Shown here: piece after piece, positions 1 through 64,000 of the stretch
Layout of the letters: each line of letters starts with the position of its first letter
Position numbering within the stretch: the stretch's first letter is position 1
Origin: Oscillospiraceae bacterium
GTDB lineage: Bacteria > Bacillota > Clostridia > Oscillospirales > CAG-272
Reading direction: 5' to 3'
Length of the DNA stretch: 64,000 bases
NCBI GenBank assembly: GCA_015064415.1
Contig: SVSG01000002.1
Location: forward strand, 1-64,000
Translations under genes and position numbers: made by a program
The notes under the pieces: generated by a model
Databases searched by the model: none
What the model saw: the letters and a program-made list of their open reading frames with translations, nothing else
What the model was told of the DNA's origin: nothing

Positions 1-127
1 AGTGGTCAAACATGTGGTCAGACCGAGAAATTGATGATTTTTCGGCATTCGGGAGAGCCGAAAAAGTCAGTGTTTTCAAGGGTTTTCAGCGTTTTTGGAA
101 TTTACAACGCAGAGAACGGTGATTGAG

Positions 128-166
128 ACCCGAACGTAGCGCTCTACCAAGCTGAGCCACACCTCG
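128..166 (-). pseudogene. 5' half of a tRNA-Pro (anticodon CGG); sequence diverges just after the anticodon loop
   Basis: Minus strand reads cgaggtgtggctcagcttggtagagcgctacgttcgggt: acceptor 5' strand, D-arm and anticodon 5' stem CTACG + loop TTCGGG. The matching CGTAG stem, T-arm and acceptor 3' strand are absent. Confidence 0.65.
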
Positions 167-314
167 ATATTTCGTACCATAATATTATAGCAAAAACGGG
201 CGGGCTTGTCAAGGGCTTTGCGCAAAAAAGAAAAGAGAATAGCGTGGCGATTTTACTTGAACGGGGGCGAAAAGTGTGTTATAATAGAGAAAGTGAGAAA
301 AAAGGAGGCGGAAC

Positions 315-830
315 ATGACGGAGAACGAGAAGAATATGGCGTTGCGCGCGGGTGCTTCCTTTTGCGCATCCATGCCGAAGGGTGAGGCACTTGGTGCCAT
401 ACTGGAGGCGCTTTCGGCGCGCTATCTTGGCGAGCGCGCGTTGCGCGCGGGGGATGAGGTGCTGCTATTGGGCAATATTACGGCATCGGAGCGGGATCTT
501 CTGCATCGAAACGGCCTGCAGGCGGTATCGGCGGAGAAGGGGCTTGTGCACGCGCTTTCTCCCGCCACGCGCATGGTAATGTTCGGCACCGCCGGGGCGG
601 AGGCGTCCGCCTTGCGGGCGGCGCGCAACTTTTGCAACGACTTTGAGCTATGGCTGATCGTGGATGCGCGAAAGGCACAATTTTGTTGTGAGTTCGACGG
701 GGAAATCTATCCTGCGGCCGCTGTGGGGGATTTCAGCATTGTGTCTGACGAGGAAGGTGAGTATATCGTCACCAGAGATGTGCAGCTATATCGGTTGCTT
801 CCTCAAATCGCCCCAAAAAACAAAAAATAG
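315..830 (+). CDS. Hypothetical protein, 171 aa
   Basis: ORF with upstream aaaggaggcgg RBS; no recognised family. Confidence 0.6.
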   Translation: MTENEKNMALRAGASFCASMPKGEALGAILEALSARYLGERALRAGDEVLLLGNITASERDLLHRNGLQAVSAEKGLVHALSPATRMVMFGTAGAEASALRAARNFCNDFELWLIVDARKAQFCCEFDGEIYPAAAVGDFSIVSDEEGEYIVTRDVQLYRLLPQIAPKNKK

Positions 831-905
831 AAAAACAGAGAAACGCAAACGATATATAATGGAATGATATATGTAATAATTGGAAAATCATGCGTTAAAA
901 ATTGG

Positions 906-960
906 AAAACGCTCTGCGCGGTGAAATTTCCCTGTTGGGCCTCATTGCACAGAGCGTTTT
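906..960. terminator. Stem-loop between convergent genes
   Basis: AAAACGCTCTG ... CAGAGCGTTTT inverted repeat. Confidence 0.5.
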
Positions 961-972
961 GCGTTTTGTTTT

Positions 973-2967
973 TTATATACGTCTTGCGGGGCCTTGAAGC
1001 GGTGCGCCGTTTTGGTAGGCGGCGATCACGCGATCGACCTCGGCGGGGGATTCCAACGTGAAAATATAATGTCCTGCACGGATATCGGCGCGCGCAAGGT
1101 CTGCGCGACGGTCGCTCATCACCGTGGGGCGGCTATTGAGCAGAATATTGCGGTGCGGGGGAAGTTGCAGGATGGGGAAGCGCTCACGGCGGCGATCCAC
1201 CAGAGCGTTTTGCCCTTGCTCGCATTTCTGACAGCTTCCGACCTCCTTGCCCGCGCATTTCTCCAATAGCATCAGCGGAATGCGCCCATATACGATCACG
1301 TCGCGCGCGCCGCGGATGTCACGGATCTGCGGGAGCGTGAGCTCGGGGGAAAGGATGGCGTCCGTGAAGCCGAGGGCAAGCAAGGCGTGCAAGCTTTCGG
1401 TATTGGTGACGTTCAGGCGGAAATCCGCGTGGGGGATAAGCCCCACCTCTTTGACGAGTGCAAGATGTCCGATGTTGCCCACCAGTGCGTGCGTGGCGCC
1501 CGCCTCCTTGGCCTTTTGCAGCTCCGCCTTGATCTGCTCCTTTTCGTGGTCGAAGATGACGGGCGGAACGGTGACGCCGTTGGCGGCGCTGTCATAGGCG
1601 TGCAGGGGGAGGAAGCGAAGCGGGAAGTATGCAAGTGCTGCCTTCGTGATCTGGGTGGCGTGCTCAAAGCGCGCGGAGCGCGGGGGCGCTTCGCCGTTTT
1701 TTTGTTGCGGTGTGCCTTCGGCTTGTGTGGGGAGCGTGCGCGGGAGTGCAGAGAGCTTTTCCAGTGCTTCGCGGCGCAACGCGTTCAGGCGGGAGACGGG
1801 CACCATCAGCCCCTCGTCCAGGGTGATATTCACCGTGGCGGGCACGTACGGGGTGCCGCCCAGCTTGCAAAGGTTCTTTTTGATCATTTCCGCGTCCATC
1901 GGGGCGCGCTCGGCCACAAGGGGCACGTCGCCCGTCACGGTGGCACTGCGGCCGTTTGCCTTTACGGTGAGGGTGAGGGGCTCGTTCCTTTTCATGCTGA
2001 AATCCAGCGTGAGCGGCACCGTGCGCGTCATTTTTTCAAAGGGCGCGAGTGTGCGCGTGCTTTGCTTGTCTTCCTCGGAGCGGTAGCCCATCATGTCCTT
2101 GCCCGTGCGGCCTTGGAAGTAGGCATCGGTGAAGCCGCCGCGCGAGAAAACCGAGGCAAGATATGCCATTTCCTTCGAGGTGGCGGCGCGGCGCTCATCC
2201 AGCAGGCGGCGCCAGACCGATACGACCTCGCGGACGTACTCGGGGGATTTGAGGCGCCCCTCGATCTTGAGGGAATGCACGCCCATCTCGATCAGCTCGG
2301 GCACGTGGGCGGCGAGGGAAAGATCTTTAAGGGAGAGCGGATATTTGCCCGTGGCATCGGGCAGGCGGCAGGGCTGCGCGCACTCGCCGCGGTTGCCGCT
2401 GCGCCCCCCGACAAGCGAGGAGAACAGGCATTGACCGGAGTGCGAAACACAAAGCGCGCCGTGGACGAAAACCTCGGCCTCCAGCTCGCTTTCGGCAAGA
2501 AAGCGGCGGATGTCGGCGGCGGGCGTTTCGCGTGCCAGTACCATGCGCGTGAAGCCGAGCGCTTGCAGTTCCTTGGCGGCCGCGACGTTGTGACCCGAGC
2601 ATTGGGTGCTGGCGTGCAGCTCGAAATCAGGTAGATGGCGGTGGATGGCCGCCGCTGCACCGAGATCAGCCACGATCAGGGCATCCACACCCGCGAGATA
2701 CGCCTCTGTTGCGGCCTCGACGGCGCGGGGAAGCTCACGATCGGTGACAAGCGTGTTCAAGGTGACGTAGGCCTTGGCACCGAAGGCATGGCAGAGCTTG
2801 GCCGCCTCGCGCATCGCCTCGGGTGTGAAGTTGGCTGCGCGCAGACGCGCATTGAAATCGGTGCCGCCGAAATAGACAGCATCGGCGCCCGCATCCAGCG
2901 CGGCGCGCAGAGCATCGGGCGTGCCGGCGGGGGCCAGCAGCTCGGGCAGAGTCAGCTTTTCGGTCAT
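973..2967 (-). CDS. Peptidase U32 family protein (collagenase-like)
   Basis: PELLAPAGTPDALRAALDAGADAVYFGG start; LKIEGRLKSPEYV motif; Cys cluster GNRGECAQPCR. Confidence 0.9.
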   Translation of the reverse strand: MTEKLTLPELLAPAGTPDALRAALDAGADAVYFGGTDFNARLRAANFTPEAMREAAKLCHAFGAKAYVTLNTLVTDRELPRAVEAATEAYLAGVDALIVADLGAAAAIHRHLPDFELHASTQCSGHNVAAAKELQALGFTRMVLARETPAADIRRFLAESELEAEVFVHGALCVSHSGQCLFSSLVGGRSGNRGECAQPCRLPDATGKYPLSLKDLSLAAHVPELIEMGVHSLKIEGRLKSPEYVREVVSVWRRLLDERRAATSKEMAYLASVFSRGGFTDAYFQGRTGKDMMGYRSEEDKQSTRTLAPFEKMTRTVPLTLDFSMKRNEPLTLTVKANGRSATVTGDVPLVAERAPMDAEMIKKNLCKLGGTPYVPATVNITLDEGLMVPVSRLNALRREALEKLSALPRTLPTQAEGTPQQKNGEAPPRSARFEHATQITKAALAYFPLRFLPLHAYDSAANGVTVPPVIFDHEKEQIKAELQKAKEAGATHALVGNIGHLALVKEVGLIPHADFRLNVTNTESLHALLALGFTDAILSPELTLPQIRDIRGARDVIVYGRIPLMLLEKCAGKEVGSCQKCEQGQNALVDRRRERFPILQLPPHRNILLNSRPTVMSDRRADLARADIRAGHYIFTLESPAEVDRVIAAYQNGAPLQGPARRI

Positions 2968-3593
2968 ACGAGATTGGCGTCAGCGTCACCGGGGGTCATT
3001 TGCTCGTATTTTTGGGTGACCTGTTGCTCCTCGGGGGTGATCTCGATGGTGGGGGCCTGCTCGTAATTCTGATAGGTGATGGGGGGCTCGCGCGTTTCCA
3101 CGCACATGCTTGCCAGCTTTTCGCGCAGCTCACGCACCTCGGTCAGCATCGAAAGCACCTGATCGTGCATGCGGTCGGCACGGGAGTTTGCCTCTCCGTT
3201 CTGGCGCATCAGCTTGGCGTTCAGACGGAAGAGCGTGGCGTTGTCGGAAAGCAGCGCGTCGTAGGTGCCGCGCGTGACCTGCAACTCGGCGCGCAGAGCC
3301 TCGTTTTCGCCGCGCAGCATACTTGCTTCAAAATTATCGCCCGTGGGGTCGGCCTTATGTAAGAACTCTTCCAGCTCCTTGATGCGCTCCTCCAGATGGA
3401 TGTTGCGCGTGCAGTAATCCAGCGCGGCAAGCAGAGCGGCCTCGGTACGGGTGCAGTTGTTGGCGGCGGCGGTGGAGATGGCTTGGATCTGTGTATCCAG
3501 TGCGGCAACGGCGGCGTCGATCGTTTCCTGTGTTTCCTCACATACGATATTCATGGGGACGTCGGCCACGGTGACGGAAAATTTTTGCTTCAT
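2964..3593 (-). CDS. zapA: Cell division protein ZapA-like
   Basis: ZapA-like N-terminus followed by coiled coil; overlaps the U32 gene by 4 nt. Confidence 0.75.
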   Translation of the reverse strand: MKQKFSVTVADVPMNIVCEETQETIDAAVAALDTQIQAISTAAANNCTRTEAALLAALDYCTRNIHLEERIKELEEFLHKADPTGDNFEASMLRGENEALRAELQVTRGTYDALLSDNATLFRLNAKLMRQNGEANSRADRMHDQVLSMLTEVRELREKLASMCVETREPPITYQNYEQAPTIEITPEEQQVTQKYEQMTPGDADANLV

Positions 3594-3724
3594 GTTTTGC
3601 TCCTTTCAAGCTTCCTCTTGCAAAATGCAAGGTTTTGGTGTATAATGGGTACAATCGTTCAGTTTCTATTATAATACAAAACGCTGAAATTTTCAAATAC
3701 TTTTTCAAAGAAAGGGCAAAAAAT

Positions 3725-4507
3725 ATGTCCGTGTTTTCCGAATGCAAAAGAATCGTCATAAAAATCGGTTCCTCGACCCTCACGCACGAGACGGGATCGC
3801 TCAATTTGCGCCGTATCGAGGCGCTGGTCAAAACGCTGTCCGATTTCAAAAACGAGGGCAGACAGGTGGTGCTGGTCTCCTCCGGTGCTGTGAGTGCAGG
3901 TGTGGCCAGAACGGGCAAGGGGCGCCCCACCTGCACCGCCGAAAAGCAGGCGATGGCCGCCGTGGGACAGTGCGAGCTGATGAAGCTGTATTCCAAGCTT
4001 TTTTCCGATTTCGGGCATACCGTTGCTCAGATTTTGCTGACAAAGGACGTCATTGACAACCCCGCGCGCCGCGCCGCCGCGGAGGATACGTTCGGCACGC
4101 TTCTTGCGATGGGGTGCATCCCGATCGTTAACGAAAACGATTCGGTCTCCACCGAAGGGATCAACTTCGGCGGCAACGATACGCTTTCCGCGTACGTGGC
4201 GCTGGTCTGCCACGCGGACCTTTTGATCAATCTGTCGGACGTGGACGGCCTTTATGACAGTGATCCGCGCCGCAACCCGGGTGCCAAGCTGATCGAGCAC
4301 GTGAAGGGCGTGGACGAGCAGATCCTTGCCATGGCGGGCGGGGCGGGTACCGAGCGCGGCACGGGCGGTATGGCGACCAAGCTGCAGGCGGCGCGCATCG
4401 TGCTGGAGGCGGGGATCCCGATGTATATCCTCAACGGCAAGGAGCCGACCATTTTGTACGAGCTTCTGGACGGCCGCCACGTGGGCACCTATTTTTCGAC
4501 GAATTGA
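3725..4507 (+). CDS. proB: Glutamate 5-kinase
   Basis: KIGSSTLTHETGSLNLRRIEALV...VLVSSGAVSAG...NENDSVSTEGINFGGNDTLSAYVA; short form without an evident PUA domain. Confidence 0.92.
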   Translation: MSVFSECKRIVIKIGSSTLTHETGSLNLRRIEALVKTLSDFKNEGRQVVLVSSGAVSAGVARTGKGRPTCTAEKQAMAAVGQCELMKLYSKLFSDFGHTVAQILLTKDVIDNPARRAAAEDTFGTLLAMGCIPIVNENDSVSTEGINFGGNDTLSAYVALVCHADLLINLSDVDGLYDSDPRRNPGAKLIEHVKGVDEQILAMAGGAGTERGTGGMATKLQAARIVLEAGIPMYILNGKEPTILYELLDGRHVGTYFSTN

Positions 4508-4548
4508 CCAAAATACCCTGAAACGGTATGAGTTTTTCGAAGCTTTAT

Positions 4549-4590
4549 AAAGAGACGGGGCCGCTTTGCACAAGCAGCCCGTCTCTTTTT
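4549..4590 (+). terminator. Rho-independent terminator after proB
   Basis: AAGAGACGGG ... CCCGTCTCTT + T run. Confidence 0.8.
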
Positions 4591-4702
4591 CTATGTGTTC
4601 AGGTAATATACTATTTCATGAACAAAACGCAGTGCAAGCAGATCGGGGAAAATGTCAAAACAAGAAAAATACTGCCGTGTTGCATTTTTTTGTGCGAAAT
4701 TC

Positions 4703-4731
4703 TTGACATTTATTCATACATATGATATAAT
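4703..4731 (+). promoter_or_regulatory. Sigma-A type promoter of the SipW-type exported protein
   Basis: TTGACA-17 nt-TATAAT. Confidence 0.75.
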
Positions 4732-4800
4732 TTCCTCACAATCGTTCGTGTAATAGTATATTTTTATGGTAACGATTGAAAAAATTAAAGGAGAAAAAGG

Positions 4801-6573
4801 ATGAAGAGAAAGACTTTACTTGGCTCGCTTTTGACGATCCTACTTTGCCTCACTCTGATCGCGGGCTCGACCTTCGCACTGTTCACCGACAGTGAGACAG
4901 TCGACATCGCAGTCACTGCCGGTAAAGTTGATGTGGACGCAACAGTAACCGCACTCAGCATTCTTTCCTACCCCAAGCTGGTAGAAAAGGATGAGTGGAC
5001 CGAAGTCAACGGCAACGAAGCGACGTTTACGAACGGCGGCGTGGTGACCTACGCCAAAGAGAGCAACAACGCACTGACGCTTGACAGAATCACTCCCGGT
5101 GACGCCGTCAAGGCCGAGATCACGATCCAAAACAAGAGCAACGTGAACGTCAGATACCGTTTGCGTTACTATGCCGAAGCGGACGTAACGCCCGAGGGCA
5201 AGAGCCCGCTGCTGGAGGCGCTGGATATCACACCCGCAGATGCAAACGGCAACAAGCTTGTCTGCAATATGAAGGGGTATACCAAGTGGAGCAGCACCGT
5301 GATCGCTCCTGCAACCACCACTGAAGGTGATGCAGTGACGACTGTGTCTGTGACGATTGAGCTCCCCTATGAAACGGGCAACGAGTATCAGGGCACTTCC
5401 TGCAAGATCTATCTGATGGTTGAGGCGGTGCAGGGCAATGCTGACGTTGTGTGGGACGGCAAGGCCGACACCACTTGGTACAATGATACCGACACGGAAT
5501 TCGTTTTGAATAATGCAAGCCAGTTCGCAGGTCTTGCGGACTTGGTGGATGCCGGCAACACCTTTGAGAACAAGACCATCAAACTGGACGCTGACTTGGA
5601 TCTTGGTGCAACCGACGCAAACGGCGATCCCATTTGCTTTGATCCGATCGGCAGTTACAGAAACGATCAGGCCTTCAAGGGAACCTTTGACGGTCAGGGA
5701 CACAGCATCGTTAATATGAGCCAAAACACCTGGGCGCTGAACAACGGCTATTATTATGGGGATCTTGGACTTGGTTTCTTCGGCAAGGTCGAGGATGCCA
5801 CCATTAAGAATCTTGTCATGGATGGGGCAGAGATCTCCGGCGAATCCGGTCTGTGTGGTACGGTTGCGGCTACCGCTTATGGCAACTGCACCTTTGAAAA
5901 CATTATCGTTGCAAATTCCAACGTTGCTGACTATCAGTACTATGCCGGCGGTGTCGTCGGTTGGGCAAGCGGCGACCACAGATATATCAACTGTGACGTT
6001 GACGCGTCGACGACCATCGCAGGGCAATGGGGAGATTTCAACAATGCTTGCGGCGGTCTTGTCGGTGGTGCCGGCAGTAGCGGTACGTACTATTTTGAAG
6101 ATTGTGACGTTGCCTGCCGCATTGATGCATTCAACGACGTAACTTCCGCTTACGAGTGGTATTCCTACCGTAGATGCGGCATGTTGATCGGTGACACCAA
6201 CCATACGGCTGACGGTAACGCTGTGACAACCGCAGCTGCTCCCAACGTAACCTGCGTGAACTGCACGGTTACTTACGGCGAATGGGCAAACTACACCTAC
6301 TGTGAATTCAATGCGATGGGATATCCCTTTGTCAGAGTGCAGGCGGGTGTGAGCACCGGTGCTTACTCGAATCCCCGTTACGGACATCCCACCGATGCCA
6401 ATGGCAATACGGTCGTGGATGACAACCACGTCCACAATGACGGCGAGAAGCATCATGAGCTGATTGTATTCGACCAGCTCTTTGGTGGTGATAGCGGAGA
6501 TCGCTACTGCACCTATGGTCTTGCTACTCATCCCGGCGTAACCGTTATTTACAATAACAAACCCGCGAACTGA
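4801..6573 (+). CDS. Exported protein with SipW/TasA-type signal peptide and GLUG-like/beta-solenoid C-terminal region
   Basis: MKRKTLLGSLLTILLCLTLIAGSTFALFTDSETVDIAVTAGKVDV is typical of SipW-dependent substrates; Gly-rich repeats such as GFFGKVEDATIKNLVMDG and GGVVGWASG. Confidence 0.75.
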   Translation: MKRKTLLGSLLTILLCLTLIAGSTFALFTDSETVDIAVTAGKVDVDATVTALSILSYPKLVEKDEWTEVNGNEATFTNGGVVTYAKESNNALTLDRITPGDAVKAEITIQNKSNVNVRYRLRYYAEADVTPEGKSPLLEALDITPADANGNKLVCNMKGYTKWSSTVIAPATTTEGDAVTTVSVTIELPYETGNEYQGTSCKIYLMVEAVQGNADVVWDGKADTTWYNDTDTEFVLNNASQFAGLADLVDAGNTFENKTIKLDADLDLGATDANGDPICFDPIGSYRNDQAFKGTFDGQGHSIVNMSQNTWALNNGYYYGDLGLGFFGKVEDATIKNLVMDGAEISGESGLCGTVAATAYGNCTFENIIVANSNVADYQYYAGGVVGWASGDHRYINCDVDASTTIAGQWGDFNNACGGLVGGAGSSGTYYFEDCDVACRIDAFNDVTSAYEWYSYRRCGMLIGDTNHTADGNAVTTAAAPNVTCVNCTVTYGEWANYTYCEFNAMGYPFVRVQAGVSTGAYSNPRYGHPTDANGNTVVDDNHVHNDGEKHHELIVFDQLFGGDSGDRYCTYGLATHPGVTVIYNNKPAN

Positions 6574-6590
6574 TCAATTTCAGTGCTCGC

Positions 6591-6630
6591 AAAAACCGCC
6601 AAGCCGATTTTTCGGCTTGGCGGTTTTTTT
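6591..6630 (+). terminator. Terminator hairpin between convergent genes
   Basis: AAAAACCGCCAAGCCGATTTTTCGGCTTGGCGGTTTTTTT. Confidence 0.85.
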
Positions 6631-7378
6631 ATGCTTTGAAAAAATAGACCTCGTTTTGGTTTTCGTCGGTGGCGCGGTAGCGCGTGAGTCCAAAGACACG
6701 CTCGGGGATGCGGACATTAAGGCACGCTTGCGGCGTGCCGTCAAAGGTGAGCTTGCCGCCCTCCAACAGCAGGACGCGGTCGGCAAGGTCAAGCGCGGCG
6801 GCGAGATCGTGCATGACAAGCAGGATGTGCTTGCCCTTTTCGCGCTCCTCGCGCAAGACGCGGTAGAGCGTCGCGCTGAAGGTGGCATCCAGATAAGTGG
6901 CGGGCTCGTCCAAAAGCAAAACGGGAGTGTTTTGCGCGAGGAGCAGTGCCAGAAAGACCTTTTGGCGCTCGCCGCCCGAAAGCGTTTGCACGGGGCGCGC
7001 GGAGAGCGACTCGATTTCCAGTTTTTCAAGGATTTCTCGTACCGTTTGCCACTCTTTTTCACCCGGACGGGTGCAAAAAGGGGCAAAACCGAGCGCTACG
7101 ACCTCGCGCACACAAAGGGCGGGGGCAGGGAGCTTTTGCGGCAGGAGCGAGAGGAGCTTGGCGCGCTCACGCGGGGCATATGTGACAAGTGAGGTGCCGT
7201 TCAAAAGGATGTTACCCGTATACGCGACCTCACCGAGAGCCGCGTGCAACAGTGTGCTTTTTCCCGCGCCGTTGTGCCCGATCAGCACCGTGATGCCGGG
7301 GGTAAGGGTAAGGGAAAGATCGTTTAAGACCGGCGGCGCGCCGCGATAGGCGACGGAAAGGTGTTGAAGCTCAAGCAT
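6629..7378 (-). CDS. ABC transporter ATP-binding protein (FecE/BtuD type)
   Basis: Walker A GHNGAGKST, signature LSGGERQKVFLALLLAQ, Walker B VLLLDEPATYLD. Confidence 0.92.
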   Translation of the reverse strand: MLELQHLSVAYRGAPPVLNDLSLTLTPGITVLIGHNGAGKSTLLHAALGEVAYTGNILLNGTSLVTYAPRERAKLLSLLPQKLPAPALCVREVVALGFAPFCTRPGEKEWQTVREILEKLEIESLSARPVQTLSGGERQKVFLALLLAQNTPVLLLDEPATYLDATFSATLYRVLREEREKGKHILLVMHDLAAALDLADRVLLLEGGKLTFDGTPQACLNVRIPERVFGLTRYRATDENQNEVYFFKA

Positions 7379-8372
7379 GGTGTTTCCTCCCGAGCAGAAG
7401 GGATAGGAAGAAGGGAACGCCCAAAAGGGCGGTGAAGATGCCGACGGGAACCTCCGTGGGGGAAAAGATCACCCGCCCCGCAAGGTCGGCCAGCAACAGC
7501 AAAATGCCGCCACCGATGGGGGAGAGCAATATTTCAAGCCGCGTGCGATTGCGCGCAAGGCGGCGCGCCACGTGCGGCACAAGCAATCCGACAAAGCCAA
7601 GCAAGCCCGCAAAGGAGACGGCGGCCGCGGCTGAGGCAGCGGCACAGATGAGCGCAAGCAAGCGTACACGCCTGACGGGCACGCCAAGCGAGGCGGCAAG
7701 CGTATCACCAAGGCAGAAAAGCTGTAATTTTCCCGCAAGCAAGCATGCGCCGACAAGGCAAAGAAGGATGATCGGCATCGGGAAATAAAGATCCTTCATC
7801 GTGACGCCGCGAAGCCCCCCCACCGAAAAATCGGTATAGGAGGCAAGCACGTCGGCATCCAGCACCGAGAAAAAGGAGATGCCCGCGCCAAAAAGGGCGG
7901 AGAACGCCACGCCGCACAGCACCACGGCGGTCTTGCCCATCTGCAGGCGGCCGGAAAGTGCCAGAATGCAAAGCGCGGTGAGTAGCGCGCCGCAAAAGGC
8001 GGCGAAGGGCAACAGCGCATACAGCGCGGGGAAAAAGGTGAGCGAAAGAATGACGAAAAAGCCCGCACCCGCATTGATGCCAAGAATGTTGGGGGCTGCG
8101 AGGGGGTTGTCCGTTACCTGCTGTAACAGCGTGCCCGCAAGTGCCAGCCCCGCCCCCGCAAACAGCGCGGCAAGGGCGCGCGGCAGGCGGATGGCCGTAA
8201 GGATCAGGGCGGCGTTTTCGCACCCCGTATGCCCGAAAATGGCACCAAAGAACTCTTTGGTGGTGAGATACGTGCTGCCGTGGCGCAGGGAAAGGAGAAA
8301 GGAAAAAAACAACAAAAGGAGCGCACCGCCAAGCACGGCGGCACTCCGCACGCTTTTTTTCATGGCGATCAC
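7371..8372 (-). CDS. FecCD-family ABC transporter permease
   Basis: RLPRALAALFAGAGLALAGTLLQQVTDNPLAAPNILGINAGAGFFV; FAGLLGFVGLLVPHVAR. Confidence 0.93.
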   Translation of the reverse strand: MIAMKKSVRSAAVLGGALLLLFFSFLLSLRHGSTYLTTKEFFGAIFGHTGCENAALILTAIRLPRALAALFAGAGLALAGTLLQQVTDNPLAAPNILGINAGAGFFVILSLTFFPALYALLPFAAFCGALLTALCILALSGRLQMGKTAVVLCGVAFSALFGAGISFFSVLDADVLASYTDFSVGGLRGVTMKDLYFPMPIILLCLVGACLLAGKLQLFCLGDTLAASLGVPVRRVRLLALICAAASAAAAVSFAGLLGFVGLLVPHVARRLARNRTRLEILLSPIGGGILLLLADLAGRVIFSPTEVPVGIFTALLGVPFFLSLLLGRKHHA

Positions 8373-9307
8373 TCTCCTTTTGTGATTTGGGTAAGGTTGG
8401 CATAGGCCAGTGCCCAGTTGCCGTTCGGCTTATAATGGAACAGATCCTTTTGCAGATAACTGAAGCGGCCGTTTTTCACCGCAGACAGTGCCGCCCAATC
8501 GGCGTTTTTCAGCATTTCGGTGACAAAGGCGCGGGAGGCGTCCTCATCCCCCATCGCGGTGAAAAAGATATAGTCGGGATCGGCGGCAAGGATGGCCTCC
8601 ATGGAAAGGCCGTCCAAAAGCAGGGGCGCATCGTCCGCAATATTGGTGGCGCCAAGCTCCTTCAGCATGGCGGCGGCGAAGTGATCCGCACTGCCCTTCG
8701 GCTTGACGGAGCGCGCCGAGGAGCCCGCCCGAATGAAGAGAATTCTCATACCGTCAAGGGGCTTTTTGGCCAAAACGGCATCAATTTGCGCCTTTTGCGC
8801 GGTGCCGTGCAGCTCGTAAAGCTCGGGGCGGCCCGTAAGGTCGGTACAGATCTTCAAAAGGGCAAGGTACTCCGCAAAGCACTCCACCCGCATTTGCGCC
8901 ACGGGGATGCCTGCCTCACGGCAAAGCGCGGCGGCCTCCACTTGTGCGGGGATGTCGGCAGAAAGGATCACGAAATCGGGCGCTGAGGCGATCAGCACCT
9001 CCGTATTGATCGTTTTGCCCGCGCCGTCATCCACCAAGGTGACCGAGGTGTCGCAAAAGCCGCGATCGACACTCTCACCCACGGTGATGGCAACCTTGCC
9101 CCCCGCAAGCCCCCAGACGTCGGCAAAGGAGGACAGTAAAACAGCCACACGTGTGGGGGTTTTCTTGACCGTGACCGTATATCCCGCGCTATCCGTGAAG
9201 GTATAGCGCGCCTCGGCACTATTGGGGCTGCTTGCCCCCGATGCGCAGGAGGTAAGAAGGAAAAGGAGCGCAAAGAAAAGCGCAAGCGGCTTACAGAGCT
9301 TTTTCAA
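8369..9307 (-). CDS. Periplasmic-binding-protein-like lipoprotein of an iron/cobalamin-type ABC importer
   Basis: Lipobox LLTSCAS; RVAVLLSSFADVWGLAGG; APDFVILSADIPAQVEAAALCREAGIPV. Confidence 0.88.
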   Translation of the reverse strand: MKKLCKPLALFFALLFLLTSCASGASSPNSAEARYTFTDSAGYTVTVKKTPTRVAVLLSSFADVWGLAGGKVAITVGESVDRGFCDTSVTLVDDGAGKTINTEVLIASAPDFVILSADIPAQVEAAALCREAGIPVAQMRVECFAEYLALLKICTDLTGRPELYELHGTAQKAQIDAVLAKKPLDGMRILFIRAGSSARSVKPKGSADHFAAAMLKELGATNIADDAPLLLDGLSMEAILAADPDYIFFTAMGDEDASRAFVTEMLKNADWAALSAVKNGRFSYLQKDLFHYKPNGNWALAYANLTQITKGE

Positions 9308-10232
9308 GAATTTCGTCCTTTCTTTGGAGCAGCTCGTCGGAAAGGATCATCTGTTCGGCTTTTTCAAAGCCCACACGCGCGACGGTGTCGGCAAGACGCT
9401 CACCGGCATTGCCTTGGTCGCGGAAGAACAGAATGATCTTTTCGATGACGGCAAGCACCTCGTCCTCGGTTTGGAAAAGACGGGAGAGTGCCGTGCCGCG
9501 TGCGACCTGCTTGCCCCAGCGACCGCCAAGTGTCACACGGAAGCCGCCCTCGTATTCCAGAGCGCCGAGCTTGCACGCGCGCACGCAACGGCCACAGGTG
9601 TTGCAGCTTTCCTCGATCGCGGGTCTGCCGTTCTCCATATGCAGGGTGTGGATGGGGCATGCCTTTTCGCAGGCACCGCAGCCCACGCATTTTTCAGCGA
9701 TCAGCTGAGGTACCCACGCGCCGATCACGCCCACGTCGTTGAGGTCGGGCTTGACACAGTTGTTCGGGCATCCGCCCACGCCGATCTTGAATTTGTGGGG
9801 GAGCTTGACGGCGTGATAGCCGACATAAAAGCGCTCGTGGATCTTCTGGGAAAGACCGTAAGTATCGCAAAGGCCGAACACGCAGGTCGTGCCCTTGCAG
9901 GAAACGACGGGGCGCACGCGCGGACCCGTGCCGCCCACCATCAGACCGTGCTTGGCAAGCTCGATGCAGAAGGGCTGGATCATCTCAAAGGGGATGCCCT
10001 GCACCTCGACGGTCTGGCGGGTGGTGAAGGCGACCTCGCCCTTGCCGAAGCGGCGTGCGGCGTCTGCAATGGCGTACATCTCGTCGGCGGTGATCTTGCC
10101 GTTGCGGGTGATCACGCGGGCGTTGAAGCAGTCCTCGGTGGTCTTGTCGCGCAAAAAGCCGAGCCCCTTGACGCGCTGGATGTCAGCGGCGGGAACGGTG
10201 CATTTGGGATAAATGGTCGGATCGTATTTCAT
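9291..10232 (-). CDS. Siroheme-type sulfite/nitrite reductase-like protein with two 4Fe-4S ferredoxin motifs (AsrC-like)
   Basis: TTRQTVEVQGIPF, GGTGPRVRPVVSCKGTTCVFGLCDT, GVGGCPNNCVKPDLNDVG, CVGCGACEKACP and CNTCGRCVRACK. Confidence 0.82.
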   Translation of the reverse strand: MKYDPTIYPKCTVPAADIQRVKGLGFLRDKTTEDCFNARVITRNGKITADEMYAIADAARRFGKGEVAFTTRQTVEVQGIPFEMIQPFCIELAKHGLMVGGTGPRVRPVVSCKGTTCVFGLCDTYGLSQKIHERFYVGYHAVKLPHKFKIGVGGCPNNCVKPDLNDVGVIGAWVPQLIAEKCVGCGACEKACPIHTLHMENGRPAIEESCNTCGRCVRACKLGALEYEGGFRVTLGGRWGKQVARGTALSRLFQTEDEVLAVIEKIILFFRDQGNAGERLADTVARVGFEKAEQMILSDELLQRKDEILEKAL

Positions 10233-10265
10233 AAGAAAGTCTCCTTTCGGTTTTTCGTTGCTTTC

Positions 10266-10295
10266 ATTATAACATAGACGCGCGGAAAAAGTCAA
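10266..10295 (-). promoter_or_regulatory. Promoter of the reductase/ABC importer genes
   Basis: Minus strand TTGACT-18 nt-TATAAT. Confidence 0.55.
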
Positions 10296-10369
10296 GAAAT
10301 GGGCGCGTTTCTCTTTACTTTTTTGCAAAAATGTGATACAATGCAGAAAAAGCCATACGGAGGTAGAGT

Positions 10370-13300
10370 ATGCTTTATCCAAAGAAAAACGAACCGGCGC
10401 TTTCAAAGGCGCTTTTTGAAAATCCCACGGCGGAATACCGCGGCACACCCTTTTGGGCATGGAACTGCAAGTTGGAGAAAAAGGAGCTGGAAACGCAGAT
10501 CGAGGGCTTTGCCGAGATGGGCTTTGGCGGCTTTCACATGCACGTGCGCTCCGGACTTTATAACGAGTATCTGGGCGAGGAGTTCATGGACCTTGTGGCA
10601 GATTGCGTGAGCAAGGCGAAAAAAGACAGCATGCTGGCGTGGCTGTATGACGAGGACCGCTGGCCCTCCGGCTTTGGGGGCGGGCTTGTCACCAAGGAAA
10701 AGAAGTATCGCCGCCGCTATCTGATCTTTACAAGGACGCCCTATACCGCCGAGGAGATGGCGTATAACCCTCCCTTTGACAGTAAGGGCGGGGAAATGGA
10801 CATGCACGTGGGGCGCCGCGGCGGGCAGGATAAAACGCTGCTTGCCAGATACGACGTGGTGCAGGACGCCGAGGGGAGTCTTATCTCTTACCGCCGTCTG
10901 GGCGATGGCGAGAGAGCCGTTGGCATCGAGTGGTTTTTGTATGCGGAGACACAGCGTTGCGGCGGTCGCTACAATGGCGAGACCTACGTCGATACGCTTT
11001 CCCGCGAGGCAATGACGCGCTTCGTGGAGGTCACGCACGAGGCCTACCGCAAAAAGATCGGTGAGGAGTTCGGCAAGACCGTACCCTCTATTTTCACCGA
11101 CGAGCCGCAGTTCTCCTTCAAATCGGGATTGCGCTTTGCAAAGGGTGAGGACGATGCCACGATGCCCTGGACCAACGATTTTGACGAGAGTTTCCGCGCG
11201 GCGTACGGCTACTCGATCTTAGACAGAATGCCTGAGGTGTTTTTCGAGCAAGCGAACGGTGCCGTATCGCAGGCGCGCTATCACTTCCACGATCACGTAA
11301 CCGAGAGATTTGTCACGGGCTTTGCCGATACGCTGGGCGCTTGGTGTGACAAAAACGGCATTTTGCTGACGGGGCATATGATGGACGAGCCCACGCTGTC
11401 GGCGCAGAGCCGCTCGGTGGGTGATGCGATGCGCTCCTACCGCTCCTTCAGCTTGCCCGGCATTGATATGCTGTCCGATCGCCACGAATATACCACCGCC
11501 AAGCAGGCGCAATCCGCCGTGCACCAGAAGGGCGACGAGGGCATGATGAGCGAGCTTTACGGCGTGACCACGTGGGATTTTGATTTCCGTGGACATAAGC
11601 TGTACGGCGACTGGCAGGCGGCGCTTGGCGTGACGGTGCGCGTGCCGCACCTTGCGTGGGTGTCGATGGAGGGGCAGGCGAAGCGCGATTACCCCGCCTC
11701 GATCAACTATCAATCCCCGTGGTACCGCGAGTATAAGTATATAGAGGATCACTTTGCCCGTGTCAACACCGCTATGGTGCGCGGATGTCCCGTGGTGCGC
11801 GTGGGTGTGATCCACCCCATCGAAAGCTACTGGATCCATTACGGTCCCTCGGATCAGACGGGCGCGTTGCGCAAAACGCTGGATCAGCGCTTTGCGGACT
11901 TCACCAAATGGATGCTGTTTGGCAGTATGGACTTTGATTTCATCTGTGAGGCAACGCTTCCTCTTTATTGTAAGGAGGGCGGCGCGCCGTTGCAGGTGGG
12001 CAAGATGCAATATGACGTCATTGTGGTGCCTGCGTGCGAGACGTTGCGCGCCACCACGGTGGAGCGCTTGGAGCAGTTCCGGAAGGCGGGCGGTCGCGTG
12101 ATCTTTATGGACAGCGCCCCCGCGCTGGTGGACGCGTTGCCGAGCGAAAAGGGCGCGGAGCTTGCCGCGTGCAGTGAGGTGATCCCGTTTGACGAGAACG
12201 CGCTGCTGCAGTCCCTTGAGGACGTGCGCGAGGTCGAGCTGCGCAACAAGCGCACGGGAATGCTGACCGACGATCTTTTGTATCAGCTGCGCGAGGACGG
12301 CGAGGGCCGTTGGCTCTTCGTGGCGCGCGGCAAGCAGCCGAAGAACTACGACCTTGCCGAGACCGAGAAGGTGCTGATCAAGGTGCGCGGCAGCTACGTG
12401 CCTACGCTTTACGATACCCTGACGGGCAAGACCGCGCCGATGTCCGCTTACCGCGAGGGCGTGTATACCGTGATCCCCGTGACGCTGTATCAGCACGATA
12501 GTGTCCTGATCCGTCTTGCCGTGGGTGAGCCCGTGATGCTGCCCGAGCAAGGGGCAAAGAAGCGCAAAGCGCTGGCGGTGCCCGCAACGGTACCCTTTAC
12601 GCTGGGGGAGCCGAACGTATTGGTTCTGGATATGGCAAGCTGGTCGCTGGACGGCGGCAAGGAGCAGCCGCGCGAGGAGATTTTGCGCGCGGACAGCGCC
12701 GTGCGCGCGGCGCTTGGATACAAGCCCTGGGGCGGCTCTGCCGTACAGCCCTGGGCATTGCCGAGCGTGCCGCCCGCACATAAGGTGTGCCTGACGTATC
12801 AATTTGAAAGCGAGATCGAGGTACCCTTGGCGCTTCTTGGCGTGGAGCGCCCGGAGGGGATGCGCATCACCCTCAACGGCGCGCCTGTTTCCACCGAGGT
12901 AAAGGGCTATTACGTGGACCGCTCGATCAAGACGCTGGCGCTGCCTTCCATTCAAAAAGGAAGCAACGTGCTGGTCATCGAAAAGGAATACGGCGAGCGC
13001 AGCGCGATCGAGGCGATCTACATTCTGGGCGCATTCGGCGTGCGCGTGACGGGCAGCGTGGCAAAGATCGTGCCGTTTCCCGAAACGCTTGGTTTCGCTG
13101 ATATTGTGCATCAGGGCTTGCCCTTTTACAGCGGCAAGCTGGATTATCACTTTGACGTGGAGACCGCAGGCGGCGAGCTTGCCGTCACGGTGCCGCGCTA
13201 TCGCGCTACCGTGCTGCGCATCGGTGCCGACGGGCAAAGCGTTCCCGTGGCGTTCTCGCCCTACACGGCGCACTTGGCGCTCCCTGCAGGCAAGCACCGT

Positions 13301-13483
13301 GTGAGCGTGGAGGCGTATATCCCGCGCACCAACGGCTTTGCGCCGTTGCACAACTGCGACGAGACCTGCGCCTATCAGAACCCTGCGGCATGGCGCACCG
13401 AGGGGGATAAATGGAGCTATGAGTATTGCCTTACCCGTGAGGGAATTCTGGCGGCTCCGCGCTTTGAGGAAATCGAAAAATAA
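10370..13483 (+). CDS. Large GH106-like glycoside hydrolase, no signal peptide
   Basis: FWAWNCKLEKKELETQIEGFAEMGFGGFHMHVRSGL, YDEDRWPSGFGGG, PSIFTDEPQF, GHMMDEPTLSAQ. Confidence 0.75.
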   Translation: MLYPKKNEPALSKALFENPTAEYRGTPFWAWNCKLEKKELETQIEGFAEMGFGGFHMHVRSGLYNEYLGEEFMDLVADCVSKAKKDSMLAWLYDEDRWPSGFGGGLVTKEKKYRRRYLIFTRTPYTAEEMAYNPPFDSKGGEMDMHVGRRGGQDKTLLARYDVVQDAEGSLISYRRLGDGERAVGIEWFLYAETQRCGGRYNGETYVDTLSREAMTRFVEVTHEAYRKKIGEEFGKTVPSIFTDEPQFSFKSGLRFAKGEDDATMPWTNDFDESFRAAYGYSILDRMPEVFFEQANGAVSQARYHFHDHVTERFVTGFADTLGAWCDKNGILLTGHMMDEPTLSAQSRSVGDAMRSYRSFSLPGIDMLSDRHEYTTAKQAQSAVHQKGDEGMMSELYGVTTWDFDFRGHKLYGDWQAALGVTVRVPHLAWVSMEGQAKRDYPASINYQSPWYREYKYIEDHFARVNTAMVRGCPVVRVGVIHPIESYWIHYGPSDQTGALRKTLDQRFADFTKWMLFGSMDFDFICEATLPLYCKEGGAPLQVGKMQYDVIVVPACETLRATTVERLEQFRKAGGRVIFMDSAPALVDALPSEKGAELAACSEVIPFDENALLQSLEDVREVELRNKRTGMLTDDLLYQLREDGEGRWLFVARGKQPKNYDLAETEKVLIKVRGSYVPTLYDTLTGKTAPMSAYREGVYTVIPVTLYQHDSVLIRLAVGEPVMLPEQGAKKRKALAVPATVPFTLGEPNVLVLDMASWSLDGGKEQPREEILRADSAVRAALGYKPWGGSAVQPWALPSVPPAHKVCLTYQFESEIEVPLALLGVERPEGMRITLNGAPVSTEVKGYYVDRSIKTLALPSIQKGSNVLVIEKEYGERSAIEAIYILGAFGVRVTGSVAKIVPFPETLGFADIVHQGLPFYSGKLDYHFDVETAGGELAVTVPRYRATVLRIGADGQSVPVAFSPYTAHLALPAGKHRVSVEAYIPRTNGFAPLHNCDETCAYQNPAAWRTEGDKWSYEYCLTREGILAAPRFEEIEK

Positions 13484-13486
13484 CGC

Positions 13487-13524
13487 AAAGAGCCCTCCCG
13501 CATCATGCGGGAGAGCTCTTTTTG
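13487..13524 (+). terminator. Rho-independent terminator
   Basis: AAAGAGCCCTCCCGCATCATGCGGGAGAGCTCTTTTT. Confidence 0.8.
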
Positions 13525-13530
13525 CACGTT

Positions 13531-13615
13531 TGGAATAAATATTCAACAATATTCATTGAATTATTCACATTCCCCTCATGCAATTTGTGAAAAAAGCGTG
13601 AATTAAGAATTCTTT
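13531..13615 (+). promoter_or_regulatory. Candidate ARG boxes (ArgR operators) upstream of argG
   Basis: TGGAATAAATATTCAA (13531), ATTCATTGAATTATTCACAT (13551), CGTGAATTAAGAATTC (13598) resemble ARG-box half-sites TGAAT/ATTCA. Confidence 0.45.
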
Positions 13616-13627
13616 TTATAAAAGGGC

Positions 13628-13656
13628 TTGACAGAGATGCAAAAGAGGTGTATAAT
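13628..13656 (+). promoter_or_regulatory. argG promoter
   Basis: TTGACA-17 nt-TATAAT. Confidence 0.8.
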
Positions 13657-13706
13657 AATCAGCGTTGAAATAAATTCACTGCATATTTATGCGAGGAGGC
13701 AGTATC

Positions 13707-14930
13707 ATGAACAAGAAGGATATCAAAAAGGTAGTTTTGGCTTATTCGGGCGGCTTGGACACGTCCATCATCATCCCGTGGCTGAAAGAGAATTATAACA
13801 ACTGTGAGGTCATCGCCGTTTCCGGTAACGTGGGTCAGGCCGACGAGCTGGAGGGCCTGGAGGAAAAGGCCATCAAGACGGGCGCCTCCAAGTGCTACGT
13901 GCTGGATCTCACCGACGATTACGTGGATAACTACATCATCCCCTGCGTGAAGGCAGGCGCGATCTACGAGGAATATCTGCTTGGCACCAGCCACGCCCGC
14001 CCCTGCATTGCAAAGGCGCTGGTTGACGTTGCCATCAAGGAGGGTGCAGATGCCATCGCACACGGCTGCACCGGTAAGGGCAACGACCAGGTGCGTTTTG
14101 AGCTGACCATCAAGCGCTTCGCCCCCGATATGCCCATCATCGCCCCTTGGCGTGAGTGGGATATCAAGTCCCGTGAGGAGGAGATCGACTACGCCGAGGC
14201 GCACAACGTGCCGTTGAAGATCAACCGCGAGACCAACTACTCCAAGGACAAGAACCTTTGGCATCTGTCTCACGAGGGTCTGGACCTTGAGGACACCGGC
14301 AACGAGCCGCAGTACGAAAAGCAGGGCTTCCTTGAAATGGGTGTTTCCCCCATCAACGCGCCCGACACCCCCACCTACGTGGAGCTGGATTTCGAGCAGG
14401 GTGTACCCGTGGCCCTGAACGGTGAGAAGATGAGCGCCAAGAACATCATCTTTGCCCTTAACAAGCTGGGCGGCGAGAACGGCATCGGCCTTCTGGACAT
14501 CGTCGAGAACCGTCTTGTCGGCATGAAGTGCCGCGGCGTGTACGAGACCCCCGGCGGAGCCATCCTTTACAAGGCACACAGCGTGTTGGAAACGCTCTGC
14601 CTTGACAAGTACACCATGCACGAAAAGCAGAAGCTGGCCGTCACCTACGGCGAGCTGGTCTACAACGGCCAGTGGTTCACCACCCTGCGCGAGTCCCTTG
14701 CCGCCTTCGTTGACAAGACCCAGGAGCACGTGACCGGTAAGGTGAGACTGAAGCTTTACAAGGGCAACATGATCAACGCAGGCGCTTGGAGCCCCTACAC
14801 GCTTTATAGCGAGGAGATCGCCACCTTCGGTGAGAGCAACTACAACCAGAAGGATGCAGAGGGCTTTATCAACCTGTTTGGTCTGCCGCTTCAGGTACAG
14901 GCGCTTTCCGAGCAGGGCAAGCTGAAATAA
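13707..14930 (+). CDS. argG: Argininosuccinate synthase
   Basis: [54 protein letters not shown]. Confidence 0.97.
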
Positions 14931-14971
14931 TCGGCGACTGACTCATTTCGAGCGGAACAAAAACATAAAAC

Positions 14972-15004
14972 GGACTGCCGTTCCTCAAAAAGACGCGGCA
15001 GTCC
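14972..15004 (+). repeat. Intergenic stem-loop between argG and argH, no T tract
   Basis: GGACTGCCG...CGGCAGTCC, 9-bp perfect stem. Confidence 0.55.
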
Positions 15005-15040
15005 TATGGTATTCTTTAAGGTAGATACGGGAGAGCAAGC

Positions 15041-16414
15041 ATGGCAAAAATGTGGGCAGGCAGAACGGCGGGCGAGACCGACCGTTTGGCAGACGATTTC
15101 AATTCCTCGATCCATTTTGACAGCAGAATGTATGCCGAGGACATCAAGGGCAGCATGGCGCACGCCGCAATGCTGGGTGCCAAGGGCATCATCACCAAAA
15201 AGGAGGCCGATACCCTCATTGAGGGGCTGGCGGGCATCCTTTCCGACCTTGACTGCGGCAAGCTGGAATTTGATATGAGCGCAGAGGATATTCATATGTT
15301 CGTGGAGCAGGTGCTCACCGAGCGTCTTGGCGACGTGGGCAAAAAGCTGCACACGGCAAGAAGCCGAAATGATCAGGTGGCGCTGGATTTGCGGATGTAT
15401 CTGCGCGCGGAGCTTGACGAGATCGTGAAGCTTGCAAAGGATCTGATCGCTGCCGTCACCGAAAAGGCGGAGGAGTACGCCGACGTCATTATGCCGGGCT
15501 ACACGCATCTGCAACGCGCGCAACCGATCCTGTTTGGCCATCACCTGATGGCATATGCCATGATGCTGTTGCGCGACGTGGAGCGCCTTGGCGATTGCCG
15601 CAAGAGAATGAATCTTTCGCCCATCGGGTGCTGTGCGCTGGCGGGCACGACCTACGATACCGACCGCCATTTTGAGGCAGGGCAGCTCGAGTTTGACGGC
15701 ATCTGTCGCAACAGCTTGGACGGTGTTTCCGACCGCGATTTCGCGCTGGAGATGCTTTCCGCCCTCTCGATTCTGATGATGCATCTGTCCCGCTTCTCGG
15801 AGGAGGTCATCCTTTGGTGCAGCTGGGAATTCAAATTTGTGGAGCTTTCGGATGCCTACACCACGGGCTCGTCGATCATGCCGCAGAAAAAGAACCCCGA
15901 CATGGCGGAGCTGGTGCGCGGCAAGACGGGACGCGTGTACGGCGATCTGATGGCACTGCTCACCACCCTCAAGGGCATTCCGCTTGCCTACAACAAGGAT
16001 ATGCAGGAGGACAAGGAGAGCATTTTCGACGCGGTGGACACCGTGAAAATGTGCTTGCAGGTGTTTACCGGTATGGTCGGCACGATGCAGGCGAACAAGG
16101 AAAATATGCTGCGCGCCGCGCAAAAGGGCTTTATCAACGCCACCGACCTTGCCGATTATCTGGTGAAGAAGGGGATGCCCTTCCGCAGTGCTTACAAAAT
16201 TTCGGGCGGGCTTGTGGCGTATTGCATCCGTGAAAACACGGTGCTGGAGGAGCTGCCGCTTGCGGTTTACAAAGCGCAAAGCGACCTCTTTGACACCGAT
16301 CTGTACGATGCGATCTCGCTTCGTACCTGCGTGGAAACACGCATTTCCGAGGGCGGTACCTCGCTTGCGTCCGTCAAGGCGCAGATCGCTTACGTAAAGG
16401 AGCAACTGAAATGA
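15041..16414 (+). CDS. argH: Argininosuccinate lyase
   Basis: MWAGRTAGETD; TARSRNDQVALDLRMYLR; GSSIMPQKKNPDMAELVRGKTGRVYGDL. Confidence 0.97.
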   Translation: MAKMWAGRTAGETDRLADDFNSSIHFDSRMYAEDIKGSMAHAAMLGAKGIITKKEADTLIEGLAGILSDLDCGKLEFDMSAEDIHMFVEQVLTERLGDVGKKLHTARSRNDQVALDLRMYLRAELDEIVKLAKDLIAAVTEKAEEYADVIMPGYTHLQRAQPILFGHHLMAYAMMLLRDVERLGDCRKRMNLSPIGCCALAGTTYDTDRHFEAGQLEFDGICRNSLDGVSDRDFALEMLSALSILMMHLSRFSEEVILWCSWEFKFVELSDAYTTGSSIMPQKKNPDMAELVRGKTGRVYGDLMALLTTLKGIPLAYNKDMQEDKESIFDAVDTVKMCLQVFTGMVGTMQANKENMLRAAQKGFINATDLADYLVKKGMPFRSAYKISGGLVAYCIRENTVLEELPLAVYKAQSDLFDTDLYDAISLRTCVETRISEGGTSLASVKAQIAYVKEQLK

Positions 16415-17334
16415 CAAAAGTATTTATTGACGGCTCGGCGGGCACCACGGGGCTTCGTATTCACGAGCGCCTGGCCGCACGTGCCGATCTGGAACTCTTG
16501 ATCCTGCCCGACGAGATGCGCAAGGATCCCGCCGCGCGTGCCGAGATGCTGAAAAGCGCAGACGTTGCCTTCTTGTGCCTGCCCGATGCCGCCGCCATCG
16601 AGGCGGTGGGGCTGGCAGGGGAGAGCAACGTGAGAATGATTGACACCTCCACCGCGCACCGCACCAATCCCGCGTGGGCATACGGCTTTGCGGAGCTTGC
16701 GGGCAAGCGCGAACAGATCGCGGCCTCCTCTCGTGTGGCGAACCCCGGCTGTCATGCCAGCGGCTTTGTGGCGCTGGTCGAGCCGCTTGTGCGCGCAGGA
16801 TTGATCGCCGCCGACGTGGCACTCACGTGTGTGTCCCTTACGGGCTATTCGGGCGGCGGCAAAAAGATGATCGCGGAGTATGAGGACGCGGCGCGTGATC
16901 CGCTTCTGGATGCACCCCGCCAGTACGGCCTTACCCAAACGCACAAGCATCTGCCCGAGATGTGCGCCGTCACGGGGCTTACCGTGGCGCCTGCTTTCTG
17001 CCCCATCGTGGCGGATTTTTACAGCGGAATGGAGGTCACGGTGCCGTTGTTCAAAAAGGATCTGCGCGGTACGGTAGCGGACATCCGCGCGTTGTATGCC
17101 GATCTTTACAACACCAAGCTTTTGCACTACAATGCCGAGATGGGAGAGGGCGGTCTGCTTTCCGCCGCGGCCTTCTCGGGGCGCGACGATATGGAACTTG
17201 GCGTGTTCGGCAACGACGAGCGCGTGCTGCTGGTCTCCCGCTTTGACAATCTTGGCAAGGGCGCATCGGGCGCGGCCATTCAGAATATGAACATTATGCT
17301 CGGCATGGACGAGACCACCGGGCTTTGCGTATAA
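16411..17334 (+). CDS. argC: N-acetyl-gamma-glutamyl-phosphate reductase (short form)
   Basis: VFIDGSAGTTGLRIHERL; ANPGCHASGFVALVEPL. Confidence 0.92.
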   Translation: MTKVFIDGSAGTTGLRIHERLAARADLELLILPDEMRKDPAARAEMLKSADVAFLCLPDAAAIEAVGLAGESNVRMIDTSTAHRTNPAWAYGFAELAGKREQIAASSRVANPGCHASGFVALVEPLVRAGLIAADVALTCVSLTGYSGGGKKMIAEYEDAARDPLLDAPRQYGLTQTHKHLPEMCAVTGLTVAPAFCPIVADFYSGMEVTVPLFKKDLRGTVADIRALYADLYNTKLLHYNAEMGEGGLLSAAAFSGRDDMELGVFGNDERVLLVSRFDNLGKGASGAAIQNMNIMLGMDETTGLCV

Positions 17335-17345
17335 AGGAGTTAGCT

Positions 17346-18560
17346 ATGAAATTGATCGAAGGCGGCGTTTGTGCCGCAAAAGGATTTGTAGCGGGCGGCG
17401 TGCATTGCGGCATCCGCAAGAACCGCACCAAAAGAGATCTGGGTATGATCATGAGTGAGGTGCGCGCCACTGCGGCCGCCACCTACACCACCAATCTGGT
17501 GAAGGGTGCGCCCCTTACCGTAACGAAAAATCACATTGCCGACGGCTTTGCGCAGGCGGTGATCTGCAACAGCGGCAACGCCAACACCTGCAATGCCAAC
17601 GGCATTGAGATCGCAGAAGGGATGAGCGCGCTGGTCGCCAAGGAGCTTGGCATCGCCGCCGAGGACGTGGTGGTTGCCTCCACCGGTGTGATCGGTCAGC
17701 CCTTGTCGCTGGAGCCAATCGCCGCAGGCATCCCCGTGCTTGCAAAGGAGCTGTCGCGCGAGAACGGCGCACACGCCGCCGAGGCCATTATGACCACGGA
17801 TACCGTGAAAAAGGAGGTCGCCGTAGAGTTTGAGATCGGCGGCAAGACCTGCCGTATGGGCGGCATCGCCAAGGGAAGCGGTATGATCCATCCCAATATG
17901 GCCACGATGCTGGTCTTTATCACCACCGACGCGGCGATCTCTGCCAAGATGCTGCAAAAGGCGCTTTCCACCGACATCAAAAACACCTTCAATATGATCA
18001 GCGTGGACGGCGACACCTCCACCAACGATATGGTGACGGTGCTGGCCAACGGCCTTGCCGGAAATGCCGAAATTACCGAGGACGGTGCGGACTTTGCCGA
18101 GTTCATGAAGGCGCTGAACACCGTGAACGTCCAGCTTTGCCGTATGATTGCGGGGGATGGCGAGGGTGCCACCAAGCTACTGGAATGCAAGGTCAGTGGC
18201 GCTTTGACCGAGGAGATCGCCAAGACCGTGGCAAAGAGCGTCATCTGCTCCAGTCTGCTCAAGGCGGCCATGTTCGGCGCGGATGCCAACTGGGGGCGCG
18301 TGCTGTGCGCCATCGGCTACAGCGGTGCCGCCGTGGACGTGGATCGCGTGGACGTGTCCTTCAAATCCCCGAAGGGCGAGATCGCCGTTTGCCAAAACGG
18401 CGCGGGCGTGCCCTTCTCTGAGGAGAAGGCGAAGGAGATCCTTTTGGAAAAGGAGATCGAGATCGTGGTCTGCCTTGGCGACGGTGCATATGCTACCACC
18501 GCATACGGTTGCGATCTGACGTATGATTACGTTAAAATCAATGGAGATTATAGAACCTGA
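17346..18560 (+). CDS. argJ: Bifunctional glutamate N-acetyltransferase/amino-acid acetyltransferase
   Basis: GGVCAAKGFVAGGVHCGIRK; KGSGMIHPNMATMLVFITTDAAIS; GDTSTNDMV. Confidence 0.95.
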   Translation: MKLIEGGVCAAKGFVAGGVHCGIRKNRTKRDLGMIMSEVRATAAATYTTNLVKGAPLTVTKNHIADGFAQAVICNSGNANTCNANGIEIAEGMSALVAKELGIAAEDVVVASTGVIGQPLSLEPIAAGIPVLAKELSRENGAHAAEAIMTTDTVKKEVAVEFEIGGKTCRMGGIAKGSGMIHPNMATMLVFITTDAAISAKMLQKALSTDIKNTFNMISVDGDTSTNDMVTVLANGLAGNAEITEDGADFAEFMKALNTVNVQLCRMIAGDGEGATKLLECKVSGALTEEIAKTVAKSVICSSLLKAAMFGADANWGRVLCAIGYSGAAVDVDRVDVSFKSPKGEIAVCQNGAGVPFSEEKAKEILLEKEIEIVVCLGDGAYATTAYGCDLTYDYVKINGDYRT

Positions 18561-18568
18561 TGCAAAAT

Positions 18569-18589
18569 AAGCGGCGAATTGCTGCGTTG
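18569..18589 (+). repeat. Short intergenic repeat AAGCKGCGWATTGCTGCGTTG, copy 1 (argJ-argB)
   Basis: 19/21 identical to 25055-25075; lies inside hairpin AAAATAAGC...GCTTATTTT (18564-18597). Confidence 0.55.
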
Positions 18590-18668
18590 CTTATTTTCCG
18601 TCAAGGAAGTACTGAAAAAAGAAAAACACCCCGAAACGGTACGAGTTTTTTATAAAAAGAGGAAAATT

Positions 18669-19541
18669 ATGAACATCGAAAATCACTTTTCCAACGCGCA
18701 ACGCGCAGAGGTGCTGACCGAGGCACTTCCCTATATCAAAAAGTTTGTGGGCAAGACCGTTGTCATCAAATACGGCGGCAATGCCATGATCAACGAGCAG
18801 CTCAAGGAGCAGGTGATGGAGGACATTGCCCTTCTGTGGTTGATCGGCGTCAAGATCGTGCTGGTGCACGGCGGCGGCCCCGAGATCAGCGATATGATGA
18901 CAAGACTTGGCAAAAAGCCGGAGTTTGTGGACGGCTTGCGCGTGACCGACAAGGAGACCGTTGACATCGTGCAGATGGTGCTGGCGGGCAAGGTCAACAA
19001 GTCGCTGGTGACGCTCTTGCAAAGCAAGGGCGGCCACGCCATCGGCCTTTCCGGCATTGACGGCGGCCTTATTGAGGCAAAGATCAAGGACGAGCGCCTT
19101 GGCTTTGTCGGCAAGATCACAAAGGTGCGCACTCAGCCCGTGACCGACCTGCTGGAGAAGAATTATATCCCCGTGATCTCCACCGTGGCAAGCGACCGCG
19201 AGGGGAACGTATATAACATCAACGGCGACACCGCCGCCGCGTATATCGCGGGCGCGCTTGGTGCGGAGCGTCTTTTCATGATGACCGACATTGCGGGCAT
19301 CCTGCGCGACAAGGACGATCCCTCCACCCTCATCCCCGAGATCACCATTGAGGAGGCCGCAAAGCTGTATGATGAGGGCGTGATCTCCGGCGGTATGATC
19401 CCCAAGGTGGACTGCTGTATCGAGGCGATCCATAAGGGCGTGAAGAACGTCATCATCATGGACGGGCGCGTGCCGCACTCGATCCTGATGGAGCTTCTGA
19501 CCGACGAGGGCGCCGGTACGATGGTGAAGGGAGACGCGTGA
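18669..19541 (+). CDS. argB: Acetylglutamate kinase
   Basis: VVIKYGGNAMIN; VLVHGGGPEISDMMTRLGKKPEFVDGLRVTD; GGMIPKVDCC. Confidence 0.96.
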   Translation: MNIENHFSNAQRAEVLTEALPYIKKFVGKTVVIKYGGNAMINEQLKEQVMEDIALLWLIGVKIVLVHGGGPEISDMMTRLGKKPEFVDGLRVTDKETVDIVQMVLAGKVNKSLVTLLQSKGGHAIGLSGIDGGLIEAKIKDERLGFVGKITKVRTQPVTDLLEKNYIPVISTVASDREGNVYNINGDTAAAYIAGALGAERLFMMTDIAGILRDKDDPSTLIPEITIEEAAKLYDEGVISGGMIPKVDCCIEAIHKGVKNVIIMDGRVPHSILMELLTDEGAGTMVKGDA

Positions 19542-20707
19542 TGAGCGAGCTGCAAAATCTGGACAAAGCATACGTTGCGAATACCTACGCGCGTTTTCCC
19601 GTGGAGATCGTGCGCGGCAAGGGCTCGAAGGTCTATGATACCGAGGGCAAGGAATATATCGACATGGGCAGTGGCATCGGCGTGACCGCGTTCGGCATTG
19701 CCGACGAGGAATGGAAGAGCGCCGTGATCGCTCAGCTGGACAAGGTCCAGCACACCTCCAATTTGTATTACACCGAGCCGTGCGCGAGGCTCGCAGAGCT
19801 GTTGTGCGGCAAAACGGGTTTGAAAAAGGTGTTTTTCGGCAACTCGGGTGCCGAGGCAAACGAGTGCGCCATCAAGGTGGCGCGCAAGTACGCGGCAGAG
19901 AAAAAGGGCGCGGAGTACAGCACGATCGTGACGCTGCAAAACAGCTTCCACGGCCGCACGCTCACCACGCTTGCCGCCACGGGGCAGGAGCTTTTTCACA
20001 AGCTGTTTCAGCCCCTCACCCCCGGCTTTGTGCACACCCCCGCAAACGACCTTGCCGCAATGGAAGAGATCGTGGCCGCGCATAAGGTCGCGGGCATTCT
20101 GATCGAGTGCGTGCAGGGCGAGGGTGGCGTGATCGCGCTGGATGCGGATTTCGTCAAGGGCGTTGCCGCCATTTGTGCGCGCGAGGACATCGTGTTCATG
20201 GTGGACGAGGTGCAGACCGGCAACGGGCGCACCGGTGAGCTTTACGCCTATATGCACTTTGGCGTACAGCCCGACGTGGTCAGCACCGCCAAGGGACTTG
20301 GCGGCGGCTTGCCGATCGGCGCGTGCCTGATGGGCGAGAAGGTGGAGAGCGTGCTTGGCGCGGGCGACCACGGCTCGACCTACGGCGGCAACCCCATTGC
20401 CGCGGCGGGTGCGTGCAACGTGGTGGCACGGATCGACGAGGCATTGCTTGCCTCCGTGCGCGAAAAAAGCGCATACGTATTTGAGAAAATGCAACACGCA
20501 AAGGGCGTGAAGAGCGTCAGCGGCAAGGGACTGATGATCGGTATCGAGACTGAAAAGCCCGCCGCCGAGGTCGTCAAGGCGTGTATGGCGCGCGGCGTTT
20601 TGTGCCTCACCGCCAAGACCAAGGTGCGCCTTCTGCCCGCACTGAATATCCCGATGGAAGATCTTGAAAAGGCGGTCAAGACGATTCTTGACGTTTGCGC
20701 CGAATGA
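19538..20707 (+). CDS. argD: Acetylornithine aminotransferase
   Basis: [62 protein letters not shown]. Confidence 0.95.
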
Positions 20708-20718
20708 AAGGAACGCAT

Positions 20719-21702
20719 ATGAATTTGAAGGGTAAGCATTTTTTGAAGCTGTTGGATCTCACCCCCGCGGAAATTGAGGGTCTGCTTGATCTTGCGGCCG
20801 AGCTGAAGGCAAAGAAAAAGGCGGGCGTGCCGCATCGCCTTTGCGAAGGGAAGAGCGTTGCGCTGATCTTTGAAAAGGACAGCACGCGTACGCGCTGCGC
20901 CTTTGAGGTGGCGGCGGCCGACCTTGGCATGCACCCCGTATATCTGGGCCCGTCCGGCTCGCAGATCGGCAAAAAAGAGAGCATCGCCGACACCGCGCGC
21001 GTGCTGGGACGTATGTTTGACGGCATCGAGTACCGTGGATACGGCCAGGCGCTTGTCGAGGAGCTTGCCGCTTACGCGGGGGTGCCCGTGTGGAACGGCT
21101 TGACCAACGAGTTCCATCCCACCCAGATCCTTGCCGACTTCCTTACGATCCGCGAGCATTTCGGTGCGCTGAAGGGCAAGAAGCTGGTGTATCTGGGGGA
21201 TGCACGTTATAATATGGGTAATTCGCTGATGGTGGGTTGCGCCAAGATGGGTATGCACTTTGTGGCGTGTGCCCCCAAAGAATATTTCCCCGATGCCGAG
21301 CTTGTGGCACAGTGCCGTGCGGTTGCCGCCGAAACGGGAGCTACGCTGGAGTTTGTCGAGGATCCCATGAAGGCAACCAAGAACGCAGACGTCCTTTACA
21401 CCGACGTGTGGGTGTCGATGGGCGAGCCGAACGAGGTTTTTGCCAAGCGTATCAAGGATCTTTCCCCCTATCGCGTGACCAAGGAATTGATGGAAAACGC
21501 CGGCCCTCAGTGCCGCTTTATGCACTGCCTGCCTGCCTTCCACGATCTTGGCACCGTGATCGGACGCGAGATCTACGAGAAATTCGGTATTGATTGCATG
21601 GAGGTCACTCACGAGGTCATCGAGGGGCCGCAGTCCATCGTGTTCGACGAGGCGGAGAACCGCATGCACACCATCAAGGCCGTGATGGCCGCAACGCTTT
21701 AA
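20719..21702 (+). CDS. argF: Ornithine carbamoyltransferase
   Basis: [46 protein letters not shown]. Confidence 0.96.
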
Positions 21703-21712
21703 GCGTATAAAA

Positions 21713-21766
21713 AAGCACCCGAACGGTGAGCTGCTGCAAAGCAGATCGACGTTCGGGTGTGTTTTT
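21713..21766 (+). terminator. Terminator of the arg operon
   Basis: AAGCACCCGAACG ... CGTTCGGGTGTGTTTTT. Confidence 0.7.
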
Positions 21767-22754
21767 AGCAAAATATTCCCACAAGACGAAGAAGAAAGCA
21801 GGAAAGGAAGATGGAAAGCGAGGAGACGAGCGTGCTCCATACCACAAGCTGACCGGCAAGTCCCACGTCGCCGCCCATTTCCTGTGTCATCGGCACGCTG
21901 GAAACCGCCACAGGCGTGACAAAAATCGAGATCAGCACCGCAAACTGCGCGGCGGTGAAGGTGTCGCGGAAGAAGAGGTAAGCGATGCCAAGAAACAGGA
22001 GCGGATAGACCACGGTACGCGCCGCCGTGCCGAAGATGATCTCCCGCCGCAGCTCCTTGATGGCAGAGAACTCAAACTGGGCACCCAGCGCCAGCAGTGC
22101 CAGCGGCGTGGCCAGGTTGGAGAGGTAATGCAGGACCTTAAAAAGGGGCGTGATATCGGACAGGCGGAAGTCGATATCCGCCTTGACAAATACCGCGCGC
22201 ATACCAAGGATGGCCAGCGCCAGTGCAATGCTTTGGATCAAGGGGTTTTTCAAAATATCCGTCAGCATTTTTTTTACGTTGGGGCGTCCGCCGTTTCCGC
22301 TGAACAGGGAAAGACTGATGACGCCAAGGACGTTATAAAGCGGAATGACGACGGCGGAAAGGAGCGCGGCTGCCACCACGCCGGCGGAGCCGCAAAGTGC
22401 CTCGGCAAGCGGCACGCCGATGAGCGCGTTGTTAGAGCGGAAGGTGGCTTGCAGCAGCGGACCGCGCCGATCCCGGTGCTTGGTATACAATATGACCAAG
22501 GGCAGGGAAATAAGGAACATCAGAATCGTCGCTGCGGTACCGTAAATAATGTAACCGAGCTGAATGCCCGCAAGGTTGCCGATCTCATAGATGTTGAGAA
22601 AGAGCATGGCGGGTAAAAAGAAGCGGAACACCATTTTGTTCACCGCCCGCGTGACGGTATCGTTCATAAAGCCGGCCTTTTTGATGGCGTAGCCGATGCC
22701 GACCATCACCACAATGGGCATAACGGCGTTCAGGGCAAAAATCAGAGAATCCAT
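21765..22754 (-). CDS. AEC (auxin efflux carrier) family transporter
   Basis: MDSLIFALNAVMPIVVMVGIGYAIKKAGF; ALAILGMRAVF; VTPVAVSSVPMTQEMGGD. Confidence 0.88.
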   Translation of the reverse strand: MDSLIFALNAVMPIVVMVGIGYAIKKAGFMNDTVTRAVNKMVFRFFLPAMLFLNIYEIGNLAGIQLGYIIYGTAATILMFLISLPLVILYTKHRDRRGPLLQATFRSNNALIGVPLAEALCGSAGVVAAALLSAVVIPLYNVLGVISLSLFSGNGGRPNVKKMLTDILKNPLIQSIALALAILGMRAVFVKADIDFRLSDITPLFKVLHYLSNLATPLALLALGAQFEFSAIKELRREIIFGTAARTVVYPLLFLGIAYLFFRDTFTAAQFAVLISIFVTPVAVSSVPMTQEMGGDVGLAGQLVVWSTLVSSLSIFLSCFLLRLVGIFC

Positions 22755-22901
22755 ACTATACCTCCCTTGCACGCCCTTTATTATAGCACGGCAAGGCGCC
22801 GATTGCAAGACAAAAAAGCCCATAATTCGTGCAAAATTTCACACCTGTGTGTCATCCGCTTGTGTGCCTTACAGGGGCAAGAGCAGAGCGCACTCCGTCG
22901 G

Positions 22902-23039
22902 GGCGTAACGGTGGTGCGCATGGAAGTGCCTTGCTGCGGCGGCATTACAGAAGCCGTGAAAAAGGCGCTGATGGCAAGCGGCAAATTCATCCCGTGGAGC
23001 GTGATCACCATCTCGACGGACGGGCGCGTGCTCGAATGA
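22902..23039 (+). pseudogene. Orphan C-terminal remnant of a clostridial 4Fe-4S ferredoxin-type protein
   Basis: GVTVVRMEVPCCGGITEAVKKALMASGKFIPWSVITISTDGRVLE* in frame, with no coding N-terminal domain upstream. Confidence 0.6.
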
Positions 23040-23066
23040 AAAAAGCACCCGAAAGGGTGCTTTTTT
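23040..23066. terminator. Bidirectional terminator hairpin
   Basis: AAAAAGCACCCGAAAGGGTGCTTTTTT. Confidence 0.85.
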
Positions 23067-23082
23067 CATACCGTTATGGCAC

Positions 23083-23313
23083 TTATTTGACAATGAAGCG
23101 ATCCAGCGCGGCAAACAGCTCGTCGGTATCGTCGCTGTGGGCGTTCAGCTTGATGGGGTTGAGAAGATCCAGACTGAAGATGCCCATGATAGACTTGGCA
23201 TCCACAACGTAGCGACCGGAGAGCAGATCAATGTCGATGGGGGAGCGCGCCACGATGCTTACAAACTCCTGCACGTCGGCAATGGTGGAAAGGCGAATTT
23301 CAATGCTTTTCAT
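23083..23313 (-). CDS. HPr-family protein lacking the canonical active-site His (Crh-like)
   Basis: HPr fold signature SGRYVVDAKSIMGIFSLDL with Ser site kept; GLHARPA motif replaced by LSTIADVQEF. Confidence 0.78.
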   Translation of the reverse strand: MKSIEIRLSTIADVQEFVSIVARSPIDIDLLSGRYVVDAKSIMGIFSLDLLNPIKLNAHSDDTDELFAALDRFIVK

Positions 23314-23404
23314 AAATTTCCCTCCTTTTTGGGTTTCTGATTTAATTATAACGCGACGGCGCGCTTTTGTCAAGCATTACATTTCACAAAATATGGCAAA
23401 GCCC

Positions 23405-23433
23405 TTGACATTTTCTTTATATAGATGTATAAT
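23405..23433 (+). promoter_or_regulatory. rny promoter
   Basis: TTGACA-17 nt-TATAAT. Confidence 0.8.
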
Positions 23434-23508
23434 ATTATAATGTATACAAATGGCAAAAAAAGTTTTGTATATAGAAATTTTAAAAAATGAAAAAGGAGGT
23501 AATTTATT

Positions 23509-25053
23509 GTGATGCCAATATGGTTGTCCATTCTTCTCATCGTTCTGGCGCTTGCCGGCGGTGCAGGAGCTGAGTATGGAATTCGCCGCGTGCTGAACAA
23601 CAAGCGAACGGGCGCCGCCATGACCGAGGCAGAGCGCATCCTGCAGGATGCCGAAAAGAAGGCAGAAGCCCTGAAAAAAGAGCGACTGCTGGAGGCCAAG
23701 GACGAGATCTTCCGCCAGAGAACCGATGCGGAAGCCGAGATCAAGGAGCGCCGCGCAGAGGTCACGCGCATGGAGCGTCGTATCACCCAAAAGGAAGAGA
23801 CGCTGGACCACAAAGCAGAGACCCTGGATCGCAAGAACGAGCTTCTGGATCAGAAGCTGCAGGAAAACGATGCGCTCCGCGAGGAGATCTCCAATGCCCT
23901 GGATGCACAAAAGCAGGTGCTGGAAGGCCTTGCAGGTCTTACCGCTGAGGAGGCCAAGGAAGAACTGATCGAGCGCGTGGAGGGCGAGGTCAAGCACGAG
24001 CTGGCGCAACGCCTGGACGAGCTGGATGCCCAGTTCCGTGAAGAGGCCGACACGAAGGCCCGCAACATCCTGTCCCTTGCCATTCAACGCTGTGCCACCG
24101 ATCACGTGGCCGAGTCCACCATTTCCGTGGTGCAGATCCCGAGCGAGGAAATGAAGGGACGCATCATCGGCCGTGAGGGCCGTAACATCCAGAAGCTGGA
24201 AACGCTTACGGGTGTTGAGCTGATCATTGACGACACGCCCGAGGCGATCACGCTTTCCGGCTTTGACCCCGTGCGCCGCGAGGTGGCACGTCTCACGCTG
24301 GAGAGATTGATCTCTGATGGCCGTATCCATCCCGCCCGCATCGAGGAGACCGTGGAAAAATGCCGCCGTGAGGTGGAGACCGTGGTCAAGCAGGCAGGCG
24401 AGCGCGCCACCTACGAGGTGGGTATCCCGAACCTGCATCCCGAGCTTGTCAAGCTTCTGGGCCGTCTGCGCTACCGTACCAGCTACGGTCAGAACGTGCT
24501 CAAGCACTCCATCGAGGTCGCCTTCCTTGCCGGCATTATGGCAGAGGAGCTGGGCGTCGATGCCGCTGCCGCCAAGCGCGCGGGTTTGTTGCATGACATC
24601 GGCAAGGCGTTCCCCCATGACGTGGAGGGCACGCACGTAGAGCTTGGTGTCAACATTCTGCGCAAGTATAAGGAAAACAAAGAGGTGGTCCACGCCGTGG
24701 AGGCGCACCACAACGACGTAGAGCCCCAGACCGTGATCGCCATTCTGGTACAGGCCGCCGATGCCATTTCCGCATCCCGTCCCGGTGCCCGCCGCGAGGA
24801 TCTGGAAAACTACATCAAGCGTTTGCAGAAGCTGGAGGAGATCGCCACCGGCTTTGAGGGCGTGGAAAAGGCCTTTGCCATTCAGGCAGGCCGCGAGCTG
24901 CGCGTGATGGTCAAGCCCGAGGACGTTTCCGACGAGGGCATGAAGCTGATCGCCCGCGAGATGGCCAAGAAGATCCAGGACGAGGTCAAGTACCCCGGAC
25001 AGATCAAGGTGAACTTGATCCGCGAAAGCCGTGCCGTAGACTACGCCAAATAA
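23509..25053 (+). CDS. rny: Ribonuclease Y
   Basis: N-terminal TM, long coiled coil, KH motif [31 protein letters not shown] domain [21 protein letters not shown]. Confidence 0.96.
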
Positions 25054-25054
25054 T

Positions 25055-25075
25055 AAGCTGCGTATTGCTGCGTTG
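25055..25075 (+). repeat. Short intergenic repeat, copy 2 (after rny)
   Basis: AAGCTGCGTATTGCTGCGTTG, see 18569-18589. Confidence 0.55.
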
Positions 25076-25355
25076 TGCCTCGCAGAAGAATTCGACGAAC
25101 ACAAAGTTCGCCATCATCCTTCTGCTGCGGTACGCCTTGCACTACTTGCTTCTTATCCGGCGTGCGCCTTGCTTTTTGCGGTCGCACTTCAAAGAAGTGA
25201 CGTGCTCGGCAAAGCCGAGGACAGGCGCCATTGTGTCGCAGCTGTTCAAAGCTGAACATTCTTAAAAGGCATTTTATTTGGCACAAAACATCGGCAACAC
25301 TGTCGTGTTGCACACGGAAAGCAGATGATCGCATCGCTTTCAAACCTTTTGTTTA

Positions 25356-25489
25356 TTGACATTTACAACGAATGTGATATATAAATATAGAGCTTCCTTG
25401 CAAATGGCACCCAAGGCATTTAGTGGCCTTATGGTGTGAGAAATAAATGAAAAAGCCCCGCTTGCCTTGTGGCAAGCGGGGTTCTTTTT
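25356..25489 (+). ncRNA. Candidate orphan small RNA (~100 nt) with own promoter and terminator
   Basis: TTGACA (25356)-17/18 nt-ATATAA/TATAAA; internal CACCCAAGGC...GCCTTATGGTG hairpin; terminator AAAAAGCCCCGCTTGCCttgtGGCAAGCGGGGTTCTTTTT. Confidence 0.45.
25450..25489. terminator. Bidirectional terminator
   Basis: AAAAAGCCCCGCTTGCC/GGCAAGCGGGGTTCTTTTT. Confidence 0.85.
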
Positions 25490-26429
25490 ATGCAATTTGT
25501 CCGTTCACTACGTCAAAGAATACTTGGGCGGTGAAAAAGTATTCCTCCTCCCCTTCCCAATAACATTGCAGGTAAAAAAGATAGCTTCCGTCTGCTAATT
25601 CATACTGATCTGCGGGGTCGGCGGCTACGTTGATCTGAAAGGGGAGTGCCCATGTTTGATTCGGCGGAATACGCGTGATTTCCTCGGGGAACCGCTGCCA
25701 CGTAGAATAGTGCTTGTATCTTGTATTAGCCATTTGAAGCAAAGCGGTATCATATTTGGGGTTATAATCGTTGAGATTCAGAATTTCCACGACGAGCGTT
25801 TTTTCGCCGTGATTATGCAAGCGGTACTCGTAATGAAACAAATGATGCTCGACGTTGGTGATGAAAAGCGACACCTTGCTGCTTTGGAGGCATCCTTCGG
25901 CAAAGTAAAGATCGCTTGGGCGGTCGGCTGGAATTTGGGATCCTTCGATGTTGAAATAGCCCACGAAATAGGATTTGTTTTCTGATCTTTGAATAATGTA
26001 AGTGCCGCTTTTATCCATTCCGGTGCTTTGGTCACCAAGCACCAGACGGTAGCGCCCGGCTGCAAGCGCCCTTGCAGATACGGTGAGACTGCCTTCTCGC
26101 TCGGAGAAAGCCGGAGCCCAAGAATCCCATATTATACCACCGATCAAGGGGTAATACACCCACGTATCGTTTTCCCACTTTTCTACGATGGGCGAAATGT
26201 TCATCATGGCAAGATTGCAGTCATAGCTTGTTTGGTTTATTATGCTGTAATGCAATTTTCCGTCTGCATAATAGATAGAATCCAAAAAGCGCAAAGAATT
26301 TTGCGTGATGCCATCCTTCACGACGGTTTCACCCGGAATCGGCGATGGCTCTTTTTCCACCGGCCCTTGCTGACAGCCGACGGCAAACAGCATGAGCAGG
26401 CAAAGTAAAAAAGCAAGGATGCGTTTCAT
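25488..26429 (-). CDS. Exported lipoprotein, Ig-like paralog family member 1
   Basis: MKRILAFLLCLLMLFAVGCQ lipobox; DGITQNSLRFLDSIYYADGKLHYSIINQT; AAGRYRLVLGD; YFVGYFNIE. Confidence 0.75.
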   Translation of the reverse strand: MKRILAFLLCLLMLFAVGCQQGPVEKEPSPIPGETVVKDGITQNSLRFLDSIYYADGKLHYSIINQTSYDCNLAMMNISPIVEKWENDTWVYYPLIGGIIWDSWAPAFSEREGSLTVSARALAAGRYRLVLGDQSTGMDKSGTYIIQRSENKSYFVGYFNIEGSQIPADRPSDLYFAEGCLQSSKVSLFITNVEHHLFHYEYRLHNHGEKTLVVEILNLNDYNPKYDTALLQMANTRYKHYSTWQRFPEEITRIPPNQTWALPFQINVAADPADQYELADGSYLFYLQCYWEGEEEYFFTAQVFFDVVNGQIA

Positions 26430-26482
26430 AGGTTTCTCCTTTCATAAGGTCGGGTGACGGTCTTTTTATGCAATTTTGCCGT
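26380..26482. repeat. 103-bp direct repeat, copy 1
   Basis: acggcaaacagcatgagcagg...tctttttatgcaattttgccgt identical to 27393-27495 (offset 1013). Confidence 0.85.
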
Positions 26483-27442
26483 CCTTGACCTCAAAGAAGA
26501 TGACAGCGTAAAAGAAGTTTTCCTCATCCCCTTCAAAGTAGCAGGGAAAACGGTAGAGATAGTGCCCGTCTTTGGTGGGAACATATCGGTCGGCGGCATC
26601 TCCGCCCACGTTCGAGCAAAGCGGTATTTTTAAGCTTTCACCCGGCGCGACGGTGCTACCGCCCTCGGGGAAGCGTTGCTGCCAATAGACGTGGTCTAAA
26701 TGCCCCTTTTCCTCATCACGGTACATCATTTCGTCGTAATAATCCGGTTCCAAGGGCGTGATGTCGCTTATGGGAATGATCAAATTTTTATCACCGGTGT
26801 TTTGGATGGAGAATTCGTAAAGGTACAGATGATGCTCGATGGCGGCGAGGGAAAGCGATACGTTTTTGCTTTGATAAACGCCCGCAGCGTAATAAATATG
26901 CGATGGAAAATCGGGATACACGGCGGCTTGCTCTTCGGTAATGGTGAAGTAGCCCACCCAATAATAACGCTCATCACTTCGTGTGACACGTGTGCTACCG
27001 TCAGAATTCATACTGAATATCTCATATCCGCTTACCAAACGATATTTTCCCGGGGTGACGGCTTGCAAATGCAAGGTGCGTGAAGCATCGGCATCTTTGT
27101 GAGCGGCAATCTTTTGCCAGACCTCTCTCGCAGAGCCGGACAGTAAGGGATAGTAAGTCCATTGTTCGTTTTCCCATTTTTCCACGGTGATAGAGTAGGG
27201 ACCGACTCCGCTGTCAACGTCCGTGTTGTTGAAGAACGTATAGTGAATTTTTCCATCGGCAAGGTAGATGTTGTCGATCTTGCGCCCCGTGATCTGGTTA
27301 AGCCCGTCCTCCTTGAAGGTTTCAAGCTTCGTGGTGTCGCATCTCCCACGTTGCTGTCGGGGGGAGTGTTTCCGCTTTCCTCCTGACATCCAACGGCAAA
27401 CAGCATGAGCAGGCAAAGTAAAAAAGCAAGGATGCGTTTCAT
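26466..27442 (-). pseudogene. Ig-like lipoprotein paralog 2, frameshifted near the N-terminus
   Basis: Signal peptide MKRILAFLLCLLMLFAVGCQEESGNTPPDSNVGD in one frame; body TTKLETFKEDGLNQITGRKIDNIYLADGKIHYTF... in another; C6 tract at 27359-27364 nearby. Confidence 0.7.
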
Positions 27443-27495
27443 AGGTTTCTCCTTTCATAAGGTCGGGTGACGGTCTTTTTATGCAATTTTGCCGT
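27393..27495. repeat. 103-bp direct repeat, copy 2
   Basis: Identical to 26380-26482. Confidence 0.85.
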
Positions 27496-28447
27496 TCACT
27501 ACGTCAAAGGTGACAACGGCGTAGAAGGGCAGTGCCTCCTCCCCCTCAAAGGCGACGGGGAGCAGATAGCGATACGTGCCGTCCGCAAGCTGATACAGGT
27601 CTTCGGGTACCCCGTGGATGTTGGATTGCAGATAAAGCGTCCATTCCGTATGGGGGGCAATTTTGATCGGCTCCTCGGGGAAGCGCTGCTCGAAACGGTA
27701 ATAACGCTCCGTTTTTCCGTTGCTTGTATAGTACATCTCGTCGCCTTCCGTTGTGAGCGCCTCGGTTCCCTTCATCAGCACCACAAGCGGTCGGTCGCTG
27801 TTGTTTTGCAGGCGGAATTGATAATGAAAAAGGTGATGCTCGACGTTTGCGATAGAGAACGCGACGCTTTTGCTTTGATAAACGTCATCGACAAGGCGTA
27901 CGTCAGGATCGGGATCATAATTCGGCACGTCTGCCTCGGTGATGGTGAAATATCCTACCCAGTAGGTTTTCGCTTCATCGAAGGTCAAGTGTTTGTTGCC
28001 CTTTTCATCTGTGGCGGTGCCTGTGTCACCCGCGATCAAGCGGTAACGCCCCGGCATCAGTTTGCGCGGGTAAATTTGCTTTTTGTAAGATCTTTGGGAG
28101 TTCGCCGCTATGCCATGTTGTTTGTGGCCGAGCGGTTCTCTGTCCACGAAAATCCCTCTTGGATTGAATAAAGCGTGGGTCACCCAGCCGTCCTCGCTCC
28201 AGCGTTCGGCGCGGGGGGATTCCATATGTTCGTCGGTATCGGCATAGACGTCGGTCTCGTTCACGTAGGTGAAGTGCAAGAGCCCCTCTTCAAACGAGGC
28301 GTTGATGTAACACAAGCTGTTTTGCGGGATGCCGTCCTTCACGACGGTGTCACCGGTCACTTGTGGCGTGTTGGGGTCGGATCCTTTTTCGCACCCAACG
28401 GCAAACAGCGTGAGCAGAGCAAGTAAAAGAGCAAGCAAGCGTTTCAT
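27479..28447 (-). CDS. Exported lipoprotein, Ig-like paralog family member 3
   Basis: MKRLLALLLALLTLFAVGCEKG; DTVVKDGIPQNSLCYINASFEEGLLHFTYVNET; MPGRYRLIAGDTG; YWVGYFTITE. Confidence 0.75.
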   Translation of the reverse strand: MKRLLALLLALLTLFAVGCEKGSDPNTPQVTGDTVVKDGIPQNSLCYINASFEEGLLHFTYVNETDVYADTDEHMESPRAERWSEDGWVTHALFNPRGIFVDREPLGHKQHGIAANSQRSYKKQIYPRKLMPGRYRLIAGDTGTATDEKGNKHLTFDEAKTYWVGYFTITEADVPNYDPDPDVRLVDDVYQSKSVAFSIANVEHHLFHYQFRLQNNSDRPLVVLMKGTEALTTEGDEMYYTSNGKTERYYRFEQRFPEEPIKIAPHTEWTLYLQSNIHGVPEDLYQLADGTYRYLLPVAFEGEEALPFYAVVTFDVVNGKIA

Positions 28448-28462
28448 AGGTTTCTCCTTTCC

Positions 28463-28500
28463 AAAACAAAAAGCGCATCGGACGGTGTCCGATGCGCTCA
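28463..28500 (-). terminator. Leader terminator/attenuator upstream of the lipoprotein genes
   Basis: Minus strand GAGCGCATCGGAC-ACC-GTCCGATGCGC-TTTTTGTTTT just upstream of the RBS of the 28447 gene. Confidence 0.75.
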
Positions 28501-28641
28501 GGAATTTCAGCTATGTTATCCCTCTCGGTGTTAATCTCGCGTCCGGGGTTGTCAAGCGTTTCGCTCGATCCGCGATGGCGGATCTGTCCCGCGCGGGATG
28601 GCAGATGAGTGGATGCCGTGGCATCTACCAAGCAGGGTATC

Positions 28642-28701
28642 TCACCAAAGGTTGGTGAGAACATAAGCATAGCTTTGCGTTTCTGTTGTTTCGCTGTGCA
28701 T
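28642..28701 (-). CDS. Candidate 19-aa leader peptide MHSETTETQSYAYVLTNLW
   Basis: AAAGGGGTGA RBS, ATG at 28701, TGA stop within hairpin CTCACCAACCTTTGGTGAG. Confidence 0.5.
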   Translation of the reverse strand: MHSETTETQSYAYVLTNLW

Positions 28702-28758
28702 CGGACTCACCCCTTTCTGTGATGGCGAGGAGGAGGTTTCCCCCTTGCTTGTATTCAT

Positions 28759-28787
28759 ATTATAGCAGAAAGGAGCGGTATTGTCAA
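28759..28787 (-). promoter_or_regulatory. Promoter of the lipoprotein leader transcript
   Basis: Minus strand TTGACA-17 nt-TATAAT, ~300 nt upstream of the first lipoprotein start. Confidence 0.8.
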
Positions 28788-28923
28788 GGCGGTGTTGTGA
28801 AGTTTGTGCAACGAAATCAAAATGAAAGCGACTAAAATGTGCAAATTGCCCATTTTTTGCCGAAGAAAACTACTTGACGATAGAAAAATTCTTTGCTTGG
28901 AATGCTTGTAATAGAAAGCTTTT

Positions 28924-29844
28924 TCAATCGAAGTGATCAAAAATGTGGTTGGCTCCGAAGACATTGGGCGGGGCTTGGGGCTCCTCGGTCTTTGTCGCGT
29001 TCTCAAAGTAGTAGGGAATATTGACGCGATAGCGCCCCGTCGGAGGCGGCGCGATCGGCTCCATTGTATAGCGCTCGTTGTAAATGGGGCGCTCCAAATG
29101 AAGCGTTTCACCCGGGGCCACCGTGGTGTCCTCCAATGGCAGCATATAATAATCGTGGGTGCCGATCTGATAGAAATAACCGTTTTGATAGCGGGAAATG
29201 CGGAGGTTGGAAAGCTGTAGGGTCAGCGGGCTTTCGCTGTTGTTCGTAAGAGTCAGCAGCAGCTTTGGCTCGGTGCCGCCGACAAGGGAGGCGGTGAAGT
29301 CCACCTGTGCGTGCTTTTTCACGCCGTTATCGTAGTATACGTATTGGGGCAGAGAGGTCGGGGCTTGCTCCTCGGTGATCTCAAGGTGCCCGATGATATA
29401 GGTCTCATTCTCATCAAAGCGCAGATAGGTGCTGCCGTTTTCGTCCTGCACATAGCGGGTAGAGCCAAAGGAAAGACGGTATTTCCCCGCAAGGCGATCG
29501 GTGTTGGCGGTGACGGAGAAGCTACATTCCTGCTCGGAGAAGGGGGAGAGAACGTATGCCACAGAATGACGCGAGCTCCAAAGAGCAAAGCTGACCCATT
29601 CTTCACCGACCAGTTTTTCAATCGAGGGCTTTTCACCGTAATAAACGCGGCTTCGGGAATGGTTGACCAGCGTGTAATAGACGGTGCCGTTTTCATAGCG
29701 GACGTCTTTGATTTTAACGCGGTCGTTTTGTGTGATCCCCTCAGACACGTAGGTGTTGCCCCTTGTGAAAAAGAGGAAGGCACCAAGGGAAATAAAGAGC
29801 AGGCAAAGCGCAACGGTAACGATCAGGGTTACTTTCTTTTTCAT
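28924..29844 (-). CDS. Membrane-anchored Ig-like paralog family member 4
   Basis: N-terminal TM; TYVSEGITQNDRVKIKDVRYENGTVYYTLVNHS; AGKYRLSFGSTRYVQDENGSTYLRFDENETYIIGHLEITEEQ. Confidence 0.72.
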   Translation of the reverse strand: MKKKVTLIVTVALCLLFISLGAFLFFTRGNTYVSEGITQNDRVKIKDVRYENGTVYYTLVNHSRSRVYYGEKPSIEKLVGEEWVSFALWSSRHSVAYVLSPFSEQECSFSVTANTDRLAGKYRLSFGSTRYVQDENGSTYLRFDENETYIIGHLEITEEQAPTSLPQYVYYDNGVKKHAQVDFTASLVGGTEPKLLLTLTNNSESPLTLQLSNLRISRYQNGYFYQIGTHDYYMLPLEDTTVAPGETLHLERPIYNERYTMEPIAPPPTGRYRVNIPYYFENATKTEEPQAPPNVFGANHIFDHFD

Positions 29845-29873
29845 CGGGTTTCTCCTTTCATTTGCGGTCAGGA

Positions 29874-30782
29874 TCAGTCGGAATGGTTGAATTTACAGTC
29901 TGCGAAAAATAGAGTAGGCAGGATCGGCGGGCCCATGACATCGGGCTCTTCAAATTCATAAGGGATCTTGACACAGTAGCGCCCCGTCGGGGGTGGGTCA
30001 ACGGGAGGCGGGTCGAAAATTCCTTTTGCAAGGGGAAGCTCTGCCGTATAGGTCTCGCCGGGGCTGACGGTCACGTGCTCAGTATCGGGCAATTTGTAGC
30101 CGCAGCTGCTGAAGGTGGCCTGATGATAGCGGAAGATCTCCAGCGCGGAAAGCTGAAGGATGAGCGGCTTTTCGCTGTTGTTGGTGAGGGTGAGCAGGAG
30201 CTTTGGTTCAATGCCGCCGACAAGGGAGGCGGTGAAGTCCACCTGTGCGTGCTTGCGCACGCCGTTGTCCTCATACGCGTTGGCGGGGAGGCGATTGGGG
30301 GATTGCGTTTCGGTGATCTCAAGGTAGCCGACAAGATAGGTCTCGTTCGGGTCAAAGACGGCGAAAACGGCACCGTTTTGGTCCTGCACGTAGCGCTCGG
30401 CACCAAAGGATAGGCGATATGTGCCTGCAAGCGCGTCGGAATTTCGGAAGGAATAGGAGTGCTTGGTCTCGCTGAAGGCGGGCAGGCGCAGGGGGGCACA
30501 GTTGTGACCGGCGGTCTCCACGTTGACCCAGCTGTCGTCGGCCTTCTTTTCCAGAATGACGCATCCGCTCACTTGCACGGCGTGGGGCGTTTCATTGATC
30601 AGGGTGTAGTGGATGCTCCCCTTTTCAAAATAAACGTTTTCCACGCGCAAGCGGTCGTTTTGTGTGATCCCCTCGGAGACGTAGGTCCTGCCCCTTGTAA
30701 AGGCGAGGAAGGCGAAAAGGGAACAAAGAAGCAGACAAAGCACGCCTGCGGCAATCAGAATGATTTTTGTTTTTCTTTTCAT
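29874..30782 (-). CDS. Membrane-anchored Ig-like paralog family member 5
   Basis: N-terminal TM; TYVSEGITQNDRLRVENVYFEKGSIHYTLINET; AGTYRLSFGAERYVQDQNGAVFAVFDPNETYLVGYLEITE. Confidence 0.72.
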   Translation of the reverse strand: MKRKTKIILIAAGVLCLLLCSLFAFLAFTRGRTYVSEGITQNDRLRVENVYFEKGSIHYTLINETPHAVQVSGCVILEKKADDSWVNVETAGHNCAPLRLPAFSETKHSYSFRNSDALAGTYRLSFGAERYVQDQNGAVFAVFDPNETYLVGYLEITETQSPNRLPANAYEDNGVRKHAQVDFTASLVGGIEPKLLLTLTNNSEKPLILQLSALEIFRYHQATFSSCGYKLPDTEHVTVSPGETYTAELPLAKGIFDPPPVDPPPTGRYCVKIPYEFEEPDVMGPPILPTLFFADCKFNHSD

Positions 30783-30953
30783 GGCGGTCTCCTTTCCTTC
30801 TGTCTATTTCCAATATAGCGGAAAAATATGACAATGAAGGGGTGTATTTTGTAAACATCGCGTAAACGGCGTAAAAATCGGCGGCTCCGTTTTGTGCAAG
30901 ATGCATAAATTTCTGCGGCGGAAAAGCGGATGCGCGCGCACGCATATTTTCCT

Positions 30954-30982
30954 TTGACAAAATCCGTATTTTATGGTATACT
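30954..30982 (+). promoter_or_regulatory. Promoter upstream of the DUF512-type gene
   Basis: TTGACA-17 nt-TATACT. Confidence 0.7.
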
Positions 30983-31013
30983 TATATGATAGAATAAGAT
31001 ATAATGCAAAACT

Positions 31014-32354
31014 ATGCCCAAGGGAGGTGAGCGTGTGGTTAAGATCACAGAGGTGCTGGCGGGAAGCCGCGCCGAGCGGGCAGGTGTGCAGGCAGGCGAC
31101 GTTCTTGTCGCCATCAATCAAAACGAGATCACGGACGTGCTGGATTACCGCTTTTATCTGACCGAGCGCCGGGTGACGCTGTCGCTGTTGCGCGGGGACA
31201 AGCCGATCGAGACCGTGATCCGCAAGCAGGAATACGACGATATCGGGCTGGAGTTTGAGACCCCGCTGATGGACAAAAAGCATTGCTGTGCCAACAAGTG
31301 CATCTTCTGCTTCATCGATCAGCTGCCGAAGGGCTTGCGTCCCTCTCTTTATTTTAAGGATGACGATTCGCGTCTTTCCTTCCTGCACGGCAATTACATC
31401 ACGCTTACCAATCTCACGGACGCGGACATTGACCGCATCATCAAGATGCACATTTCCCCCGTGAACGTGTCGGTGCACACCACCAATCCCGAGCTGCGCT
31501 GTGAGATGATGAAAAACCGCCGCGCGGGCAAGGTGCTTGCCTATCTTGATCGTCTGGCCGAGGCGGGCATCCGCATCTGCGGGCAGATCGTGCTTTGCCG
31601 CGGCATCAACGACGGGGCACAGCTGCAACGCTCGATGGAGGATCTGGCACGGCTTTACCCCGCGCTTTCCAGCGTGTCGGTGGTGCCTGCGGGGCTGACG
31701 AAATTCCGCGAGGGGTTGTATCCGCTTTCCCCCTTCACCCCGGAGGAGTGCCGCGCGGTGATCGCGCAGGTGAACGCCTTCGGCGAGCGGTGTGAGAAGG
31801 AATTGGGTGCGCGCATCTTCTGTTGTGCGGACGAATTTTATCTGAAAGCGAAATTGCCTCTTCCCGAGGAAGAATATTACGGCGACTATGAGCAGATCGA
31901 GAACGGTGTGGGAATGCTGCGCTCCCTTTATGAGGAATTTGCCGCCGAAATGGACTTCCTTGACGAATATATCCCCGAGAGGGGAATGGAACATCGCCGC
32001 GTGAGCGTGGTGACGGGGAAAGCGGCGGCGCCGATGCTGCGTGCGCTTGCCGAAATGCTTTGTGCCCGTGTACCCGAGCTTGCGGTAGAGGTCATCACGG
32101 TGGAGAACAACTTTTTCGGCCCCGAGATCACGGTGGCTGGGTTGCTTACGGGTAAGGACGTGTGTGAGCAGCTGGCAGGGCGCGATCTGGGGGACGAGGT
32201 GCTTTATCCCGCCACGATGCTGCGTGCCGAGGGAGATCTCTTCCTTTGCGGTATGAGCCCCGCCGAGATGGAAAACAAATTGAAGGTGCCCGTAAGGGCT
32301 GTGAGAAACGAGGGTGCGGCGCTGTGCGCGGCACTGCTTGGTTGTGAGAATTGA
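31014..32354 (+). CDS. DUF512/PDZ-domain putative radical SAM protein
   Basis: ITEVLAGSRAERAGVQAGDVLVAIN (PDZ-like); CCANKCIFCFIDQLPKGLRPSLYFKDDDSRLSFLHGNYITLTNL; the true start may be GTG shortly downstream. Confidence 0.88.
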   Translation: MPKGGERVVKITEVLAGSRAERAGVQAGDVLVAINQNEITDVLDYRFYLTERRVTLSLLRGDKPIETVIRKQEYDDIGLEFETPLMDKKHCCANKCIFCFIDQLPKGLRPSLYFKDDDSRLSFLHGNYITLTNLTDADIDRIIKMHISPVNVSVHTTNPELRCEMMKNRRAGKVLAYLDRLAEAGIRICGQIVLCRGINDGAQLQRSMEDLARLYPALSSVSVVPAGLTKFREGLYPLSPFTPEECRAVIAQVNAFGERCEKELGARIFCCADEFYLKAKLPLPEEEYYGDYEQIENGVGMLRSLYEEFAAEMDFLDEYIPERGMEHRRVSVVTGKAAAPMLRALAEMLCARVPELAVEVITVENNFFGPEITVAGLLTGKDVCEQLAGRDLGDEVLYPATMLRAEGDLFLCGMSPAEMENKLKVPVRAVRNEGAALCAALLGCEN

Positions 32355-32373
32355 CGAAGTGAGGTGTGTTAGA

Positions 32374-34993
<2,620 letters not shown>

Positions 34994-35004
34994 AAGGAGA
35001 CGCT

Positions 35005-35535
35005 ATGAACATTTGGCACGATATGGATCCCAAGCAGATCACGCCCACCGATTTTTCCGCCCTTATCGAGATCCCCAAGGGAAGCAGCTGTAAGTACGAG
35101 CTGGACAAGTATACGGGTCTTCTTCGATTGGACCGTGTGCTCTATACCTCCACGCACTATCCCGCAAATTACGGCTTTATTCCGCGCACCTATGCCGATG
35201 ACGGCGACCCGCTGGACGTGCTGGTGCTTTGCAACGAGTCGATCTTGCCGATGACCCTGATCCGCGTGTATCCCATCGGTGTCATGCGTATGTTGGATGA
35301 CGGGCACGTTGACGATAAGATCATTGCCATTCCGTTCTCTGACCCCAGCTACAACAACATCCGCTCGATCGACGAGCTGCCCCCGCATATTTTCGACGAA
35401 ATCATGCACTTTTTCAAGGTCTACAAGCAGCTGGAAAACAAGCAGACCGACATCAAGGAGCTGTATGACCGCGAGACGGCGGAAAAGATCGTGAAGGAAG
35501 CAATCGACGGCTACGTGGACAAGTTTTGCAGATAA
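35005..35535 (+). CDS. ppa: Inorganic pyrophosphatase
   Basis: EIPKGSSCKYELDKYTGLLRLDRVLYTSTHYPANYGFIPRTYADDGDPLDVLVL. Confidence 0.95.
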   Translation: MNIWHDMDPKQITPTDFSALIEIPKGSSCKYELDKYTGLLRLDRVLYTSTHYPANYGFIPRTYADDGDPLDVLVLCNESILPMTLIRVYPIGVMRMLDDGHVDDKIIAIPFSDPSYNNIRSIDELPPHIFDEIMHFFKVYKQLENKQTDIKELYDRETAEKIVKEAIDGYVDKFCR

Positions 35536-35549
35536 GGAGAACGACGGCC

Positions 35550-37457
35550 ATGAAGATTTTGTTTGAGAATGCGGCACACCTGCAGGACGGTATTGCGCTT
35601 ATTTGCAAGGACCTTGATATCGAGGTGGTCACGGGCGTGGCTGATCTCTGTGTCAGTGTGCGCGAGGTCGCGGAGCATACGCTTACGGTGACGCGCAACG
35701 GGAGCACCGCCGAGATCGTATACGGCGGCGGAAAGGCACGCTTTTTCCGCGGTCTTGCCACCCTTTGCGGTTGGTATAAAAAGGGAATTAGTGCCAAAAC
35801 GGTATCGGAAAACCCGATTTTTACCTTCAATGGCGCGATGCCGGACGTTTCCAGAAATGCGGTGCTGCGCGTGGAGAGCGTCAAGCTGATGATGCGCAAA
35901 ATGGCGCTGATGGGACTCAATGCTTTTATGCTGTATACCGAGGATACCTACGAGATCGAAGGGCGTCCCTACTTCGGTCATATGCGCGGCAGATACACCA
36001 AGGCGGAGCTGAAGGAATTGGACGCCTACGCCGCAAAGCTTGGCATCGAGCTGATCCCCTGCATTCAGACGCTGGGACACCTTGCCACCCACCTGCGCTG
36101 GCAGGCATCCTCCGCCTACAAGGACACCGCCAACGTGATGCTGGTGGGTGCTGAGGCGACCTATCAGTTGATCGACGATATGCTGAAGACGTGTAAGGAG
36201 TGCTTCCGCACCGATCGTATCCATTTGGGCCTTGATGAGACCAAGGATATCGGTCTTGGCAAGTATCTTTCCAAAAACGGTTACCGCGTGGGGCATGAGA
36301 TCTATCTGGAGCATTTGAACAAGGTTGCCGACATGGCGCTTTCTTACGGCTATCGCCCGATGATGTGGAGTGATATGTTCTTCCGCTTTGCGGGCGAGGG
36401 CATTGAGGGGTATTATGATTATCACCCCGACGTGGTAATGACGGAAGAGATCGCCGCACTTGTGCCCAAGGGTGTACAGCAGGTGTTCTGGGACTACTAT
36501 CGTCCGAGCGAGGATTTTTATGCCGTCAATATCGAAAAACATAAGAAGTATTTTGGCGAGAACGTGATGTTCGCAGGTGCCGTGTGGCTTTGGGGTGGCT
36601 ACTGTCCCCACTTCCGTCGCTCGATCCGCAGCACTTACCCCGCGCTTGAGGCATGCCGTAAGGCAGGGGTCAAGGAAAATCTCACCACGATCTGGCTGGG
36701 CGGTGGCGCCGCACAGGGCCAAATACTGCTGTCGCTGGCGGGACTTGCTTGGTATGCCTCTTATGATTATAAGGGCACGCGCGACGAGCAGGATATCCGC
36801 GAAAGCTTTGAGAATGTTTGCGGCGCTTCTTACGAGGACATCATGGCATGTGAGAAGCCCGCATATCCGCACAATAACTATCGCGGTATTTGCCGCACGC
36901 TGATGCTCAACGATCCGTTGCTTGGCTTGGTAGATGCCCACGTCAAGCAGCATAACGAGACCTGTGCCGTGCCGATGCAGGACTATTATAAGGAAACGAC
37001 CGCAGCCCTTGCTAAGGCGCGCGGAAACGTGGGAGAGTTCACCCTCTCGTATGAGGTGATCTATCGTATTTCCTGCTTGCTGGAGAATAAGGCGGACTTC
37101 GGCGTGCGCCTGAAGGCCGCGTATGATGCCGGGGACCGTGAGGCGCTGGCGGCATTGGTGGCAGAGTGTGACGTGATCATCGAGAAGATCCACGCGCTGC
37201 GCCGCGCACACCGCACGGCGTGGATGACCTACTACAAGCCCTTCGGCTGGGAGGTGCAGGATAATTGCTACGGTGCATTTGTCTCCCGCTTTGACACCGT
37301 GAAGGAGCGCGTTGGCGCTTACCTTGCGGGCGAGATTGCTGTCATTGAGGAGCTGGAGGAGGAGCGCCTTCGCTTGGACGGCCCCAACGACGAAGCGTTT
37401 TCCGGTGTAGTCAACGGTGTTGGCTTTGCGACGCTTTCCACCGCAGGCGTGCTGTAA
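35550..37457 (+). CDS. GH20-like beta-N-acetylhexosaminidase, no signal peptide
   Basis: MALMGLNAFMLYTEDTYEIEGRPYFGHMRGRYTKAELKELDAYAAKLGIELIPCIQTLGHL; RIHLGLDETKDIG. Confidence 0.75.
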   Translation: MKILFENAAHLQDGIALICKDLDIEVVTGVADLCVSVREVAEHTLTVTRNGSTAEIVYGGGKARFFRGLATLCGWYKKGISAKTVSENPIFTFNGAMPDVSRNAVLRVESVKLMMRKMALMGLNAFMLYTEDTYEIEGRPYFGHMRGRYTKAELKELDAYAAKLGIELIPCIQTLGHLATHLRWQASSAYKDTANVMLVGAEATYQLIDDMLKTCKECFRTDRIHLGLDETKDIGLGKYLSKNGYRVGHEIYLEHLNKVADMALSYGYRPMMWSDMFFRFAGEGIEGYYDYHPDVVMTEEIAALVPKGVQQVFWDYYRPSEDFYAVNIEKHKKYFGENVMFAGAVWLWGGYCPHFRRSIRSTYPALEACRKAGVKENLTTIWLGGGAAQGQILLSLAGLAWYASYDYKGTRDEQDIRESFENVCGASYEDIMACEKPAYPHNNYRGICRTLMLNDPLLGLVDAHVKQHNETCAVPMQDYYKETTAALAKARGNVGEFTLSYEVIYRISCLLENKADFGVRLKAAYDAGDREALAALVAECDVIIEKIHALRRAHRTAWMTYYKPFGWEVQDNCYGAFVSRFDTVKERVGAYLAGEIAVIEELEEERLRLDGPNDEAFSGVVNGVGFATLSTAGVL

Positions 37458-37542
37458 TCAAAAGAGGGCATACGTGCCCCCTTTTCTCTGACATTTCGTG
37501 TTTTTTATCGGGTGCCGAGGTGGCACGAAGGATGGTGAATAA

Positions 37543-38217
37543 ATGAAGATAGTTGTAAGGGATAGGCGAAGCAAATGTTTACGGGTAACCGTACAGTTTT
37601 TGCTTGGCATCTTGTGTGTGCTTTTTTTGCCGCTTCGCATAGGGCTTGCGATCGTTTTCTTGTCGCTGGGGCTCGCCGCGATCTGTGGGATTGCGTGGGC
37701 CGTTTTGAAAAAGAGGGCCTTGCGTCAAGTGACCTTTTTCCTTTTCTCGCTTGCGGTCTTTATGCTGTTCTGGCAAATGGTGTTGCTCGGGCGCTATGAG
37801 TTTTTGAGCGGTAAGTCCTTGCCCTTTTGGTTGCCTTGCCTGATCGGTGCCGTGGTTGTGGCGGCAATAGCGGTCATATGGGGGAGGCTCGCTAAGGTCG
37901 GCATATGGTCGGGCATCCCCCTTGCGATGATCTTCGGCGTTTTTGCTTTTGGACTGCTCAGTGGCATGGCGGCGAATATGAATTACGTATACGATACCGC
38001 AGAGCCCGTGCGATACGAAAGCGTGATCTACGTGAAGGATCGGGATATGAATCACAAATCGCCGGACCGTTATACGTTTGATCTGATCGTTGACGGAAAA
38101 AAGATCACCTTGGATGTTTCGCGCGAGGCCTACGAGCGCTACGAGGTAGGAGACACCTTTTCCTTTTTCAAATATCAAGGGGCCTTCCAAGAGCCGTTTT
38201 ATCTGGCGGGATCGTAA
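37543..38217 (+). CDS. Integral membrane protein of unknown function
   Basis: Four hydrophobic segments followed by a soluble C-terminal domain. Confidence 0.65.
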   Translation: MKIVVRDRRSKCLRVTVQFLLGILCVLFLPLRIGLAIVFLSLGLAAICGIAWAVLKKRALRQVTFFLFSLAVFMLFWQMVLLGRYEFLSGKSLPFWLPCLIGAVVVAAIAVIWGRLAKVGIWSGIPLAMIFGVFAFGLLSGMAANMNYVYDTAEPVRYESVIYVKDRDMNHKSPDRYTFDLIVDGKKITLDVSREAYERYEVGDTFSFFKYQGAFQEPFYLAGS

Positions 38218-38247
38218 AATCCCCCCTTACGGTGCGAGTTTATATAC

Positions 38248-38280
38248 AAAAAGGACAGAGCAACGCTCTGCCCTTTTTTC
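38248..38280 (+). terminator. Terminator
   Basis: AAAAAGGACAGAGcaacgCTCTGCCCTTTTTT. Confidence 0.7.
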
Positions 38281-38282
38281 TG

Positions 38283-40334
38283 TTATTCGATCAGAAGCAG
38301 CTTGGAGACCTCAAGGTCGGTTTTTACGGTCAAACTCGACCCGTTCCGGGTCCAATTCACGTGCTCGCCCGTGGCGGAGGTCACGTTTTGCACCTTTTTG
38401 TCGCCCACGTTCAGCGTTACTGTCATATCATGGATCTTGATGGGTGGGTAGATGAGCTGCTGGTTGAGCAGGTACAGCTTTTGCACGTCGCCGCTTTGGT
38501 AAACGCTGTGTCGCACGCACTCGGGCGCGTCGGTGACAAGGGCGGGGGTGCCGAGCAGGTGCAGCACCAGATCGGTGAACAGCTTGATGTTATCGTGCAC
38601 CTCGTTGTCCTCGGGCTTGCCCGCGACCCAGATGGCGCGGCCCTTGCCAAAGGTGTTTTCCTGCACGGCCACGAAATCGGTTTTTTGCATGGGCGGGTCG
38701 CTGATGGCGGCGGCGAAGGTGATGCGGTTTTCGGGGCAGCTGAGCGGCAACGTGACGGTGGCAAGCGTTTTGCCCGCATGCGCGGTGGCTTTGATCAGCT
38801 TTTCCTTCAGCATATGCGGGTACTTGGCGGTATAGCGGCCGAAGAGCGCGGGATTTTCGTTTGTGGGGGCGAGATAGCCGGGATCGATGTCAAACACGCC
38901 CGCGTAGTCCACACCGAACACGTCGGAAAGCATAAAGTTGTCCTTATAATGCCCCTCGTCGTCGCGGATCGAGGTATAGCCGCTGGCGTACACCGCGCCA
39001 CCGTTTTTTACGTATTCGCGGATAGCGTCCACCTCTTTTTGCGACAACGCCTCAAGAGAGGAGAGGATCAGCACCTTGTAATTGCCAAGCTCCGCAAGGT
39101 TTTTCTTGGTGATGACGTCATAGTCCAGATGCGCGCGCCCCAGCGCCTTGTCGATCTTGCCGCAACGCTTGAAAAGGGTGCGGGATTTCATCTTGTCGAT
39201 GGGCAATCCGTTTTGCTCGTGCTCGGCGCACGCCTCGAAGTTGAAATAGACCGCGACCTCGCGCAACGCCTTGTCTTCATAGTTGATATAGGGCATATAA
39301 GGCGCAAGCTTTTCGGAAAGCAGGGCGATCTTTTCGTAATAATCGGCATTGAGCGTGCCTGCGGGGTCGATGGCGTCGATCAGCATGAACGCGCCCTGGT
39401 TCATCAGCGCAGAGAAGGCGGTCATCTCGATCTCGCCGAAGGGCTTGTGCATCGTGTGGTACTCCAGCGTGCCCGCACAGCGCCCGATCATGTACTCGTA
39501 GGGCAGGGTGTTCGTCAGCTTTTGGTAAAGGCGCGCGATCACGTTGCCGTCATACAGCCCAAGGTCGGCGTGGAAGTCACCCGAAAGGTAGTCGCACTCG
39601 GCGCAGAACTCCGCGCCCTGCCCGTAAAAGAAGGGATTTTTGATCAGCGCGCTCTGGAAGGAGACGGTAATGTTCGGCTTGATGTCAAGCGCGGTCTTTC
39701 GGATGCGGCGCTGATATTCTGCCACGCACTCGCGCTTGAATTTGAAATACTCCATAAACGCGGGGTCATTGAGGTCGACCACCGTCGGCAACTCGCGCCC
39801 CGTTTTGGCGCGGTATTTTTGCTTACAGCTCTCGCAGAAGCACACGGGCATCCAGATGCCCGTCATGTCGATCCAAAGGCCCTGAATGTCGTAATTTTTG
39901 ACGATCTCGGCGGCGATGCCGTTGATGTAGGTGCGGAACTCCTCATTGTTGATGCAGGGGTTGCCGAAGCGCTCCAGATCGCGCTTGGAGACGCCGTTGC
40001 TGTCGATGACGTTCCAGTCGGGGTGTGCCTCGCACACGTAGGTGCCCCAGGAATTCATATAGCCGATGACGTCCAGCCCGCGCGCGCGGCAGGCCTTGAC
40101 GGTCTCGCCGAAAATGTCGCGCTTTTTTGCAATATTGTGGCGGATACCGACGTTGGTGGGGAAGTTGCAAAGTCCAAGACAGCTGGCGGCCGCCACGTAG
40201 GAGGCGGTGGCACCCGTTTTTTTCATATTGTCGGCATAGACCTCAGGGTCAAATTGCTCGAAAGCGCCCTCCACGTTGGCAATGTGCTGGTCGACCAGCG
40301 TGCGGAAAAAGTCGCGTTTGATCCAGTTTTTCAA
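38283..40334 (-). CDS. Putative alpha-L-fucosidase-like / uncharacterised glycosyl hydrolase with a beta-galactosidase-trimerisation-like domain; probable TTG start
   Basis: RGLDVIGYMNSWGTYVCEAHPDWNVID; GLWIDMTGIWMPVCFCESCKQKYRAKTG; RBS AAAGGAGG upstream of TTG AAA AAC TGG. Confidence 0.65.
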   Translation of the reverse strand: MKNWIKRDFFRTLVDQHIANVEGAFEQFDPEVYADNMKKTGATASYVAAASCLGLCNFPTNVGIRHNIAKKRDIFGETVKACRARGLDVIGYMNSWGTYVCEAHPDWNVIDSNGVSKRDLERFGNPCINNEEFRTYINGIAAEIVKNYDIQGLWIDMTGIWMPVCFCESCKQKYRAKTGRELPTVVDLNDPAFMEYFKFKRECVAEYQRRIRKTALDIKPNITVSFQSALIKNPFFYGQGAEFCAECDYLSGDFHADLGLYDGNVIARLYQKLTNTLPYEYMIGRCAGTLEYHTMHKPFGEIEMTAFSALMNQGAFMLIDAIDPAGTLNADYYEKIALLSEKLAPYMPYINYEDKALREVAVYFNFEACAEHEQNGLPIDKMKSRTLFKRCGKIDKALGRAHLDYDVITKKNLAELGNYKVLILSSLEALSQKEVDAIREYVKNGGAVYASGYTSIRDDEGHYKDNFMLSDVFGVDYAGVFDIDPGYLAPTNENPALFGRYTAKYPHMLKEKLIKATAHAGKTLATVTLPLSCPENRITFAAAISDPPMQKTDFVAVQENTFGKGRAIWVAGKPEDNEVHDNIKLFTDLVLHLLGTPALVTDAPECVRHSVYQSGDVQKLYLLNQQLIYPPIKIHDMTVTLNVGDKKVQNVTSATGEHVNWTRNGSSLTVKTDLEVSKLLLIE

Positions 40335-40536
40335 GGGATAGCCCTCCTTTTGCATGATTGCTTTCATTATAGCAAAAGCTTTTTGAAAAATCAATAGAAA
40401 TTCGGATATTTTGCATGCAGGGCCGCAAGGAGATTTGTTGCTTTGTGAACAATTTGTAAACAATGAAAAAAGCGGTTTTTCTTTTATTTTCGATATGTTA
40501 TAATGAAAATATAAACTTATAAGGAGGTACATATCC

Positions 40537-40761
40537 ATGACTTGGTTTAACAAACAAAGCCGTTTGGTGCAGCTGCTTCTCCTTCTTATCCCCGGCGTCA
40601 ACTGGGTGACGGAGATCGTGGTCAGATGGTCCACTTGGTTGAAGAAGGGCGGCCTGCTCCGTTTGATTATTTGTGTGCTGGTTACGATTCCTTCCGGCGT
40701 CGCATTTGGTCTGCTTGACTTCGTGTGGGTCCTGCTTTTCAAGAAGCTGTTCCTGCAGTAA
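40537..40761 (+). CDS. Small membrane protein, 74 aa
   Basis: RBS aaggaggt, two hydrophobic segments, own terminator. Confidence 0.65.
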   Translation: MTWFNKQSRLVQLLLLLIPGVNWVTEIVVRWSTWLKKGGLLRLIICVLVTIPSGVAFGLLDFVWVLLFKKLFLQ

Positions 40762-40769
40762 TTTTCCGC

Positions 40770-40799
40770 ACAAAAGCCCGCCTGTTGGCGGGCTTTTGT
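40770..40799 (+). terminator. Terminator
   Basis: ACAAAAGCCCGCCtgttGGCGGGCTTTTGT. Confidence 0.8.
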
Positions 40800-40860
40800 A
40801 TTGACAAAGTGATTTCGAAGGTGCTATAATAAATATAGGATGACAAAAGGGGGAAGGTTT

Positions 40861-41577
40861 ATGTCAATTCGTGTAACAATATGGAATGAGTACGTGCATG
40901 AAAAAAGCCGTCCTGAGGCGGCCGCGCTGTATCCCTGCGGCATTCATGCATTTCTGCGCGACGTTTTGAAAAGCGAGGAGATCGAGGTGACCACCGCTAC
41001 GCTGGAGGAGCCGGAGCAGGGCCTGCCCGATGCGGTGCTGGAGAATACCGACGTGCTGATCTGGTGGGGACACGTGAAGCATCAGCTTGTCGCGGACGAG
41101 CTGGTGGAGAAGATCGAAAAGCGCGTGCACGAGGGCATGGGGATGATCTTTTTGCACTCAGCGCACAAGTCAAAGCCCTTTTGTCGCATCATCGGCACCA
41201 CGGGCAATCTGACTTGGGGGCGCGAGCAACGCTGTGTGCTGTGGAATCTGATGCCCACGCACCCCATCGCAAAGGGCGTGCCTGCGCATTTCGAGCTTCG
41301 CGAGGAGCTTTACAGCGAGCCGTTTTTTGTGCCGAAGCCAGACGATCTGATCTTTTGTACATGGTATGAGGACGGCAATCTGTTCCGTGGCGGTATGACC
41401 TATACGCGCGGTCTTGGGAAGATCTTTTACTTCCATCCGGGGCATGAAATTTGCAATTCTTATTATGATAAAAACGTACAGCAGGTGCTGAAAAACGCGG
41501 TGGCATGGTGCGCGCCCACACGGTACGAGGGATTCGATATCAGCAAGTGCCACAAGCAAACGGAGCCGATCCTATGA
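40861..41577 (+). CDS. ThuA-like domain protein
   Basis: VTIWNEYVHEKSRPEAAALYPCGIHAFLRDVL; DVLIWWGHVKHQLVADELVEKIEKRVHEGMGMIFLHSAHKSKPF. Confidence 0.85.
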   Translation: MSIRVTIWNEYVHEKSRPEAAALYPCGIHAFLRDVLKSEEIEVTTATLEEPEQGLPDAVLENTDVLIWWGHVKHQLVADELVEKIEKRVHEGMGMIFLHSAHKSKPFCRIIGTTGNLTWGREQRCVLWNLMPTHPIAKGVPAHFELREELYSEPFFVPKPDDLIFCTWYEDGNLFRGGMTYTRGLGKIFYFHPGHEICNSYYDKNVQQVLKNAVAWCAPTRYEGFDISKCHKQTEPIL

Positions 41578-42287
41578 CAAGACCTTACCTGATTTTACAT
41601 ATGCTGATCTCACCGGACGGCAAGATCACGGGAAAGTACATGGAGTACCCCAAAGCGGCGGCGCTTTGTGAGGAATATTATCGCATTCACCGCGAATATC
41701 GCGCGGACGCCTTTCTTTGCGGCAGAGTCACGATGGAGGGCAGCTTTACGGGCGGTGTCAGACCTCCTCTTGAAAAATATGAGGGTGTGCGCCTTCCGCA
41801 TGAGGATTTTGTGGCGGGACGGTATGACTTTTACGCGGTTTCGGTGGACCCGCACGGGCGGCTTGGCTGGTACGGGGCGCAGATCTCGGATGAGGATCCC
41901 GGCTACGACGGGGCGCACGTCATCGAGGTGCTGACCGATGACGTATGCGATGCCTATCTTGCATTTTTGCGCGAAAAAGGTATATCCTACGTTTTTTGCG
42001 GCAAGGATAAGATCGACGTGCCGCTGCTTTGCCGCAAGCTTTTTGAGCTGTTCGGCATTCGAACGCTTCTGGTAGAGGGCGGGGGCCTTACCGATTCGCT
42101 GTTTCTTTCGGCGGAGCTTTTGGACGAGCTCAGTCTTGTGATGGTGCCCGTGATCGACGGGGGTGAGGGCGTCTCGCTGTTCGAAAAAAAGCAGGGTGGG
42201 CTTTTGGCCTTTGAAATGGAGAAAGCACTGGCGCTGCCCCACGGCGGGCTTTGGTTGAATTATAAGAGAAAAGAGGAGGAATTCTGA
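41574..42287 (+). CDS. RibD C-terminal/dihydrofolate-reductase-like domain protein
   Basis: YLILHMLISPDGKITGKYME; DAFLCGRVTMEGSF; IRTLLVEGGGLTDSLFLSAELLDELSLVMVPVIDGGEG. Confidence 0.8.
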   Translation: MTRPYLILHMLISPDGKITGKYMEYPKAAALCEEYYRIHREYRADAFLCGRVTMEGSFTGGVRPPLEKYEGVRLPHEDFVAGRYDFYAVSVDPHGRLGWYGAQISDEDPGYDGAHVIEVLTDDVCDAYLAFLREKGISYVFCGKDKIDVPLLCRKLFELFGIRTLLVEGGGLTDSLFLSAELLDELSLVMVPVIDGGEGVSLFEKKQGGLLAFEMEKALALPHGGLWLNYKRKEEEF

Positions 42288-42862
42288 TGATAACGTTGGA
42301 TTGGATCGTATTGGGAGTTGGACTTGCGCTGTTGTTGTTTGGCGGCATGCGCGGCTTTGGAAAAGTACTTAAAGGGATCGTAAGCGGCTTTGTGGGCAAG
42401 CTGTCAGCAGGTGCGATCGCCTATTTCCTTTACGGTGTGGTGCTGGATTGGCCGATCGTGCAACGTCTGACCACCCTGCTGGTGGACAAGCTGAGCGCAA
42501 ACGGGAACTGGATCTGCAAGCTGCTGTTGGCGATCCGTATTGATATGATCGTACTGGCGGCGGCGCTGTTCTTGCTGGTTTTCTGGCTGATCAAATTGCT
42601 GGCGGCCATCCTGGCGGGGATTGCAGAGCTCCCGCTGCTTGGGCTTGTCAACCATCTGTGCGGTGCCTTGCTGTTGCTGGCTTACGCGTGCGTGTGGGCG
42701 TTGGTAATTTTCCAGCTCAGCGCGTGGATCTTCGGCACGCAGGGCGGGCTTTATCCCTTCCTTGAGGGAAGCAAGATCGGTTTGCAGTACGTTTACCTGC
42801 ACAACCCGCTGAACTCTATTTTCGAAACGATCAAGCACTCGCTTGGTGCACTGGGCGGCTGA
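42287..42862 (+). CDS. CvpA-like membrane protein
   Basis: LDWIVLGVGLALLLFGGMRGFGKVLKGIVSGFVGKLSAG; several TM helices. Confidence 0.6.
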   Translation: MITLDWIVLGVGLALLLFGGMRGFGKVLKGIVSGFVGKLSAGAIAYFLYGVVLDWPIVQRLTTLLVDKLSANGNWICKLLLAIRIDMIVLAAALFLLVFWLIKLLAAILAGIAELPLLGLVNHLCGALLLLAYACVWALVIFQLSAWIFGTQGGLYPFLEGSKIGLQYVYLHNPLNSIFETIKHSLGALGG

Positions 42863-42874
42863 TACCGCAACAAT

Positions 42875-42912
42875 CAAAAACGCTTTTCCCGCCGGCGGGA
42901 AAAGCGTTTTTT
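42875..42912 (+). terminator. Terminator
   Basis: CAAAAACGCTTTTCCCGCCGGCGGGAAAAGCGTTTTTTG. Confidence 0.85.
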
Positions 42913-43016
42913 GTTGCACTGCGCTTAAAATGTTAAAACACGGAAAAATAAAAGTATGCGGAAAAGCTATGTTTTGATGTTAGTAAAAATATTTTTCCGT
43001 TTTTGGAAAAAACATA

Positions 43017-43045
43017 TTGACAAGCGGAGAAAAATGGTGTATAAT
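43017..43045 (+). promoter_or_regulatory. recA promoter
   Basis: TTGACA-17 nt-TATAAT. Confidence 0.8.
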
Positions 43046-43077
43046 GGTGCCAACACGAAAAAACGGAGGATCATCTA

Positions 43078-44211
43078 ATGGCAAGCAAAGCATCCGCAAG
43101 CAAGAAAAACGTAGTGCCCGTGGGCGGCGTGGACGCCGCAGAAAGAAAGAAGGCGCTGGAGACCGCGCTCAAGCAGCTGGAGCGTGATTACGGTGCGGGC
43201 ACCGTGATGAAGCTGGGCGAAAACACCCACATGGAGGTACAGGCCGTGCATACGGGATCGCTCGCGCTGGATATGGCGCTGGGCATCGGCGGCGTGCCGC
43301 GCGGCAGAATTATCGAGATCTTTGGCCCGGAATCCTCCGGTAAGACCACGGTAGCGTTGCATATCGTGGCCGAGGTACAGAAGATCGGCGGACAGGCGGC
43401 GTTCATTGACGCGGAGCACGCGCTGGATCCCGTTTACGCCAAGGCGCTTGGCGTGGACATCAACAATCTGCTGGTTTCTCAGCCCGATTGCGGTGAGGAC
43501 GCGCTGGATATCACCGAGGCGCTGGTGCGCTCGGGTGCTGTGGACGTGGTGGTCATCGACTCGGTGGCGGCCCTGGTGCCCCGTCAGGAGATCGAGGGCG
43601 ATATGGGTCAATCGCAGGTGGGCGTGCAGGCGCGCTTGATGTCGCAGGCCATGCGCAAGCTCTCTGCGGTCATTTCCAAGAGCAACGCCGTGGTGATCTT
43701 CATCAACCAGCTGCGCGAAAAGGTCGGCGTGATGTACGGCAACCCCGAAACGACCACGGGTGGCCGCGCGCTGAAGTTCTATGCCTCTGTGCGCATCGAC
43801 GTGCGCAAGACCGAGCAGCTCAAGAACGGCAACGATATTTACGGTAACCACGTGAAGTGCAAGATCGTGAAAAACAAGGTGGCGCCCCCCTTCAAGGTGG
43901 CTGAGTTTGATATTCTTTACGGCAAGGGCATCTCCCGCGCGGGCGAGCTGGTCGATATCGGTCTTGCTCTGGACGTTATTCAGAAGAGCGGCTCTTGGTT
44001 CTCCTATAACGGCGAGCGTCTGGGTCAAGGCAAGGATAATATCCGCAAGCTGCTGGAAACGGATGCCGCGCTCTTTGCCGAGATCGAGGAGAAGATCCGC
44101 ACCAACTTCAAGGCCGTGATCGACGGCGGCGAAGAGACCTTTGATATCGAGGAGGACGAGGAGGAGGAATTTGACCTTCGCGCCCTTGGTATGGACGACG
44201 ACAATGGCTGA
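43078..44211 (+). CDS. recA: Recombinase RecA
   Basis: [56 protein letters not shown]. Confidence 0.98.
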
Positions 44212-44839
44212 TTACAGCAAGCTTTTACACGTGCGCGCCGCCGATGGCGGCGCGCGTCTGTTTCTATCGGTGGAGACCTCTTTGGCGGGCGAGGTGCAAA
44301 AGCAAACGCTTTGTGTGTTCGCCTCGCACCTTGATCGCGTGCCCTGTGTGGGGCCGATCGACGGGGAGACGCTTGCCCATTTGCGGCGCGAGCACGCGCT
44401 GTGCGCGGCGTTGGACACGGGTCTGCGCTCGCTGTCGGCGGGGGGCGGCTCCCGCGTACAGCTGACGCAAAAGCTCTGCGCGCGCGGTGTTGCGCGGGAG
44501 CTTGCCGACGAGGCCGCTGACGAGCTTTCCGCGCGCGGTTATTTGCAGGAGCGCGAGAACGCGCTTGCCGCCGCCGCACGCGACCTGCGCAAGCTGTGGG
44601 GGGATCGTCGTATTCTGGCCGATCTGCGCGCCAAGGGCTACGGTGACGAGGCGCTTTGCGCCGTGCGCGAGTACCTTGCACAGCAGGATGGCACCGCGCG
44701 TTGCGTGCGTTTGTTGGAAAAAAAGCGCATCCGGACTTTGGATGCACAGGATGCAGACAAGCTGATCGCCTCTTTGATGCGCTACGGCTACACCCGCACC
44801 GAGATCCGCGAGGCTCTGCGAAGGAGCGTGGAAGGGTAA
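44204..44839 (+). CDS. recX: Regulatory protein RecX
   Basis: Immediately after recA with 8-nt overlap; [25 protein letters not shown]-type three-helix repeats. Confidence 0.88.
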
Positions 44840-44847
44840 GGAAAGAC

Positions 44848-44900
44848 GGGGGAAACTTTTGAAAAAATTCCCCCCGCCGCCCCCCCTTTCAAAACCTTTT
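44848..44900 (+). repeat. 3'-end G5/C5 hairpin element, copy 1 (after recX)
   Basis: GGGGGAAACTTTTGAAAAAATTCCCCCC-GCCGCCCCCCCTTTCAAAACCTTTT. Confidence 0.7.
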
Positions 44901-44959
44901 GGTCGGGGAAAATGATACAAGCGTACAGAGGTATGTTTGTCGCAAGCAATTTTACAATA

Positions 44960-44987
44960 AAAAATCCCGCCGTTGGCGGGATTTTTA
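44960..44987 (+). terminator. Terminator-like hairpin
   Basis: AAAATCCCGCCgttGGCGGGATTTTTAT. Confidence 0.7.
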
Positions 44988-45073
44988 TTATGAGATGTTT
45001 GTTACGGATACAGATCGTCGAGGCCGCCGATCCCTACAAAGTGAGTGCGACGCCGTTTACGCATCGCGGATGG

Positions 45074-45100
45074 CGGACGGTCGGGGACGCCCGTCCCTAC
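45074..45100. repeat. Left arm of 27-nt imperfect inverted repeat
   Basis: CGGACGGTCGGGGACGCCCGTCCCTAC. Confidence 0.7.
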
Positions 45101-45177
45101 AAGGCGAGCACATCAAGGAAGATAGAAGGGAAAAACATAAGATCCTTGCTACCCCAATGGCTGTTTGCTATGTTTTC

Positions 45178-45204
45178 GTAGGGACAGGCGTCCTCGACTG
45201 TCCG
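45178..45204. repeat. Right arm of 27-nt imperfect inverted repeat
   Basis: GTAGGGACAGGCGTCCTCGACTGTCCG. Confidence 0.7.
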
Positions 45205-45256
45205 AGCAGCGCAATGGTGTTAGCGCAAACCAAGCGGTGACACGCCCTTCCTTTCT

Positions 45257-45315
45257 GTGTAAAAGGTTTTGAAAGGGGGTGTGGGGGAGGACTTTATCAA
45301 AAGTCCTCCCCCCAC
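45257..45315 (-). repeat. 3'-end G5/C5 hairpin element, copy 2 (after rlmH)
   Basis: gtgtaaaaggttttgaaagggggtgtgggggaggactttatcaaaagtcctcccccc. Confidence 0.75.
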
Positions 45316-45327
45316 AAAAGCACCTTT

Positions 45328-45807
45328 TCATTTATGATACTTCGACCCGTGCAGGATGGAAAGCGAGCGGTAGACGGTCTCGAGCAGCAGCACGCGCATC
45401 AGCTGATGCGGGAAGGTGAGTGCGGAGACGGAAAGGCGGTAATCGGCGGTCTTTTTGACGCGCGGGGAAAGGCCGTGCGAGCTACCGATCACAAGGCACA
45501 GATCCGAGGAGCGGGACATTGCATCCTCCAGCAGTGTCGCGAGCTGCTCGGAGGAGCGGGACTGCCCCTCCACGCAAAGCGCGACGGTGAAGGCGCGCGC
45601 GGGGATGGCGGCAAGGATAGCGTCCGCCTCCTTTTCCAGCACGGCGGATATTTCCGCTGCGGACGGGTTTTCGGCCACACGTCCCTCTTTTAATTCGACA
45701 ATTTCGACCTTGGCGTAAGCGCCGAGGCGTTTTTCATATTCGGCCACGGCCTCGCGTAAATAGCTTTCCTTCAGCGTGCCGACGGTGATCAGCTTGATAC
45801 GTAGCAT
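45328..45807 (-). CDS. rlmH: 23S rRNA (pseudouridine1915-N3)-methyltransferase RlmH
   Basis: MLRIKLITVGTLKESYLREAVAEYEKRL; LVIGSSHGLSPRVKKTADYRLSVSALTFPHQLMRVLLLETVYRSLSILHGSKYHK. Confidence 0.96.
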   Translation of the reverse strand: MLRIKLITVGTLKESYLREAVAEYEKRLGAYAKVEIVELKEGRVAENPSAAEISAVLEKEADAILAAIPARAFTVALCVEGQSRSSEQLATLLEDAMSRSSDLCLVIGSSHGLSPRVKKTADYRLSVSALTFPHQLMRVLLLETVYRSLSILHGSKYHK

Positions 45808-45814
45808 AAGTACC

Positions 45815-46594
45815 TCACAGCTCTGTGATTTGGGCGGGGCTTGCGGCAGAAAGGTGGACATCCGTGCCCGCAAGGGCGGCGCGCACCTCACCGAGCGCAA
45901 GCTCGGGCAGGTTGTTGATCTCGGAAAGGTGGGCCAGCATCAGCCGCTTCATGCCGTGTGCGGCCAGGCGCGTGGCAAAGGCGGCACACTCCGCGTTGGA
46001 CAGGTGCCCGTTGCGGGAGGCGATGCGGCGCTTGAGATCATAGGGGTAGGGCCCCTCCATCAGCATTTGCTCGTCGTGGTTGCACTCCAGCACCACCGCC
46101 TCGCAGCCAAGCAACCCCTCCTCCACGGAGGCGGTGACGCGGCCAAGGTCGGTTGCATAGCCGACGGTGTGCGTTTTTTCTTCGTCCTCGACTGCGATAC
46201 GGTAGCCAACGCTTTCGGCGCTGTCATGCGGCGTGAGGAAGGAGGTGAAGCAAAACGGCCCTACGTGTTCCTCAAAAAGCGGCGGATGGATGACAAGGCA
46301 CTCGCGCAACGGCTCGGTCGCGCGGGGATAGAGCTTTTGCGCGGAGCTCTCGGTGATATGTACCGGTACGGGGTGATGCTTGACAAAAACGTCCAGCGCG
46401 GCGGTGTGATCGCGGTGCTCGTGCGTGAGAAAGATGGCGCTGATGGCATCGGGGGAGGTGCCGACGTCACAAAGTGCCTTGCAAAGGCATCTGGCAGAGC
46501 GGCCCGCATCGATCAGCACGGCGTGCTCGCCCGCGCGAAGCAGCGCCGCGTTGCCGTCCGAGCCGGAGTATAATAATTTGAGAGAATATTTCAT
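45815..46594 (-). CDS. MBL-fold metallohydrolase (YycJ/WalJ-like)
   Basis: LKLLYSGSDGNAALLRAGEHAVLIDAGRSAR; FLTHEHRDHTAAL; HLSNAECAAFATRLAAHGMKRLMLAHLSEINN. Confidence 0.88.
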   Translation of the reverse strand: MKYSLKLLYSGSDGNAALLRAGEHAVLIDAGRSARCLCKALCDVGTSPDAISAIFLTHEHRDHTAALDVFVKHHPVPVHITESSAQKLYPRATEPLRECLVIHPPLFEEHVGPFCFTSFLTPHDSAESVGYRIAVEDEEKTHTVGYATDLGRVTASVEEGLLGCEAVVLECNHDEQMLMEGPYPYDLKRRIASRNGHLSNAECAAFATRLAAHGMKRLMLAHLSEINNLPELALGEVRAALAGTDVHLSAASPAQITEL

Positions 46595-46595
46595 A

Positions 46596-47006
46596 TCAGC
46601 GGAACAGATCGAGCACGAACAGATCGAACGTGTCGACAAGGAAGGTGATGACAAGCGGGAAGATGATCAGCATCATCCATTTGGACTTTTCCAGCCGACG
46701 GTTGCCGTCGGCCAAAAACTCCTCTTTTTCCTGCAAGGTCATGGTGTCGGGGAGTTGTTCTACGGTCACGTTTTTGCGGTACAAAAAGCGGTTGTAGATG
46801 AGATAGCCCAGCACGAAGCCGACGAGCAGTGCCATGTAAAGCAGCATCACACAGAAGGAATAAAAGGTTTCATCCGTGAGCTCTGCATAATATAAAAGCA
46901 CCTTGTAAACGCCGAAAAAGAGCACCGTGTTGAGGATAAGGATCAAAAAATAGCGCAGGTTTTTCTTGTCCTTCAAGGGGGAAGGCGGGGGTGTTTGTTC
47001 CTTCAT
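46596..47006 (-). CDS. Membrane protein of unknown function
   Basis: Three hydrophobic segments; RBS ggaaaggaaaaatc. Confidence 0.65.
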   Translation of the reverse strand: MKEQTPPPSPLKDKKNLRYFLILILNTVLFFGVYKVLLYYAELTDETFYSFCVMLLYMALLVGFVLGYLIYNRFLYRKNVTVEQLPDTMTLQEKEEFLADGNRRLEKSKWMMLIIFPLVITFLVDTFDLFVLDLFR

Positions 47007-47048
47007 GATTTTTCCTTTCCTATGTCATTAGTGGCACAACGGTATGAG

Positions 47049-48329
47049 TTATCCGATGACGGTGGCACCGATCCCGCGCACGCGGAGCACGGTGCAGGCG
47101 CCCTCACCGAAGATGCCGTCCATCCGTGCTTTCAGCTCATCGCAGCGGGCGGCAGGGCAGAAGAGTTGAATGGTGCCCGCAAAGCCGCCGCCGTGTACGC
47201 GGAAGGCACCGCCATGCGTTTTGACAAATTGCTCGGCAACGAAAAGCGCCAGCGACAGTCCTTGCTGCTGCGGGTGCGCGGGGGAGTAGACGTTTTGCAG
47301 ATATTGGAACGAGGAGCGGCCGGAGGCAATCACGTGGGCGAAAAAGGCGTCAAGATCGCCTTCGCGCAACGCCGTTTTCTGGCACAGGACGCGCTTGTTT
47401 TCCTCAAAAAAATGCAGGGCGCGCAAAAGAGCGCGGTCCCCCAGCTTTTCGCGCAGTTCTGCAAGGCGCGCGATCAGCGCCTCCTCGCTCGCTTCGCGAA
47501 GAACGGTGGCGCCAAGCTCCTTGGCGACGGCGTGCATTTCGGCGGGAACGGCGGCGTAATCGGGGGTGAGATCGGCGTGATTGCCGCCCGTATTTACGAT
47601 GCAGAGCTCAAAGCCCGCAGCATTCATGTCAAAATCGAGCTTTTCGATCACGGGATCTTCCGCATCTGCAAAATCAATGGCGATGATGCCGCCCGTGACG
47701 GTGGCAAGCTGATCGAGAAGCCCGCAGGGCTTGCCGAAAAATTCGTTTTCGGCGTATTTGGCGATCTTGGCAAGCTGCACGCTGTCCACGCGTCGCTCGT
47801 TGTAAAGCACGTTCTGGATGTGCGCGACCATGATCTCAAAGGCGGCGGAGGAGGAAAGGCCGGAGCCCTTCGGCACGTCCGAGGTCGTGTAGGCATCAAA
47901 GCCGCCTGCCGCAAATCCCGCGCGCAGAAAGCCCTGCGCCACCCCTGCGATAAGGGCCTCGGAGCTGGCAAATTTTTCGGGGATGGGGGCGGTGTAGGCG
48001 GAGAGATCCACCTCGTCCCCGGCAAAGCCCTCGGACTTCAAACGGACACACGTACCCGTGTTTTTTGAGACAACGGCAATGATATCGGCGCTGATCGCGG
48101 CGGCAATGGCAAGACCGCGATTGTGGTCGGTGTGGTTGCCGGAAAGCTCGCTGCGGCCGGGCACAGAGAGCAATAAGATCTCACGCTCGGCTCCGTAAAG
48201 GTCGGCAAACGCGCGAACGGCGTTTTGATAGCGGGGGCGTGCGGCGGGCAGTGCCGCGCCGTACAGTGCAGAAAGGCACGCGTCAAGCGTGCCGTCCTGC
48301 AATTTTTTCAATGCTTGTGTGCAGTTCAT
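47049..48329 (-). CDS. galK: Galactokinase
   Basis: SVPGRSELSGNHTDHNRGLAIAAAI; DVPKGSGLSSSAAFEIMV; FRVHGGGFAGTIQLF. Confidence 0.92.
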   Translation of the reverse strand: MNCTQALKKLQDGTLDACLSALYGAALPAARPRYQNAVRAFADLYGAEREILLLSVPGRSELSGNHTDHNRGLAIAAAISADIIAVVSKNTGTCVRLKSEGFAGDEVDLSAYTAPIPEKFASSEALIAGVAQGFLRAGFAAGGFDAYTTSDVPKGSGLSSSAAFEIMVAHIQNVLYNERRVDSVQLAKIAKYAENEFFGKPCGLLDQLATVTGGIIAIDFADAEDPVIEKLDFDMNAAGFELCIVNTGGNHADLTPDYAAVPAEMHAVAKELGATVLREASEEALIARLAELREKLGDRALLRALHFFEENKRVLCQKTALREGDLDAFFAHVIASGRSSFQYLQNVYSPAHPQQQGLSLALFVAEQFVKTHGGAFRVHGGGFAGTIQLFCPAARCDELKARMDGIFGEGACTVLRVRGIGATVIG

Positions 48330-48342
48330 GTTGATCCTTTCT

Positions 48343-49275
48343 TTATTCCAAGCCCATCTGTCCCATCAGCTTGCGGTTGAATTCCTCAGCGGTATTATAC
48401 CCCATTTTCTTCTGGCGGTGGTTCATGGCAGCAATTTCCAGAATAATGGCAAGGTTACGGCCGGGCTTGACGGGGATGGTGATGCTGGGGATCTCGATGC
48501 CGAGGATGTCCATGGTCTGATTGTCCAGCCCCAGACGGTCGTACATTTTTCCCTGCACCCAGGGCTCCAGATTGATGACAAGGTCAATGGCCTCGGAATT
48601 TTTGACGGCGCCCATGCCGAAAAGGCGGCGCACGTCCACGATGCCGATGCCGCGCAGCTCCACATAGTGGCGGATGATGGCGGGTGCCTCACCGACCAGA
48701 CGCTTGGCGGAAACGCGCTTGATCTCCACCGCGTCGTCCGCGATCAGACGGTGGCCGCGCTTCACAAGCTCGATGGCGGTCTCACTTTTACCGACGCCGG
48801 AGTCACCAAGCAGCAAAATACCCTCACCGTATACCTCGACCAGTACGCCGTGGCGCGTGATGCGGGGGGCGAGCTGGACGTTCAGAAAGGCGATCAGCGC
48901 CGCCATAAAGGGGCTTGTCTTTTCGCGGCAGACGAAAAGCGGCACGCCGTAATTTTCAGCGGCGTCAAGCATGTAGGGGAAGGGGGTGAGCCCTGTGGAG
49001 AGTATCACGGCAACGGGGCGGTGGCGGAAGAAATCCTCCAGCTTGGCGTTGCGCTTGGATTCGGACTGCTCCTGCAGATATCGATACTCCGTGGTGCCCA
49101 CGATCTGCACGCGGGTGGGATCAAAATTTTCAAAAAAGCCGGTGAGCGGAAGGCCCGGGCGGTTCACCTCGGGGTTGGAGATCACCAGCTCCTCGGGGTC
49201 GGCGGGGGTAAAGACCGTTTCCAGCTTGAATTCGGTGATCAGGCGGGAAAGCGGGATGCTGTATTGCTCGTGCAT
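48343..49275 (-). CDS. hprK: HPr kinase/phosphorylase
   Basis: VYGEGILLLGDSGVGKSETAIELVKRGHRLIADDAVEI; LRGIGIVDVRRLFGMGAV. Confidence 0.96.
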   Translation of the reverse strand: MHEQYSIPLSRLITEFKLETVFTPADPEELVISNPEVNRPGLPLTGFFENFDPTRVQIVGTTEYRYLQEQSESKRNAKLEDFFRHRPVAVILSTGLTPFPYMLDAAENYGVPLFVCREKTSPFMAALIAFLNVQLAPRITRHGVLVEVYGEGILLLGDSGVGKSETAIELVKRGHRLIADDAVEIKRVSAKRLVGEAPAIIRHYVELRGIGIVDVRRLFGMGAVKNSEAIDLVINLEPWVQGKMYDRLGLDNQTMDILGIEIPSITIPVKPGRNLAIILEIAAMNHRQKKMGYNTAEEFNRKLMGQMGLE

Positions 49276-49429
49276 GGCGTTGCCTCCTTTGTGGAGATGA
49301 TATGTCATTATTATAACATACACTTTGCTATTTGAAAAGGGCTTTTTTGATTTTTCTTGCGCGCACGTGTTCACAGTATGTTCACAAGTACGTGTTATAC
49401 TGTTTTAAATTATAAAAAAGGAGCCGAAT

Positions 49430-50623
49430 ATGAGCAAAAAAAATCCGGCGCGTTATCTGGCGCTTTTGCTTGTTTTTCTGACGTTGCTCTCTCTTGGCGG
49501 CTGTGCCGGTTCGACGGTACGCCCCTCCTCCAATGCAAACGAGGTGGTCGCAACGGCTGGGGAGACCGATATTTTATATGACGAATATTACTATCTTGCC
49601 ATGTCGCGTTTGCGCGAGCTGAAGGAGGCGTACAAGGACGAGCCGCTCTCCGAGGAGGCGCTGCGCGCCGAGGTGGAGGCCTTTTTGCAGGAGAATCTGC
49701 TGAACAAGTCGCACGCGCTGATCGAGATCGGCCTTTCCTACGGCATCGACATTGAAAAGGGAGAGATCGCCGAAAACGTGCAGGCGCACATGGACGGTAT
49801 TCTGGCCGATACCTTTGCGGGGGACCGCGACGCTTACGTGGAAAGTTTGAATGCGAATTATCTGACCGATCGCTACGTGCGCACGGTGGTGGCGGTGGAG
49901 AACTATCTGAGCGTGGAGATCATCAAGGCCATGCTGGAGAAGGGCGAGCTGGATGACTCGGACGAGGCGGCACTGAATTTTTTGCGCGGTGAGGATTTCA
50001 TCCGCGTAAGACAGGTCGTGATCAAGGAGCAGATCATCGGCGGGAAAACCATCATGAGCATGGAGCAGGCGAAGGCCAAGGCGGAAAAGCTGCGCGAGAG
50101 CGTGGTGACTGCCACCGACCGTGAGGATGCCATGCGCACGGCCATACAAAGCAGTCTGGACGTGACGGACACCACGGGCGACGGCATTTATTTTGCGCGC
50201 GGCGAGATGGAGGAGAGCTTTGAGCAGGCGGCCTTCTCGCTTGCCGAGTATGACGTGAGCGAGGTGCTGGCGGTGGACGGCGGCTATTGCTTTGTGATGC
50301 GCTTGCCGAAATCCGAGGATTATCTTTTGAAAAATCTGGAAAACCTGAAGGGAAAGACCTATTACATCGTGCTCAACGAAAAGGTGCAGGCAAAGCTTGC
50401 CGCGATGAAATTGGAGATGACCTCCTTTGGAAAATCACTGGATCCCCTGGATCCCGAGCCCATCGACGCCGCGGGCGGTGAGGGCATTGTTGCGGTGATC
50501 GTTTGCGTGTCGATCCTTTTGCCGGTGATCGCGGGCGTGTTTGTGGTGCGCGTGCTGCTGTTGCGCCGCAACGTGAAAAAGGGTGTGCTCCCGAAGCAAA
50601 GAAAAAAGACGAAAAAAGGATAA
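49430..50623 (+). CDS. SurA/PrsA-like lipoprotein with C-terminal TM
   Basis: Lipobox LSLGGCAG; ATAGETDILYDEYYYLAMSRLREL; C-terminal TM IVAVIVCVSILLPVIAGVFVVRVLLL plus basic tail. Confidence 0.7.
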   Translation: MSKKNPARYLALLLVFLTLLSLGGCAGSTVRPSSNANEVVATAGETDILYDEYYYLAMSRLRELKEAYKDEPLSEEALRAEVEAFLQENLLNKSHALIEIGLSYGIDIEKGEIAENVQAHMDGILADTFAGDRDAYVESLNANYLTDRYVRTVVAVENYLSVEIIKAMLEKGELDDSDEAALNFLRGEDFIRVRQVVIKEQIIGGKTIMSMEQAKAKAEKLRESVVTATDREDAMRTAIQSSLDVTDTTGDGIYFARGEMEESFEQAAFSLAEYDVSEVLAVDGGYCFVMRLPKSEDYLLKNLENLKGKTYYIVLNEKVQAKLAAMKLEMTSFGKSLDPLDPEPIDAAGGEGIVAVIVCVSILLPVIAGVFVVRVLLLRRNVKKGVLPKQRKKTKKG

Positions 50624-50631
50624 AAAGCGCG

Positions 50632-50668
50632 AAAGGGACGGCGGAAAAACTTCCGCCGTCCCTTTTTT
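50632..50668 (+). terminator. Terminator
   Basis: AAAGGGACGGCGGAAaaacTTCCGCCGTCCCTTTTTT. Confidence 0.85.
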
Positions 50669-50675
50669 ACGGTTA

Positions 50676-50707
50676 TTGACAAAATAAAGAAAGTATAGTA
50701 TACTATA
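50676..50707 (+). promoter_or_regulatory. Promoter with overlapping 14-bp palindrome
   Basis: TTGACA-17 nt-TATACT; TATAGTATACTATA at 50694-50707. Confidence 0.65.
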
Positions 50708-50756
50708 TTCTGTATAATTATATGCGTGCGCGCATTTATGGAAAGGAAGAGCTTTT

Positions 50757-51242
50757 ATGCAGCGTGTTTCCAAAGAGAATTACTATCTGGACATTGCCCA
50801 GACCGTGGCGGAGCGTGCCACGTGCCTGCGCCGTCGCTTCGGCGCGATCATTGTGAAAAATGACGTCATCGTTTCCACCGGATATAACGGCGCCCCCCGT
50901 GGGCGCAAGAACTGCTCGGATCTCGGCTTTTGCTACCGCGAAAGGATGCAGATCCCGCGCGGCGAGCGCTACGAGCTGTGTCGCTCGGTGCATGCCGAGC
51001 AGAACGCCATCATCGCCGCCCCCCGCGATCAGATGCTGGGCGCTACCCTGTATATGGCCTGCACCCTGCCCGACGGCACGCTGGAGAGCGGGTGTAACAG
51101 CTGTATGATGTGCAAGCGCACCATCCTCAACGCGGGCATTTCCACCGTGGTGGTGCGGGACACGCCCACCGAATACCGCGTCATCAACGTGATCGACTGG
51201 ATCGACGACGACGATTCGCTGAGCGGAAAGTTCGGGTACTGA
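50757..51242 (+). CDS. Deoxycytidylate deaminase (ComEB-like)
   Basis: VSTGYNGAPRG; VHAEQNAIIAAPRDQMLGATLYMACTLP; CNSCMMCKRTILNAGI. Confidence 0.92.
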   Translation: MQRVSKENYYLDIAQTVAERATCLRRRFGAIIVKNDVIVSTGYNGAPRGRKNCSDLGFCYRERMQIPRGERYELCRSVHAEQNAIIAAPRDQMLGATLYMACTLPDGTLESGCNSCMMCKRTILNAGISTVVVRDTPTEYRVINVIDWIDDDDSLSGKFGY

Positions 51243-51243
51243 G

Positions 51244-51852
51244 ATGAAAAAGATCGGCTTTTTGTGCATGCTTTTGCTTGCCGCTTTTCTGCTTGTCGGC
51301 TGCGGTGCGCGCTTTGAGGCGACCAAGACGGGGTACACCGACACCAAAACGGACCGCCATTACACGGCGCTCTCCTCCGCCTTTGAGGCGGCCGCGGGCG
51401 GCGAAACCGTGGGGGAATACGAGGATGAGGAATACGGCCGCGTGGTGAGCTTCCGCGTGATCCCGAAGGCGGATGCCGCACGCTTTCTCACGGACGGATA
51501 CGGTTTTGTGTACTGTGCGGACGAGAGCGAGCCCGATGTGAAAAGCTGGCGCGTGAAGGCGATCCTTGTGTGTGAGGAGGACGCCATCAGCGTGGAGAAG
51601 AACCGCCTCACCGACGAGGGCGTGATCGCGCAGATCCAGACCCTTTGGTTTGAGGGGGAGGAGGGCGACCGCCCGATGGAAAAGGCAACGCACGTCCGCC
51701 GCTTGAAGCTGGCGAGCGACGATTGCCCCGGCATTTACTATTGCTTTAATTATTACGTTTACGAGGATGGGACGGCCTGCTTCTACGACGCGGAAAGTCG
51801 CCGCACGGTGATGCTGCCCACAGAGCTTGTGGCCGCGATCCCGATCATCTGA
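51244..51852 (+). CDS. Hypothetical lipoprotein
   Basis: MKKIGFLCMLLLAAFLLVGCGA lipobox. Confidence 0.75.
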   Translation: MKKIGFLCMLLLAAFLLVGCGARFEATKTGYTDTKTDRHYTALSSAFEAAAGGETVGEYEDEEYGRVVSFRVIPKADAARFLTDGYGFVYCADESEPDVKSWRVKAILVCEEDAISVEKNRLTDEGVIAQIQTLWFEGEEGDRPMEKATHVRRLKLASDDCPGIYYCFNYYVYEDGTACFYDAESRRTVMLPTELVAAIPII

Positions 51853-51863
51853 AAGGAGTGCGT

Positions 51864-52394
51864 ATGGACACACAGCAAGTCATGGAAAAGCAATGCGACA
51901 ACGCGGGGCAAGCCCCCCGTCGGATCCTGTTTGTCTGTACGGGCAACACCTGCCGCTCCCCGATGGCCGAGGCGCTTTTGAAGGATCGCGCCCGCCCGCG
52001 CGAGGTCTGCTCGGTGGGGGAAAGCACCGACGTGCCCCCCTTTGAGGTCAGCTCGGCAGGGCTTTACGCAAGTGAGGGGGCACCCATAACCCCCGCGGCG
52101 GCCGAGGCGCTCGCACAAGCGGGCGTGGTGGCCACGCCGCAGAATAATTACCCCGCGCATGCGGCGAAAAACGTGAGCGCGGAGCTGGTGGCGTGGGCAG
52201 ACGAGATCGTGGGGCTTACCGCCGCGCATGCGATGGAGCTTTTGATGCGCTTTCCGCAGGCGGCAACCAAGATCCGCACGCTGCCGATGGATATTGCAGA
52301 CCCTTACGGTGGGGATGCCGAGGTGTATCGCCTGTGCCTTACACAGCTGCGCTACGCGCTGGAGCTGGCCTATTTCACGGAGGGTGAGGCATGA
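51864..52394 (+). CDS. Low-molecular-weight protein-tyrosine-phosphatase family protein
   Basis: ILFVCTGNTCRSPMAEALLKD; MDIADPYGGDAEVYRLC. Confidence 0.88.
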   Translation: MDTQQVMEKQCDNAGQAPRRILFVCTGNTCRSPMAEALLKDRARPREVCSVGESTDVPPFEVSSAGLYASEGAPITPAAAEALAQAGVVATPQNNYPAHAAKNVSAELVAWADEIVGLTAAHAMELLMRFPQAATKIRTLPMDIADPYGGDAEVYRLCLTQLRYALELAYFTEGEA

Positions 52395-52834
52395 CGGCGC
52401 AGCGCTTGGAAAAAGAGCATCTGGCGGCGGTGGCCGCACTGGAGCGCGAGACCTTCAAGAACCCTTGGAGTGAGCAGGCGCTGGCATTGCTTTGCGGCGA
52501 GATGGCCACGGGCGTGGTCGTGATGGACGGCGCGCGCGCCGCCGCATACGGCGGCATGATGTGCGTGGCGGGAGAGGGACAGATCACCAATATCGGCACC
52601 TCCCCCGACTATCGCAGGCGCGGTCTTGGCACGGCCGTGATGGCCGCCTTGATCGCGGAAGCCCAAGCGCGTGGCCTTTGTGAGATCTCGCTGGAGGTGC
52701 GTGAGAGCAACGTGGCGGCGATCGCACTGTATGAAAAATTCGGATTTCGCATGATGGGGAAGCGTCCCCGCTTTTACACCAACCCCACCGAGACGGCGTT
52801 TGTGATGCTGCTTGCACTCGGCGGGGCAGAATAA
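52391..52834 (+). CDS. rimI: Ribosomal protein S18 alanine N-acetyltransferase
   Basis: ITNIGTSPDYRRRGLGTAVMAALIAEA; LEVRESNVAAIALYEKFGFRMMGKRPRFYTNPTE; next to tsaD. Confidence 0.92.
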   Translation: MTAQRLEKEHLAAVAALERETFKNPWSEQALALLCGEMATGVVVMDGARAAAYGGMMCVAGEGQITNIGTSPDYRRRGLGTAVMAALIAEAQARGLCEISLEVRESNVAAIALYEKFGFRMMGKRPRFYTNPTETAFVMLLALGGAE

Positions 52835-52845
52835 CGGAGAAAGCT

Positions 52846-53868
52846 ATGTATATTTTAGGAATGGAAAGCTCTTGTGACGAGACCTCTGCCGCCGTGGTGC
52901 GCGCAAAGGACGGGCGTCTTGAGATCCTTTCCAATATTGTGGCATCGCAGATCGAAACCCACCGTCTGTACGGCGGCGTGGTGCCGGAGATCGCCAGTCG
53001 CGCCCATATCGAGGCCGTGACGGGGATCACCCGCGAGGCGCTGGAGGGGGCGGGGATCTCGCTTTGTGACGTGGGGGCCGTGGCGGTCACTGCGTTCCCG
53101 GGCCTCATCGGCGCGTTGCTTGTCGGCGTGAATTTCGCCAAATCCCTGGCATTTGCCAATCATATCCCGCTGGTGGCGGTCAACCATATCAAGGCGCACG
53201 TGGCGGCGGCCTATCTTTCCTGTGAGGCGCTGAAACCGCCCTTTCTTGCCGTGGTGGTGTCGGGGGGGCATACCTCGATCTACGACGTGCGCGATCCGAT
53301 CGATTTTGAGGAGATCGGCGCCACGCGCGACGATGCCGCAGGCGAGGCGTTCGATAAGATCGGCCGTGTGATCGGGCTGCCCTATCCCGGTGGGGCCGCA
53401 CTGGACAAGCTGGCCTACGAGGGGGATGCGCATGCCATCAAGCTCCCCTCGCCCGCGCTTGGAAAGGACACGCTGGACTTTTCCTTCAGTGGCCTCAAGA
53501 CGGCGGCGCTGAATTACATCAATCATTGCAATCAGCAACAGCTTGAGGTGCCGCGCGCGGACCTTGCCGCCTCCTATACCGAGGCGATCGTCGCGGGCGT
53601 TGCCGCGAAGGCCGAGCAGGCGTTGTTGCAGACGGGCCGCAAAACGCTGGTGCTGGCAGGGGGCGTTGCCGCCAACTCGCATCTGCGTCGCCGATTGGAG
53701 AGCGTGTGCGCGGCACACGGCGTCAGCATGTGCGTGCCGCCCCTGTCGCTTTGCGGGGATAACGGTGCGATGGTGGCCGCGGCGGGCTATTTTGAGTATG
53801 AGGCGGGGCATTTTGCCGCGACCGACCTCAACGCCTCGGCGCAAGACCCCGCCAACTGGCGTGTTTGA
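52846..53868 (+). CDS. tsaD: tRNA threonylcarbamoyladenosine biosynthesis protein TsaD
   Basis: ILGMESSCDETSAAVV; NHIKAHVAAAYL; VVVSGGHTSIYDV; LAGGVAANSHLRRRL. Confidence 0.97.
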   Translation: MYILGMESSCDETSAAVVRAKDGRLEILSNIVASQIETHRLYGGVVPEIASRAHIEAVTGITREALEGAGISLCDVGAVAVTAFPGLIGALLVGVNFAKSLAFANHIPLVAVNHIKAHVAAAYLSCEALKPPFLAVVVSGGHTSIYDVRDPIDFEEIGATRDDAAGEAFDKIGRVIGLPYPGGAALDKLAYEGDAHAIKLPSPALGKDTLDFSFSGLKTAALNYINHCNQQQLEVPRADLAASYTEAIVAGVAAKAEQALLQTGRKTLVLAGGVAANSHLRRRLESVCAAHGVSMCVPPLSLCGDNGAMVAAAGYFEYEAGHFAATDLNASAQDPANWRV

Positions 53869-53920
53869 GCTTTGTCAAGCCCTTTTTGCCCTTTTTTGCA
53901 AAAAAATATAATTTCGGCGT

Positions 53921-54130
53921 TTTGGATAAACTTGAAAAAAATAAGTTTTCCACATGACTTTTCCACAGCTTTGTGGAAAAGCCGCCCCTTTTACACATCT
54001 ATGTAAAGATTTACGGGCACTTTGTGAAAAAAAGATGCAAAAAAAGCAAAAAGAAGCAAAATAAAAGCCTTTTTCTGTGGAAAAGCTTGTTGAAACTGTG
54101 GATAAGTGCGTCTGTCAACTCTGTGGAAAA
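53921..54130. promoter_or_regulatory. DnaA-box cluster in an AT-rich intergenic region
   Basis: TTTTCCACA at 53946 and 53959; TGTGGAAAA at 53972, 54076 and 54122; perfect TGTGGATAA at 54097; one-mismatch TTTGGATAA at 53921. Confidence 0.7.
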
Positions 54131-54203
54131 CCGCAGATGTGTCAAAAATGACTGTTTCAAGGGGTATTGTGCAAAACCACAAAAGGCATTGTGAGGATGA
54201 AAA

Positions 54204-54881
54204 ATGGAAGAGAAAATGAAGAAAAACGAACAGAAGACGGCACATAAGACAGAATACGTCAGCCCCGCCGTCATCAAGCGCCTGCCGCGCTATTTTCGCT
54301 ATCTGCGCGAGCTGATCCGTGAGGGCACGATGCGCGTCAGCTCCAGCGAGCTTTCCGCAAGGATGCATATGACGGCCTCTCAGATCAGACAGGACCTTAA
54401 CTGCTTCGGCGGCTTCGGTCAGCAGGGGTACGGCTATAACGTGCAGTACTTATACACCAAGATCTCCGAGCTTCTGGGCGTGGGAGAGGGCTATTCCGCC
54501 ATCATCGTGGGGGCGGGAAATCTCGGCCGCGCGCTGATTCGCAACTCCATGTTTGAAAAGCGCGGCGTGGACGTCATTGCCGCCTTTGACGTGGACCCGC
54601 AACAGATCGGGCGAAAGCTGGACGGGGTCGTGGTGCGCTCTATGGACGAAATTGCGGATTTTTGTCAACGGCACACGGTGGATATCGCCGTGCTGACCCT
54701 GCCCAAGGAGTCCACCGCAGACGTGGTGCGCACGCTTTCCCGCGCAGGGGTGCGCGCGTATTGGAATTTTACCAGTACGGACCTGCAGGACATTGACCCC
54801 ACGTGCATTGTGGAGACCGTGCATCTGGGAGATTCGTTGATGACGCTGAGCTACCGCTTGCGGAGCAAGGAGGACGTATGA
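54204..54881 (+). CDS. rex: Redox-sensing transcriptional repressor Rex
   Basis: VIKRLPRYFRYLRELI; SSSELSARMHMTASQIRQDLNCFGGFGQQGYGYNV; IIVGAGNLGRAL. Confidence 0.96.
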   Translation: MEEKMKKNEQKTAHKTEYVSPAVIKRLPRYFRYLRELIREGTMRVSSSELSARMHMTASQIRQDLNCFGGFGQQGYGYNVQYLYTKISELLGVGEGYSAIIVGAGNLGRALIRNSMFEKRGVDVIAAFDVDPQQIGRKLDGVVVRSMDEIADFCQRHTVDIAVLTLPKESTADVVRTLSRAGVRAYWNFTSTDLQDIDPTCIVETVHLGDSLMTLSYRLRSKEDV

Positions 54882-55837
54882 AGATCGGCTTTTGCTTTGG
54901 AGAGCGCGTAGCGGTTTTGCCCGCCGCCATCACGGCGCATCTGGACAAGGCATCCAAAAAGGACATTCAAATTTTGTTGGAGCTGGCGGCGGAGCCGCTG
55001 AGCTTCCATGATTTCGCCGCCGCCTGTGCGGGCGTTGCCGCCCGCGTGGGGTGCAGCACGGCAGAGATCGACGCCGCCGTTGCCTTCTGGCGCGGAACGG
55101 GCGTGCTTACCATTGGGGAGGCGGAGGCCCCCGCGACCGAGCCCGCCGCCACCAGGCAGACAAGCGCGGTCGCGCCGCGCGTGCTGTCGGACAAGGGGCT
55201 GCCCACCTACAGCACGGAGGAGCTTTCCGACATTCTTTCCCAGCGCGCGGAGCTTGCACAGCTGTTGGACGATTGCCAGCAGGTGTTCGGCAAGATCTTC
55301 AACACGGGCGAAATTGCCATCATTGCGGGGCTTCTGGATTATCTCGGCCTTGACGGCGAGTACATTTTGCTTTTGCTGACGCATTGCCGCAATATGGAGA
55401 AAAAATCCTTACGATACGTGGAGAAAATGGCGATCACGCTGCATGACGAGGGCATCCACGGCGCAAGAGAGCTGGAAACAAGATTGCAGAATATCGAGCT
55501 GATGGCCAAGGCCACGGGCCGCGTGCGTGCCATTTTCGGCATTACCGCCCGCGCACTGACCTCTAAGGAAAAGGGATTGCTGGAATCCTGGATCTGCAAG
55601 ATGAAGTTTGATGACGTGATGATCACGCGTGCTTACGAGATGACGGTGGACGCCATCGGCAAGCCGTCGATGCCCTATGCCAACAAGATCTTGGAGCGCT
55701 GGTTTGCGGACGGATATCGCACGATCGCGGACGTGGACAAGGCGCTTGACGAGTACAAGAAAAAGAAAAATAACGGATCCAGCTTTGACGTGGATGAGTT
55801 TTTCGAGGTGGCCTTGCGCCGCACCTACAAGGACTAA
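54878..55837 (+). CDS. DnaD/DnaB-type replication initiation protein
   Basis: GEIAIIAGLLDYLGLDGEYILLLLTHC; YEMTVDAIGKPSMPYANKILERWFADGYRTIADV. Confidence 0.88.
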   Translation: MKIGFCFGERVAVLPAAITAHLDKASKKDIQILLELAAEPLSFHDFAAACAGVAARVGCSTAEIDAAVAFWRGTGVLTIGEAEAPATEPAATRQTSAVAPRVLSDKGLPTYSTEELSDILSQRAELAQLLDDCQQVFGKIFNTGEIAIIAGLLDYLGLDGEYILLLLTHCRNMEKKSLRYVEKMAITLHDEGIHGARELETRLQNIELMAKATGRVRAIFGITARALTSKEKGLLESWICKMKFDDVMITRAYEMTVDAIGKPSMPYANKILERWFADGYRTIADVDKALDEYKKKKNNGSSFDVDEFFEVALRRTYKD

Positions 55838-55846
55838 GGAGCAGTT

Positions 55847-56824
55847 ATGGCATACAACAGAGAAAATTACGCCCGTATCCGTACGGAGTTTCAAACGAAA
55901 TATATGCTGGCAGAGGAGGAGGCCGCGCGCCGCACCGAGGCGTTGCACCGCAAATCTCCCGATCTGCGTGCGATCGACCGCGCACTTTCCCAAACGGGCA
56001 TCAAAATTGCCATGGCCGCGCTGGGCACGGGCGAGGAGTACAAGGAAAAGCTTGACGCCGTGGAGAAGGAAAACATGGAGCTGCAGGCCCGCCGTGCCGC
56101 GATCCTTGCACAGCTTGGCTATCCTGCCGACTACACCAAGCCCCCGTATGAGTGCGAGAAGTGCAACGACAGCGGCTTTGTCGGCACGAAAATGTGCGAT
56201 TGCATGCGCCGCGAGCTGGTGCTGGCGGCGTTTGAGAGCTCGGGCATCGGGTCGCTTTTGCGCACGCAGAGCTTCGACAGCTTCAAGCTTGACTATTATC
56301 CCGCAGGGGAAACGCGCGATCTGATGCAGAAAAATCTGTCGCTCTTGCGCGAGTACGCGGAGGAGTTTTCACCGCAGTCGGACAGTCTTATTTTCTGCGG
56401 CCCCACGGGGCTTGGCAAAACGCATCTTTCCACGTCGGTGGCGCGTCGCGTGATCGAGCGCGGCTTTGATGTGTACTACACTACCGCGTTGCAGATGTTT
56501 GCGGATTTTGAGCACGCGCGCTTCGGCACGGATATGGGCATGCAGACCACCGTTTCCCTGGAGCGTTATACCTCCTGCGAATTGCTGATCCTGGATGATC
56601 TTGGCACCGAGGTGACCAACCAGTTTACCAATTCCTGCCTGTACCTTGTGATCAACGAGCGCATCAATAAGCACCTGCCCACCATCATCAACACCAACCT
56701 GACGGGCAAAGAGATCAAGCAAAGATATACCGACCGTATCGCCAGCCGCATCCTTGGGGATTTCAGACCGTTTTTGTTTGCGGGGACGGATATCCGCCGT
56801 TTGAAATTGAGCGAAAAAGCATAA
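55847..56824 (+). CDS. DnaC/DnaI-type ATP-binding helicase-loader
   Basis: CEKCNDSGFVGTKMCDCM; LIFCGPTGLGKTHLSTSVARRVIERGFDVYYTTA; LLILDDLGTEVTNQF. Confidence 0.9.
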   Translation: MAYNRENYARIRTEFQTKYMLAEEEAARRTEALHRKSPDLRAIDRALSQTGIKIAMAALGTGEEYKEKLDAVEKENMELQARRAAILAQLGYPADYTKPPYECEKCNDSGFVGTKMCDCMRRELVLAAFESSGIGSLLRTQSFDSFKLDYYPAGETRDLMQKNLSLLREYAEEFSPQSDSLIFCGPTGLGKTHLSTSVARRVIERGFDVYYTTALQMFADFEHARFGTDMGMQTTVSLERYTSCELLILDDLGTEVTNQFTNSCLYLVINERINKHLPTIINTNLTGKEIKQRYTDRIASRILGDFRPFLFAGTDIRRLKLSEKA

Positions 56825-56825
56825 A

Positions 56826-56867
56826 AAACGCGTACCGTGTGCACACTAAACACGGTACGCTATTTTT
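56826..56867 (+). terminator. Terminator after the rex-dnaD-dnaC/I genes
   Basis: GCGTACCGTGT...ACACGGTACGCTATTTTT. Confidence 0.75.
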
Positions 56868-56885
56868 ATGAGAGGGGGAACTGAC

Positions 56886-57344
56886 ATGTCAGTGACGAAG
56901 GAAAAAAAGATGGCCGACGAGGCGTATTTTATGAGCGAGATCTATAAAAACACCAAGATGGGATCGGATGCCATCATCAATTTGTTGCCCTGCGTGCGGG
57001 ATGACGCCATGCGCAGTGCGATGACAAGACAACTGGACGGGTATGAAAAGTATGCCGCCCGCGCCGCCAAGCATCTGGAGGAGGAGGGGATCTGCCCCAA
57101 GGAGGAAAACTGGTTCGCGCGGATCTCCGCGCGCATCGGGATGGCCTTCAACACGATGGTGGATTCCACGGGCAGCCATATCGCACAAATGATGGTCGAG
57201 GGGTCGAATATGGGTGTTACCGATCTTACCAAGCTGCTCAATACCTTCGAGCCGCGCGGCAGCGCCACCGAGGCCGTGCGCCTCGCGCACGAGGTGCTGG
57301 AGTTTGAACAGCATAATCTTGAGGTTATGAGAAGGTATTTGTAA
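56886..57344 (+). CDS. Helical protein of unknown function (ferritin-like/DUF2383-like?)
   Basis: DEAYFMSEIYKNTKMGSDAIINLLPCV...EFEQHNLEVMRRYL; alpha-helical pattern. Confidence 0.6.
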   Translation: MSVTKEKKMADEAYFMSEIYKNTKMGSDAIINLLPCVRDDAMRSAMTRQLDGYEKYAARAAKHLEEEGICPKEENWFARISARIGMAFNTMVDSTGSHIAQMMVEGSNMGVTDLTKLLNTFEPRGSATEAVRLAHEVLEFEQHNLEVMRRYL

Positions 57345-57354
57345 GGGCGCGAGT

Positions 57355-57410
57355 GGGGGCAACCTTTTGCGAAAGGTTGCCCCCACACCCCCATCCAAAA
57401 GCTTTTGCAC
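57355..57410 (+). repeat. 3'-end G5/C5 hairpin element, copy 3
   Basis: GGGGGCAACCTTTTGCGAAAGGTTGCCCCC-ACACCCCCATCCAAAAGCTTTTGCAC. Confidence 0.75.
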
Positions 57411-57430
57411 AGGAGGGAAGGGCGGGTAGC

Positions 57431-57512
57431 CGCTTCGCTTGCGAAATATCTTGAAGGTGTGCTTAAATATCAAAAAGTGCCAAAACGGTATGAGAAAACG
57501 GCAGTTTTTGTT
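57431..57512 (+). repeat. Dispersed ~82-bp intergenic repeat, copy A
   Basis: about 84% identical to 58458-58539 by manual alignment. Confidence 0.75.
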
Positions 57513-57584
57513 GCGGAACGCTTTGTGCACGGATGGATATATATCGCATATGGCGGTGTAGGGCGAGGGCTTGCTCCCGCCGGA

Positions 57585-57645
57585 TATGTATCGCGGATGA
57601 CGGGCGAACAATGGTCGCCCCTACGGGTTTGTGCATAGCCGTTTT
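57585..57645 (+). repeat. GCATCGCGGATGACGGGCGACCAATGGTCGCCCCTACGG-type module
   Basis: tatcgcggatgacgggcgaacaatggtcgcccctacgggtttgtgcatagccg; related copies at 57950-58030 and 58283-58440. Confidence 0.7.
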
Positions 57646-58061
57646 GTGCATCGCAAAGACTACTCACCCACCGCTTACGCGGTCCCCCCTCCCTCACAAG
57701 GGAGGGACTACTGTAACCCATTCTTTTCACAACAGACGGAACGTTTTAGGAAATTTCAAACAAAAGTGAAATTTTACCGTCTATTGAAGAAAGCGAAAAC
57801 GTTGTTTGTCCCTCCCCAATGCAGGCTGTCCTCGCCCACGCAAAGCGTGATGCGAGCACGTCGACACTCCGCTACGCGTCGGTCGCGGGAGGGTGGCACC
57901 CGTAGGGTGACGGGTGAGGATGCTCTGGCGCGAAGAATTTTGTGCATACCCGCCGTTTGTGCATCGCGGATGGCGGGCGATTTGGCTCGCGAAGCGAGGT
58001 GGGGAATGACCCCTACGGTTTGTGCGCTGTTTTCAAAAACAAAAAAATTTCTCTTTTTTGC

Positions 58062-58275
58062 GTCATCCTGAGCGAGCGAACAAACGCGAGCCGAAGGATC
58101 TCGCCCGCGCAAAGCAAGCGCGGGCGCGGTGTGTATGCGCCAAACTCCTGCATTAAATGTTACTTTGCGTGCATGGAACTGCAACGCTTTTACTTAGATC
58201 CCGCAACGGCTTCGCCTTGCGGTTTGCTCGCTTGCTTCGCTGCACCTCGCAAACTTCGACTGCGCTCAGGATGAC
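58062..58275. mobile_element. MITE-like palindromic element (214 bp) with 13-bp perfect terminal inverted repeats
   Basis: GTCATCCTGAGCG (58062-58074) and CGCTCAGGATGAC (58263-58275); no coding sequence recognised. Confidence 0.55.
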
Positions 58276-58282
58276 ACGGACG

Positions 58283-58440
58283 GTTATGCATCGCGGATGG
58301 CGGGTCATTCGTGAATGACCCCTACGGGTTTGTGCGCAGCCGGTTATGCATCGCGGATGACGGGCGACCAATGGTCGCCCCTACGGATCTGTGCGAAGCC
58401 GTTTTGTGCATCGTGAATGACCCCTACGAGTTTGTGCGCA
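58283..58440 (+). repeat. Tandem modules GCATCGCGGATGRCGGGY...CCCCTACGRRTYTGTGCGMAGCCG (three, last truncated)
   Basis: Units start near 58286, 58345 and 58407; each has an internal palindrome (tcattcgtgaatga, gggcgaccaatggtcgccc). Confidence 0.7.
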
Positions 58441-58457
58441 GCCGAGGATGCGGAAAG

Positions 58458-58539
58458 CACTTTGCTTGCGAAATATCTTAAAGGCGCGCTTAAACATCAA
58501 AAAGTGCCCGAACGGTATAAGAAAACGGCAATTTTTAAC
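58458..58539 (+). repeat. Dispersed ~82-bp intergenic repeat, copy B
   Basis: See 57431-57512. Confidence 0.75.
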
Positions 58540-58542
58540 AAA

Positions 58543-58572
58543 AAAGGATGCGCATTGAACACGCATCCTTTT
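58543..58572. terminator. Hairpin terminator
   Basis: AAAAGGATGCGcattgaacaCGCATCCTTTT. Confidence 0.7.
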
Positions 58573-58576
58573 CATT

Positions 58577-58636
58577 GTGTAAAAGGTTTTGGAAGGGGGT
58601 GCGGGGGAGCCCTTTTTTCAAAAGGGCTCCCCCGCC
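58577..58636 (-). repeat. 3'-end G5/C5 hairpin element, copy 4 (after the kdgK-like gene)
   Basis: gtgtaaaaggttttggaagggggtgcgggggagcccttttttcaaaagggctccccc. Confidence 0.75.
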
Positions 58637-58651
58637 ACACATGCCTTTCCC

Positions 58652-59674
58652 TTATCTCTGCACGCGGCCGCTGGCGTCGCCGCCGGCGAGGTTCTCGACC
58701 TCGGCGACGGACATCATGTTGTAGTCGCCCTCGATCGAGTGCTTGAGGCAGCTTGCCGCCACGGCGAACTCGATGGTGCGCTGGGGGGCAAAGTCGTTGA
58801 CGAGAGAGTAGATGAGGCCTGCACCGAAGCTGTCGCCACCGCCCACGCGGTCGACGATGTGCATCGAATACTTCTTGCTGAAGTACGCGGTGCCCTCGGT
58901 GTAAAGCATAGCGGACCAGTCGTTGTCGTTGGCAGATTTGCTCTCACGCAAGGTGATGGCCACGCCCTTGAAGCCGAAGCGGTCGGTCAGCTTTTTTGCC
59001 ACTGAGATGTAGCCGTCGCGGTCAAGCTTGCCGCCGTAGATGTCGGTGTTGTCGGCCTCGATGCCGAACACGTCCTTGGCGTCCTCTTCGTTTGCGATGC
59101 AGTAATCGACGTAGGTGCACAGCTTGCCCATGACCTCGCCTGCCTTTTCCTTGCTCCAAAGCTTCTTGCGGTAGTTGAGGTCGCAGGAAACGGTGATGCC
59201 GCGTGCCTTGGCGGCCTTGAGGGCCTGCTCGGTGATGGTAGCCATATTGTCGGAAAGTGCGGGGGTGATGCCGGTGAAGTGGAACCATTCTACACCCTCA
59301 AGGATAGCATCCCAGTCGAAATCGGCGGGATCGGCCATCGCGATCGCAGCGTAGGCGCGGTCGTAAATGACCTTGGAGGGGCGCTGGCTGGCACCCTTTT
59401 CACAGTAGTAGATGCCCACGCGCTCACCGCCGCGGACGATCTTCGAGGTGTCCACGCCGAACTTGCGCAGGGAATTGACGGCCATCTGACCGATCTCGTG
59501 CTTCGGGAGCTTGGAAACGAAGGCGGCATCCACGCCGTAGTTGGCAAGGGAAACGGCCACGTTTGCCTCGGCACCGCCGAAGGTGGCCTCAAACTTTTCT
59601 GATTGCACAAAGCGCAGATACCCCTCGGGGGCAAGGCGGAGCATCAGCTCGCCAAAGGTAACGACTTTTTTCAT
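58652..59674 (-). CDS. kdgK: PfkB-family sugar kinase, probable 2-keto-3-deoxygluconate kinase
   Basis: VVTFGELMLRLAPEGYLRFVQSEKFEATFGGAEANVAVSLANYG; DRVGGGDSFGAGLIYSL. Confidence 0.85.
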   Translation of the reverse strand: MKKVVTFGELMLRLAPEGYLRFVQSEKFEATFGGAEANVAVSLANYGVDAAFVSKLPKHEIGQMAVNSLRKFGVDTSKIVRGGERVGIYYCEKGASQRPSKVIYDRAYAAIAMADPADFDWDAILEGVEWFHFTGITPALSDNMATITEQALKAAKARGITVSCDLNYRKKLWSKEKAGEVMGKLCTYVDYCIANEEDAKDVFGIEADNTDIYGGKLDRDGYISVAKKLTDRFGFKGVAITLRESKSANDNDWSAMLYTEGTAYFSKKYSMHIVDRVGGGDSFGAGLIYSLVNDFAPQRTIEFAVAASCLKHSIEGDYNMMSVAEVENLAGGDASGRVQR

Positions 59675-59836
59675 ATTTTTCCTCCAGAACCCGTAAAAAC
59701 GGGGAATTCAAAATCATTATAACACCTTTTTTTTGATTTGTCCATAACTTTTTTGATTTGTTTGATGTCATTTTGCACTATCTTGCTCTCGGACGCGCGT
59801 ATTTGAAATTTTATACCGAAAGATCAGGGTTTGTGG

Positions 59837-59866
59837 TTGACACGCCCTTGGAAATTGTGTTAGAAT
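59837..59866 (+). promoter_or_regulatory. Promoter of the first beta-helix/PHP gene
   Basis: TTGACA-18 nt-TAGAAT; resembles 62246-62274. Confidence 0.6.
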
Positions 59867-59927
59867 GGATAAAAAGCGCGCCGCGGGCGCGGTTTCGGCA
59901 TTTTTGCTTTCAAAGGAGGAAGAGTTT

Positions 59928-62180
59928 ATGTTGCCATTGCCTAAGGGTTATTATGCCGTTGCGGCAGATTTTGAAAATGCCCCGAAGGATCAATTTACAT
60001 ACAAGGGCGTGTGCTATGCCGTTGAGGAGGGCGTGAATCTGTTTGCCACAGCACCGGAGGCGGATGCCGTTGCCAACGAGATCCCCGAAACTGTGCTGGA
60101 GGGCTTAAATTACGAGAAATTTGACGCCCCCGTGCTGCTGTTTTCCGTGGGTACGCACCGCATCGATAACCTCAACCCCACAAGCTCGCGCTATCTGCTG
60201 GGTGAAAAGGCGGGCGTGAACCCAAATCTCACTCCCGCGCAATTTGGGGAGCTGCCGCCCCTGAACCCCGAGCGCGCCGATGCCGAAAGCGAGTCGATCA
60301 TGTACGGCGGCAACGCTGCGGGGAACATCCGCCCGCAGGATGCCTCGGTGGAGCTCTTGGTGATCGACGGCTTCTATAACCAAAAGGCGCGGCTGTTCGA
60401 CCGCCGCATCAATGCCACGGGTAAGTGCTTTGTGGCCCAGAAAAATATCGTCTATATCGGCCCGTGGGGCAAGCTGCACAACCTCTTTTCGGGCAGCCGC
60501 CAAGGGTACGATCTGCAGCGTGAGGTGCTTTTACAAAACGTGCGCTTTGAGCACTACGCGGGCAAGGGCCACGGCGGCGTGTTCGCGTATATGTCCACGC
60601 AAAAGGCCACGTTTGACAATCTTGTCTTCCACGATACCGACGTGGTGTTCGGCTTTACCGAGATCTCGCGCAACACCTCGGCCTGCCCCGCCAATCTGGA
60701 ATGCGCGGAGATCTGTATCAAGGATTGCTATTTCGGCGAGATGCGCGGCGAGAACGGCGTGATGGTCAATTTGCAGCAGCGCCCCGATCGAAGCGTGAAA
60801 ATGACGGTAGAGCGCTCGGTGTTCCGCAACGCATCGCTTGTCGGTGACTCGCCCTTGAATTTCCATATGGCAAACGAAAATTGCGCCCTTACGGTGTCGG
60901 AGTGCCTGTTTGAGGACACCCGTGGCGCGGATGCCGCGATCACCCTCTTTGACGGGGAGGGCGCCGTGCTGAAGGGGTGCGAGCTCAAGGGCTTTGCGGC
61001 AGAGTGCCGCACCCAGCCCTCCTGCGTGCGAGAGGCGCCTGCCTCCATCCTTTTGCAGGAGGAGGATTTTGAAAGCGGTACCGAGGACAGCCACGTGATC
61101 GTCGGCACGAAGCATGCGGATTTCAGCGATCTTGCCGCCTGCTATGAGGGCTGTAACGTCTATCGCGGCGACCAGCACGTGCACACCTCGTGCGGCGGGC
61201 GCAGTGACGGCAAATTCCCGATGTCGGATTGGGTGGCGCGCATGGACGAGCTCGGCGTGGATTTCGTGGCGGTCGTGGACCACCGCCAGATGCGCGGATT
61301 TTTCCTGCCCGAATGGAATGAGGAGCGCTTTATCATGGGCTCCGAGCCGGGCACGAGTTTTTTGGAGCCCCACGGCTGTACGCACAGCAGCGGCTTCCAT
61401 TACAATATGCTGGTGCCGCATCCGTACGGCCTTGCGATGATACTGGCCAATTTCCCGGAATTTGAATTTCGGGGTGACGAGCTGACGGGTACGTTCAGCT
61501 ATCCCAAATTCACCCGCGAGCGCTTTCTCGAGCTCAGCGAGTACGTTCACTCGATCGGCGGTATGATGGTGCACGCGCACCCCAAGATGATCATGGCCGC
61601 CGACGATCCGCTTGCCTACTATTTCGGGGAGCATTCCTTCATCGAGACGGTGGTCGGCTCCTACGCTACGGCGTATTCCTTCAAGAGCCATCAGCTCTGG
61701 GTGGATATTCTGGCGCGCGGCAAGCACGTGTACGCGTCGGTCGGATCGGATTCGCACCGCGATCCGAGCAACGGGGCGGTGGCGACCTTCTATTCAAAGG
61801 AGCGTCACGTTCGCACCTTCTTCCCCCAGATGCGCGCGGGCAACTTCACCGCAGGCGCCGTGGGCATTCAGATGTGCGTGGACGGTCAACCGATGGGCAG
61901 TGAGCTTGCCTATCGCGAGGGGCAGGTGCTGAAGATCCGCGTGGGCGATTTCTTCGCGCCCGTGTTGAAGGACGACAACGCGTACGAGCTGCGCGTGTAT
62001 AGCGACAAGGGATTGGTGTATTCCTCGCTGTTTGACGGCAAGGAGCCCCAGTATCTTGCCATCAGGGCACAAGCGCGCGCGTTCTACCGCGTGGAGGTGC
62101 TGGATCTGGTGGCGCACCGCCGCATTGCCGCGGGCAACCCGATCTGGTTGGATAAAGAAGAAACGGCGGAAGCCGAATGA
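59928..62180 (+). CDS. Beta-helix-like N-terminal domain fused to a PHP-type metal-dependent hydrolase domain
   Basis: Repeated short beta/turn units in the N-terminal half; PHP motifs DQHVHTSCGGRSDG, DFVAVVDH, GSEPG, VHAHP, GSDSH; RBS aaaggaggaaga. Confidence 0.75.
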   Translation: MLPLPKGYYAVAADFENAPKDQFTYKGVCYAVEEGVNLFATAPEADAVANEIPETVLEGLNYEKFDAPVLLFSVGTHRIDNLNPTSSRYLLGEKAGVNPNLTPAQFGELPPLNPERADAESESIMYGGNAAGNIRPQDASVELLVIDGFYNQKARLFDRRINATGKCFVAQKNIVYIGPWGKLHNLFSGSRQGYDLQREVLLQNVRFEHYAGKGHGGVFAYMSTQKATFDNLVFHDTDVVFGFTEISRNTSACPANLECAEICIKDCYFGEMRGENGVMVNLQQRPDRSVKMTVERSVFRNASLVGDSPLNFHMANENCALTVSECLFEDTRGADAAITLFDGEGAVLKGCELKGFAAECRTQPSCVREAPASILLQEEDFESGTEDSHVIVGTKHADFSDLAACYEGCNVYRGDQHVHTSCGGRSDGKFPMSDWVARMDELGVDFVAVVDHRQMRGFFLPEWNEERFIMGSEPGTSFLEPHGCTHSSGFHYNMLVPHPYGLAMILANFPEFEFRGDELTGTFSYPKFTRERFLELSEYVHSIGGMMVHAHPKMIMAADDPLAYYFGEHSFIETVVGSYATAYSFKSHQLWVDILARGKHVYASVGSDSHRDPSNGAVATFYSKERHVRTFFPQMRAGNFTAGAVGIQMCVDGQPMGSELAYREGQVLKIRVGDFFAPVLKDDNAYELRVYSDKGLVYSSLFDGKEPQYLAIRAQARAFYRVEVLDLVAHRRIAAGNPIWLDKEETAEAE

Positions 62181-62245
62181 TCCCCTGCGCGGGTGCACGC
62201 ACGTGCACCCGCGCATTTTAATTTGATAAAATATCACAAAAAGGG

Positions 62246-62274
62246 TTGACACGTCCGAAATGCTATGTTAAAAT
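62246..62274 (+). promoter_or_regulatory. Promoter of the second beta-helix/PHP gene, with adjacent palindrome AAAGTGCACTTT
   Basis: TTGACA-17 nt-TAAAAT followed by ggcactaaagtggccaaagtgcactttt. Confidence 0.65.
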
Positions 62275-62330
62275 GGCACTAAAGTGGCCAAAGTGCACTT
62301 TTATTCTATATTCCAATGGAGGAAATTGCT

Positions 62331-64000
62331 ATGCTGCAGCTGCCCAAGGGGTACTATGCCGTACAGTCGGACTTTGAAAATGCCCCCAAGGATCAATTTA
62401 CATACCGCGGTGTGACCTATGCCGTCGAAGAGGGCGTCAACCTGTTTGGCACGCCGCACGAGGCCTGCGCCGCCGCCACCGAGACCCCCGACACCGTGCT
62501 GGAGGGCCTGCCCTACGAGAGCTTTGCTTACCCCGTATTGCTCTTTTCTACGGGCGAGCACCGCATTGATAAGCTGGGGATCACGGCACCCTGCATCTGG
62601 CTTGGCGAAAAGGCGGGCATCTCCCCCAACCTGCCCGCGCCGGAGAAGACCGAGGCACCCCTTTTCAACGAGGAGCGCGCCACGGAGGAAACCGAAAGCG
62701 TCATTTACGGCGGTTACTGGTACGGTGCCATGCGCATCACCGGCCCCGCTGTGCCGTTTTTCATGATCGACGGCTTCTATATGAAGAAATCCCGCTTCTA
62801 CGACAGCCGCCCCACGGGCGAGTGCGACACCGAGATCGTGGTGCGCAACGTCTATCATACCTCCCCCTGCCTGCACACCATCTATTCCTTTGACGGTCTG
62901 CGCGCCGAAAGCCCGATGCACCGCAGCGTTCTTTTTGAGAACGTGAGACTGCAAAAGGACTTCGACGAGCTGGGCTACGGGCGTCTGTTTATGTCCTTTG
63001 CCTCGAACAAGGTCACCTTCCGTAATCTTTGCATCGACGGCACCACCCAGCTCTTTGGCTTTACCACCATTTCCCGCGCCTCCAGAAACCTGGCAGGGAA
63101 CAGTGAGCTTAGCGAATGCACCTTTGAGGATTGCTATATCGCGGGCCTTGGCGGCGAGAACGGCATTGCCTTCAGCTGTATGGGCGCCGTAGAGCGCGGC
63201 TTTGTGATGCGCGCCACGAACTCCGTTTTCAAGAATGCGGCAAGAGTGGGCGAGGCCGCCTTCCAGCCCAATTTGGAGAACGACAAGTGCCGTCTCACGT
63301 TGACGGACTGCTATGTGATCGACACGCGCGGCGGCGCAAAGGCCGCTGTGGCCATTCACGGTAAGGGCGAGAACGTCCTGCTTGAAAATTGCACGGTCGA
63401 GGGCTATGAGACCGAGGTCATGCACGTGACCCCGCCCCCCACGAAGGCACCCGATTTTGTGAAGAGCACCCGTCGCTCCCGCATGACCAAGACCGCTGAC
63501 CCGCACCGCGTGATCGGTACGGACAAGGCGGATTTCACGGCGTTGGACGCGTATTACGAGGGCTGTAACCCCTATTACGGCGATCTGCACACCCACTCGA
63601 ACAGTGGCGGAACCAGCGACGGTAAGACGCCGCTTGCCGATTGGGTACCCAAGATGGATGAGCTTGGCATGGACTTTGCCGTGATGGTCGACCACCGTCA
63701 GATGCGCGGCTACTTCCTGCCCGAGTGGGATGACACCCGCTTCCTTTACGGCACCGAGCCCGGTGCAAGCTTTACCGACCTTGCACACCTGCCCAACAAC
63801 ACCTTCCACTATAATATGATCTTCCCGCACAAGTACGGCCTTGCCATGGTGCTGGCGAACTTCCCCGAGTTCAAGTTCCAGGGCGACGAGCTGACCGGCT
63901 CCTTCACCTATCCCAAGTTCACCAAGGAGCGCTTTATCGAGCTGAATACCTACATCCGCTCGATCGGCGGTATGCTGGTGCACGCGCACCCAAAGCTCCT
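62331..64000 (+). CDS. Second beta-helix/PHP fusion paralog, truncated by window end
   Basis: MLQLPKGYYAVQSDFENAPKDQFTYRGVTYAVEEGVNLF...DLHTHSNSGGTSDG...MVDHRQMRGYFLPEW...VHAHP; absent from the ORF track because it is open at the edge. Confidence 0.75.
   Translation, partial: MLQLPKGYYAVQSDFENAPKDQFTYRGVTYAVEEGVNLFGTPHEACAAATETPDTVLEGLPYESFAYPVLLFSTGEHRIDKLGITAPCIWLGEKAGISPNLPAPEKTEAPLFNEERATEETESVIYGGYWYGAMRITGPAVPFFMIDGFYMKKSRFYDSRPTGECDTEIVVRNVYHTSPCLHTIYSFDGLRAESPMHRSVLFENVRLQKDFDELGYGRLFMSFASNKVTFRNLCIDGTTQLFGFTTISRASRNLAGNSELSECTFEDCYIAGLGGENGIAFSCMGAVERGFVMRATNSVFKNAARVGEAAFQPNLENDKCRLTLTDCYVIDTRGGAKAAVAIHGKGENVLLENCTVEGYETEVMHVTPPPTKAPDFVKSTRRSRMTKTADPHRVIGTDKADFTALDAYYEGCNPYYGDLHTHSNSGGTSDGKTPLADWVPKMDELGMDFAVMVDHRQMRGYFLPEWDDTRFLYGTEPGASFTDLAHLPNNTFHYNMIFPHKYGLAMVLANFPEFKFQGDELTGSFTYPKFTKERFIELNTYIRSIGGMLVHAHPKL

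Follow-up and report, generated by a model that had tools for sequence, protein, structure and literature searches.

A cluster of four beta-helix–PHP fusion proteins in a gut-type Clostridia genome, with a possible role in intracellular glycan-ester hydrolysis

The window (the whole stretch of DNA analysed) covers the first 64 kb of a contig of 151,758 bases and ends within a cluster of four paralogous genes, P1–P4, two of which start in the window while the other two lie downstream of it (Table 1). A preliminary description of the window had recognized two adjacent paralogous ORFs, the second of them cut by the window end. Both ORFs are present, and the suggested extension downstream revealed P3 and P4 on the contig; the tandem arrangement proposed for the first two copies is confirmed, and P2, P3 and P4 are 45–51% identical to P1. 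The proposed size class of ~770 aa was not retained, since P1 is 750 aa long: its ATG is preceded by the Shine-Dalgarno sequence AAAGGAGGAAGAGTTTATG, with AAAGGAGGAAGAGTTT standing before this start, and the start of a longer 771-aa ORF falls within the -10 box of a promoter-like site. No signal peptide was visible on inspection of the N-termini, in agreement with the intracellular location suggested earlier. Between P2 and P3 we noticed by eye a 142-aa BspA-type leucine-rich-repeat-like fragment (contig 64684–65112; L008 7685–8113), perhaps a remnant gene.

Table 1. Features of the P1–P4 locus (window positions, unless marked as contig or amino acid positions)
Feature	Position	Strand	Remarks
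PfkB / 2-keto-3-deoxygluconate-kinase-like kinase	58655..59674	-	340 aa; divergent from P1; best match, kinase half of NF041633
Promoter-like TGGACA-17-TATAAT	59716..59744	-	11/12; ahead of divergent kinase; consensus match only
Promoter-like TTGACA-18-TAGAAT	59837..59866	+	11/12, TG before -10; ahead of P1; consensus match only
P1 (copy 1)	59928..62180	+	750 aa, ATG 59928
P1, beta-helix	aa 1-365
P1, linker with DxH	aa 366-410
P1, CehA/McbA-type PHP domain	aa 411-640
P1, C-terminal beta-sandwich	aa 641-742
Hairpin, 13 pairs, with T-rich tail	62186..62215	+	terminator-like; after P1
Promoter-like TTGACA-17-TAAAAT	62246..62274	+	11/12; ahead of P2; consensus match only
P2 (copy 2)	62331..64000	+	P1 architecture; cut by window end; ends at contig 64595; 754 aa
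P3	contig 65560-67857		full copy downstream of window
P4	contig 74376-76655		full copy downstream of window

Each of the four genes is preceded by a sigma-70-like promoter match (10 to 11 of 12, by consensus only), and hairpins follow P1, P2 and P4; on these grounds P1–P4 look like separate transcription units. A comparison of the upstream regions for a shared operator yielded a sole long common word, TAAAATATCACAAAA, which stands ahead of P2 and P3, the closest pair of paralogs. No Rfam model matched at gathering score.

The assignment of the divergent neighbour as a KdgK-like PfkB kinase agrees with its best match (Table 1). The interval between P3 and P4 holds genes for an AraC-type regulator (minus strand), a BNR_2 protein, a DapA/NanA-family protein, an L-fucose isomerase (FucI; 989 bits to PRK10991) and an L-ribulokinase-type FGGY kinase, the last four of which lie on one strand together with P4. 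The sugar-catabolic setting supposed for the locus is thus borne out by nearby FucI, FGGY kinase, DapA-family and KDG-kinase-like genes. The neighbours listed for several separate relatives include GH2, GH39, GH20 and GH78 proteins, AraA-like isomerases, FGGY kinases and an aldose epimerase, and xylose-isomerase-like TIM barrels occur near relatives, directly preceding the gene in L011, L013, L024 and the stand-alone L096. These neighbourhoods have no one pathway in common. A link to fucI was observed in no genome but this one; the gene is present in 176 of 290 genomes of the same bacterial family, where fusions are rare, and co-occurrence with FucI was rejected as a functional clue because the gene is too common. 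Directly downstream of the cluster lies a gene for a secreted, repetitive protein of 2726 aa (L009 988–9168). Also downstream, an agmatine-catabolism-type cluster (L009 12023–16516; contig 89022–93515) was recognized by eye, with genes resembling those for carbamate kinase, agmatine deiminase, an amino-acid antiporter and ornithine/putrescine carbamoyltransferase.

The structure of P1 was modeled with AlphaFold2 from a 16-row alignment of P1 and its relatives. The resulting model (pLDDT 89.3, pTM 0.87) comprises a right-handed beta-helix, a PHP domain and a beta-sandwich in one chain, as expected for the beta-helix–PHP fusion that had been described, and the beta-helix modeled alone reached a pLDDT of 89.8. 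In Foldseek searches, the middle part of P1 matched EndoQ and the PHP domain of PolIII, while the helix matched AlgE6, PL6 and tailspike depolymerases when taken within the P1 model and PfbA, AlgE4, PL6 and Pel9A when taken alone. Prediction and Foldseek thus agree on a parallel beta-helix. In the models the fold of the helix is clear and its subfamily is not, because the TM-scores of the helix alone were near 0.3. Searches of PDB sequences gave no credible relative, and no Pfam model matches the helix family above threshold.

The PHP part of P1 is closest to the CehA/McbA family (NF038032), to which it aligns over the whole 315-position model (E 6e-21, 75.2 bits; residues 433–763 of the 771-aa ORF). 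The scores of P1, P3 (69.7 bits), P4 (67.5 bits) and the relative L011 (78.7 bits) stay below the family cut-off of 80 bits; E-values go down to 5e-22, and stand-alone relatives of ~350 aa match the same model. Phosphoesterase models score far below NF038032 on this part, and with Pfam PHP (PF02811) P1 and P3 reach 13.1 bits (E 0.12) and 15.6 bits, respectively, below the gathering score of 26.4. The set of metal-site residues announced in the preliminary description is complete: the PHP fold carries the ligand set HxH, H, E, H and DxH, and the motifs HxH, VDH, E, HAHP (HPHP in P3) and DSH are conserved in all four copies, with no sign of degeneration. Eleven metal-site-type residues do not vary in any of the 56 relatives compared, fused or stand-alone: H417, H419, D427, D451, H452, E473, H491, H551, E573, D608 and H610. 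In the linker, D387 and H389 of a further DxH (window 61086–61094, P1 aa 387–389) are invariant in 21 of 21 fused proteins, and the motif is also present in the nearest stand-alone group; an extra metal or a structural role is possible. For the characterized enzymes CehA and McbA the substrates are carbamate esters rather than phosphoesters, and their activity depends on histidines including an HxH pair (PMC8292978). The domain adjoins a known enzyme family, which cannot be said of the whole protein.

The fusion is more than chance: GTDB genomes yielded 14 relatives, and proteins of this architecture turn up again in both the bacterial family and the order. The source MAGs of the relatives include those from goat rumen and caecum and roe deer caecum. 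The fused forms group in one clade (SH-aLRT 97), and, judged from the sequences, the fusion arose once; the nearest stand-alone enzymes have a DxH-containing linker before the PHP domain, as the fused forms do. In the tree of full-length forms, P2 pairs with P3 and P1 with P4. Two genomes of the same genus have one fused copy each plus a stand-alone form, the others have none, and none of the plasmid records searched encodes a relative of the stand-alone form. Conservation is distributed unevenly along the proteins. The mean identity among P1–P4 is 61% in the PHP domain and 34% in the helix coils, and the invariant columns across 21 full-length proteins number 47 and 4, respectively; a second mean for the coils (residues 123–365), the least conserved part, is 31% against 61% in the PHP part. 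With the PHP domain far better conserved than the coils, the PHP part is the most probable seat of catalysis, and the variability of the helix is what one would expect of a module that sets specificity.

With the helix alone as the query, 285 genomes from the same family yielded, in addition to the fusions, seven large ORFs (E 1e-14 to 3e-24). All seven contain a GDSL/SGNH domain above the Pfam cut-off, with CE2_N above cut-off in five and weaker in two. The helix precedes the esterase in five of these ORFs and follows it in two. The seven N-termini resemble signal peptides, with the reservation that the start called for L127 is uncertain. Alignment of the PHP-fused with the CE2-fused helices by hhalign gave a probability of 99.6% (E 2.7e-24, 355 columns), and P114, R116, E122, D147, G148, N173, R198 and R206 are common to both. 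CE2_N and SGNH domains are absent from P1–P4 and present only in the helix homologues. CE2 domains also accompany the helix in a second family of the order, where two SLH-domain surface proteins carry it without a recognized hydrolase domain; the presence of the helix is thus no proof of an esterase partner. Both SLH proteins are large and contain tandem helix copies (L153 1–5202, minus strand; L154 2313–7592, plus strand). A secreted 1743-aa protein (L113 1914–7142, minus strand) combines a CehA/McbA domain and an F5/8-type C domain with a helix-like N-terminus, which was rejected as a homologue of the P1 helix at a profile probability of 0.1%.

Mainly because one recognition-type helix is joined to two unrelated hydrolase folds, CehA/McbA-PHP and SGNH/CE2, we give an even chance to the reading that P1–P4 are intracellular metal-dependent glycan-ester hydrolases (de-acylases) whose helix binds an oligosaccharide. 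The multinuclear metal site of the CehA/McbA-type PHP domain would activate water for the cleavage of an acetyl, carbamoyl or similar ester in an imported oligosaccharide or glycoside, which the N-terminal helix would present as a glycan-recognition module. With helices that differ among the paralogs, the four copies could serve different decorations, and the de-esterified sugars might feed the neighbouring FucI, FGGY kinase, DapA-family aldolase and KDG-kinase-like genes. What we infer from these comparisons is that the chemistry is that of an esterase, that the substrate is a glycan, that the helix has the role described and that the neighbouring pathway is supplied. Against this reading stand the NF038032 score below its cut-off, the varying neighbourhoods, the low TM-scores of the helix and its occurrence in SLH proteins; none of the substrate-characterized relatives is close to P1–P4.

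The preliminary description had pointed to phosphoester chemistry; in that reading the PHP domain would be a phosphatase or phosphodiesterase whose substrates are sugar phosphates or glycans with phosphodiester links. Members of the PHP superfamily are mostly phosphoesterases, the best Foldseek matches of the domain are EndoQ and PolIII, and sugar kinases are neighbours; however, CehA/McbA, a group of carbamate-ester hydrolases as far as studied, comes nearest among curated families, with phosphoesterase models far lower, and the helix partner in the sister proteins is a CE2 esterase, which makes phosphoester chemistry unlikely here. The uronate substrate that went with it is not supported either, as the KDG-kinase was not seen beside other members and the helix is elsewhere fused to CE2 esterases. 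The main catalyst could instead be the helix, as a lyase, epimerase or glycosidase, with the PHP domain exerting a second activity on the product. This we consider quite unlikely: the fold is similar to that of PL6, PL9, AlgE and depolymerases, R116, E122, N173 and R206 are common to PHP-fused and CE2-fused helices, and the SLH proteins manage without a recognized hydrolase, but the coils are the least conserved part, and at no position from 63 to 386 do 18 or more of the 21 sequences share a Lys, His or Tyr, whereas PL6, PL9 and AlgE use Lys/His/Tyr centres; an Arg-based mechanism is conceivable. In a further reading the substrates would be not glycans but small natural carbamates, amides or phenolic esters, such as plant compounds and conjugates. 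This would suit the carbamate substrates of CehA/McbA and the rumen and caecum origin of relatives' MAGs, habitats rich in plant compounds, but leaves the helix and the sugar-gene neighbours without a role, and appears very unlikely.

Beyond glycan-ester hydrolysis by P1–P4 themselves, we tentatively propose, at somewhat less than even confidence, that the beta-helix family provides mix-and-match glycan recognition for esterases of two unrelated folds, with SGNH/CE2 working outside the cell and CehA/McbA-PHP within it, and that the intracellular form is a new family of metal-dependent carbohydrate esterases. The searchable literature and libraries held nothing on point for PHP with beta-helix or for PHP with polysaccharide utilisation, and such a kind of enzyme is not described there. 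If the proposal is true, the CehA/McbA family, known from pesticide breakdown, would have a natural function in the sugar metabolism of the gut, and the beta-helix would be defined as a module indicative of glycan esterases; function becomes testable for proteins that now fall below the PHP, Beta_helix and CehA/McbA thresholds.

Among known systems, the PHP phosphoesterases (EndoQ, PHP domain of PolIII) share the PHP fold and metal-site motifs with P1–P4, which are nevertheless closer in sequence to CehA/McbA, the Pfam PHP match of P1 being below threshold. PL6, PL9, AlgE C5-epimerases and phage depolymerases have the same right-handed beta-helix fold, but with low TM-scores and ~10% identity, and, judged by sequence columns, the helix of P1–P4 is without their conserved Lys/His/Tyr centre. 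The CE2 (CE2_N + SGNH) proteins carry a homologous helix with the same conserved residues, but are secreted, and their SGNH catalytic fold is unrelated to PHP. The carbaryl and carbofuran hydrolases CehA/McbA combine, like P1, a PHP-type domain with a C-terminal beta-sandwich over the whole model, and their HxH and later His/Asp residues are also conserved in P1–P4; unlike them, P1 scores just under the family cut-off, and P1–P4 have an N-terminal beta-helix, a sugar-catabolic setting and a gut-type Clostridia host.
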